DNA of 64,000 nt, from contig JAATGM010000020.1 of the NCBI GenBank assembly GCA_015654675.1, positions 1-64,000 on the forward strand. The letters run 5' to 3'. The position numbers and the translations under genes were made by a program. Below, one piece after another: positions 1-64,000 of this stretch (within the stretch, counting starts at the first letter, position 1; each line of letters opens with the position of its first letter). The notes below the pieces were generated by a model. That model saw only the letters and a program-made list of their open reading frames with translations. It had not been told where the DNA came from and searched no databases. This stretch comes from Planctomycetota bacterium (GTDB lineage: Bacteria; Planctomycetota; Phycisphaerae; UBA1845; UTPLA1).

Positions 1-51
1 CTCGATCTTGTTCCACTGCTCTTCCGTGAGCATCGGCTTGTATCCGCCCAT
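1..51 (-). CDS. Transposase, N-terminal fragment cut by window edge
   Basis: The minus strand reads an ATG at 51 followed by 16 codons to the edge of the window, giving MGGYKPMLTEEQWNKIE. The L-T-E-E-Q-W pattern is the usual opening of IS5/IS4-type DDE transposases and of the DUF4096 helix-turn-helix that precedes them. A GAGGAG ribosome binding site lies 6 bases upstream. Only the start is visible, so completeness, family and activity cannot be judged. If real, it marks the left edge as a mobile or accessory region. Confidence 0.6.
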   Translation of the reverse strand, partial: MGGYKPMLTEEQWNKIE

Positions 52-151
52 CGCGAACTCCTCTCGCTTGCGATGGCAAAGTAGACCACAACCTCATGCA
101 GGGCGCAATCTTGCGAAAACCAAGTTGTGAAACAGACTCTATGCATTGGTG

Positions 152-292
152 ATGGCCGAGCTCCGGAAGGCCCGCGCGGACCGCTTTCATCCGCCGACGA
201 CTCAGGGAAGGCAGTTTACAGGCGCCGAGCGGGACCGGGAGCTGCTGAGCAAGGTCCGCACTGCCGTCAACTCCTATACGACTTCCAGGTGA
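152..292 (+). CDS. Small hypothetical ORF, 46 aa
   Basis: ATG at 152 and TGA at 290-292 frame 46 codons that are basic and hydrophilic, with no signal peptide or membrane segment. The stop lies 4 bases before the GTG start of the next gene. No convincing ribosome binding site precedes it and I do not recognise the sequence. It may be the remnant of a longer gene disrupted near the transposon, or chance coding. Confidence 0.25.
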   Translation: MAELRKARADRFHPPTTQGRQFTGAERDRELLSKVRTAVNSYTTSR

Positions 293-296
293 AGAC

Positions 297-1007
297 GTGA
301 CCCGAGATATCGAGTCGGTCTTCGTAGTGTCGGTGGTTTGCATTTGCGCGGGATGTATCCCTCGAATCACTGATATCCCGGGGGCGGGAAATGCCCGCCG
401 GCTAGCACCTCTTACTGTCGAGGGCGAATACCTGGATTCATGTTCGGCCCGACTTGACGGCGTGCGAATCGGTACCGTCTATGCGCCTGGAAATAATAGG
501 AGCCGGCAGGTCATCATTCCCTTGAAAGACGCCAGTGGTAACCTGCTGAGTGGTTCACACGCATTGGTAATATTCAACGATAACGGGAGCAGTAAGGAGC
601 AGGTCATTAACATAAAAAGTGGGGCCGACGCGCCTGCATCACTGAATTTCGCGATACAGGGCTATGATTTGAATGAGAAAGTAATACTTCATGAGGACTA
701 TGAATCCATAACGGTTAGAGGCACAGGGCTCTACCCTGGGACGTCTCGTGGTGGGTTGGCCCTGACAACATGGGGCTCACTCGACCCGGGTCCCGGCGAT
801 GCATATGTCTTTGAGGAAGCAGAGCCCGGAAAAAAGGGCCACTGCGTTGGTAGTGTCTTCATGGCCCTAAATGAGGTCAAGTTTCTGTTTCCACGAGGCA
901 CCATGGAGCGAGGGAGAAAATACAAACTATCTCTGACCAACGACCCAATGTACGGCGGCGCGTCGGGGACGAGCGAGAAGGCCATAGCAGTTGGCCGGGT
1001 TCGATAA
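297..1007 (+). CDS. Putative lipoprotein with two IPT/TIG-like domains
   Basis: The protein has 236 residues from a GTG start. A hydrophobic segment at residues 8-19 ends in C-A-G-C, an acceptable though atypical lipobox, so export and lipidation are likely. Residues ~36-107 and ~133-235 each read like an IPT/TIG immunoglobulin fold (L-T-V-E-G-E-Y-L and I-T-V-R-G-T-G-L-Y openings, then alternating strands), a fold common in surface proteins. This is inferred from pattern and not from a database match. It lies 2 bases before a second lipoprotein gene on the same strand, so the two are probably co-transcribed. Base composition is a little more AT-rich than in the downstream housekeeping genes, consistent with accessory origin. 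Substrate or partner is unknown. Confidence 0.55.
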   Translation: MTRDIESVFVVSVVCICAGCIPRITDIPGAGNARRLAPLTVEGEYLDSCSARLDGVRIGTVYAPGNNRSRQVIIPLKDASGNLLSGSHALVIFNDNGSSKEQVINIKSGADAPASLNFAIQGYDLNEKVILHEDYESITVRGTGLYPGTSRGGLALTTWGSLDPGPGDAYVFEEAEPGKKGHCVGSVFMALNEVKFLFPRGTMERGRKYKLSLTNDPMYGGASGTSEKAIAVGRVR

Positions 1008-1024
1008 CTTTGGATGCCTTGTTC

Positions 1025-2068
1025 ATGGGTTCGCCCTACGTCCGAATAGCGGCCGGCGTCGGACTTGTTGTGTTGTGGGGATGCCAGAATCTGCACAACA
1101 GGTTTGGGCCTGGTGCTGATCCACCGACTGCGGTGCACGCCGACAGAGACGTGCTGAATACACTGCTTGGCCCGGGAAAGCCGCTCCGTTCTGAGAGTCT
1201 CGGCAGAATGTGCTGGTCTGCCGGGCCTTCGCATCGGCAACTTGGCGGGAGCAATGAGAGTAGGACGACAGAGTTAAACACGAGCGGCATCGTCGTGTGG
1301 GATACAAGCTATGCGTTTGATGCCGTGTCGCGTCTCCGAGGGGCCGAGTTCTACAGCAGGCTTGACCGCTCGGACCCCACTCGCATGACAATCGAGGCCG
1401 CGGCATTCGCGCATCAATGCCTCATGAGTGCACGTAAATTTGCGGCGGATCGGGGCGTGCGGGGGCCGGCAATCGAGTGCTATGTAACGGATGAGGAGAT
1501 ATCGGGAGGGCTCCAGACCCATGAGGACGCTGCTGGAGCACGAATTATTATTAGCGCCGTGTGGCTCGTGCAGCTGGCTCGAAACCACGACAAGAAATTC
1601 CTAAACGTTGAGTCATTTCCTAATCCAGAAAGCTGTGGGCGGAACGCGGTTGCGGAAATCGCGATCATGCACGAGATCGGCCATGTGTATTACGGGCATC
1701 TTCGTTCAAATATTGACAATTCGGATGTTTTGCGTGGGCAGGAGCTCGAAGCGGATTCGTTTGCAGGCTGGCTCGTCGGCTGCATCGACCGCTCATGCTG
1801 TGATTCTCGCGAGCGGTCAACGAGACACGACTCCGAGATCCCACAGATTTGGAGCATAATTCCGAAAGTTCCCAACGTCAGTCATCCACCTGACACGGAA
1901 CGAACGCACGCACTGCAAACCGCCTACGAACTCGGTTGTATGGAGTATGGGCCGGATTTTCAAACGCGGGTACTAAGGAGCCTGCTCCGTAGGAAATCCG
2001 TCGAATCGCAGCCCACAGGGCCGATTTCCAAGGACTTTATTAAGGAATTGCTGGAGCGGTCTGAGTGA
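1025..2068 (+). CDS. Putative lipoprotein metallopeptidase with HEIGH zinc motif
   Basis: From ATG 1025 the protein has 347 residues. An upstream in-frame TTG at 1010 is possible, but the ATG places a compact signal segment (G-V-G-L-V-V-L-W-G-C) with the lipobox cysteine at residue 20. The core carries I-M-H-E-I-G-H near residue 220, an HExxH zinc site, followed about 25 residues later by E-L-E-A-D-S-F-A-G-W, where the glutamate is the expected third ligand. This arrangement is seen in M48-like and other gluzincin-type families. Cysteines are frequent (C-I-D-R-S-C-C), suggesting disulfides outside the cytoplasm. It forms a pair with the preceding IPT-like lipoprotein. Protease activity is inferred from the motif; the exact family is uncertain. 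Confidence 0.65.
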   Translation: MGSPYVRIAAGVGLVVLWGCQNLHNRFGPGADPPTAVHADRDVLNTLLGPGKPLRSESLGRMCWSAGPSHRQLGGSNESRTTELNTSGIVVWDTSYAFDAVSRLRGAEFYSRLDRSDPTRMTIEAAAFAHQCLMSARKFAADRGVRGPAIECYVTDEEISGGLQTHEDAAGARIIISAVWLVQLARNHDKKFLNVESFPNPESCGRNAVAEIAIMHEIGHVYYGHLRSNIDNSDVLRGQELEADSFAGWLVGCIDRSCCDSRERSTRHDSEIPQIWSIIPKVPNVSHPPDTERTHALQTAYELGCMEYGPDFQTRVLRSLLRRKSVESQPTGPISKDFIKELLERSE

Positions 2069-2273
2069 GAGCTGGCGGAAGGTCAGTCCACTTGCGTGTC
2101 GTTCCGTAGAGCGCGGTGACGCTCGCAAATTAGCGCCGAGGAGCATCGGCAGTGCAGATAAGGCTAGAACCCGTTTCATAAGCGATACTGCGTTGGGAAT
2201 CGGCACACTTCGTAGCAGCACACGGTTGTTAACCCGTCAGCATACGCCGGGCGTTGTCCCGGGCTATTTTGGC

Positions 2274-2348
2274 GCACGCCTTTAGCGTGCAGCGAGCGAG
2301 GGCGTTGTTCCGCCCGTTTCGGGGTGCACGCGTTTTGCGTGCCCGAAA
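2274..2348. other. Two hairpins sharing the arms GCACGC / GCGTGC
   Basis: GCACGC at 2274-2279 pairs with GCGTGC at 2285-2290 over a 5-base loop. The same arms recur at 2326-2331 and 2337-2342, and there an outer stem TTTCGG/CCGAAA (2317-2322 with 2343-2348) extends the structure. Neither is followed by a T run. They may terminate the upstream lipoprotein transcript or belong to a small dispersed element. Confidence 0.45.
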
Positions 2349-2428
2349 ATGCGGATGTGACCTGGCCGCGATTCTCTTACCAATAGCTAAGCGAATCGAG
2401 GCAAGCGGGTAACCCAGCGATTCGGGTT

Positions 2429-2559
2429 GCGCGGGCCGGGCTTGTTGGGGGATGAGCGATAGGTTTCGCGGCGGTTGTGGTCGGCGTGTTGTGGCCTGTC
2501 GGTGCGGGGCTGCTTTGACGGCGGCTTATCTGTCCATCCTGCGAGAGGCGAGACGTGAG
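2429..2559 (+). repeat. Dispersed ~130 bp repeat, copy A
   Basis: This copy aligns with 4242-4370 at roughly 85% identity by eye. The most conserved stretches are CGCGGCGGTTGTGG and TATCTGTCCATCCTGCGAG. It ends in GTGAGC preceded by a purine-rich stretch, exactly where copy B supplies the start of the EmrA-like gene, but here the frame closes after about 17 codons. Copies A and B flank the beta-helix gene. Confidence 0.7.
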
Positions 2560-2803
2560 CGACAAAGGCGAAGCCGGCCGGGCGGAGAGCAGACGGCGGC
2601 GGGGCCGCTTCGGCCAGTGGTAGTAGAATTGATCGCCCCTTTCGCCCGGCTGCTTCTGGTCTTTGAAACAGGTAGCTGTACCGGGTTTTCGGGTTTTGAC
2701 GCGCGGTTGTCCAGCGGATCGTCCCGTGAGGCGGTAATCGGTTATCGTGGGCTGGGATTCGTGCGGCCGCGTTCACGGCCGCGAAGGAGATGGGAAAAAA
2801 ACC

Positions 2804-4216
2804 ATGACCTATGCAGGTGAGTCTGTTTCGGTGGCGCCCTCTAGTCGGCGTTGTTTTTTGGTTTCGGTGTTGTTGCTGAGCTGCGCGATGCTGCTGGTGG
2901 CTGCACCCGCGACGATGGCAACGACGTATTACGTCGCCACCACCGGCAACAACGCCAATCCCGGGACGCTGACACAGCCCTTCCTGACGATCGGCCACGC
3001 CGTCAGCGTGAGTGTCCATGGCGATTCCATCCGGGCGGCGGCCGGCACGTATTCCGAATCGTTTACTATTCCCGGGACAAACCTGGACCTGATCGGGGCG
3101 GGGGCAGCCACCACCATCATCAATGGATTGATTCAGACCAATACGGGCTTCATCCTGACGATGTCCGGTTTCACGGTCCAGAATGGAGGGCTGAATATCT
3201 TCCAAATGGCCTGCAACCTGAACGACTGCATTTTCAGGAACAATTCCACGGGGGTGTCACTTCAGACCGGCTCCTTTGTGAACATCAACAACTGCGCGTT
3301 CAACAATAATACAGGCCAGGGCATCGCCACCGGCGGCAATCCGAGCATCAATAACTGCACGTTTACCGCCAACGGCAACTGCGGGATCTACCTTACGAGC
3401 GGCAGTCCGACCATAACGAACTGCACCTTTACCAACAACTTCAGCGGTCCGTTCGACGGCGGCGGCGGAATACGCAACGGTTCTGGTACTTCGAGAATTA
3501 CCAACTGCGTGTTCATGAACAACAATGGCAATGGAAGCGGCGGCGGGATATACAACAATTTTAACAATGCGATCGTGACCAACTGCCTCTTCATCGGGAA
3601 CAGCGGAGGCGCGATTTACAGCCAGGGCGGAAGTCCGACGATCACCAATTGCACGTTCTCCGGAAACAGCGGCGCCCCGTCGGGGACCGGCGGAATCTTC
3701 AGCTTTGCCAGCAATCCAACCCTGACCAATTGCATTCTCTGGGGCAATGTTGGGTGGGACATCTTCAATTCGGGCGGCACTACCACGGTGAACTATTCCG
3801 ACATCCAGTCAGGGTTCGGGGGAACAGGCAACTTCGCTTCTGATCCGCTGTTCATGAACCCGGGAGGGGGGAATTATCGCCTGCAGGCCAACTCACCCTG
3901 TATTGACTCCGGCAATAACGCGGCCATCTCCAACGGCACCGACCTGGCCGGGCGCCCGCGATTCGTCGATGCCCCCTGTGTCGCGAACACCGGCGCAGGA
4001 ACGCCGCCGATCGTCGACCGCGGGGCGTACGAATTCACGAGCGGCGACATTGACGGTAATGGGCTGGTCAACGTGAGTGACCTCGCTGCGTTCGTGGCCG
4101 TCCTGCTGGGGGCCGATACGGCTCCCGCGCATGTTGTCGCGGCGGACATGAACTGCGACGGGCTGGCGAACGGACGGGACGCGCAGGGGTTTGTGAATCG
4201 CATCCTGTTGCCGTAG
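2804..4216 (+). CDS. Secreted right-handed beta-helix protein with dockerin-like C-terminus
   Basis: ATG 2804 gives 470 residues. It is preferred over an in-frame ATG at 2747 because AAGGAG lies upstream and a normal signal peptide follows (basic segment, then F-L-V-S-V-L-L-L-S-C-A-M-L-L-V-A-A-P-A). Mature sequence opens with T-Y-Y-V-A-T-T-G-N-N, typical of parallel beta-helix proteins annotated as right-handed beta-helix or choice-of-anchor. Repeats of the form N-C-T-F-x-x-N run through the middle (~residues 100-330), the coils of the helix. The last ~60 residues carry two EF-hand-like loops (D-I-D-G-N-G-L-V-N-V-S-D-L and D-M-N-C-D-G-L-A-N-G-R-D), the planctomycete dockerin-like tail. A polysaccharide-related or surface role is plausible; no catalytic residues could be assigned. 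The gene lies between two copies of a dispersed repeat. Confidence 0.8.
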   Translation: MTYAGESVSVAPSSRRCFLVSVLLLSCAMLLVAAPATMATTYYVATTGNNANPGTLTQPFLTIGHAVSVSVHGDSIRAAAGTYSESFTIPGTNLDLIGAGAATTIINGLIQTNTGFILTMSGFTVQNGGLNIFQMACNLNDCIFRNNSTGVSLQTGSFVNINNCAFNNNTGQGIATGGNPSINNCTFTANGNCGIYLTSGSPTITNCTFTNNFSGPFDGGGGIRNGSGTSRITNCVFMNNNGNGSGGGIYNNFNNAIVTNCLFIGNSGGAIYSQGGSPTITNCTFSGNSGAPSGTGGIFSFASNPTLTNCILWGNVGWDIFNSGGTTTVNYSDIQSGFGGTGNFASDPLFMNPGGGNYRLQANSPCIDSGNNAAISNGTDLAGRPRFVDAPCVANTGAGTPPIVDRGAYEFTSGDIDGNGLVNVSDLAAFVAVLLGADTAPAHVVAADMNCDGLANGRDAQGFVNRILLP

Positions 4217-4241
4217 GGATTCTGCGACCCCGGGGCGGGGT

Positions 4242-4370
4242 GCGTGGGCTGGGCTGGTGGGGGGATGCGCGATAGTCTTCGCGGCGGTTGTGGCCGGCGG
4301 GTTGTGCTGTGTTGGCGCGGCGCTGCTTTGACGGCGGCCTATCTGTCCATCCTGCGAGGCGAAACGTGAG
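4242..4370 (+). repeat. Dispersed ~130 bp repeat, copy B, at the 5' end of the efflux operon
   Basis: This is the partner of 2429-2559. It begins 25 bases after the beta-helix stop codon and runs into the GTG start of the EmrA-like gene, so its last bases serve as leader and ribosome binding site (GAGG at 4356-4359). A shorter related stretch lies at 7512-7540. Confidence 0.7.
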
Positions 4371-5874
4371 CAACGGTGATGAAGCCCGGCGGCCGGCGGG
4401 TGGGTTGGAAGATAAGGCCGACGGCGCGGGCGGATTGCATCCTGCTTCGACGGCACACGGCGGCGGGAGGCGGTGGGTTCGGTGGGGTGTGGGCGGGGGG
4501 ATTGCCTTGGTCGCGCTTGTTTTTGGCGCGCCCTGGGTGATTGAGACTATCAATACGGTTTCGACGGACGACGCCTATGTGAACGGGCACGTGACGTTTG
4601 TGGCGGCGCGTGTAGCGGGGCAGGTGGCGCGGGTGCTGGTGGATGACAACAACCGGGTGCGGAAGGGGGAGCTGCTGGTGCAGCTTGATCGCGAGCCGTT
4701 CCAGGTGCAGGTCAATATTTCGAAGGCCATGCTGGTGGCGGCGGAGGCCGACCTGATCGCCAAGCGGGCTGAGACGCGCGGGGTTGCGGCGCGGGCGCGG
4801 AGTTTGCGTTATGCCCTGCAGCGCGCCATCGAAGATGTGGATAACCAGGCAGCGCTGCTGAAGGCGAAGGTCGCGACGCTGCGGGCTCGCAAAGCGACGC
4901 TTGAGAATGCGAAGAACGAATACAACCGCGTGCATCGGCTGTTCGAGTCGAAGATGGCCGCGAAGCAGGAGATGGACGACCGCATTGAGCAGTTACGGGT
5001 TGCCGAAGCCAAGGTCGATGAAGCGCTGGAGGATGTACACCAGATCCGAGTTTCGCTGGGTCTGACACCGGACCCGACTTCGGGGGACGATCTAACAGTA
5101 GTTCCGGCTGACATCGATCAGACATTTTCCTCGGTGCGGCAGGCACAGGCGAGTCTGATTGAGGCGGCGGCGCAGCTCGGGGTGTCCAATTCATTCAGCA
5201 AGTCGCCGCGCGAGATGCTGGCGGATTTCTATAAGCGCGATCCCGGAGGCGAGGGGAACATCGATCGGATTTACGACAAGCTGATGATTGATGCACCGGG
5301 GGTTAAGCAGGCCGAGGCGCGGCTGGCGGAGGCGCGGCGGAATCTCGATCAGGCGGAGTTGAATCTGCGGTACTGCGACGTTGTCAGCGAGATCGACGGC
5401 GTGGTGACGCGGCGCGACGTGAACCCTGGGAACAACGTAGTGGTGGGGCAGGCGCTGATGGCGGTGCGATCGCTGACCGAGATTTGGATTGATGCGAACT
5501 TCAAGGAGACGCAGCTTTCGCATCTGCGGATTGGGCAGGCGGCCGACCTGGACGTGGATATGTACGGCAGCCATCAGCGGTACAAGGGGCGGATTTCTGG
5601 TTTTACTATGGGGACGGGTTCGACGCTGGCATTGCTGCCGGCTGAGAATGCGACCGGGAACTTCGTGAAGGTGGTGCAGCGGCTGCCGGTTCGCATTGAG
5701 GTTCTGGACTACGACCCGGACAAATCGCCGCTGTTTGTCGGTCTATCGGTGACGCCGCGGGTGCGGCTGAACGAGAAGCCGACCGGTCCGCATGCCGGAC
5801 AGTTTTTGCAGCCATTCACGTCGAGTGCGGCGGCGGCGACGAGCACGCAGGCAACAACGACCGGGCCGTCATGA
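4366..5874 (+). CDS. emrA: HlyD/EmrA-type membrane fusion protein
   Basis: The GTG at 4366, 6 bases after GAGG, is taken as start (502 residues). Longer in-frame starts fall inside a dispersed repeat and give Arg/Cys-rich sequence. One membrane segment lies at ~39-57. It is followed by the EmrA signature T-D-D-A-Y-V-N-G and the first half of a lipoyl/barrel-sandwich domain (V-A-A-R-V-A-G-Q-V ... L-L-V-Q-L-D). A long alpha-helical hairpin occupies the middle; its second half ends at L-R-Y-C-D-V-V-S-E-I-D-G-V-V, and a beta-barrel follows. Family members bridge an inner-membrane MFS pump to an outer-membrane channel to export drugs or other small molecules. The stop overlaps the start of the EmrB-like gene by 4 bases (ATGA). 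The helical hairpin is longer than in E. coli EmrA. No TolC-like gene is in the window. Confidence 0.88.
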   Translation: MSNGDEARRPAGGLEDKADGAGGLHPASTAHGGGRRWVRWGVGGGIALVALVFGAPWVIETINTVSTDDAYVNGHVTFVAARVAGQVARVLVDDNNRVRKGELLVQLDREPFQVQVNISKAMLVAAEADLIAKRAETRGVAARARSLRYALQRAIEDVDNQAALLKAKVATLRARKATLENAKNEYNRVHRLFESKMAAKQEMDDRIEQLRVAEAKVDEALEDVHQIRVSLGLTPDPTSGDDLTVVPADIDQTFSSVRQAQASLIEAAAQLGVSNSFSKSPREMLADFYKRDPGGEGNIDRIYDKLMIDAPGVKQAEARLAEARRNLDQAELNLRYCDVVSEIDGVVTRRDVNPGNNVVVGQALMAVRSLTEIWIDANFKETQLSHLRIGQAADLDVDMYGSHQRYKGRISGFTMGTGSTLALLPAENATGNFVKVVQRLPVRIEVLDYDPDKSPLFVGLSVTPRVRLNEKPTGPHAGQFLQPFTSSAAAATSTQATTTGPS

Positions 5875-7478
5875 CGGCGATTTCTCCAAGCATTTCGATC
5901 GGGCGCCGCAGCGTCAGCCCCGGGCTGATCGCCGCGGCGGTCGTCATTCCGACGTTCATGGAGGTGCTGGACACGACGATCGCGAATGTGGCGTTGCGCT
6001 ACATCGCGGGCGGGCTGTCGGCGCCGTTCACTGACTCGGAATGGGTGATCACCAGCTACCTCGCGGCTAACGCGATCGTCCTGCCGATATCGGGCTGGCT
6101 GGCGGTGCGGCTGGGGCGACGGAATTATTTTCTGCTTTCCATCGGAATGTTCACGCTTGCGTCGGCGTGGTGCGGGATGGCCACGAGTCTGCCGATGCTG
6201 ATCGCGGCGCGGGTGTTACAGGGGCTGGCCGGCGGCGGGTTGCAGCCGTCGAGCCAGTCGATTTTGCTGGATGCGTTTCCGCGCGAGAAGCAGGGGTCGG
6301 CGATGACGATCTTCGGGATCGCGGCGCTGCTGGCGCCGGTGTTTGGGCCGACGCTGGGGGGGTACATTACGGACAATTACGGGTGGCGGTGGATTTTCTA
6401 CCTGAACGTGCCGGTCGGGCTGTTTGCGCTGGCGATGTGCAGTGCGGTGGTGAGCGACCCGGCGTATCTCAAGGAGGAGCAGGGGCGTATGCGCCGCGAG
6501 GGGCGGGCGTTTGACACGCTCGGGTTGTGCCTGCTCAGCACGGCGATGATCTGCTGGGAGGTAATCCTCAGCAAAGGCCAGGAATGGGATTGGCTGGGCG
6601 ATCCGTTCTGGCGGATACAGGGGCTGCTGGTTGTATTTGTTGCGAGTCTGGGTGGGCTGATCTACCGGGAGTTGCGGATTGCGAATCCGCTGATCAATTT
6701 TCGAACGCTGCTGGATCGCAATTTCAGGTCGTGTTGCATCATTATCTTTTGCGCGTACGCGGTGCTTTACGCGAATACGGTGAGTCTGCCGGCGTTGCTG
6801 CAATCGCTTTTTGGGTATGACGCGACGATGTCGGGCCTAGTGCTTTCGCCGGCCGGGATTTTCGCGGTGGTGATGCTGCTGATCATCGGGAGATTGCTGG
6901 GGCGCGGGGTGGACGCGCGATACATGATGGCGGCGGGGCTGGTGACGCTGGCGGCGGGGAATTACTGGATGTCGCTGCTGAATCTGCAGGTCAGCCCGGC
7001 GCACATTATCTGGCCGCGGGTGGTGTTGATCGCGGGGCTGTCGATGCTGTTTGCGCCGCTGAACGTGGCGGCGTTTTTGTATATCCCGAAGGAGCTTCGC
7101 GGGGCGGCGGTTGGGCTGCTGGCGCTGCTGCGGAACGAGGGCGGGAGCGTGGGGACTTCGATGGCGCAGACGATTCATGAGCGGCGCGAGCAGTTTCATA
7201 CGCTACGGCTGGGCGAGCACCTTGATCGGGTGAGCCCGATGGTTCAGGAGGCGCTCCGGCGAGGCCAGGGGTTCTTTCTGCGGCACACCGGCGATCCGGC
7301 CGGTTCGACGAAGATGGCGGTTCAGAAACTGGCGCAGGTTCGCGAGGAGCAGGCGTCGTCGCTGGCGTATTTTGACGTGTTCTGGACTTGCGCGGTGTTG
7401 GCGGTGGTTCTGGTCGGATTGGTGCTGCTGATGCGGCGGTCGGTGGCGGAGAAGGGGGCGCATGTGGCGGCGGAGTAG
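5871..7478 (+). CDS. emrB: DHA2-family MFS drug efflux transporter (EmrB/QacA type)
   Basis: The 535-residue protein has about 14 hydrophobic segments. Near the start it reads F-M-E-V-L-D-T-T-I-A-N-V-A-L, the D-x-T-I-x-N-V-A-L motif of 14-TM DHA2 pumps. It also has S-S-Q-S-I-L-L-D-A-F-P, the loop between TM4 and TM5, and W-R-W-I-F-Y-L-N-V-P-V-G, the classic motif after TM5. It is translationally coupled to the EmrA-like gene through ATGA. The pair is expected to form an inner-membrane proton-driven pump with a periplasmic adaptor. Substrate cannot be predicted. Confidence 0.9.
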   Translation: MTAISPSISIGRRSVSPGLIAAAVVIPTFMEVLDTTIANVALRYIAGGLSAPFTDSEWVITSYLAANAIVLPISGWLAVRLGRRNYFLLSIGMFTLASAWCGMATSLPMLIAARVLQGLAGGGLQPSSQSILLDAFPREKQGSAMTIFGIAALLAPVFGPTLGGYITDNYGWRWIFYLNVPVGLFALAMCSAVVSDPAYLKEEQGRMRREGRAFDTLGLCLLSTAMICWEVILSKGQEWDWLGDPFWRIQGLLVVFVASLGGLIYRELRIANPLINFRTLLDRNFRSCCIIIFCAYAVLYANTVSLPALLQSLFGYDATMSGLVLSPAGIFAVVMLLIIGRLLGRGVDARYMMAAGLVTLAAGNYWMSLLNLQVSPAHIIWPRVVLIAGLSMLFAPLNVAAFLYIPKELRGAAVGLLALLRNEGGSVGTSMAQTIHERREQFHTLRLGEHLDRVSPMVQEALRRGQGFFLRHTGDPAGSTKMAVQKLAQVREEQASSLAYFDVFWTCAVLAVVLVGLVLLMRRSVAEKGAHVAAE

Positions 7479-7511
7479 GGCGGGCATTGGCCCGGGAGCG
7501 GGGTGGGCGTC

Positions 7512-7540
7512 GGGCTGGGCTGGCGGGGGGAATCGCGATA
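7512..7540 (+). repeat. Short partial copy of the dispersed repeat
   Basis: These 29 bases match the 5' part of copy B (GGGCTGGGCTGG, a G run, then CGCGATA). They lie in the gap between the efflux operon and the OPT transporter. The rest of the repeat is missing. Confidence 0.5.
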
Positions 7541-7612
7541 TTGTTACCGGAATATTGGCGCCGGCGGGCTTGATCGGCGCTCGGCGCGTGTCTGGGGTGC
7601 AGGAATGAATCG

Positions 7613-9871
7613 ATGAAGACGGACATGTCGGGTCAGTCGGGCGGGGGTTCGGGGGAGCATCAGCCGTTTATCGCGCCGGAACGGATGATTCCGGAATTGA
7701 CGATGCGGGCGGTGCTGCTCGGGGCGGGGCTGGGCATCCTGTTCGGGGCGTCGAGTCTTTATCTGCTGCTGAAAGTCGGCATGACGGTTTCGGCGTCGGT
7801 GCCGATCGCGGTGCTTTCGATCACGCTTTTCCGGGCGGCGGGCAAGTGGCTAGGTGCGCCGGCAACCATTCTTGAGAATAACATCGTTCAAACGACAGGA
7901 TCGGCGGGCGAGTCGATTGCGTTCGGCGTTGGCGTGACGATGCCGGCGCTTTTGCTGCTCGGGTTTGAGATGGACGTGACACGGGTCATGACCGTGTCAG
8001 TGCTGGGAGGGCTGCTGGGTATTCTGATGATGATTCCGCTGCGGCGGGCATTTATCGTGAAGCAGCATGGGAAGCTCAAGTATCCGGAGGGCGTTGCCTG
8101 CGCGGAAGTGCTGATCGCAGGCGAGACGGGCGGGACGACCGCGAAGATGGTATTTCTCGGGTTCTTCATTGCGCTGGGGCACAAGTTCCTGTCGGCGGCA
8201 ATGAAACTGTGGGACGGAGAGCCGTCGCAGAATCTTTATAAGGTCGGGGCGAACGGAACCAAGGTCGGCCTGAAAGGGGCGGCAATATCGGGTGAGCTGG
8301 CACCGGAGTTGCTAGGCGTCGGCTTTCTAATCGGGCCGAAGATCGCCGGGTTGATGATGGCTGGCGCGGTGCTTTCATATTTCGTGCTGGGGCCAACGGT
8401 GGCGACATTTGGCGACAAATTGACGACACCGGTGTCGCCGGCGACTGCGCTGATCGGAACGATGGGTGCGGACGCGATCCGATTGAATTATCTGCGGTAT
8501 ATCGGGGCCGGTGCCGTTGCGGCGGGCGGCATCATCAGCATGTGTCGCGCGTTGCCGCTGATCTTTGGATCGATTTTTTCGGGTCTGCGCGACTTGCGTG
8601 GAGGCGGTGACGGTGGCGCGCGTCAGCGAACCGAGCACGATCTTTCGATGTGGGTGGTGTTGCTGGGTTCGATCGCGCTGGTGATTGTGATGATGGCGGT
8701 GCCGAGCCTTGGGCTGGGATTCTCGCCTCAGGGACTGCTTGGGGCGTGCATGATCCTGCTGTTCGGGTTCCTGTTTGTGACCGTTTCATCGCGACTGACG
8801 GGCGAGGTTGGCTCGTCGTCGAATCCGATATCGGGCATGACCATCGCGACGCTGCTGATGACATGCCTGGTGTTTCTCGTACTGGGACGGACCGGGGCGC
8901 TGGCGATGTTGACGGCGCTGACGGTGGCGGCGGTGGTTTGCATCGCATCGTCGAACGGCGGGACGACGTCGCAGGATTTAAAGACGGGCTACCTGGTCGG
9001 AGCGACGCCGCGGGCGCAGCAGATCGCGATCGTGGTGGGTGCGGTGACTTCGGCGATCGTGATCGGTGTAACGATGCTCGCGCTGAACTCGGCGGGGGTG
9101 CATTACACGACGAAGAACATGCCGACCGGGCCACTGAAGGTTCCAGCGGATGCGCCGACGCAGCACGTCGGACGCCCATATACGGACAAGGACAAAGCCG
9201 AGTATCGCGTGGTTCACATTCGCAAGGGTGAGATCGCCGGGGCGGTACCGGGACGATACCTGGTGAGCGCGGATGGCATGGCGAAGTATCGAACCGACCT
9301 TCCGATTGCGCGAGAGTCAGTGACGATGGACAATGGGGCTCCAGCCCCAAAGGCGTTTTCGGCTCCGCAGCCGCAGCTTTTTTCGTCTCTCATCGAGGGC
9401 ATCTTGGGAGGGACGTTGGAGTGGGGGCTAGTCATCATCGGCGTGTTGATCACGATTGCGCTGGAGCTAGCGGGGATTTCTGCACTGCCATTTGCGGTGG
9501 GAATGTACATTCCGCTCGGGTCTACGACGCCGATTTTTGTCGGCGGGATTCTGCGGTGGGTATGCGACCGGCTGACGGGCAAGTCGGCATCGGACAGCGA
9601 GACCGAGACCAGCCCGGGCGTGCTGCTTTCCAGCGGATATATCGCCGGCGGGACACTATGTGGGCTCATTATCGCGTTTTTCGCGTTCCTGCCCGACAAG
9701 TTCAACGAGTTTCTCGACGTCGGCCGGCATTTCGGGGCGCGATACAATGGTGGCGATTGGCCGAAAATTGTTTCGCTGATCACGTTTGCCATCTTGTCGG
9801 TGGTGCTGGTTGTGATCGGCAGCCGCCGACAGCCGGCCAAGGGATTTCCGGTCATTACAGCGGGCCAATAG
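7613..9871 (+). CDS. OPT family oligopeptide transporter
   Basis: A 752-residue, highly hydrophobic protein with about 14-16 membrane segments. It opens with I-A-P-E-R-M-I-P-E-L-T-M-R-A, and contains T-I-L-E-N-N-I-V-Q-T-T-G-S-A-G-E-S-I-A, the conserved segment of prokaryotic OPT/YSL transporters, plus Y-P-E-G-V-A-C-A-E-V-L. A soluble insert at ~500-580 interrupts the membrane part, as in other bacterial members. OPT proteins import oligopeptides, or metal-chelate peptides in the YSL branch. The gene is followed after 28 bases by an exported S46 dipeptidyl-peptidase, which would supply the dipeptides. AGGAA upstream and ATG 7613 fit the start. Confidence 0.92.
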   Translation: MKTDMSGQSGGGSGEHQPFIAPERMIPELTMRAVLLGAGLGILFGASSLYLLLKVGMTVSASVPIAVLSITLFRAAGKWLGAPATILENNIVQTTGSAGESIAFGVGVTMPALLLLGFEMDVTRVMTVSVLGGLLGILMMIPLRRAFIVKQHGKLKYPEGVACAEVLIAGETGGTTAKMVFLGFFIALGHKFLSAAMKLWDGEPSQNLYKVGANGTKVGLKGAAISGELAPELLGVGFLIGPKIAGLMMAGAVLSYFVLGPTVATFGDKLTTPVSPATALIGTMGADAIRLNYLRYIGAGAVAAGGIISMCRALPLIFGSIFSGLRDLRGGGDGGARQRTEHDLSMWVVLLGSIALVIVMMAVPSLGLGFSPQGLLGACMILLFGFLFVTVSSRLTGEVGSSSNPISGMTIATLLMTCLVFLVLGRTGALAMLTALTVAAVVCIASSNGGTTSQDLKTGYLVGATPRAQQIAIVVGAVTSAIVIGVTMLALNSAGVHYTTKNMPTGPLKVPADAPTQHVGRPYTDKDKAEYRVVHIRKGEIAGAVPGRYLVSADGMAKYRTDLPIARESVTMDNGAPAPKAFSAPQPQLFSSLIEGILGGTLEWGLVIIGVLITIALELAGISALPFAVGMYIPLGSTTPIFVGGILRWVCDRLTGKSASDSETETSPGVLLSSGYIAGGTLCGLIIAFFAFLPDKFNEFLDVGRHFGARYNGGDWPKIVSLITFAILSVVLVVIGSRRQPAKGFPVITAGQ

Positions 9872-9899
9872 TTGACGGATGAGCAAGAGGAGTCGATTC

Positions 9900-11981
9900 A
9901 TGCGTTTTCGGATTCAGTCGGCGATGGTCGCGGCGGTTGTCGCGTTTGCGTTCGGGTCCTCCAGGGCGGACGAGGGGATGTGGCTGCTGAACAAGCCGCC
10001 GGCGAAGGCGCTGAAGGAAAAGTACGGGTTTGAACCGACTCCGGAGTGGCTGGAGCATCTGCAGAAGTCGTGCTGCCGGATGGGGGCGTCGGCTTCGATT
10101 GTTTCGCCCGAGGGACTGGTGATGACGAATCATCATGTCGGGCATGACTCGCTCGAGAAGCTGAGCACGCCGGAGAAGGACCTGCTGAAGACGGGTTTCT
10201 ATGCGCGGACACGCGGCGAAGAAGTGAAGTGTCCGGACCTTGACGCGGTGGTGTTGTGGTCGATCGAGGATGTGACGGACAAGGTGACCGGTGCGGTGAA
10301 GCCGGGGATGAGTCCGGCGGACGCGGGGGCTGCGCGGCGGAAGGCGATCGCGGAGATCGAGGCGGCGTCGGACAAGGCGACCGGCCTGAAGAGCGAGGTC
10401 GTGACGCTGTATCACGGGGCGCGGTATCACCTTTATTGCTACAAGCGGTTCACGGACATCCGGCTGGTGATGGCGCCGGAGGAGCAGGCGGCGTTTTTCG
10501 GCGGGGACAACGATAACTTTGAGTATCCGCGCTACAACCTCGACTGCTGCTTTTTCCGCATCTATGAGAACGACAAGCCGCTAAAGACCGAGCACTATTT
10601 GAAGTGGAGCAAGAACGGGGCGGCGGACAATGAGCTGACGTTTGTCGTCGGGCATCCGGGGCGGACGCAGCGGCTTTACACGGTGGACCATCTCAAGTTT
10701 CTGCGGGATGTCGAGATGCCTTCCATCTTGCGGAAGCTGTGGCGGCGCGAGGTGGAATTGGCCGGTTTCTCGTCGCGAAGCGATGAGAACGCGCGGATTG
10801 CGAACGGCGATCGACGCAGCGTTGAGAACAGCCGGAAGGCGTTTACGGGTGTCCTGGCCGGGTTGAACGATCCGGCGGTGATGAAGCAGAAGATGGACGA
10901 AGAGAAGAAGCTGCGGGCGTGGGTGGACGCGGACCCGGAGCGGAAGAAGGAATATGGGGATGCGTGGGACAAGCTGGCGGATGCGCACGCCAACTACCGC
11001 ACTTTCTACGAGCGCCAAATGGCACTGGATGGCCGGCGAAGCGTGTTGCGGTCGGATCTGATGAAAATTGCGCGGAATCTTGTGCGGATGGCGGATGAGA
11101 AGCAGAAGCCGAACAGCGAGCGGCTGCACGAGTACACGGACAGCGAACTAGCTGAGCTGGAGCAGGATCTTTATTCGCCGGCACCGATCTATGACGCACT
11201 GGAGATCGAACGGCTTGGCGATGGGCTGTCGTTCTTTGCCGAGCAGTTTGGCGGAGATGACCCGCTGACGACGACGGCACTGGCCGGGAAGTCGCCGAAG
11301 GCGCGGGCCGAGGAGCTTGTTCGCGGGTCGAAGCTGAAGGACGTGGCTTTTCGGAAGAAACTGGCCGCGGGCGGGACGGCGGCGATCGCTTCCTGCGATG
11401 ATCCGATGATCCGGTTTGCGGCGGCGATCGATCCGGAGTCGCGGCGACTGCGGAAGCGGTTTGAGGACGAGGTCGAGAGCGTCGAGCGGGCGGCGTATGC
11501 GAAGATCGCGAAGGCGAAGTTTGCGAGCGAGGGGGAGGATACGTATCCGGACGCGACGTTTACGCTGCGGCTGAGCTATGGGCCGGTGCGCGGATATATC
11601 GAGGACGGCAAGCAGGTGAAGCCGTTTACGGAGTTCGCGGGGATGTATGAGCGGGCGAAGGAGCGGCATGGTGAGTATCCGTTCAATATGCCGGAGCGGT
11701 GGGCGGCGAAGAAGGACAAGCTGAAGATGGACGTGCCGTTCAATTTCATCTGCACGCCGGACATCATCGGCGGGAACTCGGGCAGCCCGGTGGTGAACAA
11801 GCAAGGTGAGGTGGTGGGGCTGGTGTTTGACGGGAACATGCAGGGGCTGGTGTGGGATATTGCTTACACGGATGACCAGGCGCGGTGCGTTGCGGTGGAC
11901 TCGCGCGGGCTGATTGAGGCGTTGAAGAATGTTTATGATGCGGGGCCGCTGGTGAATGAGTTGACGGGGGGGAAGTCGTAG
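9900..11981 (+). CDS. S46 family dipeptidyl-peptidase, exported
   Basis: ATG 9900 is preferred to ATG 9879 because GAGGAG lies 7 bases before it and the signal peptide then starts M-R-F-R-I-Q-S-A and ends in S-S-R-A before D-E-G-M-W. The 693-residue protein shows the S46 triad context: T-N-H-H-V-G-H (His78/79), N-L-D-C-C-F-F (Asp215) after F-F-G-G-D-N-D-N, and G-G-N-S-G-S-P (Ser629). S46 enzymes (DPP7/DPP11) release dipeptides in the periplasm. The residue after F-D (645) is Gly, not the Arg I associate with acidic-residue-specific DPP11, so a DPP7-like preference for hydrophobic P1 is suggested but not certain. It follows the OPT transporter and probably forms one unit with it. Confidence 0.9.
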   Translation: MRFRIQSAMVAAVVAFAFGSSRADEGMWLLNKPPAKALKEKYGFEPTPEWLEHLQKSCCRMGASASIVSPEGLVMTNHHVGHDSLEKLSTPEKDLLKTGFYARTRGEEVKCPDLDAVVLWSIEDVTDKVTGAVKPGMSPADAGAARRKAIAEIEAASDKATGLKSEVVTLYHGARYHLYCYKRFTDIRLVMAPEEQAAFFGGDNDNFEYPRYNLDCCFFRIYENDKPLKTEHYLKWSKNGAADNELTFVVGHPGRTQRLYTVDHLKFLRDVEMPSILRKLWRREVELAGFSSRSDENARIANGDRRSVENSRKAFTGVLAGLNDPAVMKQKMDEEKKLRAWVDADPERKKEYGDAWDKLADAHANYRTFYERQMALDGRRSVLRSDLMKIARNLVRMADEKQKPNSERLHEYTDSELAELEQDLYSPAPIYDALEIERLGDGLSFFAEQFGGDDPLTTTALAGKSPKARAEELVRGSKLKDVAFRKKLAAGGTAAIASCDDPMIRFAAAIDPESRRLRKRFEDEVESVERAAYAKIAKAKFASEGEDTYPDATFTLRLSYGPVRGYIEDGKQVKPFTEFAGMYERAKERHGEYPFNMPERWAAKKDKLKMDVPFNFICTPDIIGGNSGSPVVNKQGEVVGLVFDGNMQGLVWDIAYTDDQARCVAVDSRGLIEALKNVYDAGPLVNELTGGKS

Positions 11982-12004
11982 GGGGCGATTTGCTAGCCGC
12001 GTTG

Positions 12005-12286
12005 CTAGTTCCGCGGATGACGCTTGTGGTGGAGGACAGCGTGGACGGTGACGAGGGAAGCGTCGGCCGAATAGAATACGAAGTACGGGAAGCGATTGAT
12101 GATTGCCCGGCGCATGCGATGGAGAACGAGCGGAAAGGATTCGGGGCGCTGCGAAATCGCCCGATAGGCATCGTCGATAGCGATCAAAAATTCCAGGCCT
12201 AAACCTCTTCGCTGGCGCTCGTACCATTCGAATGCCGACTGGAGGTCGGCTTCGGCCGCCGGCCCAACAATTAGTTCGCGGCTCAT
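12005..12286 (-). CDS. parE: RelE/ParE family toxin
   Basis: Starting at the ATG that overlaps the antitoxin stop (ATGA, 12286-12283), the protein has 93 residues. It shows the ParE plan: A-E-A-D-L-Q-S-A-F-E-W-Y-E-R-Q near the start, then G-L-G-L-E-F-L, an S-Q-R-P-E-S-F-P segment, R-R-A-I-I-N-R-F-P-Y-F-V-F-Y strands and a C-terminal V-L-H-H-K-R-H-P. Related toxins poison gyrase or act as mRNA interferases. A longer start adding 12 residues is possible, but coupling to the antitoxin favours this one. Confidence 0.88.
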   Translation of the reverse strand: MSRELIVGPAAEADLQSAFEWYERQRRGLGLEFLIAIDDAYRAISQRPESFPLVLHRMRRAIINRFPYFVFYSADASLVTVHAVLHHKRHPRN

Positions 12287-12507
12287 TTCCGGGAAGTGAG
12301 GCGGGCCTTTACGTCTTCCCACGTCGAACCGGCCTCCGGATTCTTCAGGAACGCCTGCCAGCGCGATTCAAGTTCGGCCAGTTGTTCGGCAGTCAGATCA
12401 ACGTCTGCGGGGGATGCCGCGACGCTTTCCCATATCTGCTCGACGAGTTCGATCCTTTCAGCCGGCGTGAGCTTCATTGCTTCGTCGAGAAGTTTTTGAG
12501 CGGTCAT
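12283..12507 (-). CDS. Addiction module antitoxin (Unstab_antitox family)
   Basis: The 74-residue acidic protein begins M-T-A-Q-K-L-L-D-E-A and contains L-T-P-A-E-R-I-E-L-V-E-Q-I-W-E-S-V, the signature of the putative addiction module family PF09720. It ends with short basic residues where the overlapping toxin starts. An upstream start at 12531 would add 8 residues. The module is a type II toxin-antitoxin pair transcribed divergently from the MFS-acyltransferase fusion. Confidence 0.88.
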   Translation of the reverse strand: MTAQKLLDEAMKLTPAERIELVEQIWESVAASPADVDLTAEQLAELESRWQAFLKNPEAGSTWEDVKARLTSRK

Positions 12508-12597
12508 GAATTCATTGTATGCCAGTAACACAGAGGGGCCAAATGTGGGGGGGCGGGCGATGCAAAGGAGGCGGTATTTCGGTAGTCTCCTCGCCTT

Positions 12598-14580
12598 ATG
12601 TCGGAACGGGCGATATCGGATGAGGTTGTAGCGGCGGGGCCGGCGCGCGGGGCTGGGTCGCGGTGGCTACTGGCTAATCGGAACTTCGCGCTGCTTTGGG
12701 CGGCGTATGGGGTTTCGGCGCTGGGGGATCATCTTTCGGAGATGGGGCTGCTGGCGACGCAGCATGCGCTCGATCCGGGGCGGACGGACCTGACGCGGCG
12801 GCAGGCCGTGATGATGTTCGTTTTCATGTTTCCGTTTTTCCTGCTGGGGCCATTGTGCGGGTGGGTGGCGGACCGGGTGCCGCGGAAGCGGATCATGATC
12901 GCGGCGGACATCATCCGCTGTGTGATGATGATCGAGCTGCTGCCGGTGCTGTATTTTCTGCAGCGGTGGTTCACTCCGTCGTATCAAACGGGAGAGGCCG
13001 TATCGCTGTCGGTGGCGGTGATGCCGCTGGCGTTTGTGGGGATTTTTGCGGCGTTTTTCTCGCCGGCGAGGAGTTCGCTGCTGCCGACGCTGGTCGGGCC
13101 CGGCCAGCTGGTGCGGGCGAACGCGCTGACCAGCGGGCTGGGGATGATCGCGACGATCGCTTCGGCGGTGCTGGGCGGGTATCTGGTCGAGCACTATGGG
13201 GCGCGGTGGAACTTTCGGATTGATGGGCTGACGTTTCTGGCGAGCGCGCTGCTGCTGGCGTTCATTGTTCCGCCGCGCGAGGCGCGGGCGGCGGCGGCGA
13301 AGGAACACGGGATCGGGGCGCTGGCGGATGGATTCCGGTATGTGCGCCGGCATGGGCGCGTCGCGGAGGTGATTCTGGTTTCGGGGGTGATGTGGACGGC
13401 GGCGTCGGTGGTGCGGAGTTTGATTCCGGCGATCGTGAAGGAAGTTTTTCACGGGGGGTATGCGGACATCGGGCTCTATCAGGGGTTGCTGGGGCTGGGG
13501 CTGCTGGTTGGGGCGATCTTATTGACGCTGCTGGGGGAGACTCTGAAGAGCGAACTGGCGATGGCGTGGTCGCTGAAGCTGGCGGGGCTGTCCGGAGCGC
13601 TGATGACGCTGGCGGTGTGGCTGGGGTGGGGGCGGTTTGCGTGCGGGGCGGGGCTGGTTTTGATCGGCGTGTTTGGGGCGGGGATTCAAGTGAGCGTCAT
13701 GGCGCTATTGCAGCGGATGACGCCGAATTACATGCGCGGGCGCGTGTTTGGGGTTTGCGACCTGGTGAGCATGGCGGGGTTGCTGGCGGCGACCGGGACG
13801 CTGGCGATTCCGGACTGGCCGAACATTGATCGGCATATTTCATGGATCATGGCGCTGACGTCGGCGTTTTTGCTGGTGGCGGGAATCTGGACGACGGCGG
13901 TTCGGCTGCGGCGCGGGCGATTTGGGTGGGCGATCACGTTCTGGAAGAATCTGAACGAGTTCTATTGCCGGCTGTGGCCTCGGGCGCGGCGGGCGGGGCT
14001 GTGCACGATCCCGAGCGAAGGGCCGGTGATCGTGGCGGCGAATCATGCGTCAAGTCTGGATCCGTTTCTGCTGACGGCGATGTCGCCGAATCGGTTCGTG
14101 AGCTTCATGATCGCGCGGGAGTACGCCGAGATTCCGGGTTTTCGCCGGCTGGTGAAATTGATCGAGTGCGTGCCGGTGAATCGGACGGGGATGGACGTGG
14201 GCTCGATCAAGGCGGCGCTGCGGCATCTGGCGGAGGGGCGCGTGCTGGGAATCTTTCCGCAAGGGGGGATTCAGGGGCCGGACGAGGCGGTGGAGATTCG
14301 CGAGGGCGTGGGGATGCTGGCGCTGCGGAGTGGGGCGACGGTGATTCCGGCGTATGTTTCGGGGACACGATTTTACAGCGGCGTGATCAAGGCTTTTCTC
14401 AGCCGGCATCGGGCGGTGGTGCGGTATGGGCGGCCGGTTGACCTCACGGCACTCGCCGGGCGCGAGAAGGACCGTGAGGCCTACCGAGAAGCCTCCGAGA
14501 AGATCGCAGCGGCGATTTTCGCACTGCGACCTGCCGACGTTACGGGCAAAGCGTACTCGGTTCCGACAGCAGCTTCGTGA
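12598..14580 (+). CDS. MFS transporter fused to a PlsC-type acyltransferase
   Basis: A 660-residue fusion. Residues ~20-440 form an MFS permease of the LplT/enterobactin-exporter type (N-F-A-L-L-W-A-A-Y-G near the start, about 12 membrane segments). Residues ~450-640 form a lysophospholipid/glycerol-phosphate acyltransferase: N-H-A-S-S-L-D at 482-488 is the NHx4D catalytic motif, V-P-V-N-R-T follows, and F-P-Q-G-G at 553-557 stands where FPEGT is usual. In many bacteria such permeases are fused to an acyltransferase and an acyl-ACP ligase (LplT-Aas); the ligase is absent here. Likely role: flipping lysophospholipid inward and re-acylating it. The last 41 bases overlap the 3' end of the opposite-strand S53 gene. 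Confidence 0.9.
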   Translation: MSERAISDEVVAAGPARGAGSRWLLANRNFALLWAAYGVSALGDHLSEMGLLATQHALDPGRTDLTRRQAVMMFVFMFPFFLLGPLCGWVADRVPRKRIMIAADIIRCVMMIELLPVLYFLQRWFTPSYQTGEAVSLSVAVMPLAFVGIFAAFFSPARSSLLPTLVGPGQLVRANALTSGLGMIATIASAVLGGYLVEHYGARWNFRIDGLTFLASALLLAFIVPPREARAAAAKEHGIGALADGFRYVRRHGRVAEVILVSGVMWTAASVVRSLIPAIVKEVFHGGYADIGLYQGLLGLGLLVGAILLTLLGETLKSELAMAWSLKLAGLSGALMTLAVWLGWGRFACGAGLVLIGVFGAGIQVSVMALLQRMTPNYMRGRVFGVCDLVSMAGLLAATGTLAIPDWPNIDRHISWIMALTSAFLLVAGIWTTAVRLRRGRFGWAITFWKNLNEFYCRLWPRARRAGLCTIPSEGPVIVAANHASSLDPFLLTAMSPNRFVSFMIAREYAEIPGFRRLVKLIECVPVNRTGMDVGSIKAALRHLAEGRVLGIFPQGGIQGPDEAVEIREGVGMLALRSGATVIPAYVSGTRFYSGVIKAFLSRHRAVVRYGRPVDLTALAGREKDREAYREASEKIAAAIFALRPADVTGKAYSVPTAAS

Positions 14581-17491
14581 CGAAGAGCGCCTTGTCGGCA
14601 CTGTTCAGCTTGAGATCGCCGTTCATGTCCGCGCAGCCGCAATCGTTGGCGGCGAGATTTCCAGACATGAGACAGTTGAGGAAGGCCGGAATATCGCGGC
14701 CGTCGACGGCGTCATCGAGATCGAGGTCTCCCGGGCAGAAGGCGTTGCATTGGCATTCATCGGGGCGGCCGTCCTGATCGCCGTCGGTGAGGAAGCCCTC
14801 CTGAATGTCGCAGTCGTCCGGCTTTCCGTTGTTGTTGCAGTCGGTTGCGGTCCCGGCGGCGATTTCGCACGCGTCAAGCTGGCCGTTGCCATTGCAGTCA
14901 CCCTGAGATGCGCTGTAATCGATCTTGACGGAGATGTAGGAATTTCCGCCGCATGCACCGTCTACGAGTGCGTTGGGGACCATGTTGATGACCGCGTTTC
15001 CACCCGCGACGGCTGCGTTCCAGGTGGCGGCCGGGACGATGAGGGTATCGGTGTTGAACGACGGGCATGCGAAACCGCTGAAGGCAAAGGCGTTGCCGAC
15101 CGGCGTTCCGTTGACGTTGATCGCGACAAACTCGGACGAGCCATCGATGTCGCCGACGGCCTTGAAGAAGAGGGCGACATCGCCTGAGGCCGGCGGAGGC
15201 GTCACGAGGGTGTAGGTCTGCGTGATGGGCTGGATCAGGGGCGAGAGATTGGGCGACTGCTCGCTGAATGCGCCTGCCAACTGGCAGACATCGGGGACGA
15301 AATCGTGGTCGCAGTCGGTCAGGCAGTTTGCGCCGCAAAGGAGCGGATCGGTTTCGCAACGATCGGGGATGAAGTTGGCATTGCAATCCGTCGCGAGGCC
15401 TGACGTGATGTCGCACTCGTCCGGAATGCCGTTGTGGTTACAGTCGACGCATTGAGTGCAGAGGGGGGGGACTTCGCATTCATCGGGGATGTTATTGCTC
15501 TGGCAATCCTGGCTGAAGCCGAGGGCGACGTCGCAGTCGTCGGGGCGTCCGGAATTATTGCAATCGCGCTCGCATGCATCCGGGATGGCGTTGTTGTTGC
15601 AATTCAGGCAGTTGGGGCAGATGGGCGGAATCTGGCATTTGTCCGGAATTCCGTCGGCCTGGCAGTCGGCGCAATTGGGGCAGATGGGGGGAACCTGACA
15701 CTCGTCGGGAACGCCGTTCGAATCGCAGTCGGGGCTGGTGTGATTGGCGACGTCCTGTTCGTCGGGAATACCGTTGCTGTTGCAATCGCCGGCCTGGGTC
15801 ATCGTAAAGGCGTCAAAGTTGATTGCACCCCAGCCGGTACAGAAGTCCCAAGCGGGCGTGGCGTTGGATGGCGAGCCATTCGGCAGAGTTCCGTTGCTGC
15901 CCGAGGTGACGTCGAACCAGACATCGGGGCGGCCGTTTTGCGAGTAGACGAGATCCTGGATGCGTCCAAAGCGCCGCTTGCCTGCACCGTTCGGCGGCAG
16001 TCCACCGTTTGAGATGATTTTTTGTTCGGCGACTGCGAGCGCGCCGGCAAAGACCGGGCTGGCGAAGCTTGTGCCGATCGAGCCGGATGACAAGCTGCCG
16101 TTGTGATAGAAGAAATAGGCGCCACCGGAACCGCTTGAATGGAGCGCGACGTCTGGACACAAGCGCTTATTGATGTTTGTGGGCACGTTGGTGCCGTGCT
16201 GCCACGATGGCAGAACGTTGAAAGAAGCGGTATTGGTGCTCCAACCGCCGCCGCCGCCACTCCATGCGACTTCAGATGTTCTGACTCCGGAGCCATCGAC
16301 CGTGGCAACCGTGCCGCCGACCATCAAGACCTCCGGGTCATAATTGGGATACGAAAATGGCTCCAAGGTCGTTCCGCTATCGCCGCTGGCTGCCATGTAT
16401 GTGATGCCCTGAGCGCTCATCGACAAGTGCAGGTTGTGGGCCGCATTAGCGGTCGATGCGGACAGGCCCCAGCCATAGCTTTCGGAGATGGTATCGCAGA
16501 GATTGTCGTTTACCTCGGCGGTGAGGACTCCGATCAGATCGGAATTCCCGCCGTCGTAGATTCGGAAGTTGCAGAGCGGGGCCATGCCCAGCACCATCTG
16601 AATGTCGAGGTCTCCCTCTCCGCCGGCCGACCCGGCGCCGGAGCCGCCGCTGATGGTGATGACGGTGATATTGGTGCCGACGCCACCGGGCGGAGTTGGC
16701 AGCGCGTACTGGTTGTAATAGAGAGGCACGTTGGTCAGGCGGTAGCCGTCCCAATTGGAGATTCCCACCGTGCGGCCCTGCCCTCGGCTTCCCGCGTTGT
16801 AGATCGGGGCGAGGTTATAGAGCGTTCGAGTTTGCGTGGGATTCAAAATGCGCGGCTGGGGCTTCGTAAAGCTTTCGAGTCCGGATACATCGATGACGAA
16901 GGGTGCGATGGCGGCCGGAACTGTCAGGTCCTGGGTGTAGGAGAAGAATCGGGTATTGCCCGGCTCGTTGGCATTGAGCGATTGAAACTCACGGATTGTC
17001 GTCTTGAACGCCAGTTCGGCCTGGGCAACGGTGCCTTCAGCGAGGATGCTGAGGTGGTTCTTACCCACGAGATTGATTTTCAGCCCGGCTGATTTGAGGT
17101 GATCGACGACGCTCTGTACCTGGTTGTCGGTAAGACCGAAGCGCACGCCAACCTGCTCCGGCGTCAGGAACTGCCGGTAGTTCGGGCTGGTCGGATCGCT
17201 GACGCTGTCGACGAATGCAGCCATGCCGGCGGGATCGCCGAATGGCAGACTCACGGACAAGTTGAGGACGCGATCTGGATTAGAATTTCCCAAATCGATC
17301 GAGCGAGTGACGACTTCGGGCACGCGCGTGGGAAGGGCGGCGAGTCGAATGGGCTGCTGTCCGAATGCGCCGGCAGCCTGGGCCAATGCCAAGGCGATTG
17401 CGGCCAGCGCGCGTAATCTGTTTTTGTTCGTCCGACGTCCATTATTAATCCGACCGCTGAATTCAGGTACGACAAAGTTGGGAGTTAACAT
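14540..17491 (-). CDS. S53 sedolisin-type protease with Ca-binding repeats and dockerin-like tail
   Basis: 983 residues. A signal segment at ~27-44 is followed by a pro-kumamolisin activation domain (~70-200: S-P-N-Y-R-Q-F-L-T-P-E-Q). The S53 catalytic domain (~205-565) shows G-E-G-D-L-D-I (Glu292, Asp296), A-S-G-D-S-G (Asp371, oxyanion) and G-T-S-F-A-S-P (Ser475), then the W-F-D-V-T-S-G calcium site. These are the residues of acid-active serine-carboxyl peptidases. Next come repeats of D-C-x-x-N-x-I-P-D-x-C type resembling thrombospondin-3 repeats, an unnamed ~130-residue beta-rich module (I-Q-P-I-T-Q-T-Y-T-L to S-V-K-I-D-Y), more repeats, and a dockerin-like pair (D-L-D-L-D-D-A-V-D-G-R-D; D-M-N-G-D-L-K-L-N-S-A-D). 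Likely secreted and self-processing. It is the first of three proteases sharing this C-terminal plan. Confidence 0.92.
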   Translation of the reverse strand: MLTPNFVVPEFSGRINNGRRTNKNRLRALAAIALALAQAAGAFGQQPIRLAALPTRVPEVVTRSIDLGNSNPDRVLNLSVSLPFGDPAGMAAFVDSVSDPTSPNYRQFLTPEQVGVRFGLTDNQVQSVVDHLKSAGLKINLVGKNHLSILAEGTVAQAELAFKTTIREFQSLNANEPGNTRFFSYTQDLTVPAAIAPFVIDVSGLESFTKPQPRILNPTQTRTLYNLAPIYNAGSRGQGRTVGISNWDGYRLTNVPLYYNQYALPTPPGGVGTNITVITISGGSGAGSAGGEGDLDIQMVLGMAPLCNFRIYDGGNSDLIGVLTAEVNDNLCDTISESYGWGLSASTANAAHNLHLSMSAQGITYMAASGDSGTTLEPFSYPNYDPEVLMVGGTVATVDGSGVRTSEVAWSGGGGGWSTNTASFNVLPSWQHGTNVPTNINKRLCPDVALHSSGSGGAYFFYHNGSLSSGSIGTSFASPVFAGALAVAEQKIISNGGLPPNGAGKRRFGRIQDLVYSQNGRPDVWFDVTSGSNGTLPNGSPSNATPAWDFCTGWGAINFDAFTMTQAGDCNSNGIPDEQDVANHTSPDCDSNGVPDECQVPPICPNCADCQADGIPDKCQIPPICPNCLNCNNNAIPDACERDCNNSGRPDDCDVALGFSQDCQSNNIPDECEVPPLCTQCVDCNHNGIPDECDITSGLATDCNANFIPDRCETDPLLCGANCLTDCDHDFVPDVCQLAGAFSEQSPNLSPLIQPITQTYTLVTPPPASGDVALFFKAVGDIDGSSEFVAINVNGTPVGNAFAFSGFACPSFNTDTLIVPAATWNAAVAGGNAVINMVPNALVDGACGGNSYISVKIDYSASQGDCNGNGQLDACEIAAGTATDCNNNGKPDDCDIQEGFLTDGDQDGRPDECQCNAFCPGDLDLDDAVDGRDIPAFLNCLMSGNLAANDCGCADMNGDLKLNSADKALFVTKLLSEPSTLCP

Positions 17492-18143
17492 CCGACTGCA
17501 TTCCTCTCGTTCATAAAATCGCGGCGTCGATCGACGCCGTTACGTGCCGCAAGTTGATTTCAGGTAGGGACTGTTTCGGCGAGTCATTAATTGTTCGTCC
17601 GCGGGTCGAGCAGTTCCGGGTCGATTCGCCACGCGCGAACGCAATGATGATCGATACGCCGAATTTCGCATTCATATAGATTTCTCGCCACACTACAGTG
17701 ACGAGTTGCGTCTCTCATTCGGAGGAAATGATTGCGCCGAAACCCCATCGCGACAAAGTACGGCCGGAAAAGAAGGGAGAGAAGAAATCGGTCGTTCGCG
17801 TGAGTTGAAGGGGCGCAGCGGCCTCCGGGACTCGCGTTCCTTATCTACTAATGATACCCAGTTGGAAGGTGTCAAGAATAGTGGGTTATTGACGTTCGGG
17901 GCGCGAAACTGCAAACCCAAGAATCGGTCCTTAAATCGGAAAAAAGTGACGAATAAATCGAAAGCGGCCGCGTTTATAACTCCTTGGGCTTGTGCGGATG
18001 AAGGTGTGCACTGGCAACCATCGGAACTGTCAGGACTGGCGAGGCGCAAGAAGGTTCGGTGGCGCATATCGCGAGGTGGAGGCGGACATTATCGCGACGA
18101 ACTCCGGGTAAAACCCGCCGGTGATGAGCGACGCTGAACGGGA
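17492..18143. other. Intergenic region between S53 protease and first metzincin
   Basis: These 652 bases contain no gene I can support. Overlapping open frames on both strands (~17693-18137) are low in hydrophobic residues, lack ribosome binding sites and oppose each other. The stretch ~17860-17990 is notably more AT-rich than its surroundings. It holds the upstream region of the S53 gene, including an 18-base perfect palindrome, and the 3' flank of the metzincin gene. Confidence 0.55.
17522..17539. promoter_or_regulatory. 18-bp perfect palindrome upstream of the S53 gene
   Basis: CGGCGTCGATCGACGCCG is a perfect palindrome centred at 17530/17531, 31 bases upstream of the S53 ATG on the minus strand. 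Position and symmetry suit an operator for a dimeric regulator, or a hairpin in the 5' leader. No second copy was noticed near the other two protease genes. Confidence 0.4.
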
Positions 18144-20576
18144 TCAGGGGCACGCGGCGGTCGGGTTCTGCAAGAGCATTTCGACGAAGAGGGCGGCGTC
18201 GGCGGCGTCGATGCGGGTGTCGCCATTGGTGTCGGCGCAGGCGCACGGGGTGTTAAAGGTCGAGGCGGCGCTGAGGCAGGCGATGAATGCGGCGACGTCG
18301 TCGCCGTTGATCGCTCCGTCGCCGTTGACGTCGCCGAGGCAGGAGGCGTGGCACTGGCATTCGTCGGGCGCGCCGTTCTGGTCGGCGTCAATCAGCGTTC
18401 CGGCGGCGATGTCGCAGCTATCAGGAATGTAGTTGGCGTTGCAGTCTGGCGAGATTCCGGCGGCGAGTTCGCAGACATCGAGCCAGTTGTTCTGATTGCA
18501 GTCGTCATCGGGGCGCGTGTAGGTGACTCGGACCTGGATGTAATTTCGGGTGTCGCAGGCGAGGTCGACGAACTCGCTGGGAATCATGTGGATGTCTACG
18601 CTGGACTGGGCGATGGCGGCGTTGAAGACGGCGGCTGGAACGATGAGGGTGTCGTGGCTGGGATTCCAGGGGCAGTCGGCGCCGGCGATAAATACAGATC
18701 CGACGGGCGTGTCGCCTAGCTTTATGTCGACGTATTCGTTTGAGCCGCCGAGGTCAGCGATTGCTTCAAATTCGAGGGTGACATCGGATGTCGCCTGCGG
18801 GGCGGGCCAGAGGTGATAAGACTGGGGATTCCCAGACGAGATCGGGTGAAGTGGTGGTGACTGTTTGATGACGATTCCGGCGAGCTGACAGGAGTCGGGA
18901 ACGAAGTTGGCATCGCAGTCGGGCAGGCAGGCGGCGCCACAAATTGCCGGATCGGTTTCGCAGCGGTCGGGAATGTTGTTTGAGTTGCAGTCGTCAACGG
19001 CACCGGTTTCGAGGTCGCAGTCGTCGGGGACGGAGTTGGCGTCACAATCGAGTTCACAATCGTCGGGGATGTTATTGGCGTTGCAGTTCTGACAGGTGGG
19101 ACAGATGGGGGGGAGTTGGCAGATATCGGGAATTCCGTCGGCCTGGCAATCGGCGCAGTTGGGGCAGATGGGAGGAACCTGGCAGTCGTCGGGGAGGAGA
19201 TTGCCGTCGCAGTCCGGCGCGCCAAGCAGGATTTCGAGGGCGTCGGCGATTCCGTTGTTGTTGCAGTCGAGACCAACGGAAGAGACCGAAAGGTGGTAGA
19301 GCTGGGACTGGGTCGGGGCATTGGCGCACGAAACGCGGATGTAGTACACGCTGGGACCGGGGAGTTGCAGGTCAGTGATGGAGCGGGGCTGGCCGAGCGG
19401 GGCCTGGGGAGCGGATGCGATGGCTGTGGTTCCGTCGGGCCCAAAGATCTGGAGCGTGAGATCGGCGAAAGTAAGACTATTGATGAAGTGGTTGCTGCAG
19501 CAACTGGCGGGATTGCCGGAGCAGGATTGCGCGCTGTTGTCGTAGCTCGCGATTCCAATCGGAGTGACCGTGACGTTCAGGCGACTGAGCGAGAGGATGG
19601 AGAATTTGAACCAATCCTGTTCACCGGGGGCATCGATGCTCAGTGTCGAGCCGGCATTGACGGCGGGTGGGCTCGGCGGGGTACCGAGGTTGACGGTCGT
19701 GCCGGAAACAAGCGTGCCGATTTTCCTGGATAGTTGAGGCGTGTTGTCGGGCTCCGACGGGTCGCCGTAGAGCCACTGGGCGGCGCGGATGTCGTCGTGC
19801 TGCGGTCCGTCGAAAGCCGTCGTTGCGACCGGTTCCATGAGGATGGTCTGCGTGAGCGGGCAGGTGTGAAGCAGGCCGAGGGCGTGGCCGGCTTCGTGGG
19901 AGACAACGTTTCGAAGCTTGAGCGAGTTGTTGGCGATGTCGTTGAAGAAGGTGTCGGCGGTGTCGAGGACGATATCTCCATCGGACGGGAAGCCCGTGTA
20001 TCCCAAAATGCCGCCCGGACCGTTGAGGGGCATGCCGGCGATGCGAATGTCTCCGCGCATACCAGGTTGGCCGAGAATTGAATTCAGTTGCGATCCGTCG
20101 TCGGCGGGTTCGTAAACGAACGTGACGCCGCAGAGTTGTCCCCATCGAGCGAAGACTTGTGCGAACAGGGGCTGCCAGACATCGGGTGAACCGTATAGAA
20201 CGTTCATGAAGGCGAATAGATTGCTCTGGCCGGTGAAGCCGATGCGGTCTGGAATGGGGGTTCCGTCAGGGACAAAGCTGTAGGAGAGAGTAATTGGATC
20301 GCCGGGGCCGAGCGGACCGGGCGACTGTGACGAGCTGGGCCAGCGGCCGGTGATCTGGAAGCGTGGCTGCGGTCCCCATGCGGCGAGCATGGCGCTGGAG
20401 AAGAACTCGATTTCGGCGTCGGGGGTTCCCGGGGCGAAACAGACGGCAGGGGCTCGTCCGGCCCGAATGGGACGCGGATTCAGCGTCCGCGAGGTCGGAC
20501 CTTCCGCATTGTGCAATGCAGAGCCGACCACGAGCGCGGCGGCGGCTGCAGCCGCGAGAACGCCGAAATACTTCAC
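18144..20576 (-). CDS. Secreted metzincin (matrixin-like) with PPC-like domain, Ca-binding repeats and dockerin-like tail
   Basis: GTG 20576 is chosen because AGGAG lies 7 bases upstream and a compact signal peptide follows (V-K-Y-F-G-V-L then an alanine run); an ATG 7 codons earlier (20597) has no such site. The catalytic domain has H-E-A-G-H-A-L-G-L-L-H (His227, Glu228, His231, His237) and a Met-turn I-L-M-E-P (Met247), defining a metzincin of M10/M43 type. After it come A-A-Q-W-L-Y-G-D, a pre-peptidase C-terminal-like beta domain, TSP3-like D-C-x-x-N repeats, an unnamed beta module and a dockerin-like pair (D-V-N-G-D-G-A-I-N-G-D-D; D-T-N-G-D-T-R-I-D-A-A-D). Length ~810 residues. It is paralogous to the next upstream gene (20680-23400). 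Confidence 0.88.
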   Translation of the reverse strand: MKYFGVLAAAAAAALVVGSALHNAEGPTSRTLNPRPIRAGRAPAVCFAPGTPDAEIEFFSSAMLAAWGPQPRFQITGRWPSSSQSPGPLGPGDPITLSYSFVPDGTPIPDRIGFTGQSNLFAFMNVLYGSPDVWQPLFAQVFARWGQLCGVTFVYEPADDGSQLNSILGQPGMRGDIRIAGMPLNGPGGILGYTGFPSDGDIVLDTADTFFNDIANNSLKLRNVVSHEAGHALGLLHTCPLTQTILMEPVATTAFDGPQHDDIRAAQWLYGDPSEPDNTPQLSRKIGTLVSGTTVNLGTPPSPPAVNAGSTLSIDAPGEQDWFKFSILSLSRLNVTVTPIGIASYDNSAQSCSGNPASCCSNHFINSLTFADLTLQIFGPDGTTAIASAPQAPLGQPRSITDLQLPGPSVYYIRVSCANAPTQSQLYHLSVSSVGLDCNNNGIADALEILLGAPDCDGNLLPDDCQVPPICPNCADCQADGIPDICQLPPICPTCQNCNANNIPDDCELDCDANSVPDDCDLETGAVDDCNSNNIPDRCETDPAICGAACLPDCDANFVPDSCQLAGIVIKQSPPLHPISSGNPQSYHLWPAPQATSDVTLEFEAIADLGGSNEYVDIKLGDTPVGSVFIAGADCPWNPSHDTLIVPAAVFNAAIAQSSVDIHMIPSEFVDLACDTRNYIQVRVTYTRPDDDCNQNNWLDVCELAAGISPDCNANYIPDSCDIAAGTLIDADQNGAPDECQCHASCLGDVNGDGAINGDDVAAFIACLSAASTFNTPCACADTNGDTRIDAADAALFVEMLLQNPTAACP

Positions 20577-20610
20577 GCTTCCACTCCTCGTGTGCATTTC
20601 CCCATCTCGT

Positions 20611-20647
20611 TGCCCGGCCGACGAGCTGTGCTACGCTCGGCCGGGCA
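20611..20647 (-). terminator. Strong hairpin between the two metzincin genes
   Basis: TGCCCGGCCGA (20611-20621) pairs perfectly with TCGGCCGGGCA (20637-20647) over a 15-base loop. It starts 33 bases beyond the stop of the upstream metzincin gene, as a terminator would, but no T run follows. It could instead shield the leader of the downstream gene. Confidence 0.45.
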
Positions 20648-20679
20648 CAATGGTGGATTTTCTCGCCGCGAAAGTCAGA

Positions 20680-23400
20680 TCAAGGACACGATGTATCGGG
20701 ATCGGTGAGCAACTTGGCGACGAAAAGGGATCGATCGGCGGCATTGAGCTTCAGATCACCATTCATGTCGGCACAGCCGCAGTCGTTGACCGCAAGATTG
20801 GCTCCTGCGAGGCATGCCATGAATGGCGGGATGTCGCGACCATCGACCACTGCGTCGAGATCTAGATCACCCTGACAGAACGCGTTGCAACTGCACTCAT
20901 CCGGGCGGCCGTCCTGGTCGCCATCGGTGAGGAAGCCCTCAGCAATATCGCAGTCGTCGGGTTTGCCGTTGTTATTACAGTCTGTGGCCGTGCCGGCAGC
21001 GATTTCGCAGGCGTCAAGCTGACCGTTGAGGTTGCAGTCTCCCTGAGCGGCGCTGTAGTCGATTTTGACGGAGATAAACGTGTTTCCGCCGCAGGCCCCG
21101 TCGACCAGGACATTGGGGACCATGTTGATGGCGGCGTTACCGCCCGCGACGGCAGCGTTCCAAGTTGCCGCGGGCACGGTAATCGTGTCGGTGTTGAAGG
21201 AGGGACAAGAGAAACCGGTGAATGCGAATGCCGTGCCCACGGGGGTTCCGTTGACATCGATGTTGACAACTTCGGAAGCGCTATCGATGTCGCCGACGGC
21301 CTTGAAGAAGAGGCTTACATTGCCCGAGGCGCCCGGCGGCGTGACGAGGGTGTAAGTCTGCGTAATAGGCTGGATCAGCGGCGAGAGATTGGGGGACTGC
21401 TGGCTGAACGAGCCGACGGTCTGACAGACGTCGGGCACGAAGTTGTGATCGCAATCGTTGATGCAAGTCGGGCCCGCGCCGCCGCAAAGGGCCGGGTCGG
21501 TCTGGCAGCGATCGGCAATCGTATCGCCGTTGCAATCGGTCAGTGCACCACTAATGAATTCGCAGAGATCGGGGATGAGGTTGTGATTGCAGTCCGGACA
21601 GCCACCGGCGGTGCAGATGGGCGGGACCTGGCATTCGTCGGGGATGGCATCGGGCTGGCAATCATGGCTCGAACCGAGGGCGATGTCGCAACTATCGGCG
21701 CGGCCGTTGCCATTGCAGTCGGGTTCGCAGCCGTCGGGAATGCCGTTGCCGTTGCAATCTGGACAACCAGGTCCGGTGCAGATGGGCGGGACCTGACAGT
21801 TGTCGGGAATGCCGTCGTGATTGCAATCGGGGCAAAGCTGGTTGGTGCACAGCGGCGGCACCTGGCACTCGTCGGGTACGCCATCGGCGTTGCAATCCGG
21901 GCTGGTGTGATTCGCGATGTCGGTCGGGTCGGGGATGCCGTTTCCGTTGCAGTCGAGATTGGCGAGAGAAATGTTGAGTAGATAGAGCTGCGTATTGGTC
22001 GAGGCAATCGGCGAGGCGGCGTACACCTTGATGAAGTAGGTTCCCGCGCCGAGGAGATTGACGTTGTTCACAGTTTCGGTGACGCCGGCAGCGGCGGAAT
22101 TTCCTGTCGCGAGGACGGTTGTTCCATTCGTCGCGATTATTTGAAGGTTGAGATTAGCCATGGTGAGACTGTTGATGGGACTTCCGGAGCAACAACCATC
22201 GGATCCCCCGCAGGCCTGCTGGCTGCTGTCGTAGGTGAAGCCCAGCGGCGTGGCGCTAACGGTGGCGGAAACGGGTTGATTCACGGTGAATTTGAAGAAG
22301 TCGCCGGTCGCGTTGTCGGCGGCGTCGATGCTGAGTGTTGAGCCGGCGTTAACCGCCGGCGCGGGCGGCGTGCCGATGGTGACGGGGCTACCAAACGTCA
22401 GAGTACCGAGGTTCGAGGCCTGAGCGATGGAATCGTTTGGCTCGAATTTGTCGCCGTAGTGAGTCTGAGCAGCGCGAATATCGTCGTGCTGCGGGCCATC
22501 GAAAGTTGTGTCGATAAACGGCTCCATCAAGCGGGTGAGGCCGACCGGGCAGACGTGAAGGAGACCGATTCCATGACCATGCTCATGCATGACGACGTCG
22601 CGCAGGAAGACGTGATTGTTATTCGCGGCGGAGAAGAAATTAAGGTCGCCGGAGTCCAGCGTCATGTCGCCATCGGGCGGAAAAAAGTTAAATGCGAGCA
22701 CGTTGCTGCTGCCGTCGATATTTCGCATGGCGATTCGGACGTCGCCTCGGAGGCCGGCGGCGCCTGGAGTCGAGTGGAGCGCTGATCCGTCGTCAGCGTC
22801 ATTCGCCAGTACGATACGCTCATAACTCAGGCCAGTCAGAGATTGCCATCGATCGAAGCAAGATTGAAGGCGGGCGATCCATGTTGCGCGTCCGCCCTGT
22901 GCGGCGAAGGCGTTGTCCATCATCGCGAATAGATTGCTGTTGACCGGATTGGTGCCATTGGATTGAACGACGTTGGGCGTTCCGTCCGGGACCAAACTCC
23001 AGCGGAGGGTCTGAGGACTTCCGGGCTGTCCGTCTCCGCCATTGGTGCCGGCAGGCCAACGCCCCGTGAGGTTGAAGCGCGGTCCGGGCGGGAGCGTGGA
23101 GAGGATGTCATCGTAGACCTGCTTCATGTAGAGCGGATCGGTACCGGGCGCAAAACAAACCGCCACAAGCGGAGTGACGACATGACCGAAGCCGTAGTCG
23201 TCTACGAATACGTGGTCGTCATGCGCGGCTTGATCTGGGTCTTCGGCAGCCATTGGAGGTGCGGGCGGCTTCGGGGTCGTTGGGGGTTGAGATTGATTGC
23301 GAGTTCCGGAATGGACAAGGGGAATTGCAGCCACGGCAATTGCCGCAAGGAAAGCCGTCGAGAGGAGGAACCAAGTCCGATTCGAATTTGATGAGCGCAT
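20680..23400 (-). CDS. Secreted metzincin (matrixin-like), paralogue of the adjacent gene
   Basis: ATG 23400 is chosen over the longer open frame because AGGAAAG lies just upstream and a normal signal peptide follows (M-R-S-S-N-S-N-R then F-L-L-S-T-A-F-L-A-A-I-A-V-A-A); the extra 58 residues would be Arg-rich. The 906-residue protein has H-E-H-G-H-G-I-G-L-L-H (His272, Glu273, His276, His282) and Met-turn R-L-M-E-P (Met292). Then follow a PPC-like domain (F-E-P-N-D-S-I-A-Q-A ... F-F-K-F-T-V), TSP3-like repeats, the I-Q-P-I-T-Q-T-Y-T-L module and a dockerin-like pair. Its C-terminal ~250 residues are far closer to the S53 protease than to the neighbouring metzincin, at DNA level too, suggesting recombination between tails. 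Confidence 0.88.
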   Translation of the reverse strand: MRSSNSNRTWFLLSTAFLAAIAVAAIPLVHSGTRNQSQPPTTPKPPAPPMAAEDPDQAAHDDHVFVDDYGFGHVVTPLVAVCFAPGTDPLYMKQVYDDILSTLPPGPRFNLTGRWPAGTNGGDGQPGSPQTLRWSLVPDGTPNVVQSNGTNPVNSNLFAMMDNAFAAQGGRATWIARLQSCFDRWQSLTGLSYERIVLANDADDGSALHSTPGAAGLRGDVRIAMRNIDGSSNVLAFNFFPPDGDMTLDSGDLNFFSAANNNHVFLRDVVMHEHGHGIGLLHVCPVGLTRLMEPFIDTTFDGPQHDDIRAAQTHYGDKFEPNDSIAQASNLGTLTFGSPVTIGTPPAPAVNAGSTLSIDAADNATGDFFKFTVNQPVSATVSATPLGFTYDSSQQACGGSDGCCSGSPINSLTMANLNLQIIATNGTTVLATGNSAAAGVTETVNNVNLLGAGTYFIKVYAASPIASTNTQLYLLNISLANLDCNGNGIPDPTDIANHTSPDCNADGVPDECQVPPLCTNQLCPDCNHDGIPDNCQVPPICTGPGCPDCNGNGIPDGCEPDCNGNGRADSCDIALGSSHDCQPDAIPDECQVPPICTAGGCPDCNHNLIPDLCEFISGALTDCNGDTIADRCQTDPALCGGAGPTCINDCDHNFVPDVCQTVGSFSQQSPNLSPLIQPITQTYTLVTPPGASGNVSLFFKAVGDIDSASEVVNIDVNGTPVGTAFAFTGFSCPSFNTDTITVPAATWNAAVAGGNAAINMVPNVLVDGACGGNTFISVKIDYSAAQGDCNLNGQLDACEIAAGTATDCNNNGKPDDCDIAEGFLTDGDQDGRPDECSCNAFCQGDLDLDAVVDGRDIPPFMACLAGANLAVNDCGCADMNGDLKLNAADRSLFVAKLLTDPDTSCP

Positions 23401-23685
23401 CTTTCCTGCCACTCCAGTTGGGTTGTCAATCGAGCGCCGATGTGCTCTCAGAAGGGAGAGTCGGCGCCAATCTAAGAAACGACCGCGAAAAACGGGGATA
23501 GAATTGAAACCCCGCACGTCACTGCCCGCGGCGACGGCCCCGGCCGCCTGACGGCATCCTCCAAGATCACCCAATTATACCGTTTAATCGGTGTCAGCAT
23601 AAGGGTTTTTGAGGTTATGGCAGCGGTGGGCCGGGTTTCCTAAAATCAGGTCCTTATCGGCACGCGTGGATTCGCGGACGGAGGC

Positions 23686-24918
23686 ATGGCGACGATGTCG
23701 AGTGCGGCGGCTTTTGGGATGCATCGGCAGTCCGCAATCGGGGTTCCCCCGATTGTGGGACATGGGGGGGGACGGCTCAGCGAAGGGGACGCTGCGGGAC
23801 TTTATGCTGAAGCGAGTATCCATGAACTGGGGGAGCGAGCGCTGGGAATTACGCAGATGCTCCACCCGCAGCCGTGGCGGACGTACGTTGTCGATCGCAA
23901 TATCAACTATGCGAATTGGTGCACGGCCAAGTGCATCTTCTGCAATTTCAAGGCGGACCCGCCGGAGATGCATTCGGGGCGGACCGATTTGCCGAGCGGA
24001 TATACGCTGAGCCATGCGCAGATCGGCGCGAAAATTGAGGAGTTGATCGCGATCGGGGGGACGCAGATTCTCATGCAGGGGGGATTGGTGCCGGCGGAGG
24101 GGGCGGCGGGGCTGCCATTTTCATGGTACCTGGATTTGATGCGGTTCATTCGGACGAACTACCCGACGATTCACATTCATGCATTCAGTCCACCGGAGAT
24201 TTTCGGGTTTCACCAGATATTTGGGATGCCGATTCGCGATGTGCTGTTGCGGCTGCAGGAGGCGGGGCTGCACAGCGTTCCGGGTGGCGGCGGCGAAATC
24301 TTGAGCGATCGAGTGCGCGAGAAGATCGGGCGGGGCAAGACGCTGAGCGCGGAGTGGCTGGAGGTGATGCGGCAGGCGCATGCAATCGGCATGGTGACGA
24401 GCTGCACGATGATGTTCGGGCACATTGAGACCGTCGAGGAGCGGATCGAGCATTTGCAGTTGTTGCGCGATTTGCAGGATGAGGCACTGGCGCGGGGGAA
24501 TGGCGGCGGGTTCAGCGCGTATATCTGCTGGACATTTCAGCCGGGGGACACGCCGCTGGGACGCGTGACGCAAATGCCGCTGAATGGTCCGAAGACGCCG
24601 GATGGGCGGCCGATAGCGGATGGGAAGCATCTATTGCTCGCGGATGCGGCGGAGTATTTGCGGATGCTGGCGCTTTCGCGGATTTATCTGGACAACATCG
24701 CGCATATTCAATCGAGCTGGGTGACGATGGGTCCGAAGATCGGGCAACTGGCGATGTTTTATGGCGCGGATGATATGGGCAGCGTGATGATGGAGGAGAA
24801 TGTCGTGTCGGCGGCCGGGACGACATACTGCCTGAATGAGGCGGAGATTCGGCGGTTGATCACGGACGCCGGCTGGACGCCGCGAAAGCGGAACTTTTAC
24901 TACCAGCCGATCGATTAG
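23686..24918 (+). CDS. mqnC: Cyclic dehypoxanthinyl futalosine synthase
   Basis: A 410-residue radical SAM enzyme. N-W-C-T-A-K-C-I-F-C (Cys79, Cys83, Cys86) is the CxxxCxxC cluster site after N-I-N-Y-A. The segment P-G-G-G-G-E-I-L-S-D-R-V-R, the T-M-M-F-G-H-I-E-T stretch and W-T-F-Q-P-G-D-T-P separate MqnC from the related MqnE. The enzyme cyclises dehypoxanthine futalosine in the futalosine route to menaquinone. It heads a tight plus-strand group: an unrecognised gene starts 10 bases later, followed by a probable aminodeoxyfutalosine deaminase. The N-terminal ~25 residues are poorly conserved in character, so a slightly later start is possible. Confidence 0.93.
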   Translation: MATMSSAAAFGMHRQSAIGVPPIVGHGGGRLSEGDAAGLYAEASIHELGERALGITQMLHPQPWRTYVVDRNINYANWCTAKCIFCNFKADPPEMHSGRTDLPSGYTLSHAQIGAKIEELIAIGGTQILMQGGLVPAEGAAGLPFSWYLDLMRFIRTNYPTIHIHAFSPPEIFGFHQIFGMPIRDVLLRLQEAGLHSVPGGGGEILSDRVREKIGRGKTLSAEWLEVMRQAHAIGMVTSCTMMFGHIETVEERIEHLQLLRDLQDEALARGNGGGFSAYICWTFQPGDTPLGRVTQMPLNGPKTPDGRPIADGKHLLLADAAEYLRMLALSRIYLDNIAHIQSSWVTMGPKIGQLAMFYGADDMGSVMMEENVVSAAGTTYCLNEAEIRRLITDAGWTPRKRNFYYQPID

Positions 24919-24928
24919 CGTGGGGGAG

Positions 24929-25642
24929 ATGGCGAACGGCGGCGTGTACTCGGCGACTGAAGTGAAGCGCGTCGCGGTCAATGACGACGCGACGGACGCA
25001 CTTGGGTCGGCGGCGCGGCGAGCGCTGGTCGTTCATGACGGCGGTGCGGAACCAATCGAGCTGATGTGGGGACGTGCGGTTCGACTGCGGAAGCTTGTGC
25101 TGCGATTAGTCGAACTGGATGAAGTGCGTCTGGTTCGGCATGACCGGCTGGCGGTCGAAGCGGCGGCGCTTTTTGTGGATTCGGCGTGGGCCGAAGAATT
25201 GCGGACGGGGCGGGTCCAACGCGGGGCAGTGATGTTGCAGCCGATGGACATGCGTCAGCGGGAGCTTTCGGCGGATGTGCTGTTGCGAGCGACGGCGGAT
25301 GTCTTGCCGGACGAGACGCGGCGTATTGCGGGGCGCACCATTCGCGAAGCGGGATCGCGGGGGACGACGCTGACGGAAGCAATTGTATTGGGGGAGGCGA
25401 TTGAGCTTGAGTCGATCGGGCCGGAGTGGGTGCTGCTGGAGAGCCGGCGGGCGTGGGTTCGCGGTCAGGATGGGGCGACACTGGTTGGGCAGTGGCGGAC
25501 GCAGCAGGAGTATGGGTATTGGGAGGCGCGGATTCGGGATCGATTGCGGTATGAGTGGTCGCGACGGGCGGCGCGCCAGCGACTGGCCGGGCTGGCGGCG
25601 TTCATGGAGACGTTTGCGGCGCAGATCGCGGTTGAGACGTAG
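24929..25642 (+). CDS. Unrecognised protein between mqnC and the deaminase
   Basis: ATG 24929 gives 237 residues; a GTG 9 bases upstream is an alternative. There is no signal peptide or membrane segment. The sequence is rich in Arg, Glu, Ala and Leu, with predicted alternating strands and helices (L-V-L-R-L-V-E-L-D-E-V-R-L-V near the middle) and a basic C-terminal helix. I could not match it to MqnA, MqnB, MqnD or MqnE. The close packing (10 bases after mqnC, 2 bases before the deaminase gene) implies co-expression and points to a role in menaquinone synthesis or its regulation. It may be a known but divergent family; no function is assigned. Confidence 0.75.
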   Translation: MANGGVYSATEVKRVAVNDDATDALGSAARRALVVHDGGAEPIELMWGRAVRLRKLVLRLVELDEVRLVRHDRLAVEAAALFVDSAWAEELRTGRVQRGAVMLQPMDMRQRELSADVLLRATADVLPDETRRIAGRTIREAGSRGTTLTEAIVLGEAIELESIGPEWVLLESRRAWVRGQDGATLVGQWRTQQEYGYWEARIRDRLRYEWSRRAARQRLAGLAAFMETFAAQIAVET

Positions 25643-25644
25643 CG

Positions 25645-26907
25645 ATGTCGGATGCGGTGACGCTGCGTGCGCGGTGGGTCGTGCCGGTGGAGGGTCCGGC
25701 GATTGAGAATGGGGCAGTGCGGATTGAGCGGGGATTGATTACGGCAGTGGGGCGGGCGGGGGCGGTTTCGGGTAGCGGGCGGGTTGAGGACCTTGGGGAC
25801 GTGATGGTTGTTCCCGGGTTTGTGAATGCGCATACGCACCTTGAGCTGGGTTGTTATGCGGGAAGGATTGCGCCGCAGCCGTTTTGGGACTGGATCGAGC
25901 GGCTGATTGCGCTGCGTCGCGAGTCGGGGAGCGGAGAGCGAGAGCGGGCTTCGATCGCGGCGGGGGCGCGAATGTCGTTGGAAGCCGGGGTCACGTGCGT
26001 GGGGGACATTTCGCGGAGCGGGTGGAGCGCGGCGGCGCTGCGCGGGATTCCGATCCGGCGAGTTTGTTTTGTGGAGTTGATCAGCGGAGCGCCGACGCCG
26101 CCGGGCGATCCGGATGAATTGATCGAGGCGGTAAACGCGGCGGAGGAGGCGGCCGACGAGTTGACGACAGTGGGCGTCAGTCCGCATGCGTTTTATTCGG
26201 TGAGCTGGAATGATCTGAGGCGGACGGTGGCTATCGCGGCGGAGGCGGATCGTCCGATCACGATGCACGTGGCGGAGACGGCAGAGGAAATTGAGTGGCT
26301 GACCGGCGGGGGCGGGCGCGTCGAAAATTTCCTGACTCGATATGGGCTGGCGAATGCGTCGGCGGCGATTCGGGGCGGGTATGTGGAGTTGTTGCATCGC
26401 GTGCTGATGACGCGATTGCGGCCGCTGCTGGCGCACGCGAATTACACGAGCGATGAAGAATTGCGGATGCTGGCGGAGACGCGGTGCGGGGTGGCGTATT
26501 GTCCGCGGGCGCATGTTTACTTCGGGCACGCGGGGCATCGGTGGCGCGAGATGCTTTCCGCCGGAATCAACGTCTGCGTGGGCACGGACAGTCTGGCGAG
26601 CAACAGTTCGCTTTCGATATTGGATGAGCTGCGGGTGATGCGGCGAGAAAACGCGGGTTTTCCGGCGGCGGAATTGCTGGAAATCGGGACGATTCGCGGT
26701 GCGCGGGCGCTGGGGATCGAGGAATCGTGCGGATCGCTGGTTGTCGGCAAGTCGGCGGACATGGTGGCGATGCAGTTGGATGGAAATACGGGGAAAAATG
26801 CGGTGGAATCGTTGTTTGAGGAAACCAGTTTCGTACGATCGGTTTGGGTCGCGGGCCGAAGCATCGTTCGGGACGGGATTTACGACGCGCAAAATGCTAC
26901 AATGTGA
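25645..26907 (+). CDS. Amidohydrolase, probable aminodeoxyfutalosine deaminase
   Basis: 420 residues of the metal-dependent amidohydrolase superfamily. Metal ligands are visible: N-A-H-T-H-L-E-L (His63, His65), T-M-H-V-A-E-T, L-L-A-H-A-N-Y and G-T-D-S-L-A-S-N. The set matches the ATZ/TRZ-deaminase group (cytosine/guanine and S-adenosylhomocysteine deaminase relatives), which includes the 6-amino-6-deoxyfutalosine deaminase of the futalosine pathway. The position in a tight group with mqnC makes that substrate the best guess. If so, this organism makes futalosine by deamination before hydrolysis. Other purine or pterin substrates cannot be excluded from sequence alone. Confidence 0.85.
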   Translation: MSDAVTLRARWVVPVEGPAIENGAVRIERGLITAVGRAGAVSGSGRVEDLGDVMVVPGFVNAHTHLELGCYAGRIAPQPFWDWIERLIALRRESGSGERERASIAAGARMSLEAGVTCVGDISRSGWSAAALRGIPIRRVCFVELISGAPTPPGDPDELIEAVNAAEEAADELTTVGVSPHAFYSVSWNDLRRTVAIAAEADRPITMHVAETAEEIEWLTGGGGRVENFLTRYGLANASAAIRGGYVELLHRVLMTRLRPLLAHANYTSDEELRMLAETRCGVAYCPRAHVYFGHAGHRWREMLSAGINVCVGTDSLASNSSLSILDELRVMRRENAGFPAAELLEIGTIRGARALGIEESCGSLVVGKSADMVAMQLDGNTGKNAVESLFEETSFVRSVWVAGRSIVRDGIYDAQNATM

Positions 26908-27075
26908 TCAGAAGGAATTAGAAGTTTTTATCTTGCAAGAATGATGAATGGTGTTTAACCTTCCGGGCATAGATCTTGGCGAGGCGCTCCGGTTCCCCGC
27001 GGTCCCCCCCAGCCGCGCCCGGACCCTCGCCTTTTTTATTTCCTCACACAGAGTTGAACCAGCAGGCAGAGCCCA

Positions 27076-27492
27076 ATGAGCGACGAGAACCGACTTCACA
27101 TCGACGATGACTGGAAGGCGTCGGCGCGACGCGAGAAAGAGGAACTGGCGAAGGAAGTCGAGTCGCACGACGAGGGGCCGTTGCCGGAGGCGTCATTTCT
27201 TGCGATTTTGAACACGCTGGCGATGCAGGCGATGGTCGGGCTGGGTGGTTTTGGCGGACCGGGCGGCCAGCAGATTCCTCCGAATCCGGAAACCGCGAAA
27301 CTATTTATCGACATGCTCGACGTGCTCGATCAAAAGACGAAGGGAAACCTGACTGAGGAAGAGAAGAAGGTTCTCGACAAGACACTCTACAGTTTGCGAA
27401 TGGCTTATCTGGAGATGATGGGCGGGGCCGCTGGTGGCCCGGCAGGTGGTCGAGGGGCTGGTCCCATGGGCGGATCGGGGATTGCGCGCTGA
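27076..27492 (+). CDS. DUF1844 family protein
   Basis: 138 residues, cytoplasmic. D-D-W-K-A-S-A-R-R-E-K-E near the start, P-E-A-S-F-L-A-I-L-N-T-L-A-M-Q-A and D-Q-K-T-K-G-N-L-T-E-E-E match DUF1844 (PF08899), a small helical family widespread in planctomycetes and some proteobacteria. Function is unknown. The Gly/Ala-rich C-terminus is low complexity. It stands alone, with a 168-base gap upstream and a terminator-like hairpin at its stop codon. Confidence 0.88.
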   Translation: MSDENRLHIDDDWKASARREKEELAKEVESHDEGPLPEASFLAILNTLAMQAMVGLGGFGGPGGQQIPPNPETAKLFIDMLDVLDQKTKGNLTEEEKKVLDKTLYSLRMAYLEMMGGAAGGPAGGRGAGPMGGSGIAR

Positions 27493-27512
27493 TCGCGCGG
27501 CGTTTATTTTTC
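27484..27512 (+). terminator. Rho-independent-type terminator overlapping the DUF1844 stop
   Basis: GCGCG (27484-27488) pairs with CGCGC (27494-27498) over a 5-base loop that includes the TGA stop, with two extra T-G pairs at the base. A T-rich tract (TTTATTTTT) follows within five bases. The stem is short but GC only. Confidence 0.5.
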
Positions 27513-27523
27513 CTTATTAGCAT

Positions 27524-28684
27524 TCAGGGGATGGCTTCTTCGGCGCGGCACTCTAGCAGGTCGTAGAAGAGCCGTTGCGTCATCGCTGCGCCCAAAGCAA
27601 GGCCGCGCTTTCCGCCGGTCTTGAAAATGTAGTGAACGATAATTGGGTTCAGCGTGGCGACAATGGCGCTGATGCGATAGTCGTGCCAGGCTTGGTCCTG
27701 CGTGTAATCCTTTACGCCGCCGGCGATCAGGCCGGCATGCCAGGTGTTCACGATTTCGCGGTGGTGGTTGCTGCGCTGGGCGGGCGGGAGACTTCCGCCT
27801 GCGAGCCGGGCGATGTCGTAGGCCCCAAGCCCCCACATGGCGAGTTGCCAGTCGAGGACGACGACGGATTCCTTCTTGGCCGGGTCGTCGAAGAAGAGAT
27901 TGTCGGCGCGGTAGTCGAAGTGGGTGAGGGTGCGCGGGCCGGCGTTAAAGGTTTCGAAGACGCGATCGAGTTTTTCGATGATGCGCTCACCCAGGGCGCG
28001 GCCGCCCGGCGGGACACTGTCGCCGAGATCGGCGAGGAAGGCGGGCCATGCCTCGCGCAGTCGTTCTTCTGAGAGATTGAGGTATCGCTCCTGCTTTTCA
28101 ACGGACGGAACCCAAGGGAGTTCGCGGCGCTTGTCGCCGTTCCACCATTTGGCGTGGAGCGGGGCGATGGTGCGCGCCGCCGACAAGACCTGGTCATAGG
28201 AGAGTCCGGCGACCTGGTCACCGAGTTTCAAGCGGCCGAGGTCTTCCATGACGAGAATGAAGGTTCCGTCGGAGGGTTCGAGAAAGGTGGCGTAGACGCG
28301 CGGGACGCGGATCGGCGTGATCGGTGCGACTTCGCGATAGAAGCGAATCTCGCGCTCGTAGATGTGCGTTGATTCGGCGAACGTGGCGCTGTCGGGCGCG
28401 GTGGAGGGCAGCTTGATGACGAGACTGGCGGGAGCGCCGGCTTCTTCGCGGTCGTAGGTGAGACGGACGCGGGCCTGGCCGCTGAGGAGGCCGAAGCCCT
28501 CGCCGAGTGGTTTTACGTCGGCATGCCTTACTGCGCCTTGCTTGATTGTGCCCGCGGCGCGGAGCAGGTCGGTGACCCACGCGGCGGTGATTTCGTTGAT
28601 TCGCCTGGGATGTTTCGCTTGCGTGGCGATGGCATGACTCCAGCGGTGGCGTTGAACGCTACCCCGGCGAGCCGTCGCAGACAA
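27524..28684 (-). CDS. APH/EcKinase-like phosphotransferase family protein
   Basis: About 386 residues. The catalytic loop H-F-D-Y-R-A-D-N-L-F-F (HxDxxxxN) and the metal-binding V-V-L-D-W-Q are those of aminoglycoside phosphotransferase/choline-kinase-like enzymes; V-M-E-D-L-G is the hinge. The ATP-binding N-lobe is at ~55-125. Such proteins phosphorylate small molecules such as sugars, amino alcohols or antibiotics; the substrate is not predictable. The start is uncertain: the frame opens with TTG at 28684, no in-frame ATG precedes the conserved part and no ribosome binding site is obvious. It lies 19 bases after dacB on the same strand, so translational coupling is possible. Confidence 0.8.
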   Translation of the reverse strand: MSATARRGSVQRHRWSHAIATQAKHPRRINEITAAWVTDLLRAAGTIKQGAVRHADVKPLGEGFGLLSGQARVRLTYDREEAGAPASLVIKLPSTAPDSATFAESTHIYEREIRFYREVAPITPIRVPRVYATFLEPSDGTFILVMEDLGRLKLGDQVAGLSYDQVLSAARTIAPLHAKWWNGDKRRELPWVPSVEKQERYLNLSEERLREAWPAFLADLGDSVPPGGRALGERIIEKLDRVFETFNAGPRTLTHFDYRADNLFFDDPAKKESVVVLDWQLAMWGLGAYDIARLAGGSLPPAQRSNHHREIVNTWHAGLIAGGVKDYTQDQAWHDYRISAIVATLNPIIVHYIFKTGGKRGLALGAAMTQRLFYDLLECRAEEAIP

Positions 28685-28703
28685 GAAATTGTCGTTCGCG
28701 GTA

Positions 28704-30224
28704 TTACTTCCGGGTGAGCTTGCGGGGCGGCTGGGGCGGGTCTTTCTTTGTGACGGCGGGTTTGATTTCGGGCCACTTCGCGAGCAGGCGGCAGGCGTCG
28801 TCCTGGGCTTTTGTAAGCGGAGCCGTGCTGCGGGCGCCGTTGTAGAGGATGGCGAACGCGATGCGGTGGTTGTCGGCGGCGTCGATAAATCCGGCGAGGG
28901 TGCGGACGCCGTTGATATAGCCGGTCTTGGCGTGGATTCGGCCGCGGAGTTCGCGGAGGCGTTTTTGCAAGGTGCCGGGTTTGCCGGGTTCGGCGAGCGA
29001 GGCGAGCAGGGCGTCGCGGGCGGGGCTGTGGTTCATGTGGGCTAGGATGGCGGTGATGGCGCGGGCGGAGACGCGGTTTCGGCGGCTGAGGCCGCTGCCA
29101 TCGTCGATGACGAATGCGCTGTCGGAGACGCCGAGCTTGTTGATGAAGGCGGCGACGGCGGCCGCACCGGACTGCCATGTGCCGGGGCGGCTGCGGGCTG
29201 CGCCGAGTGATTTGATGACGCCTTCGGCCATCATGCCGAGACTGTCGGTGCAGGCGCGGCGCGTGGCGGCGGTGAGCGGAGATTCGGCGGTCGCAATGGA
29301 TTGAAAATTCGCGGGCGCATTGTTAAAGGTGTCGAGGATGCGGTGGCGCTCGGTGGGGCCGTCGATGGTGATACCTTTCTTCGCGAGCGCGGCGCGGAGG
29401 CAGCCGGCGAAGAAGAGGCCGGGATCGGAGACGGACATGGGGCCGAGGACAACGGGGGCAGCGGAGTTTCCGGTGAGGGTGATCTGCGCTGAGCCGAGTT
29501 TGCGGCGGGCCGAGACGGAGTTCTTTGCGCCTTTTGCGGCGGACTGAGCGCGGTTGGCCAGATCGATGAAGTCGCCGGCGGGGTTGAGCGTTACGACGGG
29601 CGGCGCGCCGGGCCTGGACGGGACTACTTCGAGTTCGACGCAGTTATCAGCGAAGTTGAGGCCGCCAATGGGGGCTTCGTACCAGTCCTGGAATTGGTCG
29701 GCGGGCCAGTTGGGATGAGTGAAGCGCTGCTCAAAGATTGAATCGTCGATGATGAGCTTGCCGGGGATACGGCGGATGTTTTTCGCGAGGAGTTGGTCGG
29801 CCCATGCATCGAACAAGGCAGGGCGCGTATTACCGGCGGCCGCGACGAGCTTGGGATCGCCGAGGGTTGGGTCGCCGCCGCCGATGATGACGAGGTCGTC
29901 TTTCAGGAGGCCGAGGCGCGTGACGAACTTAAATCCGGGGCCCAGCGTATCGAGGGCTGCGGAGCAGACGACGAGTTTCATGACGCTGGCGGGGGCGAGG
30001 GGCTGATCGGCCTGATACTCGTAAAGAACGCGATTGTCGTTCAGGTCGACGACGTGGGCGGAGAGCATGAGGCCGGGTTGCTTCTGGCCGGCGAGGATAC
30101 GGTCTAGTTCGGCGTCGAGGACGGTGAGCTTTTCGTCGGCGGCGGACGCGCGATTTGCCACGAGTCCGAGCTGAAGGAGGCAGAATAACGCTGTCGCTTT
30201 GCGGCGGTTGTTGAATAGTCCCAT
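28704..30224 (-). CDS. dacB: D-alanyl-D-alanine carboxypeptidase/endopeptidase (PBP4, S13)
   Basis: ATG 30224 gives 506 residues with a signal peptide ending A-N-R-A-S-A. The S13 motifs are present: A-S-V-M-K (Ser80 to Lys83, SxxK), S-G-L-S-R-R-N (SxN) and H-A-K-T-G-Y (KTG). A large insert between the first two motifs is typical of PBP4. The enzyme trims D-Ala from peptidoglycan stem peptides or cleaves crosslinks in the periplasm, and shows that this lineage keeps peptidoglycan metabolism. It is followed by a kinase-like gene and preceded by a divergent regulatory pair. Confidence 0.92.
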   Translation of the reverse strand: MGLFNNRRKATALFCLLQLGLVANRASAADEKLTVLDAELDRILAGQKQPGLMLSAHVVDLNDNRVLYEYQADQPLAPASVMKLVVCSAALDTLGPGFKFVTRLGLLKDDLVIIGGGDPTLGDPKLVAAAGNTRPALFDAWADQLLAKNIRRIPGKLIIDDSIFEQRFTHPNWPADQFQDWYEAPIGGLNFADNCVELEVVPSRPGAPPVVTLNPAGDFIDLANRAQSAAKGAKNSVSARRKLGSAQITLTGNSAAPVVLGPMSVSDPGLFFAGCLRAALAKKGITIDGPTERHRILDTFNNAPANFQSIATAESPLTAATRRACTDSLGMMAEGVIKSLGAARSRPGTWQSGAAAVAAFINKLGVSDSAFVIDDGSGLSRRNRVSARAITAILAHMNHSPARDALLASLAEPGKPGTLQKRLRELRGRIHAKTGYINGVRTLAGFIDAADNHRIAFAILYNGARSTAPLTKAQDDACRLLAKWPEIKPAVTKKDPPQPPRKLTRK

Positions 30225-30398
30225 ATTGGGTGATCGTAAGAATGACTGGCGGGGTTTCAACGCTTTTGACTCACTTTTTTGGATGGACTAGACTCGAAAG
30301 GGAGAATGCGTTGCGGGGCACGGTCCGCAAATTCGGCGCAAGGTCATCATGCCGCGACGATTGCGTGAGGCGGCTACACCGCGGCGGAGAGCATTGGG

Positions 30399-31049
30399 AT
30401 GGGAGCGCAGCCGGAGGAATCCTCGGGGTCGCGGGTCGTCCTCGTGTCGGACGCGGGTGATTCGTTCGTCGACGGATTTGTCGCGGCGTTGAGCGGGGCG
30501 GGGGCTTCGGTCGAGACATTTGGGGATGTTTACGCCGCGATCGGGGGATTGTCGGCGGACCCATCGCGCTCGGTGCGGATGATGCTGGTCGACGTTCGCA
30601 CGGCGGATCGCGCGGAGCTACGCGTTTTTGAGGTCGCACATCGATATTTTCCGTGGGTCATTTGCGGGGCGATGGCGGCGTTGATTGAGCCGCCGGGCAG
30701 CGGGCATGAACAGGCCGGAATGACGGCAGGGCAAGCGGCGGCGCGGTTTCGGGCTGTGACAGGCACGGTTGAGGCCGCGCGCGGCAGCGGGCCGCCTAGT
30801 GCCGCGCCGCAGGTGACGGCGAAACCTGACAGCGGACCTGAGGTGAGCGGGCCGGAGTTGAAACTGCATGACGCGGTACGGCTGCGGATGAGCAGTGACC
30901 TGGGGACGGCGGCGGTTCGAAGGATGCCGCCACGCGCGGCACCGACGCCGGTTGCGGACGAGGCGACGGCGTCCGGGGCGGAAGTGACGCCGGCGGAACT
31001 GGATGCACTGCTGCGGCCGGATGACGAGCACGCGGAGGGGGCCGCTTGA
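30399..31049 (+). CDS. Degenerate receiver-like protein upstream of the GGDEF gene
   Basis: 216 residues. The first ~95 read like a response-regulator receiver fold: V-V-L-V-S-D-A-G-D strand and loop, M-L-V-D-V-R around the expected phospho-aspartate, but no clear conserved threonine or lysine. The remaining ~120 residues are Pro/Ala/Glu-rich and probably disordered. Its TGA overlaps the TTG start of the diguanylate cyclase gene, so the two are translationally coupled. Likely a partner or regulator of that enzyme; this is inferred from context. Confidence 0.6.
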   Translation: MGAQPEESSGSRVVLVSDAGDSFVDGFVAALSGAGASVETFGDVYAAIGGLSADPSRSVRMMLVDVRTADRAELRVFEVAHRYFPWVICGAMAALIEPPGSGHEQAGMTAGQAAARFRAVTGTVEAARGSGPPSAAPQVTAKPDSGPEVSGPELKLHDAVRLRMSSDLGTAAVRRMPPRAAPTPVADEATASGAEVTPAELDALLRPDDEHAEGAA

Positions 31050-32380
31050 CGACGGATTCAAATGCATTTGTCCCTTATTCGGAAGCGCGGTTGCTGCTGG
31101 CATCCGGGATGGAGCGGATTGCGCCGATGGTGCGCGAATGGTTTACTCCGGTGCCTGTAGTGACGGCGCCGGACTATCTCGCGGCGATCGCGGAGCTTTC
31201 GCGGGCGCCGACGCAGGGCGTGGTGCTGGGGATCGATCCTGACTGCCGGCGGGCCGAGCAGGCGGTGGCGGCGGTGAAGCGGGCGGCGGGCGAGACGCGC
31301 GTGGTGCTGTGCTGCGAGCCGCTCATGGAGCCGCTGAGCCGGAAGCTGCTGGAAGTCGGTGCGGATGACTATGTGATTCATCCGCCGAACGCTGAGGAAT
31401 TGCAGAGGGCGCTGCAGATACCATCGCGCAAGATGCGCGCGGCGTGGATGCAGCCGGCGGCGGGCGATCTGGCGCCGTCGGCGGAGGAGCTTTCACGGCT
31501 GGCGGGATTGTTGCCGCATGTGGCGGCGGGCAGCCGGGAAGTTTTGCGCGAGATGGCGGGGCTGGTGGCGCTGGCGCTGCGGGCCGAGTGCGCGATGGTT
31601 GTGGTGGATGGGTCGACCGGGGCGGTCGGGGCCGGGCATCGCGGGCTGACGGAGAAGGCGGTGCTGGTGCAGGAGCTGCACTGCGGCGGGCGGCTGGCGG
31701 GGCAGATCCGCGTCGGGCCGAGCGCGGGGGGGGCGTATCACCAGGAAGACATGGGGCGACTGCGGGTTTATGCGGCGCTATTTGGCAATCTGCTGGAACT
31801 GGCGGCGCGGAGCCGGCAGCACCAGGAGCTGGCGTACACGGATGATCTGACCAAGCTGCCCAACCGGCGACGGCTGATGCAGTTCCTGGCGGAAGTGCTG
31901 GTTCGGGCGGAGCGCGAGCAGTTTCCGGTGACGGTGCTGCTGTTCGACATTGATGATTTCAAGTCGTTCAACGATCGATTCGGGCATGATGCGGGGGACG
32001 AGATCATTCGCGAGACGGGGCAGTTGTTCCGGCGGTGCTGCCGGAAGCATGACCTGGTGGCGCGGTATGGCGGGGACGAGTTCGTGGTGGTGTTCTGGGA
32101 TGCGGACGGGCCGCGGTCGGGCGGGGCGCAGGCGCCGGTGGAAGTGATCACGATTTTGAATCGCTTTCGGAGCGAGCTTGGGACGCATCAGTTTCAGTTG
32201 CTTGGACAGAAGTCGGCGGGGAGTTTGACGTGCAGTGGCGGGTTGGCGCGGTATCCGTGGCAGGGGCGGACGGCGGAAGAGCTGATTAATCGGGCGGATC
32301 ATGCTTTGTTTGAGGCGAAGAAGGGTGGGAAGAATCGGATTTGGCTGGTTGGGAGTGGGGATGTTTGCGCGGGGGCATGA
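31046..32380 (+). CDS. Diguanylate cyclase with degenerate receiver domain
   Basis: 444 residues from a TTG start overlapping the upstream stop, with GGAGG 8 bases before it. Residues ~10-125 resemble a receiver (G-V-V-L-G-I-D-P-D, then D-D-Y-V-I-H-P-P where lysine is usual), so phosphorylation is doubtful. A middle region (~150-265) may be a GAF-like sensor. The GGDEF domain starts at D-D-L-T-K-L-P-N-R-R; the catalytic G-G-D-E-F is intact at 342-346, and R-K-H-D five residues upstream is an RxxD product-inhibition site. The enzyme should make c-di-GMP in the cytoplasm. No EAL or PilZ protein is in the window. Confidence 0.9.
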   Translation: MTTDSNAFVPYSEARLLLASGMERIAPMVREWFTPVPVVTAPDYLAAIAELSRAPTQGVVLGIDPDCRRAEQAVAAVKRAAGETRVVLCCEPLMEPLSRKLLEVGADDYVIHPPNAEELQRALQIPSRKMRAAWMQPAAGDLAPSAEELSRLAGLLPHVAAGSREVLREMAGLVALALRAECAMVVVDGSTGAVGAGHRGLTEKAVLVQELHCGGRLAGQIRVGPSAGGAYHQEDMGRLRVYAALFGNLLELAARSRQHQELAYTDDLTKLPNRRRLMQFLAEVLVRAEREQFPVTVLLFDIDDFKSFNDRFGHDAGDEIIRETGQLFRRCCRKHDLVARYGGDEFVVVFWDADGPRSGGAQAPVEVITILNRFRSELGTHQFQLLGQKSAGSLTCSGGLARYPWQGRTAEELINRADHALFEAKKGGKNRIWLVGSGDVCAGA

Positions 32381-32464
32381 GTAGGCGACGAATCAACGTA
32401 CGCGCATTTGATCGACGTTTCGCCGCGGGAGTTTCGAACAAAAGGCAATTGATTGCGAAGGCCG

Positions 32465-32683
32465 TCAGCACTGCCTTGCTGCCGGGCCGCCTTCGTTGGT
32501 TTGGCGCTGGCGGTCGGCGGAGCAGTCGGGGCAGTAGGGGATTTCTTTTTTGCTGACGGGGTCGCATTCGAAGGTCCAGCGGAGTTTGAGGGCGGCTTCG
32601 CGGGCTTTGGCTGGATTGTCGCTTAGAGCTGGGAGCGGGCGGCCGCATTCTTCGCAGGCGAGTTGGGTTGAGACGGCGTCCAT
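32465..32683 (-). CDS. Small zinc-ribbon protein
   Basis: 72 residues with two CxxC pairs, C-E-E-C at 10-13 and C-P-D-C at 51-54, forming a probable zinc ribbon. A GGGAGGTCTCA ribosome binding site precedes the ATG at 32683. The sequence between the pairs is charged (R-W-T-F-E-C). No further domain; function unknown. It stands alone between the GGDEF gene and the beta-rich secreted protein. Confidence 0.7.
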   Translation of the reverse strand: MDAVSTQLACEECGRPLPALSDNPAKAREAALKLRWTFECDPVSKKEIPYCPDCSADRQRQTNEGGPAARQC

Positions 32684-32823
32684 TGAGACCTCCCTTTTTT
32701 CAACATCGAGCTGGGTTTGTCGCGGGCTCGATTGCGTTTGTGGGGATTGTAGGGCGCTTGTTTTGCGAGATGGTAGCGTAACGCGCCGGCTGGTGCGGGT
32801 TGGGTTGTTGATTCGTGAGCCGG

Positions 32824-33957
32824 TCAGCGCGGGCCGACGGCGATGAAATGGAATGGGGCGTCCTGGTAATTGTTGTCCAGGTTTCTGGTGAATAGACCGA
32901 ATCCGCCGTTGGATACGCCGTTGGGTTGGGCGACGGCGAACACGCCGATGTTGCCTTCGACGCTGGCGACGACGGTGGGCGAGGCGAGGAAGGGCGTGGT
33001 GAATGAGACGCTGTAGAAGCCGGTGGGGGCGGAGTGTTGAGCGGTGAATCCGGTGCCGACCAGGACTGCTCCGGACGAACTGACCAAACCGCGAACAATG
33101 CGCAGATTCTCCTCACCGCCGGGGGCGAAGAGCTGGCCGGTCGAGCCGAGCTTTACGTCGCCGCGGACATCGAGGGTGGTGGCGGGTGAGGCGGTGCCGA
33201 TGCCGACGCGCGTGGCGCTGATGGTCAGGTTGCCGCCGGTACCGGCTGCGAGACTGAGGCCGCCGCCGCTGATCTGGTTGGTCAGCGAGAGGTCGTTGCA
33301 GGTGTTACAGGGGAACCCGAAGAACGCTTTGCGCCCGGCGGCGAAACCGTCGGGGAAGAATGAGATGTAGGTGTGCGTGGTGCCTTCGATGGCCAGTGTA
33401 CCGCTGGTTGTGGTTGGCTCGTGTTTGACGTGAAGTCCGGCGGTGGTGGAAGTGGTTCCAATGGTGACATTGCCGGTGGTAAAGGCGATGTCGGGGCCGC
33501 CGGCGATGGGTTGAGTCCATGGCGCGGCGGCGAACGAGGCGTAGGGTGCGGGGGAGATGGGTTGTCGCGGAGCGAGGGCGGTTGTGCTGGCGCAGCTTGC
33601 GTCGCTGCATACTTCAATTTGCAACCAGCGGGCCTGGCCGTTGAAGGCAACTGATCCGAATTGGCCGGTGTCGTTGAGCGTGACGGTGAAGAGGCCATCG
33701 GCGAGCGGGACGCCCGACAGCGGCTGAGCGGCTCCGATCTGGTTCGCGCCGGCTGGAGGAGAGCCGGAGCCGGGTCCGTCCCACAGACTGAAGCGCAGAT
33801 TGGCGGTGCCGTTGATTGGTGCACCGTTCTGCTTGAGCTGTCCTTGATAAGTGAAGCCGGTTCCGAGCGCGGTTTGCGCGAGCGCGAATTGTGGCGGTGC
33901 ATAGCATGCCACGAAAAAAAAGAGTGCTGGCGTCGAGCGTCTTGCGAGTTTTTTCAT
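32824..33957 (-). CDS. Secreted beta-rich protein with tail-fibre-like repeats
   Basis: 377 residues from ATG 33957 (a start 9 bases earlier is possible). The signal peptide is A-L-F-F-F-V-A-C-Y-A then F-A-L-A-Q. It opens with T-G-F-T-Y-Q-G-Q-L, then N-L-R-F-S-L-W-D, a pattern recurring in planctomycete surface proteins. The second half has V-G-I-G-T-A-S-P-A-T-T-L-D-V-R-G, typical of phage tail-fibre and adhesin beta-helix repeats, and a C-terminal domain like those after such stalks. No dockerin is present. It begins 14 bases after the repeat-rich gene upstream and is likely co-transcribed with it. Structural or adhesive role inferred. Confidence 0.75.
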   Translation of the reverse strand: MKKLARRSTPALFFFVACYAPPQFALAQTALGTGFTYQGQLKQNGAPINGTANLRFSLWDGPGSGSPPAGANQIGAAQPLSGVPLADGLFTVTLNDTGQFGSVAFNGQARWLQIEVCSDASCASTTALAPRQPISPAPYASFAAAPWTQPIAGGPDIAFTTGNVTIGTTSTTAGLHVKHEPTTTSGTLAIEGTTHTYISFFPDGFAAGRKAFFGFPCNTCNDLSLTNQISGGGLSLAAGTGGNLTISATRVGIGTASPATTLDVRGDVKLGSTGQLFAPGGEENLRIVRGLVSSSGAVLVGTGFTAQHSAPTGFYSVSFTTPFLASPTVVASVEGNIGVFAVAQPNGVSNGGFGLFTRNLDNNYQDAPFHFIAVGPR

Positions 33958-33971
33958 GTGGCACATGTTTG

Positions 33972-36662
33972 TCAGGGGCTTAGTAGCCGCGTGATGAAGA
34001 GCGGGACATCGCTAACGTTCACCACGCCGTCGCCGTTCATGTCGTAAGCGCAGAGGCCGCGGCCTTGTGAGTCGCCGGTGATCAGTGTTGCGGACATGCC
34101 GGAGATGTCCTGGCCGTCGGTGAGGCCGTCGCCGTTACCGTCGCCGTCTCCCGTTCCGCCGGAGCGGGTAAGGGTCGCGCTATTGGTTGCGATGCTTCCG
34201 CAGTTGTTTGAGAGGACGAGGTCATAGGCGCCTTCGTCGGCGACGCTGATGTGGTGGATGTCGAGGGTGGCGTTGTGCGCGCCGGCGATGATGGAGCCGG
34301 TGCCGGTCGGGCCGTCGACGAGCGGGATGGTGTTGTGCCGCCAGTTGTAATTTGCCGAATAGCCGGCAGCGCCGCGGGCGGAGAAGGAGACATTTGCGTT
34401 GCATGCGGCCGTGACGGACTGCGGCTGGCGGACGATCCAGGGGATGCCGGTTTCGAGGTAGCGGGCCCAGCTGGGGGCGGCGACGGCTCCGTTGCGGACA
34501 TTGGCGAACGCGCCGCCGGCGTGGACTTCGTTGTGGTATGCGGCGAGGCCGTAGACGGAACTGTCTGCGCCGCCGCGGACGTCGCTCCAGGTGGAGCCGT
34601 CCCAGCGAGCGAGGCGGTTGATGAGGAGTCCGCCGGCGTGGGTGAAGGCACCACCGACGTAGAGGTCTCCATTCTCAACCAAGAGTGATTCGACGGTTCC
34701 ATCGGCGCCTCCCGTGCCGAGGTTGGAATAGGAGTCGGTGACGCTGTTGTACTTCGCGATATTGGGAGAGCCGGAGATGCCGGGGAACGAGCCGCCGATG
34801 ATGAGGTCGCCGTTGAAGACTTCGAGCGCGATGACTGCGCCGGAGAAGGAGCCGTGGACCGCGCTCCAGGTTGTGCCGTTCCAGCGGGCGAGGCCGCCGC
34901 TGTTCACGGTTCCGTTGGCAGTTGTAAAGACTCCTCCGGCGTAGAGCGCACCGTTGTAGACTTTCAGGGCGTAGCAGCTTCCGTTGAGGCCGGTGCCCAG
35001 TTGCGACCAGGACGTTCCGTTCCACTGGGAGATGTGATTGAGGGTTGTGGCGTTGTTGCCTGTGGCGGTGAATGCGCCGGCGGCGATGGTGGAGCTGTTG
35101 AAACGCTCGATGGCGAGGACGGTGTTGTTCAGGCCGGGACCGAGGGGGGACCAGGCGGGCGGGGACACGCCGACGTTGGATTCGGCCCAGTCGGCGATGC
35201 GATTGGCGGAGACGCCGCCGGCGGTTGTGAACTCGCCTCCCGCGACTAGGTGGATTGTTTGATTGATGCCGATTCCGGTGGTGAAAGTTTTGAGGGCGTG
35301 GATGGGGGCGGTCATGCCGGTGCCGAGCGTTGACAGTACGAGGCCGTCCCACGCGACGATGTTGTTGGCGGGTTGGGTGATGTTGCTGGACTGTTGAAAG
35401 GACCCGGCGGCGATGAGGCGCGGTGCGCCGAAGCCGAATTGCGTGATCGCGTTGACGGCTGACACGGTTCCGCCGCCGAAGGATGACCACTGGACGCCGT
35501 CCCAGCGGGCAATGCGATTGGCGGTGACGCTTCCGGCGGACGTGAAATCTCCGCCGACGACGAGGTCGTTGTTGAAGACGGTGAGGGCATCGACGGCGCT
35601 GTTGACGCCTGAGCCCATGGCGTGCCAGGAGGATCCGTCCCAGCGGGCGATGTGGTTGACGACCAGAGCGCCTGCCTGGGTGAATGTCCCGCCGGCGATG
35701 AGATTGTTCTGGAAGACCTTGAGTGAGGTGACGGCGCCGTTCAGGCCGGTGCCGAGCGCGTGCCAACTTGAGCCGTCCCAACGGGCGATGGAGCTGGCGG
35801 CGACACCGCCGGCGATGTTGAACGTGCCGCCGGCGATGAGGTCGCCGTTATATGTGGTAAGCGATTGGACCTGGTCGTCTGTTCCGGGCATGGGGACGAA
35901 ATCGTTGCCGTTCCATGATGCGATAAAGTTTCCCGGCTCGCACGTGCACTGTCCGGAGTTGAATGTGCCTGCGACGATCAGATTGCTTCCGAACTGGGTC
36001 ATGGCGAGGATGTCGGAACCGACCGCAAAGTTGTTGGCGGGGAGAAGGCAGTGGGCGGCGCCGTCCCAGGTCGTCGAGCCCCAGGTGAATTGCCCGCGGC
36101 AATCGCTCGTATCGTTCCACCAGACCGTGTAATTGCCGCCGAGGTAGAGCGTGTTGTGGTAACTCGTGAGACTCCGAACGTAGAGTGGGGTCATGTTGTA
36201 GAAACTCGCCATGCAATAGTCGCTGTCGAGGGCATGCCAGGCGCTGCCATCCCAGCGGTACGCCCTGTCGCCGAGACTCACCTGGCTTCCGGCGCCGGCG
36301 ATGAGTTGGTTATCGAAGGAGATCAGGCAGCGGACTTCGGCGTTCATCGGCGGGAAAAGTGGATCTCCCGGTGATTCCCATGCGCCGTTGGCGGGATCAA
36401 ATATTGCGACGTTTCTGACGGTGGTGTCCTGCATTCGTGAGAACTGGCCGCCGGCGACCAGCCTGGCCGGCAGTGGGCCGGCACCGTCCGGGTCCCAGGT
36501 GGTCAGGGCGTAGACGGTTCCATTGGCGCCGTTGAAGGCCTGACTGTTTTGGAGGGGGCCGGTTCGCCAGTCGTCGCATTGGGCCATGGCGGGCGCGATT
36601 GACAGGGGGGCGAATGCGGCGATGCGGAGGACCAATACCAGGAGATTGGGTCGTGTTTTCAT
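33972..36662 (-). CDS. Secreted propeller-like repeat protein with Ig-like and dockerin-like domains
   Basis: 896 residues, with GAGG 8 bases before ATG 36662 and a signal peptide ending A-P-A-M-A. At least a dozen repeats of ~45 residues carry L-I-A-G-G-x-F, I-A-R-W-D-G-S-S-W and A-L-G-x-G, like delta-60/Kelch-type beta-propeller blades. After them comes an Ig-like domain (~760-835: I-V-R-Q-P-Q-S-V-T-A-A-C) and a dockerin-like pair (D-G-N-G-D-G-L-T-D-G-Q-D; D-M-N-G-D-G-V-V-N-V-S-D). No catalytic residues are apparent. Likely a surface or secreted binding protein, encoded with the following tail-fibre-like protein. Confidence 0.85.
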   Translation of the reverse strand: MKTRPNLLVLVLRIAAFAPLSIAPAMAQCDDWRTGPLQNSQAFNGANGTVYALTTWDPDGAGPLPARLVAGGQFSRMQDTTVRNVAIFDPANGAWESPGDPLFPPMNAEVRCLISFDNQLIAGAGSQVSLGDRAYRWDGSAWHALDSDYCMASFYNMTPLYVRSLTSYHNTLYLGGNYTVWWNDTSDCRGQFTWGSTTWDGAAHCLLPANNFAVGSDILAMTQFGSNLIVAGTFNSGQCTCEPGNFIASWNGNDFVPMPGTDDQVQSLTTYNGDLIAGGTFNIAGGVAASSIARWDGSSWHALGTGLNGAVTSLKVFQNNLIAGGTFTQAGALVVNHIARWDGSSWHAMGSGVNSAVDALTVFNNDLVVGGDFTSAGSVTANRIARWDGVQWSSFGGGTVSAVNAITQFGFGAPRLIAAGSFQQSSNITQPANNIVAWDGLVLSTLGTGMTAPIHALKTFTTGIGINQTIHLVAGGEFTTAGGVSANRIADWAESNVGVSPPAWSPLGPGLNNTVLAIERFNSSTIAAGAFTATGNNATTLNHISQWNGTSWSQLGTGLNGSCYALKVYNGALYAGGVFTTANGTVNSGGLARWNGTTWSAVHGSFSGAVIALEVFNGDLIIGGSFPGISGSPNIAKYNSVTDSYSNLGTGGADGTVESLLVENGDLYVGGAFTHAGGLLINRLARWDGSTWSDVRGGADSSVYGLAAYHNEVHAGGAFANVRNGAVAAPSWARYLETGIPWIVRQPQSVTAACNANVSFSARGAAGYSANYNWRHNTIPLVDGPTGTGSIIAGAHNATLDIHHISVADEGAYDLVLSNNCGSIATNSATLTRSGGTGDGDGNGDGLTDGQDISGMSATLITGDSQGRGLCAYDMNGDGVVNVSDVPLFITRLLSP

Positions 36663-36754
36663 GTTGCTGCCTCGATTCCGTAGGGCGGATGCCGTAGGGA
36701 GAGGCGCAGCCGGGCGGTGGGGGCGGCCAAGAATTGTGAGCGGTGTGATTAATG

Positions 36755-37141
36755 TTACGGTGTGGGGCGGGGCGAGAGACGGTTTTGATTCCAGTGGTAT
36801 GCGAGCAGGAACGTGAGAACTGCGTGCAATGCTACTGTCGGCCAGAGGAGGGGGCCTATCGGGTGGGTGGTGATTCCGAGGTAGGCGAGGTAGAGGGTGA
36901 CGAGCGGGTTGTAGGTGAGCATCGCTCGGAATGCCGACCGGGACTGGGTTGTTGAGGGGCTTGCGGGCCAGCAGGCGATTCCGAAGGAGACGAAGCCGAG
37001 GCCGGCGACGCGAAGTATCGAGAAAGTCGGGCCGGAGATTTCTGCGCCGAGGAGGAGGCGGGCGACGCTGGCAGGCACAGCCAGCATGGCGAGGCCGGTG
37101 GCTGCTTCGAGGATGGCGGTGAGTCTGAGGAGTTTGATCAT
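36755..37141 (-). CDS. Small integral membrane protein, four segments
   Basis: 128 residues with about four hydrophobic helices (near 8-30, 42-62, 78-95 and 100-120). No charged catalytic motif is visible. The overall look is that of small DUF-type membrane proteins related to DoxX or DUF4345, but I cannot assign a family. The ATG at 37141 has only a weak upstream site. Confidence 0.65.
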   Translation of the reverse strand: MIKLLRLTAILEAATGLAMLAVPASVARLLLGAEISGPTFSILRVAGLGFVSFGIACWPASPSTTQSRSAFRAMLTYNPLVTLYLAYLGITTHPIGPLLWPTVALHAVLTFLLAYHWNQNRLSPRPTP

Positions 37142-37209
37142 TTTGTATTGAAAGCGAGGCGGGCGGATTTTTTGCGCCGCCCGCCTCGCGGATTTGTCGT
37201 GGCCGGGAG

Positions 37210-39684
37210 TTAGTCGCGAGCTTTTGCGACTGCCTCTGCGGCGGTCTTCTGATCCGATACGGCCAACTGCATCGGGCCGAGTTTGATGGTCAGCTTGTTG
37301 ATCGTGCCATTGAATGCGAAAGGCACCTGATAGTCCTGATCGTTCACGCCGGTGCGGGTGTCCACGCCGACGTCGAAGGTTTCGTCACACACCTGCAGGA
37401 ACGCGATCGAGTTTGCCTGCTTGTGCGTATCGACGTCTTTTCCGTCCACTTTCAGCACGCCGGTGCCGCCCTTAGCGATGCCGGGGCCGTCGTAGGTGTA
37501 GTCGAACACGATGGTGTGCTTGCCGGGGGTGAGCGCATCGGGGCCTTGCCAGCGGTACTGGGCGAGGATGAGCATGTTGTAGTCGAACACGGGCTTGCCG
37601 TTGAGGATGTAGAAGCCCCATCCGCCCCAGCGTCCGCCGACGGTGGCGATCATTCCGTTGCCACCGCCCTGCGGCACATCGACTTCGGCGGTCATCGTAT
37701 AGGACTTGCCGATGATGCTTGGACCGTTGGCGGTTGCAATTCCCGGGTTCACACCGGTGTAGATGAATTCTGTCTTGCCGGCCGTCGTGCTTGGTCGAGG
37801 TTCAACCGCGCGCGCGAATGTCCGGTTGTCGAGCGGAAGAACCTGATACTTCATGGCCTCCTGCTGCCAGACAGCCTGCATTTCTTTCAGCTTGTCGGGC
37901 ATCGTCGCGGCCAAGTCGTTGGCCTGGGAGTAGTCCTTGGTGAGGTCGTACAGCTCCCACTTGTAATCGGTCGGGGCGGGCAGGGGCGCGTTCAAGATCC
38001 ATGGACCGTGCGGCGGTGTCGTGCAGGCGTACCAGCCGTCGTGATAGATTCCGCGGTTGGAGATCATTTCGAAGTACTGGGTCTTGCGGGTGGATGGCGC
38101 GTCGGCGTTGGCCTTGTCGAAGGTGTAGACCATGCTCACGCCTTCCATCGGCTTTTGCGGCACGCCGTCAACCACCTCTGGCGCCTGGATGCCCGTGGCT
38201 TCCAGGATGGTGGGCACGATGTCGATGACGTGGTGGAATTGGTTGCGGATGCCGCCGGCGTCCTTAATGCGGGCCGGCCATGAGATGGCCATGCCCTGCC
38301 GGGTGCCGCCAAAGTGCGATCCGATCTGCTTGGTCCACTTGAACGGCGCATCGAAACACCACGACCAGGCGACGGCCATGTGCGGGTAGGTCGCGGCGGA
38401 ACCCCACGCATCGTAGAACTTGAGTTGCTCGGCGATCGGGATATCGAGGATGCCGTTGTAGGCCGTCCACTGATTGGGCGTGCCCACCAGCGTACCCTCG
38501 GGACTGGTGCCATTGTCGCCGACGATGTAGATGATGAGCGTGTTGTCGAGCTGGCCCATGTCCTCGACCTGCTGGATCACGCGACCGATCTCGTTGTCGG
38601 TGTACGCGGCGTAGCCGGCGAAGACCTCGGCCTGGCGGGCGAACAATTTCTTCTCGTCCGCCGACAGGGTATCCCACTTCGGCAGACTGTCGGGCCACTC
38701 GGTCAGCTTCGCATCGGCCGGAATGACGCCCAAGCGCTTCTGGTTGGCGAAGATCTGCTCGCGGGTCGCATTCCAGCCGGCGTCGAACTTGCCCTTGAAC
38801 TTTTCAACCCATTCGGCCTTGGGGTTGTGCGGTGAGTGCGTGCCGCCGGGAACGTAATAGACGAACCACGGGGAGTCGGGCGCGGCGGCCTTGAGCCCGC
38901 GCATGTAGCCGATTGCCTCGTCGGCCATATCGGTGATGAGGTTGTAATCCTTCTTGCCGACCCACGGGAAGATCTGCCGGTTGTTCTGAAACAGGTAGGG
39001 CGTCCACTGGTCGGTTTCACCGCCCATGAAGCCATAGAAATAGTCGAAGCCCATTCCAGACGGCCACTGATTAAACGGTCCAGCGAGACTGTATTGGAAG
39101 TCGGGCGTGTTGTGGTTCTTGCCGAACCAGGAGGTGGCGTAGCCGTTGTCCTTCAGAACTCGGCCGATGGTTGCGTTGTCGGCGCCGATGATCGAGTCGT
39201 AGCCCGGGAAACCGGTCGATAGCTCGGTGATGACTCCGAAGCCGCCGGAGTGGTGATTGCGTCCGGTGATGAGGGCCGCCCGCGTCGGCGAGCAGAGCGA
39301 GGTGGAATGGAACCGCGTGTAGCGCAGGCCCGATTTGGCGACCCTGTCGAGCGCGGGAGTCGGAACGACGCCGCCGAAAGTGCCGGAGACGCCGTAGCCC
39401 TGATCGTCGGTCATGATGAGGAGGACGTTGGGCGCGCCCTTAGGCGGGACGATGCGCGGCGGCCACCAGGTCTTCGATCCTGCGAGGGTCTCTTTGACGA
39501 CGCCGCCGAACTTCGGGTCGAGCGCTGGGATTTGCTTCCCGTTGATCGTTGTGGTGGCGCTGGGTGAGCCGGGTACGCCGGTGATTTGTTGAGCGAAGGT
39601 TGAGGCACTCGAGAGTGCCAGTGCCGCGACTACGACGAATGCGGCGGCGATCAGGCGGGGACTGCGCAGAGGAACTTGCGTCAT
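37210..39684 (-). CDS. Sulfatase (arylsulfatase type), exported
   Basis: ATG 39684 has GGAGC 7 bases before it and a signal peptide ending S-A-S-T-F-A; 824 residues. N-V-L-L-I-M-T-D-D-Q-G-Y-G holds the first metal-binding aspartates (Asp93, Asp94). C-S-P-T-R-A-A-L-I-T-G-R at 131-142 is the CxPxR site converted to formylglycine. D-N-G-T-S and T-H-S-P-H-N-P supply further active-site residues. The ~200-residue C-terminal extension is beta-rich and longer than in simple arylsulfatases, close to the large arylsulfatase subgroup. It hydrolyses sulfate esters; the substrate is unknown. No anaerobic maturase or FGE gene lies in the window. The gene starts 57 bases after a Gly/His/Tyr-rich small protein gene. 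Confidence 0.93.
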   Translation of the reverse strand: MTQVPLRSPRLIAAAFVVVAALALSSASTFAQQITGVPGSPSATTTINGKQIPALDPKFGGVVKETLAGSKTWWPPRIVPPKGAPNVLLIMTDDQGYGVSGTFGGVVPTPALDRVAKSGLRYTRFHSTSLCSPTRAALITGRNHHSGGFGVITELSTGFPGYDSIIGADNATIGRVLKDNGYATSWFGKNHNTPDFQYSLAGPFNQWPSGMGFDYFYGFMGGETDQWTPYLFQNNRQIFPWVGKKDYNLITDMADEAIGYMRGLKAAAPDSPWFVYYVPGGTHSPHNPKAEWVEKFKGKFDAGWNATREQIFANQKRLGVIPADAKLTEWPDSLPKWDTLSADEKKLFARQAEVFAGYAAYTDNEIGRVIQQVEDMGQLDNTLIIYIVGDNGTSPEGTLVGTPNQWTAYNGILDIPIAEQLKFYDAWGSAATYPHMAVAWSWCFDAPFKWTKQIGSHFGGTRQGMAISWPARIKDAGGIRNQFHHVIDIVPTILEATGIQAPEVVDGVPQKPMEGVSMVYTFDKANADAPSTRKTQYFEMISNRGIYHDGWYACTTPPHGPWILNAPLPAPTDYKWELYDLTKDYSQANDLAATMPDKLKEMQAVWQQEAMKYQVLPLDNRTFARAVEPRPSTTAGKTEFIYTGVNPGIATANGPSIIGKSYTMTAEVDVPQGGGNGMIATVGGRWGGWGFYILNGKPVFDYNMLILAQYRWQGPDALTPGKHTIVFDYTYDGPGIAKGGTGVLKVDGKDVDTHKQANSIAFLQVCDETFDVGVDTRTGVNDQDYQVPFAFNGTINKLTIKLGPMQLAVSDQKTAAEAVAKARD

Positions 39685-39740
39685 TGGTTGCTCCATTCGG
39701 GTTCGATGGACTTGGATACTCGTCAGGGTTTTGGGGGCGA

Positions 39741-40058
39741 TCACCAGGCGCGGTAGACGCCCGCGTGATACATGCCGCCGGAGTAGCCGGCGGCGTGGAA
39801 GCCGCCGTAGCAGGCGCCGCCATAGTGGTATCCGCCCGCGTAGCCGGCGTGATAGGCGCCGCCCGCGCCGTAGTGCGAGACGCTGGCGGAGTGGTACCCG
39901 CCGCCTGCGCCCCAGGCCGACGTGGATCCGACGTGGGTGACGCCGCCCACTCCGACATGGGTGTAGCCGGAGTGGCAGCAGCCCCAGGCGAGTGCCGTGG
40001 CGGGAGTCATTGCCGCGAAGCAGACGATAGCCGCCGCGATGAGAGTCTTTCGAATCAT
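39741..40058 (-). CDS. Small secreted Gly/His/Tyr-rich protein
   Basis: 105 residues with a clear signal peptide (M-I-R-K-T-L-I-A-A-A-I-V ending A-T-A-L-A) and AAGGAG before ATG 40058. The mature part (~80 residues) is Gly, His, Tyr, Ala and Ser only with few exceptions, built on short G-x-Y-H-x-G units, plus a C-C pair near the start. Such composition suits metal binding, a matrix or coat protein, or tyrosine-based crosslinking. It is transcribed just before the sulfatase gene and just after the NTF2-like gene on the same strand. No family recognised. Confidence 0.75.
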   Translation of the reverse strand: MIRKTLIAAAIVCFAAMTPATALAWGCCHSGYTHVGVGGVTHVGSTSAWGAGGGYHSASVSHYGAGGAYHAGYAGGYHYGGACYGGFHAAGYSGGMYHAGVYRAW

Positions 40059-40104
40059 AACTTGCTCCTTTTTGTAGCTTGGCCCGTTGTCGTTGCGTAT
40101 TTGC

Positions 40105-41019
40105 CTACTCGGGCTGGCGCTTCATCTTGATTTCTTTGATGTCGGGGAGCGGCTTGCCGTCTTCGGTGCGCTCGCTTGATTGCCAGGAGACGGTGTCGGC
40201 GTCGATGCGGGTCACGGTGTTCGTCGCGGCGAGTTTCTTTCCTTCGCGCGTGACGGAAGTGTTCTTGATGATGAGCTTGTTGCCGTCGACGGTCCAAAAT
40301 CCTTCGCCGTAGCCGCCTTCGAAGTCGAAGGCCCATGAGCGAATCCTGTTGTTGAGTGGGTCCCAGCCGATCCACTGATTTCCGCCGGCCAGCGTCATGT
40401 TGCGGAATTTCGTTGCGTAGGAAGAGGCGATGAAGTTCTGATTCATGGCCCATTCGAAAGTGACCGTCGATGACTCGCCGCCGGGCGTTTCGTTGGCCCA
40501 GTTGCCGATGATCCAGTCGAGGCCACGAAGTTTGGGGTAGTTCGTGTCGGGGACGTAAACGGAATCGCGGACACTACTGAGGTACCATTTGCCGTCTTTT
40601 TTGACATGCACGACGGTGTAGCGGGCGCGACTGGGCGGGCCGCCGTTGGGCGGAATGACCGCGGTGGTGCCGTCTTCGATGGCGACGTCGGGCGTGACGA
40701 GTCGCAGCGAAGAGACGTCGATTCGGACCTTCATTCCCTTGTTTTCCGCGAAGAACTCGGCGAAGGCCTTTTCGATGGCGTCGCGTCCTTTCAGGCAGCG
40801 ACCGTCGCGGTCGGTGTAGTCGCCATCGGGCGTCCAGAAGGCGGCGACGGCTTTGGCGTCGCCTTTTTCGAATGCATCCACGAAAGCAGCGGCCCTTTCC
40901 ATCAGGGCGGTTTCGTCGGCGGCGTTCGCCTTGGGCAATTGGGCGAGTGCTGGGCGGGATGCGGCAAGGAAAAATGGCATCGTGATCGCGGCATAGCAGA
41001 TCAGTTTTCGACAATTCAT
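40105..41019 (-). CDS. Secreted SnoaL/SgcJ-type NTF2-like protein with C-terminal beta domain
   Basis: ATG 41019 with GGAG upstream gives 304 residues; the frame stays open further upstream but that part is antisense to the YchF-like gene. Signal peptide ends S-R-P-A-L-A. Residues ~35-150 form an NTF2-like domain of the SgcJ/EcaC family (F-V-D-A-F-E-K-G-D-A-K-A-V-A-A-F-W then D-G-D-Y). Residues ~165-300 are a beta-rich DUF1579-like or lipocalin-like domain (D-W-I-I-G-N-W ... F-D-F-E-G-G-Y). Such proteins bind small hydrophobic ligands or act as isomerases; no substrate is indicated. It is divergent from the YchF-like gene and probably starts the transcript running toward the sulfatase. Confidence 0.82.
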   Translation of the reverse strand: MNCRKLICYAAITMPFFLAASRPALAQLPKANAADETALMERAAAFVDAFEKGDAKAVAAFWTPDGDYTDRDGRCLKGRDAIEKAFAEFFAENKGMKVRIDVSSLRLVTPDVAIEDGTTAVIPPNGGPPSRARYTVVHVKKDGKWYLSSVRDSVYVPDTNYPKLRGLDWIIGNWANETPGGESSTVTFEWAMNQNFIASSYATKFRNMTLAGGNQWIGWDPLNNRIRSWAFDFEGGYGEGFWTVDGNKLIIKNTSVTREGKKLAATNTVTRIDADTVSWQSSERTEDGKPLPDIKEIKMKRQPE

Positions 41020-41181
41020 CGGGAAGCTCCAGAATCGGGACAATGAGCGGGGCTTGCGACTCGGGCGTCGTGCTGTCGCGAGGACGGTAGTCGGAAGCGC
41101 GGACGAACGCAATGAAAGCGTTTTGCGAGCGGTGTACGCATTGGGGCTGACACTTTGGTCGCGCAGCTTTAGAATTGGCGC

Positions 41182-42246
41182 ATGAAATTTGCTTTGATCG
41201 GTCCTCCGCAGTCCGGGAAGTCTACGCTCTTTACCGCCATCACCGGGCAGCCGCCTGATCCGGCGCAGTCCGGAATGGAGCGGCGGGCGGTAGTAAAGGT
41301 CCCTGACGCGCGGCTGGATTTTCTGGCGGGGATTTACAAGCCAAAGAAGTACACCGAGACGACGCTGGAGTTCATCGACGTACCGGGGATTTCGCTGGTT
41401 GATCCGCATGGGCAGGCGGAGTTCCGGCGGTGTGTGGCGGACCTGCGGACATGCGACGGGCTGGTCGCGGTGGTGCGGCGGTTTGAGTCGGACGGCGTGG
41501 CGAAGTATCGGGACCGGATCGATCCGAAGGCGGATCTGGAGGAACTGCACACGGAGCTGCTCTTTTCGGATCTGGAGCAGGTTACGAAGCGGATCGAGAA
41601 GCTGGACAAGCAGGCCTCGAAGCCGAGCAAGACGCAGGAGCAGGACAAGCGCGAATTGGCACTGATGCAGCGCGTGCATGGATGCCTGGAGAAGGAGAAG
41701 CCGGTCGGGGAGGCGATCCATAACGAAGAAGAGGCGAAGCTAGCGGCGAGCTTTGGGTTTTTGATGCAGAAGCCGCTGCTGGTGGTGATCAATGTAGGGG
41801 AGTCGGAGATGAAGTCTCCGCCGGCGTTTTCGCATCCTTTGGCGCAGGCGGTGATCTCGCTTTCGGCGGAAATTGAGGCGGAGATCGCGCAGTTGCCGGC
41901 GGCGGATCGGACGGCGTTCCTGGCGGACCTGGGGCTGAGCGAGCCGGCTAAGAATCGATTAATTCGCGGTTGCTACGAGGCGGTCGGGCTGATTTCGTTT
42001 TTGACGGCCGGCGAGGAAGAGGTGCGGGCCTGGACGATTCGGAAGGGGATGTCGGCCGTAGAGGCGGCTGGGAAGATTCACTCGGATATTCAACGCGGTT
42101 TCATCCGGGCGGAGACGGTTGCGTTCGCGGATTTGAAGGCGGGAGGGGATATGAAGGGGGCAAAGGCGGCTGGAAAGGTGCGGTTGGAAGGGAAGGGGTA
42201 TGTTGTCGTTGACGGGGACGTCATTCTGTTTCGACACAGCTCATAG
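41182..42246 (+). CDS. ychF: YchF/Obg-family GTPase-like protein
   Basis: 354 residues. The P-loop reads G-P-P-Q-S-G-K-S-T, the switch region carries V-P-G-I-S, the coiled-coil insert sits at ~115-175 and the C-terminal TGS/DUF933 domain reads L-I-S-F-L-T-A-G-E-E-E-V-R-A-W-T-I-R-K-G, as in YchF. Differences from ordinary YchF are the P-loop (usually G-L-P-N-V-G-K-S-T) and the nucleotide-specificity region, where V-I-N-V-G-E-S-E stands for N-x-x-E. YchF proteins prefer ATP and bind ribosomes; whether this divergent member does is open. The rimO gene follows after 18 bases. Confidence 0.8.
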   Translation: MKFALIGPPQSGKSTLFTAITGQPPDPAQSGMERRAVVKVPDARLDFLAGIYKPKKYTETTLEFIDVPGISLVDPHGQAEFRRCVADLRTCDGLVAVVRRFESDGVAKYRDRIDPKADLEELHTELLFSDLEQVTKRIEKLDKQASKPSKTQEQDKRELALMQRVHGCLEKEKPVGEAIHNEEEAKLAASFGFLMQKPLLVVINVGESEMKSPPAFSHPLAQAVISLSAEIEAEIAQLPAADRTAFLADLGLSEPAKNRLIRGCYEAVGLISFLTAGEEEVRAWTIRKGMSAVEAAGKIHSDIQRGFIRAETVAFADLKAGGDMKGAKAAGKVRLEGKGYVVVDGDVILFRHSS

Positions 42247-42264
42247 TGCTAGAATGATGATTCC

Positions 42265-43665
42265 ATGGCGAGCCGAAGCTTGAAATCACCGTCTGTTTCG
42301 CTCATTTCACTGGGTTGCCCCAAGAACCTAGTGGATTCCGAGCGGATGCTGGGCATGCTGGCCGAGGCGGGTTGTCCTGTTTCGGCGGACGGCGTGGCGG
42401 CGGACGTTCTGGTCGTCAACACATGCGGGTTTTTGGCGGCTTCGCGGGATGAAGCGCTGGGGATTTTGCGCGACGCGGCGGCGCGGAAGAATTCGGGGGA
42501 GATCCGGCGGATTGTGGTCGCGGGCTGCCTCGTGCAGCGCGACGGGCAGCGACTGGTTGAGGAAGTGCCGGAGATTGATGCACTGGTGGGCGTCAACAAT
42601 CGCGAGGACATCGTTCGCGCGGTGACGAACGGGGCCGCGCGGCGGGGCAAGAGCAAGAAGGCGGCCGGGTCGCGCGACATTCATCTTGCGGAATATCATC
42701 CGCTGAAGCAGGCGGGTTGGAGCGACCGATCGCGATTGCGATTGACGCCGCAGCATTATGCGTATGTGCGGATCAGCGAGGGGTGCGATCAGAAGTGCAC
42801 GTTCTGCACGATCCCGTCGATCCGGGGGCCGATGCATTGCAAGACGCCGGCTCAGCTTCGGGCGGAGTGCGAGGAACTGATCGCGGACGGGGCGCGCGAG
42901 ATTCTGCTGATCGGGCAAGATACTTCGAGCTACGGCCGGGACATCGGGTATGAGGCCGGACTCGCGGGACTGCTGCGCGAGCTGGACACGCTCGACGATT
43001 TGAAGTGGCTGCGATTGATGTATGTGTACCCGACGGAAGTATCGGACGCGATCATTGACGCGATGGGCGATTGCGAGCGCGTGGTGAAGTACATCGACAT
43101 GCCGCTGCAGCACATCAATGATCGGGTGTTGAAAGCGATGCACCGGCGCGTGAATCGTCGCGAGACAGAGACGCTGCTGAAAAAGCTGCGGAAGCGGATG
43201 CCGGGCGTCGCGATTCGAACGACGTTTATCTCGGGGTTTCCGGGCGAGACGGAGGCGGAGTTCAAGGAATTGCTTGAATTCGTGCGAGAGTTCGAGTTTG
43301 ACGCGGTCGGTGTGTTTCCGTACTCGCTGGAACCGGAGACGCCGGCGGGACGTATGAAGCTGCAGCTGGAAGATGCGGAGAAGGAATCGCGGGCGTCGGC
43401 GATCATGGAACTGCAGCAGGGCATTGCGTTCAAGCGGGCAGCCGGGCAGCGCGGCCGGTCGATCGAGGTGGTGATAGACGGATTCGGTCGAGACGGCGTG
43501 TATCCGGCGCGGCATGCCGGGCAGGCGCCGGACATTGACAGCAGCACATTTGTCGAGGGCGGTGAGTTCGATCCAGGGGCGTTTGTGCGGGTGCGTTGCA
43601 CCGGGAGCCGGGGTTACGACCTGACGGCTCGCCCCGTGGGCGAATCGCTTCCGATATTGCGATAG
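42265..43665 (+). CDS. rimO: Ribosomal protein S12 methylthiotransferase
   Basis: 466 residues. The N-terminal UPF0004 domain has its three cluster cysteines in L-G-C-P-K-N (Cys18), N-T-C-G-F (Cys54) and A-G-C-L-V-Q-R (Cys88). The radical SAM site is C-D-Q-K-C-T-F-C (Cys174, Cys178, Cys181), followed by T-I-P-S-I-R-G. The C-terminal TRAM domain ends the protein. L-G-C-P-K-N-L-V-D-S-E is typical for RimO rather than MiaB. The enzyme adds a methylthio group to Asp of ribosomal protein S12. It lies in a plus-strand cluster after the YchF-like gene, a pairing that fits ribosome-related functions. Confidence 0.95.
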   Translation: MASRSLKSPSVSLISLGCPKNLVDSERMLGMLAEAGCPVSADGVAADVLVVNTCGFLAASRDEALGILRDAAARKNSGEIRRIVVAGCLVQRDGQRLVEEVPEIDALVGVNNREDIVRAVTNGAARRGKSKKAAGSRDIHLAEYHPLKQAGWSDRSRLRLTPQHYAYVRISEGCDQKCTFCTIPSIRGPMHCKTPAQLRAECEELIADGAREILLIGQDTSSYGRDIGYEAGLAGLLRELDTLDDLKWLRLMYVYPTEVSDAIIDAMGDCERVVKYIDMPLQHINDRVLKAMHRRVNRRETETLLKKLRKRMPGVAIRTTFISGFPGETEAEFKELLEFVREFEFDAVGVFPYSLEPETPAGRMKLQLEDAEKESRASAIMELQQGIAFKRAAGQRGRSIEVVIDGFGRDGVYPARHAGQAPDIDSSTFVEGGEFDPGAFVRVRCTGSRGYDLTARPVGESLPILR

Positions 43666-43723
43666 TGAGCGACACTCGTCGCCCATTTCGGGCGACTCGG
43701 GACACGGAAAAGGCGAGATTCCG

Positions 43724-44665
43724 ATGGGCGACATCATCCATTGTCGATGCGGGCGGGTTATGGAGTGCGGCCGAACGGACGTGCTTGAGAGCGTCACGTG
43801 TCCGGCGTGCGAAGCTGAGCTTGCGCTGGACCTTGAGCTGGCCGGTGAGAGGCGACGCGGCTTCCTGACCGTGGTGGTCGGTCCGGAACGTCGTGGGGAA
43901 CAGCTTCTGATTCCGGTGAGCGAATCGCTGCGGGTGGGAGCGGCGATGGACAACTGGCTGTGCCTGCCGGATGGCGGGGTGGCGGACTATCACTGCATCA
44001 TGCGCCTGGGCGAGGAAGGAAAACTCTCGATCAGCAAGGCGGGTGAGTCGCTGCATCCTTCGGCGAAGGGGATGGCAGAGCTTCAATCGGACCAGATGAT
44101 GCGGGTTGGGTCGTACGTGCTTCGATTCACGATTGGTGAAGTCTTGCCCCCGATGGCGGCACCGACACCGGGAAATGGGGCGCGGGACCGGGCGATCCGG
44201 ACCCCGATGATGCAGAGCGTCACGGGGAAGAGCGGATGGCTGTGGCAACTGACGCGCAATCGCTTTCGGGTGGCGCGGTGGTTCATGTTCGGCGTGGCGG
44301 CGGTTTATGGGATTTCGCACCTGATTCCGGCGATGCGCGATTCGCGGCCGAATTACGGATTGCTGGTCATGGCGGCGGCGGTGGCGTGGGCGATCGTGAC
44401 GATGGGGCGGCGGATGGCGATGGGCGAGCGGTTGTGGAATTCCTGCGCGCTGGGGACATTGCTGGTTGCCGCGATCGTTGAGGCGTCGCTGCGGGAGTGG
44501 CCGATGATGATCGGACTTCTGGTACTGCCCGCGGGCCTGTTGCTGATGATAGAGCGGCCGCCGGCCAAGGTAACTTCTGCAATATCGGTCGCGCTGATGT
44601 CGATCGGATTCGGGATTCTGCTGGTCGGAGCGGCGGGCTTGCACGGCTCGGTGGGAGCGAGGTAG
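43724..44665 (+). CDS. Membrane protein with N-terminal zinc ribbon and FHA-like domain
   Basis: 313 residues. Residues 1-35 carry H-C-R-C and C-P-A-C pairs, a likely zinc ribbon. Residues ~55-140 read like a forkhead-associated domain (L-R-V-G-A-A-M-D-N-W, then V-A-D-Y-H-C-I-M-R-L, then L-R-F); FHA domains bind phosphothreonine, though the usual R-x-x-S-x-x-H is only partly kept (V-A-D-Y-H). Five hydrophobic segments follow from ~185, so the FHA part faces the cytoplasm. AAGGCGAG precedes the ATG. The gene lies 58 bases after rimO and 47 before another zinc-ribbon gene. Possibly part of Ser/Thr-kinase signalling; no kinase is in the window. Confidence 0.65.
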   Translation: MGDIIHCRCGRVMECGRTDVLESVTCPACEAELALDLELAGERRRGFLTVVVGPERRGEQLLIPVSESLRVGAAMDNWLCLPDGGVADYHCIMRLGEEGKLSISKAGESLHPSAKGMAELQSDQMMRVGSYVLRFTIGEVLPPMAAPTPGNGARDRAIRTPMMQSVTGKSGWLWQLTRNRFRVARWFMFGVAAVYGISHLIPAMRDSRPNYGLLVMAAAVAWAIVTMGRRMAMGERLWNSCALGTLLVAAIVEASLREWPMMIGLLVLPAGLLLMIERPPAKVTSAISVALMSIGFGILLVGAAGLHGSVGAR

Positions 44666-44712
44666 TCTAGGGGTTGATCGGGCGTGCGAGTCCGGGCGTG
44701 GAGCGGGGCGTC

Positions 44713-45501
44713 ATGTCGATGCAGCAGACGCGTACTTGCGACAAGTGCGCTGGGACGATTACGGCGGAAGAGATCATTCGACGGCGGGCCGGCCTGGTAG
44801 AAGGGCGGCTGCTGTGTACTTCGTGCGTGGACGAGCTGCGGCGACAGGTGGCGGCGGCGCGGGCCGCGCAAAAGGCGCGCGCGGCTGAAGCGGAGGCGGA
44901 GACAGCGGCGGCCGCTGCCGTGAGCGCGGTTGCGGAACGCGAGGAGCAGGCGGTCGAGACGGTCGTGGCGAACGAGGAGGCGACGTTCGTTCGCGATGAA
45001 GCGATGGCTTTTCGTGAAGAAGCGCCGGCCATTGCGGGAGGAAACGGGACTGCCGAGTCCGACGCGACTGGGTACATCGCGGAAGAGACGAGCTCGGTAT
45101 TTGAGGAGATTCGCGAAGAGGCACGGATTGAAGCAGCAGCGGCCGAGGAGCGGCAAGCGCTGATGTCGGACTCGGTGGAGGCGGAAGTCGAGGAGCAGAT
45201 TGAGTCGCGCGAGACGCTCAACGGGCCTGATGAAGAAGAGGCGCTCGAGCCGAACGAAGCGGTCGAAACTACAGAGGCGAATGCGGCTGAGTTGCCGCGA
45301 TGTCTGATCTTGCACGCATCACCGACTGAGCAGGGGATGCTTGAACTTCAGGATCGTTTGAACGAATGGCTGGCGAGCCATCCGGAGCTTTCGGTGAAGG
45401 CGACTTCAACGACCGTGGGGGCGTTTGCGGGCATTCCGGGGGAGCAGCGGTTCATCGTGACGGTTTTTTTCGACGTTGATCCACAACTCAGGAGACGCTG
45501 A
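44713..45501 (+). CDS. Acidic protein with N-terminal zinc ribbon
   Basis: 262 residues from ATG 44713; an upstream TTG at 44674 is less likely. C-D-K-C at ~9-12 and C-T-S-C at ~37-40 form a zinc ribbon. Residues ~45-190 are Ala/Glu-rich with heptad-like spacing, a long charged helix or coiled coil. The C-terminal ~65 residues are a compact beta-alpha domain (C-L-I-L-H-A-S-P-T-E ... F-I-V-T-V-F-F-D-V). No membrane segment. It follows the FHA/zinc-ribbon membrane protein and probably works with it. The gene ends 14 bases inside the 3' end of the opposite dockerin gene. Confidence 0.65.
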   Translation: MSMQQTRTCDKCAGTITAEEIIRRRAGLVEGRLLCTSCVDELRRQVAAARAAQKARAAEAEAETAAAAAVSAVAEREEQAVETVVANEEATFVRDEAMAFREEAPAIAGGNGTAESDATGYIAEETSSVFEEIREEARIEAAAAEERQALMSDSVEAEVEEQIESRETLNGPDEEEALEPNEAVETTEANAAELPRCLILHASPTEQGMLELQDRLNEWLASHPELSVKATSTTVGAFAGIPGEQRFIVTVFFDVDPQLRRR

Positions 45502-46201
45502 GCAGCGTCTGAATAAAGGCGAGCAGATCGGCGGCATCGAGGATGCCATCGCGGTTGATGTCGCCGTTGAGGCGCGGATCGTGGGCGTAGGCCGCGACAT
45601 AGGCGGCCGGGTCGAGCTGCGCGAGGACGAAGGCCTGGGCATCGTCGCCGTTGACGAGGCCGTCCCAGTTCATGTCTCCGGGGGTGACGTTGACGCGATC
45701 GATGGTGACAGTGCCGGACGTGAACTGGAAGAATCCGACGAGGGCGGACGGCTGGAGGACGACGCTGTCAATCTGGAAGTAGGCGACGTTGTCGGCGCGG
45801 ATTCCGGCGATGAGGGTCAGGCCGTAGGTGACGGTGATCGCGCCGAGGGTCGAGGTGCCTTCGCGGCGATCGTTGAGCACTTCGATGGGGTGGGCATTGG
45901 TCGGGTTGTAGGCCTCGCCTGAGAGTCCGGCCGAAGATCCGGGCTGGAAGTCCTCGAGGACCTGGGCGAGCGGTGTGGGGGTCGGATAGAGCAGGGCGAG
46001 GGCTCCGCTCATTCCGCGGACGTTTCCGGAGATGGCATAGTGATAGCCGTAGGCGGGGCTGATCGGACCGGCGCTGGTGCGCGACTGGTTGGTAGCGTTG
46101 CGAATCTGCACGCCGGTGAGGTCGATGACGGCCTGCTGCTGGGCGGATGCCGCGACAGATGAGACGAGAATCAAGAAGGTCGAAGTAATCGCTAATCGCA
46201 T
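45488..46201 (-). CDS. Secreted protein with dockerin-like C-terminus
   Basis: ATG 46201 gives 237 residues with a signal peptide (M-R-L-A-I-T-S-T-F-L-I-L-V ending A-A-S-A). The open frame runs 57 codons further upstream, but that part is low-quality Pro/Ser sequence antisense to nothing conserved. The mature part is beta-rich, and its tail has two EF-hand-like loops, D-M-N-W-D-G-L-V-N-G-D-D and D-I-N-R-D-G-I-L-D-A-A-D. The middle (~20-160) is not recognised. It is the smallest of the six dockerin-like proteins here. Confidence 0.78.
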   Translation of the reverse strand: MRLAITSTFLILVSSVAASAQQQAVIDLTGVQIRNATNQSRTSAGPISPAYGYHYAISGNVRGMSGALALLYPTPTPLAQVLEDFQPGSSAGLSGEAYNPTNAHPIEVLNDRREGTSTLGAITVTYGLTLIAGIRADNVAYFQIDSVVLQPSALVGFFQFTSGTVTIDRVNVTPGDMNWDGLVNGDDAQAFVLAQLDPAAYVAAYAHDPRLNGDINRDGILDAADLLAFIQTLLSVS

Positions 46202-46265
46202 GGTCTTTCCCTTCGCTGTTGGCCTGATTGCCGGTGCGATTCTACCAGAAAGGGGGCGACAGGCG

Positions 46266-47147
46266 TCAGGTTTCGGCGCCGCAGAAGAGCCAGACGAGGG
46301 ATTTGCTGTTGAAAAGCAGATGGATGAGGAATGTGGTGGTGAGCGATCCGGTGCGGGCGTAAACGTAACCAACTACGAAGCCGAATATCACGAGCGGTGG
46401 GACGGTTTCGATATTGGTGTAATGGAAGAGACCGAAAATGAGGCCGGACGCGAGGATGGCAATCCAGGGGGAACGCGTGTAGCGAGCGATGGTGGTCTGA
46501 ATCATGCCGCGGAAGAAAAATTCTTCGTAGAGCGGGGCGAGGACGGCTGCGCCGAGGACGAGGCAGACGGGAATCCAGAGCGGGTTGTCTGGGTGACGGA
46601 GTGCCGCGAGAGTGGAGTGCGGTTCGAGGTGGAGAGCCGGATCGATGATGTTGATGAGTTTTTTCGTAACCCAGAGTGCGGCGGCGCAGAGGGGCCAGAC
46701 GGCGAGGTAGGCGAGCAAGGCGGTTTTGATTGAGAGGCCGAGGTGGGAGGCGGTGAGTCCCCAGGCGCGGAGGCCGCCAGTGACGCGGTGTCGGGCCAGG
46801 GGGACCGCGATGAGGAGACCGGCGACTGGCGCGCAGACGCTTGCGAGGGCGAGTTGGGGGGGAGTGAAAGTCTGGCTGGCTGGGCTGGTGGTGGGTTGTG
46901 ATGCTGGCTGCGATGCCGGCGCCGGAGGGGCGACGGCGTGGATCGCAAGTTGGCAGCCGATGAGCGACGCGATGAATACGACGAGAATATCGAGGGCGGT
47001 AAACCGCGGCGGGTTGGGCTTGGGGGCAAGGGCGGCGGCGCGTGGGTTACAGGCCAGACGGACCGCGCCAACGATGAGCACGAGAACGCCGACGCCGAGC
47101 AGGATGAACTCGGAGTAGTCGAGCGGAGTGAATGCGCTGGCGATCAT
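46266..47147 (-). CDS. CPBP family intramembrane glutamic endopeptidase
   Basis: 293 residues with about eight hydrophobic segments. The CPBP/Abi motifs are intact: Y-E-E-F-F-F-R-G (motif 1, EExxxR), G-L-F-H-Y (motif 2, FxxxH region) and H-L-L-F-N (motif 3, HxxxN). The N-terminal ~100 residues include a Pro/Ser/Thr-rich linker between helices, unusual for the family. Members process prenylated or other membrane-bound peptides and some relate to bacteriocin immunity. It lies 33 bases after trxA on the same strand. Confidence 0.88.
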   Translation of the reverse strand: MIASAFTPLDYSEFILLGVGVLVLIVGAVRLACNPRAAALAPKPNPPRFTALDILVVFIASLIGCQLAIHAVAPPAPASQPASQPTTSPASQTFTPPQLALASVCAPVAGLLIAVPLARHRVTGGLRAWGLTASHLGLSIKTALLAYLAVWPLCAAALWVTKKLINIIDPALHLEPHSTLAALRHPDNPLWIPVCLVLGAAVLAPLYEEFFFRGMIQTTIARYTRSPWIAILASGLIFGLFHYTNIETVPPLVIFGFVVGYVYARTGSLTTTFLIHLLFNSKSLVWLFCGAET

Positions 47148-47180
47148 TCGCCCTCGGCTCTGGTTTGCTGGTCGGGCGGA

Positions 47181-47513
47181 TCAGCCGAGGATGGCGTCGA
47201 TGGCGGCCTTGAAATCCTTCTTAGGGGTGACGCCGATCCAGCGTTTCACCATCTGGCCGCCGTTGAAGAGCATGATCGTGGGGATGGACTGGATGGAGAA
47301 CTTGACGGCCGTGTTCTGGTTGGCGTCGGTGTCGACTTTGCCGACCTTGGCTTTGCCTTTGTACTCGGTGGCGAGTTCGTCGATGGTGGGGCCGAGGGCG
47401 CGGCAGGGCATACACCAGTCGGCCCAGAAGTCGACCAGGACGGGCTGGTTGGATTTTACGACTTCGGTCTCGAAGCTGTCGTCGGTGAAGGTTTTCGTGT
47501 CGGGGCCTGCCAT
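47181..47513 (-). CDS. trxA: Thioredoxin with WCMPC active site
   Basis: 110 residues, full-length thioredoxin fold: F-W-A-D-W-C-M-P-C-R with Cys34 and Cys37, K-V-D-T-D-A-N, and the cis-proline segment S-I-P-T-I-M-L-F. The dipeptide between the cysteines is Met-Pro where most thioredoxins have Gly-Pro, which could shift redox potential or partner choice. No signal peptide, so cytoplasmic. GGAGAC lies 7 bases before the ATG. The CPBP protease gene follows on the same strand; an AbgT transporter diverges upstream. Confidence 0.93.
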   Translation of the reverse strand: MAGPDTKTFTDDSFETEVVKSNQPVLVDFWADWCMPCRALGPTIDELATEYKGKAKVGKVDTDANQNTAVKFSIQSIPTIMLFNGGQMVKRWIGVTPKKDFKAAIDAILG

Positions 47514-47640
47514 TTGAAGTCTCCGTGGGCCGCTGCGGGCCGATCGTCATTTTTCAGAGCGGGCGGATTCTAGGGAGCGTGGGGCGCAAGTGTCAACGAA
47601 GAGGGGAAAACGGCGGGCGGGTGGGTAAGATGCGGCCCGG

Positions 47641-49188
47641 ATGGCGGCAGCGGGACCAGTTTCGGACAATGGCGCGGGGCGGCGACGCTCGATCCTGGGG
47701 TGGTTTCTGGATTCGATCGAGGCGGCGGGGAATCGGCTGCCGGACCCGGCGACGATTTTCGCGGGGCTCGCGGCGCTGGTGCTGGTTGCGTCGTGGATCG
47801 CGGCGAAGTCGGGATTGTCGGTGATACATCCGGTGACCAAGGCGCCGATCGCGGCGGTGAATCTGCTTAACGCGGACGGGTTGCGACGGATTTTCACCAC
47901 GGTGGTGACCAATTTCACGAGTTTTGCGCCGTTGGGGACAGTGCTCACGGCGATGATCGGAATCGGCGTGGCGGAACGCGCGGGGCTCTTTGGATCACTA
48001 TTGAAGGCGATTGTCTCGGCCGTGCCGCGGTGGGCCGTGACGCCGACGGTGATTTTCGCGGGATTTCTTTCACACACGGCGTCGGATGCGGGGTACGTGA
48101 TTCTGATTCCGTTGGCGCCGATTGTTTATGTCTCGGTGGGGCGGCATCCGCTGGCGGGAATCACGGCGGCGTTCGCGGGGATCGGGGGCGGGTTTTCGGC
48201 GAATGTGCTGCTGAGCGCGCTCGATCCGATGCTGGCGGGGCTCACGCAGGAGGCGGCGCGGCTGTACGACCCGACGTACCAGGTACTGGCGACGGCAAAT
48301 TATTATTTTCTGTCGGCGTCGGTGTTCCTGCTGACCGGTGTGGGGACGTGGGTTTCGGTGAAGCTGGTTGAGCCGCGATTTGGCGCGTGGGAAGGGCCGG
48401 CGACGGAGGGGGCGCATCGGCTGGAGGCGGCCGAGCGGCGCGGACTTGTCGCCGCGTTGATCGCGTTTGTTGTGACCGCGGCGGCAATCACGGCGCTGGT
48501 TGCGCCGCGGGGTGCGTTGCTGCGCGATCCGGCGACCGGCGGGCTCAAACCATTTTACGACAGTCTGGTGGGGCTGCTGCTGGTCATGTTTCTCATTCCC
48601 GGGCTGGCCTATGGAATCGCGACGGGACAAATCCGGCGCGATCGCGACGCGTCGCGGATGATGGCAGAGACGATGTCGGCGATGGGGACCTACATCGTGC
48701 TGGCGTTTTTCGCGGGGCAGTTCATTGAGTACTTCAAGTGGTCGAACCTGGGGGCCATCATCGCGGTGGAGGGGGCACAGCTGCTCAAGTCGGTGCGGTT
48801 GACCGGGCCTTTTCTGCTGATCGCGTTCGTGATGCTAACGGCGACGATCAACCTGGTGATGGCGAGTGCGTCAGCTAAGTGGGCGATCATGTCGCTTGTG
48901 TTCGTGCCGATGTTCATGAACCTCGGGTATTCGCCCGAGACGACGCAGGCGTTCTATCGCGTCGGGGCATCCGTGACGAACGTGATCACGCCGCTGAACT
49001 ATTACTTTCCGATCATTATCGCGGTGGCGCAGCGGTATGTGCCGCGCGTGGGGCTTGGGACGCTGATTTCGGCCATGCTGCCTTACTCGATCGCGTTTGG
49101 ACTTGCGTGGACTGCGATGACGCTGGCGTGGTACTACGCCGGATTGCCGATGGGGCCGGGGGCGCCGCTGACGTACCACGCGGGTTGA
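47641..49188 (+). CDS. AbgT family transporter
   Basis: 515 residues with about 11-12 hydrophobic segments. The start D-S-I-E-A-A-G-N-R-L-P-D-P-A-T-I-F, the S-H-T-A-S-D-A-G-Y-V-I-L-I-P-L stretch, G-I-G-G-G-F-S-A-N and F-Y-R-V-G-A-S-V-T-N-V-I-T-P-L-N-Y-Y match AbgT (p-aminobenzoyl-glutamate transporters and MtrF-type sulfonamide exporters). Direction and substrate are not decidable. Its stop codon directly abuts the stop of dnaE on the other strand. Confidence 0.92.
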   Translation: MAAAGPVSDNGAGRRRSILGWFLDSIEAAGNRLPDPATIFAGLAALVLVASWIAAKSGLSVIHPVTKAPIAAVNLLNADGLRRIFTTVVTNFTSFAPLGTVLTAMIGIGVAERAGLFGSLLKAIVSAVPRWAVTPTVIFAGFLSHTASDAGYVILIPLAPIVYVSVGRHPLAGITAAFAGIGGGFSANVLLSALDPMLAGLTQEAARLYDPTYQVLATANYYFLSASVFLLTGVGTWVSVKLVEPRFGAWEGPATEGAHRLEAAERRGLVAALIAFVVTAAAITALVAPRGALLRDPATGGLKPFYDSLVGLLLVMFLIPGLAYGIATGQIRRDRDASRMMAETMSAMGTYIVLAFFAGQFIEYFKWSNLGAIIAVEGAQLLKSVRLTGPFLLIAFVMLTATINLVMASASAKWAIMSLVFVPMFMNLGYSPETTQAFYRVGASVTNVITPLNYYFPIIIAVAQRYVPRVGLGTLISAMLPYSIAFGLAWTAMTLAWYYAGLPMGPGAPLTYHAG

Positions 49189-52100
49189 TCAGGCGGCGAC
49201 GGGTTCTTCCTGAGTTTCCTCAGATTCTTCGGCGACCTCGGTTGGCGGCGGGGCGGGGCGGTTAATCAAGCGGCGTCCGCCGAGGATGATGGCGCGGCCG
49301 GGGCCGACGATTTCTTCGGCTTTGCGGACGAACTCTGAGTCGGGGATGACGCCGAGCAAATCGTCGGCGCGGAGCGTCACAATGAGTCCGTCAGGGGTTG
49401 AGACTTCGATGTAGATGGGGCGATCGCCGCGATGGGCTTTGCAAAGCTCTCGGAGTTGGTCGAGGGCGGCGCGATTGATGCCGACGGAGGCGAGACGCAG
49501 CAGGATGCCGGACGAGAGACGGCGAGCGGCGTCTTCGAGCGGGGTTACTTCGGTGACGCGGAGTGAGGGCTCTTCGCGGGTGCGATTCACACTTCCGCGG
49601 ATGAAGACGAGCTTGTCGGGGGCGATGAGGTCGCGGGTGCGCTCGAGGACTTCGGAGTAGACGACGGCCTCGATGGAGCCGGTGAGGTCTTCGAAGGTGA
49701 GGATGGCGAGCTTTGCGCCGGCGTTGCGGCCCTGCTTGGTGACGGTGTAACGGATGCGGCTGATCATGCCGCCGAGGATGACGTCGGTGCCTTCTCCGAG
49801 GAGGCCGAGGTCGGCGCAGTCGGCCATGGCGAATTTTCGGAGCGTCTGGGCGTGCTGGGTGAGGGGGTGCTTGGTGACGTAGAAGCCGAGGACGGCCTTC
49901 TCGTAGGCGAGCATTTCGGCTTCGGTCCATTCGCTGGTTGAGATTGTGTTTTTCGCGGCTTTGTCGGTGGGCGGAGCGCCGAAGAGGGCCATCTGGCCGG
50001 ACTTTTTATCGCGCTGGGTGTCGCCGCCGTTGCGGAGTGCGGCGTCGAGCGATTCGACGAGGGCCTTTCGCATTGCGCCGGTGGTGTCGAATGAGCCCGC
50101 TTTGATGAGGGCTTCGACGACGCCGCGATTGACGGTGGAGAGGTCCACGCGTTCGCAAAAGTCGAAGAGACTGGCGAAGGGGCCGCCGGACTCGCGCGCG
50201 GTGATGATGGCTTCGACGGCTTTTTCGCCGACGCCCTTGATGGCAGCGAGGCCGAAACGCAGGAAGCCGCCGGCGCGGTTGGCGTTCGCGCTGTCGCGGA
50301 CGACGGTGAAGTCGGCGTCGGAAGAATTGACGTCGGGCGGGCGGACTTCGATGCCCATGCGGCGGCATTCTTCGATGTATTCGACGACTTTGTCGGTGTC
50401 GCCCATTTCGAAGGTGAGCAGGGCGGCCATGAATTCGAGCTGGTAGTAGGCCTTCATGTAGGCGGTCTGGAAGGCGATGAGCGCATAGCCGGTGGAGTGG
50501 GCCTTGTTGAAGGCGTATTCGCCGAAGGGGAGGATCTGGTCGAAGATTTCGTTTGCGACTTGTCGCCTTAGCTTGTTCTTTTCGGCGCCGGCGAGGAAGG
50601 GTTCGCGCTCGGCCTCGATCATGTCCATCTTTTTCTTGCTGATGGCTTTGGCGAGGCGGAAGGCGCGTTTGCGTTCGATGTTGCCGAGGCGGATGGCGAG
50701 TCGGGCGACCTGTTCCTGGTAGACAATGATGCCGTAGGTCTCTTCGAGGACTTCGGACATGATGGGGTGGGGCGTTTTCCAGGCCTCGCCGTGCTTGCGG
50801 GCGATGTAGGCGTCGATGTTGACCATCGGGCCGGGGCGATAGAGGGCGTTGGCGGCGATGAGATCTTCGATGCGGTTGGGGCGCATGCGCATGACGACGT
50901 CTTTCATGCCGCCGGACTCAAACTGGAAGATGCCTTTCGTTTCCCCGCGAGAGAAGATGGTGTAGACCTTTTGGTCGGAGAGGTCGAGGCGATCGAGATC
51001 GATGGTCACGCCGTGGTTTCGTTCGGCGAGCTGGCGGGCGCGCTCGAGGACGGTGAGGGTGCGGAGTCCGAGGAAGTCGATCTTGAGCAGGCCGACTTTT
51101 TCGACGGTGCCGCCTTCGAACTGGGTGATGATCTGGTCGGTGCCGGTTGGCTTGTACAGCGGGAGCAGGTCGTCGAGGGGCTGGTCGGCTACGACGACAC
51201 CGGCGGCGTGGACGCCGGCGTGGCGGGCCATTCCTTCGAGGCGGCGCGAGATATCGATGACTTTGCGGACTTGCTCGTCTTCGTCGGCCATGCGCTTGAG
51301 CTCGGGCTCGGAGGCGAGGGCCTTGTCGATGGTCATTTTCAGGGCTTCGGGGACTAGCTTGGCGATCTGGTCTGCCTTGCTGAGCGGGACGCCGAGGACG
51401 CGCGAGACGTCGCGGATGGCGGCTTTCGGCTTGAGCGTTCCGAAGGTGATGATCTGGGCGACGTGGCCGTATTTGTCGCGGACGTAGCGGAGGACTTCTT
51501 CGCGGCCTTCCTGGCAGATGTCGATGTCGATGTCGGGCATCTCGTCGCGGTCGGGGTCCATGAAGCGTTCGAAGTAGAGGCCGTATCGGAGCGGGTCGGG
51601 CAGGGAGAGGTAGAGGCAATAGGCGACGACGGCGGAACAGCCGGAGCCGCGGGCGCCGGCGGGGATGCCGCGCGAGCGGGCGAACTGGACGAAGTCCCAG
51701 ACAATGAGGAAGTAGCTTGAGAAACCTTTCGACTGGATGACTTCGAGTTCGTAGTCGATGCGCTGGCGGATTTCGTCGGTGATTTCGCCGTAGCGCTCGG
51801 TGGCGCCTTTGAAGACCATTTCCTTGAGGTAGGAATCGGCCGATTGCTGCTTGGGCGGGCGGTAGACGGGGGTATGGCGCTTGGTGAAGTCGAGGTCGAG
51901 GTCGCAGCGGCCGGCGATGGCGACGGTGTTGGCGATGGCTTCGGGGAAGCCGGAGAAGCAGTCGCGCATTTCGTCGGCGGACTTGAGGTACATCTGGTCG
52001 GAGTATTTGAGGCGGGTGTCGTCGGTGACGAGCTTGCCGGTGGAGATGCAGCAGAGGGCGTTGTGGGCTTCGTGGTCGCCGGCGGTGAGGTAGTGGACGT

Positions 52101-52737
52101 CGTTGGTGGCGACGAGGCCGATGCCACGGCGGCGGGCGATGTCGACCAACTCGGGGTTGATCATGCGCTGCTCGGGGATGCCGTGGTCCTGAAGTTCAAT
52201 GAAGAATCGCTCGGGGCCGAAGATTGAGAGATACCAGTCGGCGACCTCGGCGGCGGCGCGGCTGTCCTTTTTGAGGAGCGCCTGCGGGATTTCTGCGCCG
52301 AGACAGGTGCTGGTGCAGATGAGGCCCTCGCTGTGGGCTTCGAGCACGGCGCGGTCGATGCGCGGGCGGTAATAGAAACCTTCGAGGAATGCGATCGAAC
52401 TGAGTTTTACGAGATTGCGGTAGCCGGCGAGGTTTTGGGCCAGGAGGAGAAGGTGGAAGCTGGCCTCGCTGATGCCGCCCTTGGCTTCGCGGTCGCGGCG
52501 GTCGCCGGGGGCGATGTAGGCCTCCATGCCGAGGATGGGTTTGACACCGGCTTTTTTGGCGGTCTGGTAGAACTCGATGACGCCGAACATGTTGCCGTGA
52601 TCGGTGATGGCGATCGCGGGCATGTTCATCTGCTTGGCGGCGTTGATGAGATCGGGGATGCGGTTGGCGCCGTCGAGGAGACTGTAGTGAGTGTGGCAGT
52701 GCAGGTGGACGAAGCTTTGCTGAGCGGGCGTATCCAT
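49189..52737 (-). CDS. dnaE: DNA polymerase III subunit alpha
   Basis: 1182 residues, normal DnaE length. The N-terminal PHP domain starts H-L-H-C-H-T-H-Y-S-L-L-D-G, and all nine metal-ligand positions known from active PHP exonucleases appear kept (His13, His15, Asp22, His47, Glu72, then S-F-H, S-T-C, N-D-V-H). The palm has P-D-I-D-I-D-I-C for the catalytic aspartates and K-I-D-F-L-G-L-R-T-L for the third. A helix-hairpin-helix, an OB fold (G-G-M-I-S-R-I) and a C-terminal tail follow. GGAGGG lies 9 bases before the ATG. It is the replicative chain-elongating polymerase and probably has intrinsic PHP proofreading. It diverges from an alkyltransferase-like gene. Confidence 0.97.
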   Translation of the reverse strand: MDTPAQQSFVHLHCHTHYSLLDGANRIPDLINAAKQMNMPAIAITDHGNMFGVIEFYQTAKKAGVKPILGMEAYIAPGDRRDREAKGGISEASFHLLLLAQNLAGYRNLVKLSSIAFLEGFYYRPRIDRAVLEAHSEGLICTSTCLGAEIPQALLKKDSRAAAEVADWYLSIFGPERFFIELQDHGIPEQRMINPELVDIARRRGIGLVATNDVHYLTAGDHEAHNALCCISTGKLVTDDTRLKYSDQMYLKSADEMRDCFSGFPEAIANTVAIAGRCDLDLDFTKRHTPVYRPPKQQSADSYLKEMVFKGATERYGEITDEIRQRIDYELEVIQSKGFSSYFLIVWDFVQFARSRGIPAGARGSGCSAVVAYCLYLSLPDPLRYGLYFERFMDPDRDEMPDIDIDICQEGREEVLRYVRDKYGHVAQIITFGTLKPKAAIRDVSRVLGVPLSKADQIAKLVPEALKMTIDKALASEPELKRMADEDEQVRKVIDISRRLEGMARHAGVHAAGVVVADQPLDDLLPLYKPTGTDQIITQFEGGTVEKVGLLKIDFLGLRTLTVLERARQLAERNHGVTIDLDRLDLSDQKVYTIFSRGETKGIFQFESGGMKDVVMRMRPNRIEDLIAANALYRPGPMVNIDAYIARKHGEAWKTPHPIMSEVLEETYGIIVYQEQVARLAIRLGNIERKRAFRLAKAISKKKMDMIEAEREPFLAGAEKNKLRRQVANEIFDQILPFGEYAFNKAHSTGYALIAFQTAYMKAYYQLEFMAALLTFEMGDTDKVVEYIEECRRMGIEVRPPDVNSSDADFTVVRDSANANRAGGFLRFGLAAIKGVGEKAVEAIITARESGGPFASLFDFCERVDLSTVNRGVVEALIKAGSFDTTGAMRKALVESLDAALRNGGDTQRDKKSGQMALFGAPPTDKAAKNTISTSEWTEAEMLAYEKAVLGFYVTKHPLTQHAQTLRKFAMADCADLGLLGEGTDVILGGMISRIRYTVTKQGRNAGAKLAILTFEDLTGSIEAVVYSEVLERTRDLIAPDKLVFIRGSVNRTREEPSLRVTEVTPLEDAARRLSSGILLRLASVGINRAALDQLRELCKAHRGDRPIYIEVSTPDGLIVTLRADDLLGVIPDSEFVRKAEEIVGPGRAIILGGRRLINRPAPPPTEVAEESEETQEEPVAA

Positions 52738-52791
52738 GTTGGTGCGGCCCTCCGATGCCGCGTGGCGTTTTGAGGTTGAGGTGATGATATC

Positions 52792-53256
52792 ATGGGGTCA
52801 AAGTGGAGCGCGGCCGATTCGATGAAGAAACGACATTTCACAGGCAAGAAAAAGACGGCCCGGATCGAGGAAGGGCCTGCGCCGTATGTGATTCCGATCC
52901 TGCGGGCGGTGCGACGAATCCCGCGCGGGCGGGTGGCGGCTTATGCGGATGTGGCGCGGGAGGCGGGAATTCCGAAGTGTTCGCGGCTGGTGGGGCGGGT
53001 GTTGCGCGACGAGCCCATGGCGGCGGACGTGCCGTGGTATCGGGTAACGTCGGCAACTGGCGTGATCAGCATTCCGAACGATCGCTCGGCTCGCGAGCAG
53101 GCGCGGCGGTTGGAGGCGGAGGGTGTGCAATGCATGGGGCGGCGAATTCTTCGATTTGGGCAGATTCGGTGGCGTAAGCCACGGCCGCAGGATGCGCCTC
53201 AAGACTGGCTCAGTGCACGGCTTGCGCGACTATCCCGGAGGGGCCAACGGCCTTAA
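52792..53256 (+). CDS. Alkyltransferase-like protein (MGMT family without catalytic Cys)
   Basis: 154 residues (ATG 52792; an internal ATG at 52822 is possible). The C-terminal DNA-binding part of O6-alkylguanine transferases is clear: I-P-R-G-R-V-A-A-Y-A-D-V-A-R-E-A-G and S-R-L-V-G-R-V-L-R. The active-site P-C-H-R-V is replaced by P-W-Y-R-V, so methyl transfer to cysteine is impossible. Alkyltransferase-like proteins with Trp at this place bind damaged guanine and hand lesions to nucleotide excision repair. The N-terminus is basic (K-K-R-H-F-T-G-K-K-K). It is divergent from dnaE with a 54-base gap that must hold both promoters. Confidence 0.82.
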   Translation: MGSKWSAADSMKKRHFTGKKKTARIEEGPAPYVIPILRAVRRIPRGRVAAYADVAREAGIPKCSRLVGRVLRDEPMAADVPWYRVTSATGVISIPNDRSAREQARRLEAEGVQCMGRRILRFGQIRWRKPRPQDAPQDWLSARLARLSRRGQRP

Positions 53257-53327
53257 TATGACGAATCGCGATTGAGTCTGATCGTGCGAGATGGACAGTC
53301 GGGTTAGCGAGTACGGGCCGCGACGAG

Positions 53328-54833
53328 ATGCTTCGATTCCGCGTATTCGAAAATGGACAGCCGGCGACGAATGTATGCCTTGAAGGGGCGTACATGGTTG
53401 GGAGCGACGGGGTTCCGCTGCGCGCGGAGATTTCGCTGGCGGACGGAGAGATTCGCTGCGTGAAGCGCGCTCCGGGGCCGGCCGGGCTTTCGCTGCTGTG
53501 GCCGGTGGAGGGATTCGGCCGGCTGATGATGGAGACGGCGCGACTGGTTGAGCGGGAAGCGCCGTACAACCTGCATGTGGAGCTGGCGCGCGGGCGACTG
53601 ATGCGAATCAGCCAGAAGCGCGAGGACTGGGGACTTTACGATTACGCAGAGGGCGCGGAGTTCTACCGGCGAATCGACGAGGCGAAGGCGAAGCTGGTTG
53701 AGGCGATCACCGCGGCGGACGATGTGAGCGCGGCGGCCAGCGCGGATGCGGCGCTGAAGTCGGCGGTGGCGGTGGGGGAAGAGCTGAGTCTGTTTCACGC
53801 CGACATTTTCCTGAAGCGACGGCGCTCGGGCGGGCAGTTCGTGAAGCGGCCGTTCGGGGTGGGCGTGCTGGTCGGGCGCGGAGACGATGCGTATCGACAG
53901 TTTTTGAAGCCGGCGGCGGACTTTGCAGTGCTGCCGACGATGTGGCGGGATATCGAGCCGCGCCCGGAAATGCAGCGGTGGGATCCGCTGGACATGTGGG
54001 TGAATTATCTGGGGCAGAGCAAGTTGCATGTTCGGGCGGGGCCGCTGGTTTCGATCGATCGGCTTTTTCTTCCGGACTGGGTGCTGACAGACAACCTGAG
54101 CTACGACACGCTGCGCGAGCAACTGCTGGGGCATGCGTCGCGGATTGTGCGGCGGTTTGCGCATCGCATTCAGTCGTGGGAGGCGGTGCAGGGGCTGCAT
54201 GCGCAGAACGCTCTGCATCTTTCGCTCGAACAATTGATGGACCTGACGCGGATGGCGGCGCTGGTAGTGAAGCAGCACGCGCCACGCAGCGCGGCGATCA
54301 TTTCGGTATCGATTCCGTGGGGTGAGTATTACGCGCGCGACGTTCGGACGATTCCGCCGCTGCTGTACGCGGACATGTGCGTGCAGAGCGGGTTTCATTT
54401 TGACGCGTTTGGATTGCAGTTTGTGTTTGGCGCGCCGCAGGAAGGCATGTTGGCGCGTGACATGTTCCAGATTTCGTCGATGCTGGACCGGTTCGCGAAC
54501 TTCAACAAGCCGCTGCACGTGACGGCCGTGAGTGCGCCATCCATGCCGGTAGCGGGGCGCACGGCGGATTCGCCGCTGACGGGGGGCGGCGTGTGGCATG
54601 CACCGTGGTCGGATGAGATACAGGCGCGCTTCCTGCGGCAGTTTTACGAGATCGCGTTTTCGAAACCGTTTGTCGAGACCGTGGCGTGGCGCGATCTGAT
54701 GGACGGGCCGAGCCGGGTTCCGTCGGCGGGCGGGTTGTTGCGCGGGGACCTGGCGCCGAAGTCGGCGTTTGAGGCGCTGGCGGAATTGCGACGGGGGTAC
54801 CTTGGGGATCGGGCGGCGCATAAGACGCGATGA
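53328..54833 (+). CDS. GH10-xylanase-like protein lacking both catalytic glutamates
   Basis: 501 residues, no signal peptide. Residues ~1-150 form an unassigned beta-rich N-terminal domain. Residues ~170-490 resemble a GH10 TIM barrel: Q-S-W-E-A-V-Q-G-L-H at 282-291 lies where W-D-V-V-N-E is expected, and K-P-L-H-V-T-A-V at 394-401 where P-I-x-I-T-E-L is expected. The acid/base glutamate is Gly289 and the nucleophile is Ala400, so hydrolysis by the GH10 mechanism is unlikely. The C-terminal F-Y-E-I-A-F-S-K-P-F-V-E-T-V-A-W-R-D-L matches the family's last strand. A carbohydrate-binding or structural role is possible. Family assignment is by pattern only. Confidence 0.65.
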   Translation: MLRFRVFENGQPATNVCLEGAYMVGSDGVPLRAEISLADGEIRCVKRAPGPAGLSLLWPVEGFGRLMMETARLVEREAPYNLHVELARGRLMRISQKREDWGLYDYAEGAEFYRRIDEAKAKLVEAITAADDVSAAASADAALKSAVAVGEELSLFHADIFLKRRRSGGQFVKRPFGVGVLVGRGDDAYRQFLKPAADFAVLPTMWRDIEPRPEMQRWDPLDMWVNYLGQSKLHVRAGPLVSIDRLFLPDWVLTDNLSYDTLREQLLGHASRIVRRFAHRIQSWEAVQGLHAQNALHLSLEQLMDLTRMAALVVKQHAPRSAAIISVSIPWGEYYARDVRTIPPLLYADMCVQSGFHFDAFGLQFVFGAPQEGMLARDMFQISSMLDRFANFNKPLHVTAVSAPSMPVAGRTADSPLTGGGVWHAPWSDEIQARFLRQFYEIAFSKPFVETVAWRDLMDGPSRVPSAGGLLRGDLAPKSAFEALAELRRGYLGDRAAHKTR

Positions 54834-54860
54834 GCGTTTGTGGAGATCGATGGACGCCGT

Positions 54861-54914
54861 CGGTAATTCATTGCTAATTGGTAATAAGTAATACGCAATA
54901 TCCAATATATATCG
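54861..54914. repeat. AT-rich tract with short imperfect repeats
   Basis: About 54 bases of TAAT/AATA-type sequence (GGTAATAAGTAATACGCAATATCCAATATATAT in outline) stand out in a GC-rich region, between the GH10-like gene and the pilin-like-tail gene. Tandem versions of this kind of tract occur in other planctomycete intergenic regions. It may also supply promoter elements for the downstream gene. Confidence 0.45.
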
Positions 54915-55017
54915 CCTCTGCGACGGCTTGCCTGTGCGCGAGATTCGGGCGAAGGGCGGTACAATTCCGCTCGGCCGCTGGGCCGGATAGTTTATGTTCA
55001 TTGATCGGGAGAGTGTG

Positions 55018-57255
55018 ATGCGCGTTGCCTGGGTTGTTGCGTTTTTCTTGGCTTTGATTGGTGGGTCGTTCGCGGCTGCTGCGGAGCCAGTGGAACTGGC
55101 GGGACTGGTGCCCGAGAACACGCTGTTGTTCATCGGGCGGACGGCGGGGCCGCAGACTCTGAAGGCGCAGGAGGCGACGGCGCTGGGGGAGATTCTGGTG
55201 GAGCCGCAGGTGGCGCGATTCTGCAATGAGATCTGGGCGGCGGGCACGGGTCTCGCGCGGAAGGAGGCGAAGAAGGAAGGCATGAAGCCGGTGCTTGACG
55301 CCGTGCTGCGGATGGGGCCGGCCATGTGGCGCGGGCAGACGGGGCTGGCTTTGATCGACGCCGGGGCGGGAGACAAGGGGTTTTTCGTTCAGGCGGCGTT
55401 TTTGTCGCGCGTGGCCGGCGACCCGAAAGCGTTCGAGGAGGACGTGCTGACGTTGTTGAAGGCGTCGAACGTGGGCGCGGCGAAAGAAGTCGAGGTTGCA
55501 GGACACACGATGCGGACGGTGAAGTCGCCTGCTCCGGGCGGATTCTATTTCGGGATGGTCGATGGGGTTTTTGTCGCCGCCGTATCGAAGGAAGCGGTCG
55601 AGGCAGTCGTTGCGCGGATCGAGGGGAAAGAGAAGAGTTCGCTGGCGACGTCGGGGCGTTTGATCGAGAGCCGCAAGCGGATCGGGGGCGACGCGCAGAC
55701 ACGGATCGCGTCGGTGCACTTGAACATGGCGGGCGTGCGGGCGCTGGTGGACAGCATGCCGATGCTGAAGTTCAGCCCGGTGGGAGGGGTATTGGAGGCG
55801 ATCGGGGCGAATCATCTGGAGGGGATTACATGGGAGATGCATGCGCGCGAGCACGGATACTACAACGCGATGTATTCGCTGTTCGCGGCGAGCACGTCGC
55901 AGCCGGCGAGCTGGGATGAGCCGGCGCTGTCGCGCGAGGCGCTGGGGGTGATTCCGCGGGATGCCTGGTGGGCGGCGGCGATTCAGGTGGATTTCGCGGG
56001 GGCGTTGGATCGGATTCTGGGGATTGTAAAGGCGGCGGATGCCAATGCGGCAAAAGAGGCGCGGCGCGGGCTGAAGCGGTTGGACAAGATGCTGGGGATG
56101 TCGCTGCGCGATGACATCTTGAAGCTGATGGGGCCGACGGTCGTGGCGTACGACGCGACGGAGAACGGGGGAATCGTTCTTACGGGGACGACGGTGGTGG
56201 TGGAGTCGTCGGACGCGAAGCGGCTGAGCGAGAATCTGGAGACGCTGCCGATGTCGCTCGCCAAGCTGGAGGGCGGATTCCCGCGGGTCAATGTGCTGCA
56301 TGAGATGTATCGCGAAGTCGATATTCGATTCATATGCTTTGGGTCGTTCACTGTAAAACAGGGTGGAGAAAGCCACCGATACCCGGAGTCATTTCCGATT
56401 GCCCCTGCATGGGCCGCGAGAGGAAATCGGGTGATCATCGCGCTTTATCCGCAGATGGTGCGGACGGCGATCGATCGGATGATCGACGGGAAGCCCGAGA
56501 AGGACTCGATCCTGGCGAATGTGGACGTGATCGCGGCGGAGAAGATCATCGGACCGATCGGCGGGTCGTTTGTTTACGGGGATACGGAGGCGTCGATGTC
56601 GCAGTTGTATCCGTTCGTTACGCTGCTTTCGCCGATCGGGCTGAACTTTCTGCGAGCCGAGCGGATGTCGATTGACGCTTCGGCATGGCCTTCGCAGTCG
56701 GTGGTCATGCGGCACCTGTTCGCGGATGTGCGGACGTCGCGAAGCGATGATCGCGGGATGCTGAGCGTGTCATATGGGCCGCTACCAGTCGGGGCCTCGA
56801 TGCTGGGAGGCGGTGTCACGGCACCGGCGATGATGGCTTCGATTCTGCTTCCGAGCTTGAGCCGGGCGCGCGAGATGGCGAAGCAGACGATTTGCACGTC
56901 GAATCTGCGAGCGATCGGGATGGCGATGCACATCTATGCGCAGGACCACGATGGGAAGTATCCGCCGGATTTGAAGACGCTGATCGACAAGAAGATTCTG
57001 ACTCCGAAGCAGCTTTGGTGCCCGGGCCGCGACGGCGAGCCGGGGGATCCGGACGCATGCTATGTGTACATCGCGTGGCAACACTCGGACGGCGATTCGC
57101 GGAACGTGGTGGTGTATGAGCAGCGTGGGAATCATGGGGACGAGGGGGCGGCAGTTCTGTTCATGGATGCGCACGTCGAGTTTGTGAAGCCGGCCTCGCG
57201 CGTGGCGGAACTGGTGGCGGAGACGCGTGAGCGGATGGGTGGCGGAGCGAAGTAG
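55018..57255 (+). CDS. Secreted protein with DUF3352-like body and pilin-like C-terminal module
   Basis: ATG 55018 gives 745 residues with a signal peptide (V-V-A-F-F-L-A-L-I ending F-A-A-A). Residues ~25-550 resemble the DUF3352-type periplasmic proteins (L-V-P-E-N-T-L-L-F-I-G-R-T near the start, long alternating alpha/beta). Residues ~600-740 carry M-A-S-I-L-L-P-S-L-S-R-A-R-E-M-A-K, N-L-R-A-I-G-M-A-M-H-I-Y and V-L-F-M-D-A-H-V-E-F, the hallmark C-terminal part of DUF1559/type II pseudopilin-like planctomycete proteins, here without their N-terminal pilin helix at the start. Fusion of the two is unusual. Function unknown; envelope location likely. Confidence 0.72.
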   Translation: MRVAWVVAFFLALIGGSFAAAAEPVELAGLVPENTLLFIGRTAGPQTLKAQEATALGEILVEPQVARFCNEIWAAGTGLARKEAKKEGMKPVLDAVLRMGPAMWRGQTGLALIDAGAGDKGFFVQAAFLSRVAGDPKAFEEDVLTLLKASNVGAAKEVEVAGHTMRTVKSPAPGGFYFGMVDGVFVAAVSKEAVEAVVARIEGKEKSSLATSGRLIESRKRIGGDAQTRIASVHLNMAGVRALVDSMPMLKFSPVGGVLEAIGANHLEGITWEMHAREHGYYNAMYSLFAASTSQPASWDEPALSREALGVIPRDAWWAAAIQVDFAGALDRILGIVKAADANAAKEARRGLKRLDKMLGMSLRDDILKLMGPTVVAYDATENGGIVLTGTTVVVESSDAKRLSENLETLPMSLAKLEGGFPRVNVLHEMYREVDIRFICFGSFTVKQGGESHRYPESFPIAPAWAARGNRVIIALYPQMVRTAIDRMIDGKPEKDSILANVDVIAAEKIIGPIGGSFVYGDTEASMSQLYPFVTLLSPIGLNFLRAERMSIDASAWPSQSVVMRHLFADVRTSRSDDRGMLSVSYGPLPVGASMLGGGVTAPAMMASILLPSLSRAREMAKQTICTSNLRAIGMAMHIYAQDHDGKYPPDLKTLIDKKILTPKQLWCPGRDGEPGDPDACYVYIAWQHSDGDSRNVVVYEQRGNHGDEGAAVLFMDAHVEFVKPASRVAELVAETRERMGGGAK

Positions 57256-57297
57256 GAGCACGGCGGGAGCGATGGGATCAGTGAGCGCGTGGCCTTG

Positions 57298-57822
57298 TCA
57301 GTCTGACTGGATCGATAGCTCACGATAGCCGGTCTGCGGGTCGAGCTTGCGCTCGAAGCGTAGTCCGCTCGGGACTGCGATTGCGATTTCGGCGGTGGTG
57401 CGGATGGTGCAGCCGTCGAGGAGGTGGCCGCCGATGGTGCGGCCGGTTTTGTCGGCGATGGCGATGTGGAGGTGGGGGCCGTCGGGGGAGAGTGTGCCAA
57501 CGAGGGAGACGATCTCGAAGGGGCCGTCGAAGTTGGTGGGATTGGGTTCTTCCGCGAGTCGGAGGGTGGCTTTGGTCAGACTGCCAACGGCTGAGACGAT
57601 GACGGCGGCCGATAGGCGGTTTGATTTGGTATAAGCTTCGAGCTCTCGGCGAAGGTCGGCACCGGGGTTTAGGCGGAATACATATAGGGTTGTCTGTTTC
57701 GACGCATACGGCGGTGCAAGTGTCGACGGCTGCGTCGTGCTGGATGGGTGATTGGCACAGGACGGCAGCAGGGCGGCCAGCGCGGCTGTGAACGCGATCG
57801 AAGTATGAGCGCGGCGCGACAT
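57298..57822 (-). CDS. Putative lipoprotein with PPC/DUF296 domain
   Basis: 174 residues from ATG 57822, chosen because the lipobox L-L-P-S-C then has its cysteine at residue 22; starts at 57840 and 57858 are possible. The domain at ~45-165 is PPC/DUF296 (PF03479): Y-V-F-R-L-N-P-G-A-D-L, then S-A-V-G-S-L-T-K-A-T-L-R, G-P-H-L-H-I-A-I-A-D and G-G-H-L-L-D-G-C. Relatives are cytoplasmic or plant AT-hook DNA-binding proteins; here an export signal is attached, so DNA binding in the cytoplasm is unlikely. The G-x-x-x-G-x-H core of the family's trimer is present. It begins 60 bases after the BI-1 stop on the same strand. Confidence 0.75.
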   Translation of the reverse strand: MSRRAHTSIAFTAALAALLPSCANHPSSTTQPSTLAPPYASKQTTLYVFRLNPGADLRRELEAYTKSNRLSAAVIVSAVGSLTKATLRLAEEPNPTNFDGPFEIVSLVGTLSPDGPHLHIAIADKTGRTIGGHLLDGCTIRTTAEIAIAVPSGLRFERKLDPQTGYRELSIQSD

Positions 57823-57881
57823 CGCGCGATTGCGCCAATGCATCAACAGCTTGCGCATCTGAATTCGGGCCGTCGCGGTCG

Positions 57882-58616
57882 TCAGCGGCGCGCGGCCATT
57901 ACGATTCGCAGGACGTACCAGAAGAGCAGGGCTACGGACGCGAAGAGACTGAGCGATGCGGCCACGTAGCGGTCTTCCGAGTAGTGGTGGATGACGTTTG
58001 ACGTATCGTAGAGGATCGAGCCGCCGGCCACGGCGACCATGAGCACTGAAAACAGGACGCCGAGGGTGAAGCCGAAGATTGCCGAAGCGACGATGGCGAC
58101 CAGGGCGCAGATGCCGGACCAGATGAGGACTCCGCGGAGGAATGAAAAGTCCTTACGCGTACCAAAGGCAACCAGTGTCAGGCCCACAAAGCCGAGCAGG
58201 GTGCACATGGCGGCGATGCGAATCGCGCCAGGGACATAGGCATTCGCGATGTAGAGAAGCGGGACAAATATGATCGCCTCAGCGAGGACGTATCCGGCGA
58301 GAGCAACATACTGGGCGGGAAGAGACAGCGACGTATTGGCGACCATGGTGGCGAGCCAGCCAACGATCATGAAACCGCCGAGGACGGCAATCCACGCGGC
58401 GCGGCCGGCCATCATCTGGCCGATGCGGTCGGCGTAGCCGGCATTGAAGATGGCGGCTTCGATGCCGACGAAGGCGAGGATGGCACCGAGCAGGTGGAGA
58501 TAGGTCTTGACGATGAAGGCACTTCGGTCGGAGGTCAGAACGTGGGGAATCGCCGGATTGGCGTACGCCTCGCCGCTGCCGAAGACATCATCGCGTCGGT
58601 AAATGGGACTGCTCAT
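57882..58616 (-). CDS. Bax inhibitor-1/YccA family membrane protein
   Basis: 244 residues with seven hydrophobic segments. The C-terminal S-I-L-Y-D-T-S-N-V-I-H-H-Y and the aspartate after F-S-V-L-M ... are the family's conserved region; bacterial members form calcium leak channels. The N-terminal ~30 residues are soluble. It lies within a run of minus-strand genes and is followed by an exported PPC-domain gene. A hairpin lies 81 bases upstream of its start. Confidence 0.92.
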   Translation of the reverse strand: MSSPIYRRDDVFGSGEAYANPAIPHVLTSDRSAFIVKTYLHLLGAILAFVGIEAAIFNAGYADRIGQMMAGRAAWIAVLGGFMIVGWLATMVANTSLSLPAQYVALAGYVLAEAIIFVPLLYIANAYVPGAIRIAAMCTLLGFVGLTLVAFGTRKDFSFLRGVLIWSGICALVAIVASAIFGFTLGVLFSVLMVAVAGGSILYDTSNVIHHYSEDRYVAASLSLFASVALLFWYVLRIVMAARR

Positions 58617-58696
58617 GGGGCCGACCCTTTCGTGGTACAGGTGAATAGGTGCATTGGTAAACGCTTATATAAGATATCGGTGGTAAATGGGGAAGT

Positions 58697-58718
58697 CACG
58701 TTGCAAAAAAGCAACGTG
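58697..58718 (-). terminator. Hairpin between CpcT-like and BI-1 genes
   Basis: CACGTTGC (58697-58704) and GCAACGTG (58711-58718) form a perfect 8-bp stem with an A6 (T6 on the transcribed strand) loop. It lies 24 bases past the stop of the CpcT-like gene. The T tract is in the loop rather than after the stem, so termination is uncertain; it may act in the BI-1 leader instead. Confidence 0.4.
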
Positions 58719-58741
58719 GGACGCGACGGATGGCGGTTTGA

Positions 58742-59461
58742 TCAGCGGGGCTGCATTCCGTCGGGCTGGATGCCGGTTGGGGCGCCGGGGCTGGATGGCT
58801 CAGTTGTTGGGGGTTCGCTGGTGATTTTTCTGAAAACGTAAGCACCAAGGGTTGAGCCCCAGACCTGCCTTCCATCGTGATCGAAACCTCGATCCCAACT
58901 GCGTAGCGTGTCTGGGAAAACGGCGACTTCGGTGGTCGCATAGGTTGCGCCGCGGATGTCGCTGGAGCAGCCGGTACCGGACGTTCCGCCGGTCCAGCCG
59001 CCATCGGGCTGACGGGTCAGGTGAACGGAGCATCCCTCGCGCCGGCGGAGCTGATCGGGGGAAATACTGTTGAGGACGTACGGGTTTTTCCAGGCACCGG
59101 CGTGTTGGAGTGGGTCGTCGCGAAAGATGAAGACGACACACTCGACCTGGTCCTTGCCGCGCGGATGGACACGCAGGATCCGCTGGCGATATGGGCGATC
59201 GGCTTTGTCGGCGGCGGCCTGCTCGAGGTAAAGCCAGGGGCCGTCGGAACGGCTGGTCCAGATGGGGACGATGTGAAGCTTGATGAGGAAAAATCGCGAG
59301 TCGGAGAGGTATTGTTCGTGGTTGTCGAAGTCTCCGCACATCATGGTCTGGAGTTCGGCAAGCTGGCGATGTGTCGGAGAATCGTTGAGGCGACCGCCGG
59401 GATTCATGCAGCCGGTCAGTGCGGCGAGGGCGAGAAGAGCGAACCGGGATCGGCGGGGCAT
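58742..59461 (-). CDS. CpcT/CpeT (DUF1001) family lipoprotein
   Basis: ATG 59461 with CGGAG upstream gives 239 residues; the open frame further upstream is antisense-frame shadow of cysK. The lipobox L-T-G-C has its cysteine at residue 18. The body matches CpcT/CpeT chromophore lyases, with L-A-E-L-Q-T-M-M-C-G-D-F-D-N-H near the start, W-L-Y-L-E-Q-A-A-A, P-Y-R-Q-R-I-L-R, G-C-S-V-H-L and S-W-D-R-G-F-D-H-D-G-R-Q-V-W-G-S. In cyanobacteria these attach bilins to phycobiliprotein cysteines. A lipidated, exported form in a presumed non-phototroph must do something else, perhaps binding a tetrapyrrole or hydrophobic ligand. It starts 13 bases after cysK. Confidence 0.85.
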   Translation of the reverse strand: MPRRSRFALLALAALTGCMNPGGRLNDSPTHRQLAELQTMMCGDFDNHEQYLSDSRFFLIKLHIVPIWTSRSDGPWLYLEQAAADKADRPYRQRILRVHPRGKDQVECVVFIFRDDPLQHAGAWKNPYVLNSISPDQLRRREGCSVHLTRQPDGGWTGGTSGTGCSSDIRGATYATTEVAVFPDTLRSWDRGFDHDGRQVWGSTLGAYVFRKITSEPPTTEPSSPGAPTGIQPDGMQPR

Positions 59462-59474
59462 TGGGCGAACTCCG

Positions 59475-60512
59475 TCAACGGACAGCGGCGAAAGAATCGA
59501 AGCGAGTTTTCGGCGTGAGATAATCGTCGCGCGCGGGCTCGTCGCGGCAGAGGTCGGTGGAGAGATACTTCTTGTTTGAGTCGGGGATGATGGTAACGAC
59601 TGTTGCGTCCGGGCCGAGCTTTTCGGCGAGGCCCATGGCGCCGACGACGTTTGCACCGGATGAGATGCCGACGGCCAGACCGAGGCAGCGGCAGAGGGCC
59701 TGTGCCATGAGGATGGCGTCGCCGTCCCAGACATCGATGATTTCGTCGAGCTCGTGGAGCTTAACGATGCTCGGGATGAATTCGTCCGAGATTCCCTGAA
59801 TGCGGTGCTTGCCGACCTTGCAGCCGGTGCGGAGGGTGGGGGAGTTGGCCGGTTCGAGCGGGTGGACGGCGACTTTGCGGCCGTCGCGGCGGAGGTAGCG
59901 GCCCACTCCCATGACGGTGCCGCCAGTTCCGACGCCGGCGACGAAGGCATCGGCTTTGCGACCGAAGGCGGCCAGTTGCTGTTCGATTTCAGGGCCGGTG
60001 GCGACTTCGTGGGCTTCGACGTTGGCGTGGTTGGCAAATTGGCGTGGAAGGTAGCAGTTGGGGTTTTCGCGGGCGTAGGATTCGGCCATTTCGATCGAGC
60101 CGAGGAAGCCGCCCTGTTCTTTGGACACGGGGACGACTTCGGCGCCAAAGTTCTGCATGAGCTGGACGCGCTCCTGACTCATCCAGTTGGGCATATAGAT
60201 TCGGACGGGATGGCCGAGAGCGCGGCCGACGGCGGCGAAGGAGATGCCGGTGTTACCGCTGGAGGCCTCGACGATCGTGTCGCCGGGGCGGAGGTCGCCA
60301 GATTCGTAGGCGCGCCGGACGACGTGGGCGGCCATGCGGTCTTTGATGGAGCCCGTCATATTCATTGTTTCGTATTTTGCATAAATGCGATGGCGTCGCC
60401 GGGCGATCGTGTAGTGGATTTCGAGAAGAGGAGTCTGGCCGACGAGGGCTGTCAGGGCGTTGATGGGAGAGGCGGACTTGGCGCGCGGCGATGTGGTCGA
60501 CATGACAGTCAC
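59475..60512 (-). CDS. cysK: Cysteine synthase family PLP enzyme
   Basis: 345 residues (ATG 60512; ATG 60503 is an alternative). The PLP lysine lies in M-T-G-S-I-K-D-R, with S-S-G-N-T-G-I-S for substrate, G-T-G-G-T-V-M-G-V-G-R-Y-L for phosphate and I-P-D-S-N-K-K-Y near the end. This is O-acetylserine sulfhydrylase/cystathionine beta-synthase architecture without a CBS domain. It likely makes cysteine from O-acetylserine and sulfide. The CpcT-like gene follows after 13 bases and dinB precedes it by 36, suggesting one transcript. Confidence 0.9.
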   Translation of the reverse strand: MTVMSTTSPRAKSASPINALTALVGQTPLLEIHYTIARRRHRIYAKYETMNMTGSIKDRMAAHVVRRAYESGDLRPGDTIVEASSGNTGISFAAVGRALGHPVRIYMPNWMSQERVQLMQNFGAEVVPVSKEQGGFLGSIEMAESYARENPNCYLPRQFANHANVEAHEVATGPEIEQQLAAFGRKADAFVAGVGTGGTVMGVGRYLRRDGRKVAVHPLEPANSPTLRTGCKVGKHRIQGISDEFIPSIVKLHELDEIIDVWDGDAILMAQALCRCLGLAVGISSGANVVGAMGLAEKLGPDATVVTIIPDSNKKYLSTDLCRDEPARDDYLTPKTRFDSFAAVR

Positions 60513-60548
60513 ATCATCGTAACGACGACTTGGACAGCGGGCCAGTGA

Positions 60549-61037
60549 TCAGAAGAGCGGGTCGAAGCCCATGGCGCGACGCCATGCGGAGAGCTGGCCG
60601 AGGTGGAGCAGTTCGTGCGTGGTCATGAGATGGGCGAGGGCATCGGCGAGCGTTTTGATCGGCGTGTTGGCGAGGACGTCGACGCCGTGCGGCGCGGCGA
60701 GGGCGGCGGGGTCGGCCTTGAGGGCGAGTGCGGTGACGCGTTCGTGGCCTGATGCGAGGGACTGAAGGAGATCGGCCTTGGCGGGATATGGTGGTTTGAG
60801 ATCGGCGGGTTTGGATTTCATGCCGAAGCTGCGATGCCAGTCTTTCGGACACTCCAACGATCCGCCGAGTACGCGGGCGGCGTAGTCGGTACAGACGGCG
60901 AGGTGGCCGAGAATCCAGAGTGGAGTGTTGGCGCCGGGGAACGGCTGGTGATTGAGTTTTGATTCTTCTATCTCGGCGGCTTGGCGCTGTGCGTAGCCGA
61001 GGGCGAATGCGTAGAGCTTGGTTTCGATTTCGAACAT
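60549..61037 (-). CDS. DinB family protein
   Basis: 162 residues, a four-helix DinB/YfiT-type bundle. Metal-ligand histidines are in I-L-G-H-L-A-V (near 44) and T-T-H-E-L-L-H-L-G-Q-L-S (near 141 and 145). AAGGAG lies 7 bases before ATG 61037. Family members include thiol-dependent S-transferases (mycothiol or bacillithiol users) and stress proteins; the partner thiol here is unknown, though the cysteine synthase gene next to it is suggestive. Confidence 0.88.
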   Translation of the reverse strand: MFEIETKLYAFALGYAQRQAAEIEESKLNHQPFPGANTPLWILGHLAVCTDYAARVLGGSLECPKDWHRSFGMKSKPADLKPPYPAKADLLQSLASGHERVTALALKADPAALAAPHGVDVLANTPIKTLADALAHLMTTHELLHLGQLSAWRRAMGFDPLF

Positions 61038-61091
61038 CGTCCGACTCCTTCTTCAAATTGAGTCGGGGCGCGGAGATGGAGGTCGCCGTGC

Positions 61092-61107
61092 CGCCGACGT
61101 GTCGGCG
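61092..61107. other. Short inverted repeat upstream of dinB
   Basis: CGCCGAC (61092-61098) and GTCGGCG (61101-61107) form 7-bp arms around GT, 55 bases upstream of the dinB start and 34 past the hydrolase stop. It could be an operator or part of a terminator; no T run follows. Confidence 0.35.
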
Positions 61108-61140
61108 AGTATAGGGTCGTCAGCGGCGCGCGGCTGGGAA

Positions 61141-62208
61141 TCAGTGCGCTGCGGACTTAGACGCGGTTTTCTCGGTGGGTTTTGCGGCCCATGCGAGGAT
61201 GTCGTCGAAGACGTCCTGCAGGGGAGGGGAATTTTTCGGCGTGTTGGCGGGAGAGAGACTGTGGTCGCGGCCGGGATAGCGGCGGACTTCGACGTTTTTC
61301 TTGCCGTTGCGGATGAGATCGCAGACGAGGAGGTCGAATGATTCGACGGGGACGGAAACGTCTTCGGAGCCCTGGGCGAGGAAGAGTTTAGCATTTGTCT
61401 TGAGGAGGGAATCGACGGGCGGGTGAGCACAGAACGAGGCCCAGCGCTTATAGGCGTGGCCCATGAACAATTCTTTTTCATTATCGGGGTCGGCGAAGAT
61501 CTTGCGATAGTCGGCCTCGAGCTCCTTGACGGACGATTCAATTTCTTCGGGGCTCGCGCCGGACTTTCTCATTTCCTTGCGGCGGAGGCACATCAGATCG
61601 AAGAGTTGGGTTGGTCCGCCGCCGGCGAGGAAGACACAGTGCGTGACGCGCGGATCGGCCGCGGCCACGGCGGCGGCGACATCGGCGCCTTCAGAGTGGC
61701 CGAGGACGACGACGCGCGATGGGTCGACGTTGGGTTGCTTGATAAGCGCGTCGATAAGCAGTCGGATTTCGGCGACACGGTTTTCCCATGTCGCGTGATT
61801 TGCATATTCGGGCGAGGCGTCGGTCGCCGCGCCGGGGTTGCCCATTTCGCCGAACTCGACGCCGCGTTTTTCCGGCGTTGCGACGTGGAAGCGGTCGGCG
61901 GCGCGTTGCGCGAGGGCGCCATAGACGCCATAGCCGCGCTGGTTGCCCTTGTAGAAGAACTGGGAGTGAGCGCCCGAGCCGTCGACGAAGATCAGGAGCG
62001 GCAGGCGGCGTTCGAGACAGCCGGGTTTGTCGGCGATGAAGGCCGTTTGGGTGGAGCCGTCGGTGCGTGGAATGCTGAACTGGCGGAAGCCCTTGGGCAG
62101 TTTGGGATTGTCTGAAAAATCGAGCTTCCAGCTGGCGGGGGTGGAGGGCTGGCTAGTTGGCGAAGCAGCCAGGAAGGCGGACAGGGCGCAGAACAGTATC
62201 GCGGGCAT
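61141..62208 (-). CDS. Exported alpha/beta hydrolase (dienelactone hydrolase-like)
   Basis: 355 residues with a signal peptide ending F-L-A-A-S. The nucleophile elbow is L-G-H-S-E-G-A-D (GxSxG), the acid Q-G-S-E-D-V-S-V-P and the histidine G-R-D-H-S-L-S-P, in the order of an alpha/beta hydrolase. The cap region around 200-250 is helical and charged. It resembles prolyl-oligopeptidase-like or dienelactone hydrolases that act on esters or peptides. GAGGA precedes the ATG. It heads the minus-strand run ending at 57298. Confidence 0.85.
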   Translation of the reverse strand: MPAILFCALSAFLAASPTSQPSTPASWKLDFSDNPKLPKGFRQFSIPRTDGSTQTAFIADKPGCLERRLPLLIFVDGSGAHSQFFYKGNQRGYGVYGALAQRAADRFHVATPEKRGVEFGEMGNPGAATDASPEYANHATWENRVAEIRLLIDALIKQPNVDPSRVVVLGHSEGADVAAAVAAADPRVTHCVFLAGGGPTQLFDLMCLRRKEMRKSGASPEEIESSVKELEADYRKIFADPDNEKELFMGHAYKRWASFCAHPPVDSLLKTNAKLFLAQGSEDVSVPVESFDLLVCDLIRNGKKNVEVRRYPGRDHSLSPANTPKNSPPLQDVFDDILAWAAKPTEKTASKSAAH

Positions 62209-62386
62209 GGGTCTTCCTCATTCCAGAGAATTGCGCCCCCGAATGCGGGGCTTGCTCGAATAATCTGACGTAATCGGCGGCGAATTCCTGTCAGGAAATC
62301 GCGAAAAAGACGCTTGGGTACGCGAGGATGGACAGCGAGGATGGGCGGGTAGAATGCGGAGGCCTATCCGCACAGGAGATCTAAAC

Positions 62387-63247
62387 ATGCGTTGGGAAGG
62401 GATGCGCGAGAGCGAAAACGTCGAAGACCGGCGACGTAGCGGCACGAAGATGGTGGTGGGCGGGGGCGTCGGCACGCTGGTGATCATCATCCTTGGATTG
62501 ATCTTCGGCGTAGACCCGTCTGCGCTGCTGCAGTCGCAGCCCGGGGCGGGCGTGTCGGCGCCGTCGGCGCACGAAGGCGTCGATCAGACGAATGATCCGC
62601 GCGAGGACCGGCAGGCGAAGTTCAGCTCGGTGGTGCTGGCGAACACGGAGGACGTCTGGACGAAGCTGTTTTCGCAGAGCGGGAAGCGGTATGTCCCGCC
62701 GAAGCTGGTGTTGTTTCGCGGGCAGGTGGAATCGGCGTGCGGGTTTGCGAGCGCGGCAGTCGGACCATTTTATTGTCCGGGTGATTCGAACGTGTATCTC
62801 GACCTTGGGTTTTTCGATGAACTGGCGCAGCGGTTCAAGGCACCGGGGGAGTTTGCGGAGGCGTATGTCGTCGCGCACGAAGTGGGGCATCATGTTCAGA
62901 ATCTGCTGGGGATCAGCGATCGCGTGCACGCGCAGCGGCGGAGGATGAGCGAGAAGGAATACAACGCGCTGTCGGTGCGGATGGAGCTTCAGGCGGATTT
63001 TCTGGCGGGAGTCTGGGCGCATCATGCACAGTCGATGAACAATATTCTGGAGCCGGGAGATCTCGAGTCGGGATTGCGGGCGGCGAGCGCCATCGGGGAT
63101 GACAAGATTCAGATGCAGTCGCGCGGGTATGTCGTGCCGGATTCGTTCACGCATGGGTCGAGTGCGCAACGCGTGAAATGGTTTCGGCGCGGGTTGGAGA
63201 CTGGGGACATCAAGTATGGGGATACGTTTAATAGCCCCGATCCATGA
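62387..63247 (+). CDS. Neutral zinc metallopeptidase (YpfJ/KPN_02809 family)
   Basis: ATG 62387 with AGGAG upstream gives 286 residues. N-terminal M-R-W-E-G-M-R-E-S-E-N-V-E-D-R-R, then one membrane helix (~35-52), then a periplasmic domain. V-A-H-E-V-G-H-H-V-Q-N (His164, Glu165, His168) is the zinc site, and E-L-Q-A-D-F-L-A-G-V-W supplies the third ligand. Residues P-F-Y-C-P-G-D and Y-L-D-L-G-F-F are further family marks. Anchored in the inner membrane; physiological substrate unknown. Confidence 0.93.
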   Translation: MRWEGMRESENVEDRRRSGTKMVVGGGVGTLVIIILGLIFGVDPSALLQSQPGAGVSAPSAHEGVDQTNDPREDRQAKFSSVVLANTEDVWTKLFSQSGKRYVPPKLVLFRGQVESACGFASAAVGPFYCPGDSNVYLDLGFFDELAQRFKAPGEFAEAYVVAHEVGHHVQNLLGISDRVHAQRRRMSEKEYNALSVRMELQADFLAGVWAHHAQSMNNILEPGDLESGLRAASAIGDDKIQMQSRGYVVPDSFTHGSSAQRVKWFRRGLETGDIKYGDTFNSPDP

Positions 63248-63411
63248 GGGTTTTTCCTAAGAATGGGCCCCTTGGCTGACGATGCGCGCGATTGTTCGCA
63301 CGCTCGCGGGCTATTTTCTCTGTTTTTCCTTGTGGCGGCGGTTTGCGATGGCTAGCGTGCGCGAGTACGTGGTGTCACGCATCTCTTCCTCTTTTCACAG
63401 GAGGCAACGCC

Positions 63412-63711
63412 ATGAATCTCGTCAATCTTCTGATCAGTCTGGTGAGCGGCGCCGTCGGCGGAAATGTGGCCGGTGCGGCCATGAAGGACAAGAGTCTCGG
63501 AACGGCGGGCAATTCGGCGGCCGGAATTCTGGGAGGTGGCATCGGTGGGCTGCTTCTGAAGCTGCTCGGGATCGGGGGCGGCGCCGCGGCGGCCGGGTCG
63601 GGACTCGATCTGGGGGCGGTGATTTCAGACGTCGCGGGTGGCGGCGTGGGCGGCGCGGTGCTGCTGGCGATCATCGCGATGATCAAGAACTCGATGGCGA
63701 AGAAGGCGTAG
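63412..63711 (+). CDS. Small glycine-rich hydrophobic protein
   Basis: ATG 63412 with AGGAGG 7 bases upstream gives 99 residues; an open frame 40 codons longer lacks a site. N-L-V-N-L-L-I-S-L-V-S-G-A-V-G-G-N starts the protein; two Gly/Ala-rich hydrophobic stretches suggest membrane insertion or a glycine-zipper. Similar small planctomycete proteins are often annotated as hypothetical DNA methyltransferase-adjacent or surface proteins, with no known function. Confidence 0.7.
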   Translation: MNLVNLLISLVSGAVGGNVAGAAMKDKSLGTAGNSAAGILGGGIGGLLLKLLGIGGGAAAAGSGLDLGAVISDVAGGGVGGAVLLAIIAMIKNSMAKKA

Positions 63712-63729
63712 CGATCGATTATTGATCGC
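63711..63729. terminator. Possible bidirectional terminator hairpin
   Basis: GCGATC (63711-63716) pairs with GATCGC (63724-63729) around an AT-rich loop, between two convergent genes. Stem is only 6 bp and T runs are weak on both sides. Confidence 0.35.
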
Positions 63730-63740
63730 GCGTCATCCTT

Positions 63741-64000
63741 CTAATTGTTGACCGGGACTTCCTGGACCGGAGGCGCTGCGGGCTGCTGCGGCGCGGGCGG
63801 CGTGGTCGTGGTCTGCGCGGCGTTGGGAAGCGCCTCGACGCGGATCGTCTGGTCGACGGCCGACTTTGCGGCGTCTTGAAGTTGTGCGGGGGTTGGGGCG
63901 TTTTTGATCGCGTTGCTGAAAGCGGGGGCGTAGGTTGAGACGGACTCGGGAAGGATCTGCTGAATCGAGCCGGGGAGTGCGCTGGTTGGCGCGAGTTGAT
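63741..64000 (-). CDS. C-terminal fragment of a Pro/Gln-rich protein, runs off the window
   Basis: The minus strand is open from the window edge to a TAG at 63741-63743, about 86 codons. The end reads A-P-P-V-Q-E-V-P-V-N-N, preceded by runs of Thr, Pro and Gln and, further up, L-P-G-S-I-Q-Q-I-L-P-E-S-V-S-T-Y. Codon use is like the neighbouring genes. The N-terminal part lies outside, so no function is given. Confidence 0.55.
   Translation of the reverse strand, partial: QLAPTSALPGSIQQILPESVSTYAPAFSNAIKNAPTPAQLQDAAKSAVDQTIRVEALPNAAQTTTTPPAPQQPAAPPVQEVPVNN

Follow-up and report, generated by a model that had tools for sequence, protein, structure and literature searches.

An unrecognised reading frame beside mqnC

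In the window analysed here, a stretch of 64,000 nucleotides, a reading frame is packed between mqnC and a deaminase-like gene, which raises the question whether it encodes a component of the futalosine pathway to menaquinone. An earlier note on this DNA had described a protein of ~237 residues, separated from its neighbours by gaps of 10 and 2 bases, and had suggested a missing pathway enzyme, a scaffold or a regulator peculiar to planctomycetes. The observation holds throughout, the interpretation in part. According to the ORF list, the frame runs from an ATG at 24929 to a stop codon ending at 25642 (237 codons); mqnC ends at 24918, 10 bases upstream, and the deaminase-like gene begins after 2 bases, so that length and both gaps agree exactly with the coordinates. 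An in-frame GTG at 24920 would give 240 residues, and on the letters alone either codon may be the start; most relatives start about 20 residues later in the alignment. As set out below, we consider it probable that the gene encodes an HD-fold protein that derives from a YpgQ/YedJ-like metal-dependent hydrolase, has lost the metal site and is now a pseudoenzyme.

Each of the two neighbours scored under its equivalog cut-off and over that of a broader family. The mqnC product matched TIGR03699 at 2e-123 with 411.6 bits, slightly short of 428.1 bits, and was over the cut-offs of CofH_C and Radical_SAM. The downstream amidohydrolase was over the cut-off of PF01979 and below that of the aminofutalosine deaminase family NF006269. 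The MqnC match in the window is split at profile positions 247/252, which corresponds to an insertion near residue 300, and similarly split matches occur in other genomes of family f1, to which the window belongs, in several of f4 and in one of f5. The DUF1844 gene that follows the deaminase-like gene occupies the same place in four f1 loci (the window, L032, L060 and L063; cluster 11). On the minus strand upstream of mqnC lie two tandem genes for large proteins with a matrixin domain in each; both also have a C-terminal dockerin match, that of the second slightly under the cut-off, and many short Cys-Asp-Asn-rich repeats in between.

Features of the window and of three related loci (residues numbered from the GTG)
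Feature	Positions	Strand	Basis
Large protein with matrixin (Peptidase_M10) domain, first of tandem	18144-20597	-	domain match
Large protein with matrixin (Peptidase_M10) domain, second of tandem	20680-23574	-	domain match
mqnC (cyclic dehypoxanthinyl futalosine synthase)	23686..24918	+	TIGR03699, CofH_C, Radical_SAM; insertion near residue 300
HD-family gene	24929..25642	+	ORF, 237 aa; homologues in 44/61 genomes; HD profile and fold matches
R52 codon, place of first metal-binding His	25073..25075	+	His in 50/54 members outside the window's group
V86-D87 codons, place of His-Asp dyad	25175..25180	+	alignment; His lost, Asp kept
I161 codon, place of terminal metal-binding acid (YpgQ D124)	25400..25402	+	5dqv alignment and accessible part of PMC8177086
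Amidohydrolase, probable aminofutalosine deaminase	25645..26907	+	PF01979; NF006269 159.9 bits, below cut-off 320
DUF1844 protein, next gene after deaminase-like gene	27076..27492	+	PF08899 1.8e-21
PF02621 gene (taken as mqnD) and MTAP	L170:1907-3729, L171:1957-3984, L172:1937-3836		three f4 genomes

The protein belongs to the HD superfamily

Searched alone, the window protein had no match at E≤1 in Pfam or NCBIfam, the models for the Mqn enzymes (PF02621, PF01048/TIGR03664, radical SAM/TIGR03699/TIGR03700) included, which bears out the claim that it is none of MqnA, B, D or E. Its best match among PDB sequences was unrelated (E 0.93), and none of the 55 stretches returned from named genomes was confirmed. 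Relatives were then sought in 61 genomes, comprising the window's own (G000) and 60 relatives of its family and order. A gene of the same protein family was present in 44, and a search with a profile built from 38 members arrived at the same number; the nearest member reached E 2.4e-51. One homologue (L003) is 51% identical over 211 residues and has the same two neighbours. The frame is coding beyond chance, being conserved as a protein in these 44 genomes, its own included.

The profile route placed the protein where single-sequence searches had given nothing. Among 18 aligned family members, 15 matched PF01966 (HD) at E≤1, with a best value of 1.1e-9; homology to the superfamily thus emerges through the family profile, not from the window copy alone. 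Against PDB, the profile found 3b57 (3.8e-8), 3dto (8e-7) and 5dqv (YpgQ; 1.9e-6), all of them HD hydrolases, and the alignment displays the pattern W-E-H-S-x-R-V ... A-A-L-Y-H-D-A-G-W ... E-A-E-N-L-D-E-I-G.

AlphaFold modelled the window protein with high confidence (pLDDT 94.8, pTM 0.89), and the predicted fold is the helical HD fold. In Foldseek, the first 13 rows were YpgQ and the HD proteins 2qgs, 2pjq, 3dto and 3b57, led by 5dqw (YpgQ with ADP) at E 2.3e-3 and probability 1.00; these E-values are modest, and none reached 0.001. In VIA, 2pq7 scored Z 15.2 (rmsd 3.4, 167 residues aligned) and 5dqw Z 14.8 (3.3, 179 aligned). Phosphodiesterases reached Z 10.8–12.9 among the matches listed, the human ones 10.8–11.4 and two rows 12.7–12.9, level with YedJ (3gw7; 12.8); helical proteins easily attain middling Z values. 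A likewise confident AlphaFold model of the relative L074, in which the metal site is intact, found the same entries more strongly (2pq7: E 9.4e-6, Z 16.5).

On profile and predicted structure, the window protein is a divergent member of the HD superfamily, nearest to YpgQ/YedJ-type hydrolases. It shares the predicted fold of YpgQ of Bacillus subtilis (5DQV/5DQW), an HD nucleotide pyrophosphohydrolase, over almost the whole chain at ~17% identity. Unlike YpgQ, its family carries a C-terminal signature, W-x5-Y-x-[YF]-W-x2-R. The predicted fold is likewise that of E. coli YedJ (3GW7), termed uncharacterised in the accessible part of PMC11592144, and of the structural-genomics HD proteins 2PQ7, 3B57 and 3DTO, from all of which the window copy differs by the absence of the metal site. 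Profile search and structure prediction, both proposed in the earlier note, therefore led to the HD superfamily and not to a peculiar futalosine component, and a gene unrecognised by Pfam and NCBIfam now has a name and a testable fold. A missing nucleosidase, which we had also considered, was rejected: the window protein has no PNP_UDP_1 match and a predicted HD fold instead.

Concerted loss of the metal site

For all counts of family members, 66 distinct sequences were used, 44 from the 61 genomes, 6 from a phylum sample and 16 from named records. From 89 loci, 21 had been dropped as identical copies, and two weak members (L138 and L149) were also left out before counting; the weak L139/L141 (G151) were never added. 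According to the accessible part of PMC8177086, the metal ligands of YpgQ are H29, H58, D59 and D124. Through the profile alignment with PDB 5dqv these correspond to positions 52, 86, 87 and 161 of the window protein, with an offset of 6 in the PDB sequence that is our own mapping from the HD dyad.

Like YpgQ, 44 of the 66 members retain metal ligands at all four places, Glu being allowed at the last. The window copy, reading R52, V86, D87 and I161, has one of the four left and lacks the H...HD...D motif; it is a homologue with the predicted fold, not an HD metalloenzyme. Twelve members from families f1, f10 and f14 constitute what we term the window's group. At the terminal acid place, Asp or Glu occurs in 46 of the 54 members outside this group and in none of those inside. 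The terminal acid is missing from each of the 16 members that have lost the first His, compared with 4 of the 50 in which that His is present, which indicates that the HD metal site, as judged from the alignment, tends to go as a unit. Between the intact and the broken state there are 8 changes on the tree, and the loss is thus repeated as well as concerted.

Because the metal site is gone in its lineage, the window copy is most likely a pseudoenzyme. It would no longer hydrolyse a substrate by the HD metal mechanism of its putative YpgQ/YedJ-like ancestor, and with three of four ligands lost it is unlikely to be the enzyme that was proposed to be missing from the pathway. Position 52 is Arg or Lys in 12/12 members of the window's group, and this residue probably occupies the vacant metal site, facing the retained acids. 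An HD domain without hydrolytic activity is also described for RelA, where it is put down to domain divergence (PMC8177086, accessible part); the resemblance is one of kind and not of family, and RelA is a synthetase too, while the HD fold of the window protein stands alone.

Counter to a pseudoenzyme, all 12 members of the group keep the acid of the dyad (Asp or Glu at 87), and a number of further polar residues do not vary among them. An altered, metal-free activity of the group is possible on these residues. We regard it as distinctly unlikely that the protein is a repurposed enzyme whose new, metal-independent activity would draw on the conserved acids near 159–164 together with Arg/Lys52 and Asp87. 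E153, Asp or Glu at 164 and an acid two residues before position 161, each conserved in 12/12, fit such an enzyme, but like the residues at 52 and 87 they could equally be structural salt bridges.

Selection on the metal-less form

Loss of the metal site did not amount to loss of the protein, since the comparisons of His-less f14 members gave dN/dS values of 0.098–0.131. The lowest was that of L146/L147; the other two (0.131 and 0.130) lie at dS near 2 and use one genome twice. In f14, the His-less form is under purifying selection; the window copy itself is not among the pairs. Six other pairs gave dN/dS values of 0.105–0.333; the f1 pair L060/L063 had 0.303 at dS 1.28.

These values bear on the proposal that the gene is a neutral passenger, an HD gene that came into the cluster and is decaying in f1. 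The proposal is consistent with the loss of the metal site, with the absence of the gene from 11 of 17 f1 genomes and with the long f1 end branches (window 1.01, L037 1.47; median 0.44), which also fit decay and count against a retained partner. However, no stop codon interrupts the match in the six f1 genomes that have the gene, the f14 comparisons and that of L060/L063 argue for constraint, and W192, Y198, Y200, W201, R204, R215 and R221 are invariant in all 12 members of the window's group. Taken together, we consider a neutral passenger unlikely.

The His-less members of f1, f10 and f14 may form one clade: uniting the 12 members gives a tree that scores slightly better than the unconstrained one (AU p 0.557). 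We also considered whether members linked to a deaminase tend to be those without a metal site. The first His is lost in 6 of 7 deaminase-linked members versus 10 of the 59 others (Fisher p 5e-4). There are 3 independent pairs on supported branches, and in these the two traits never go the same way. The association was not counted, because the independent pairs are few and the His-less members may be one clade.

Distribution relative to the futalosine pathway

Presence of the pathway was scored on MqnA/D (PF02621) over cut-off, because the MqnC model also catches MqnE-like proteins and its matches may be split. MqnA/D was over cut-off in 61 of the 61 genomes. MqnC, counted as present at E≤1e-20, was likewise found in 61/61 and was over cut-off in 36. 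A phylum-wide MqnC search at 1e-85 was left out, being too strict to call absence when the window's own match is split.

Despite the universal presence of MqnA/D, the HD gene was absent from 17 of the 61 genomes. Six f9 genomes (6/6) have MqnA/D and MqnB over cut-off and no HD gene, and at locus L166 mqnA and mqnC are directly followed by a deaminase-like gene, the HD gene being absent. Relatives thus run the futalosine pathway without it. Across 294 genomes of the phylum, the HD family was strong in 7 (the window's own, one f10 and five f14) and weak in 3. In f14, the gene occurs without a MqnA/D match in 5/5 genomes, each with a completeness of 99%. The HD gene is therefore neither found in every futalosine-pathway genome nor confined to the pathway, and its description as a futalosine-pathway component, in the strict sense of a gene that always and exclusively accompanies the pathway, does not stand.

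Gene neighbourhood

Counts of linked genes are lower bounds, as some loci stop at a contig end. The gene next upstream on the same strand was mqnC in at least 24 of the 66 distinct loci, with mqnA in reach in at least 18 of these, and a deaminase-like gene lay downstream in at least 7 (in L040 after a MTAP-like gene). The neighbourhood noted for the window is thus conserved. Among the 44 members from the searched genomes, mqnC was upstream in f1 (2/6), f2 (3/3), f6 (1/1), f7 (1/1) and f8 (6/8), and in neither f4 (0/13) nor f5 (0/12). Since the tree of the HD family is largely vertical, these linkages to mqnC and the deaminase-like gene fit an inherited menaquinone link that is not seen in f4 and f5.

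The packing varies. With 86 bases between the mqnC match and the HD match, the window is the tightest of the 24 mqnC-linked loci; in 19 of these, the two matches are 282–565 bases apart, so that tight packing is special to few loci. Other neighbours recur as well: hpt (TIGR01203) follows the HD gene in at least 11 of the 66 loci, MTAP (TIGR01694) or a MTAP-like gene lies beside it in at least 2, and it adjoins nadB in at least 2 and murA in at least 2. In f14 (L143–L147) and L037, the metal-less HD gene stands beside, or one gene from, a CTP_transf_like gene; the cytidylyltransferase-like neighbour of L144 is coaD by TIGR01510.

A regulator or scaffold dedicated to MqnC, the deaminase or both would account for the tight packing in the window and for the recurrence of mqnC and deaminase-like neighbours on branches of different families. 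It would not be expected to keep company with hpt, nadB, murA, MTAP and cytidylyltransferase-like genes, to occur in f14 without a MqnA/D match, to be missing from 17 of the 61 MqnA/D genomes, or to lie several hundred bases from the mqnC match in 19 of 24 linked loci, and we judge such dedication improbable. The protein may still be a scaffold, a regulator or an accessory; its dedication to the futalosine route is what the data contradict. Our best reading is that the HD protein would serve a purine/menaquinone cluster as an optional accessory: if working, it may act as an optional ligand- or protein-binding partner of the adjoining enzymes. The locus also cautions against reading close spacing to the genes of a pathway as proof that a gene encodes one of its enzymes. 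In the literature searched, with subscription journals mostly outside it, no link of a HD protein to the futalosine pathway was found.

The purine-release step

The same genomes display a gap at the step at which the purine is released. MqnB was over cut-off in none of the 61 genomes and reached E≤1e-5 in four, with 2 of 14 controls over cut-off; MTAN was over cut-off in two (G021 and G018). In most of the 61 MqnA/D genomes, purine release in the futalosine pathway thus lacks an assigned enzyme. Among 20 fetched PNP-family proteins, 8 were MTAP over cut-off, one of them from the window genome, where MTAP is encoded at G000:C28:105141-105869, and MTAP was present in 8/8 genomes so checked; the remaining 12 comprised 7 AMP nucleosidases, 1 DeoD and 4 without a match over a cut-off shown. 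In three f4 genomes (G041, G050 and G059), the gene immediately after a PF02621 gene encodes MTAP, with TIGR01694 over cut-off. We took the PF02621 gene as mqnD from that match, the other such match in the genome being mqnA-like; it obtained no NCBIfam name at E≤1e-40.

These matches suggest MTAP as a candidate substitute for MqnB. A promiscuous phosphorylase could serve futalosine, according to the part of PMC6302742 that was accessible, and MTAP as a substitute for MqnB in planctomycetes was not found in the literature searched, which mostly excluded subscription journals. That the HD protein itself fills the MqnB gap was also considered; the idea is weakened by the 17 of 61 genomes that have neither the HD gene nor MqnB over cut-off. 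When the genomes' counts of PNP_UDP_1 matches were compared by eye with the presence of the HD gene, no complementary pattern appeared.

A phosphorolytic pathway would offer the HD family a catalytic role. MTAP would cleave (amino)futalosine, releasing the purine and leaving the 1-phosphate of dehypoxanthinyl futalosine; the HD protein would then take off the phosphate and so provide MqnC with its substrate. The window copy would be a retired version. The absence of MqnB and near absence of MTAN over cut-off despite MqnA/D and MqnC-model matches in 61/61 genomes fits this scheme, as do the MTAP proteins recovered, the window genome's included, and the MTAP genes behind the mqnD-like gene in the three f4 genomes. 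So does the gene order at L040, the locus of L074 on contig JAFGLZ010000132.1, where mqnA, mqnC, an intact HD gene, a MTAP-like gene and a deaminase-like gene follow one another; at L042, the gene after the HD gene encodes an MTAP over cut-off. However, 17 genomes have neither the HD gene nor MqnB over cut-off (one of them, G018, has MTAN over cut-off), and f14 has the HD gene, though in the metal-less form, without a MqnA/D match. Furthermore, HD phosphatases conserve an Arg that typically precedes the first His by three residues (PMC8177086, accessible part). At the corresponding position 49, the window copy has Met, and Leu, Val or Ile occurs in 54/54 members outside its group. A phosphatase role is therefore unsecured even for intact members, because the Arg is absent from its usual place as defined in that part of the source, and the window copy, without a metal site, would need a new mechanism. 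We therefore hold a phosphatase of this kind to be quite unlikely. Very unlikely is the broader scenario of an order-wide phosphorolytic route, with MTAP for MqnB and, ahead of MqnC, a HD 1-phosphatase from the mqnA-mqnC cluster, in which the HD metal was lost where the deaminase joined and the protein, as in the window, is now a non-catalytic partner.

Whatever the HD protein does, the absence of MqnB and near absence of MTAN over cut-off in the 61 genomes, with MTAP in the eight so checked, is a directly testable pathway gap, and the purine-release step of these organisms is a better lead than the HD gene. The L040 cluster is possibly a complete purine-release module; its MTAP-like protein is divergent (158 bits versus a cut-off of 274.85). 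The L040 assembly has 8% contamination, and MTAN is also present in it. The class members G187 and G258 have MqnB matches below cut-off. In G258, this match adjoins the PF02621 match, so that MqnB may be divergent in family f11, and we left f11 out as an example of MqnB absence.
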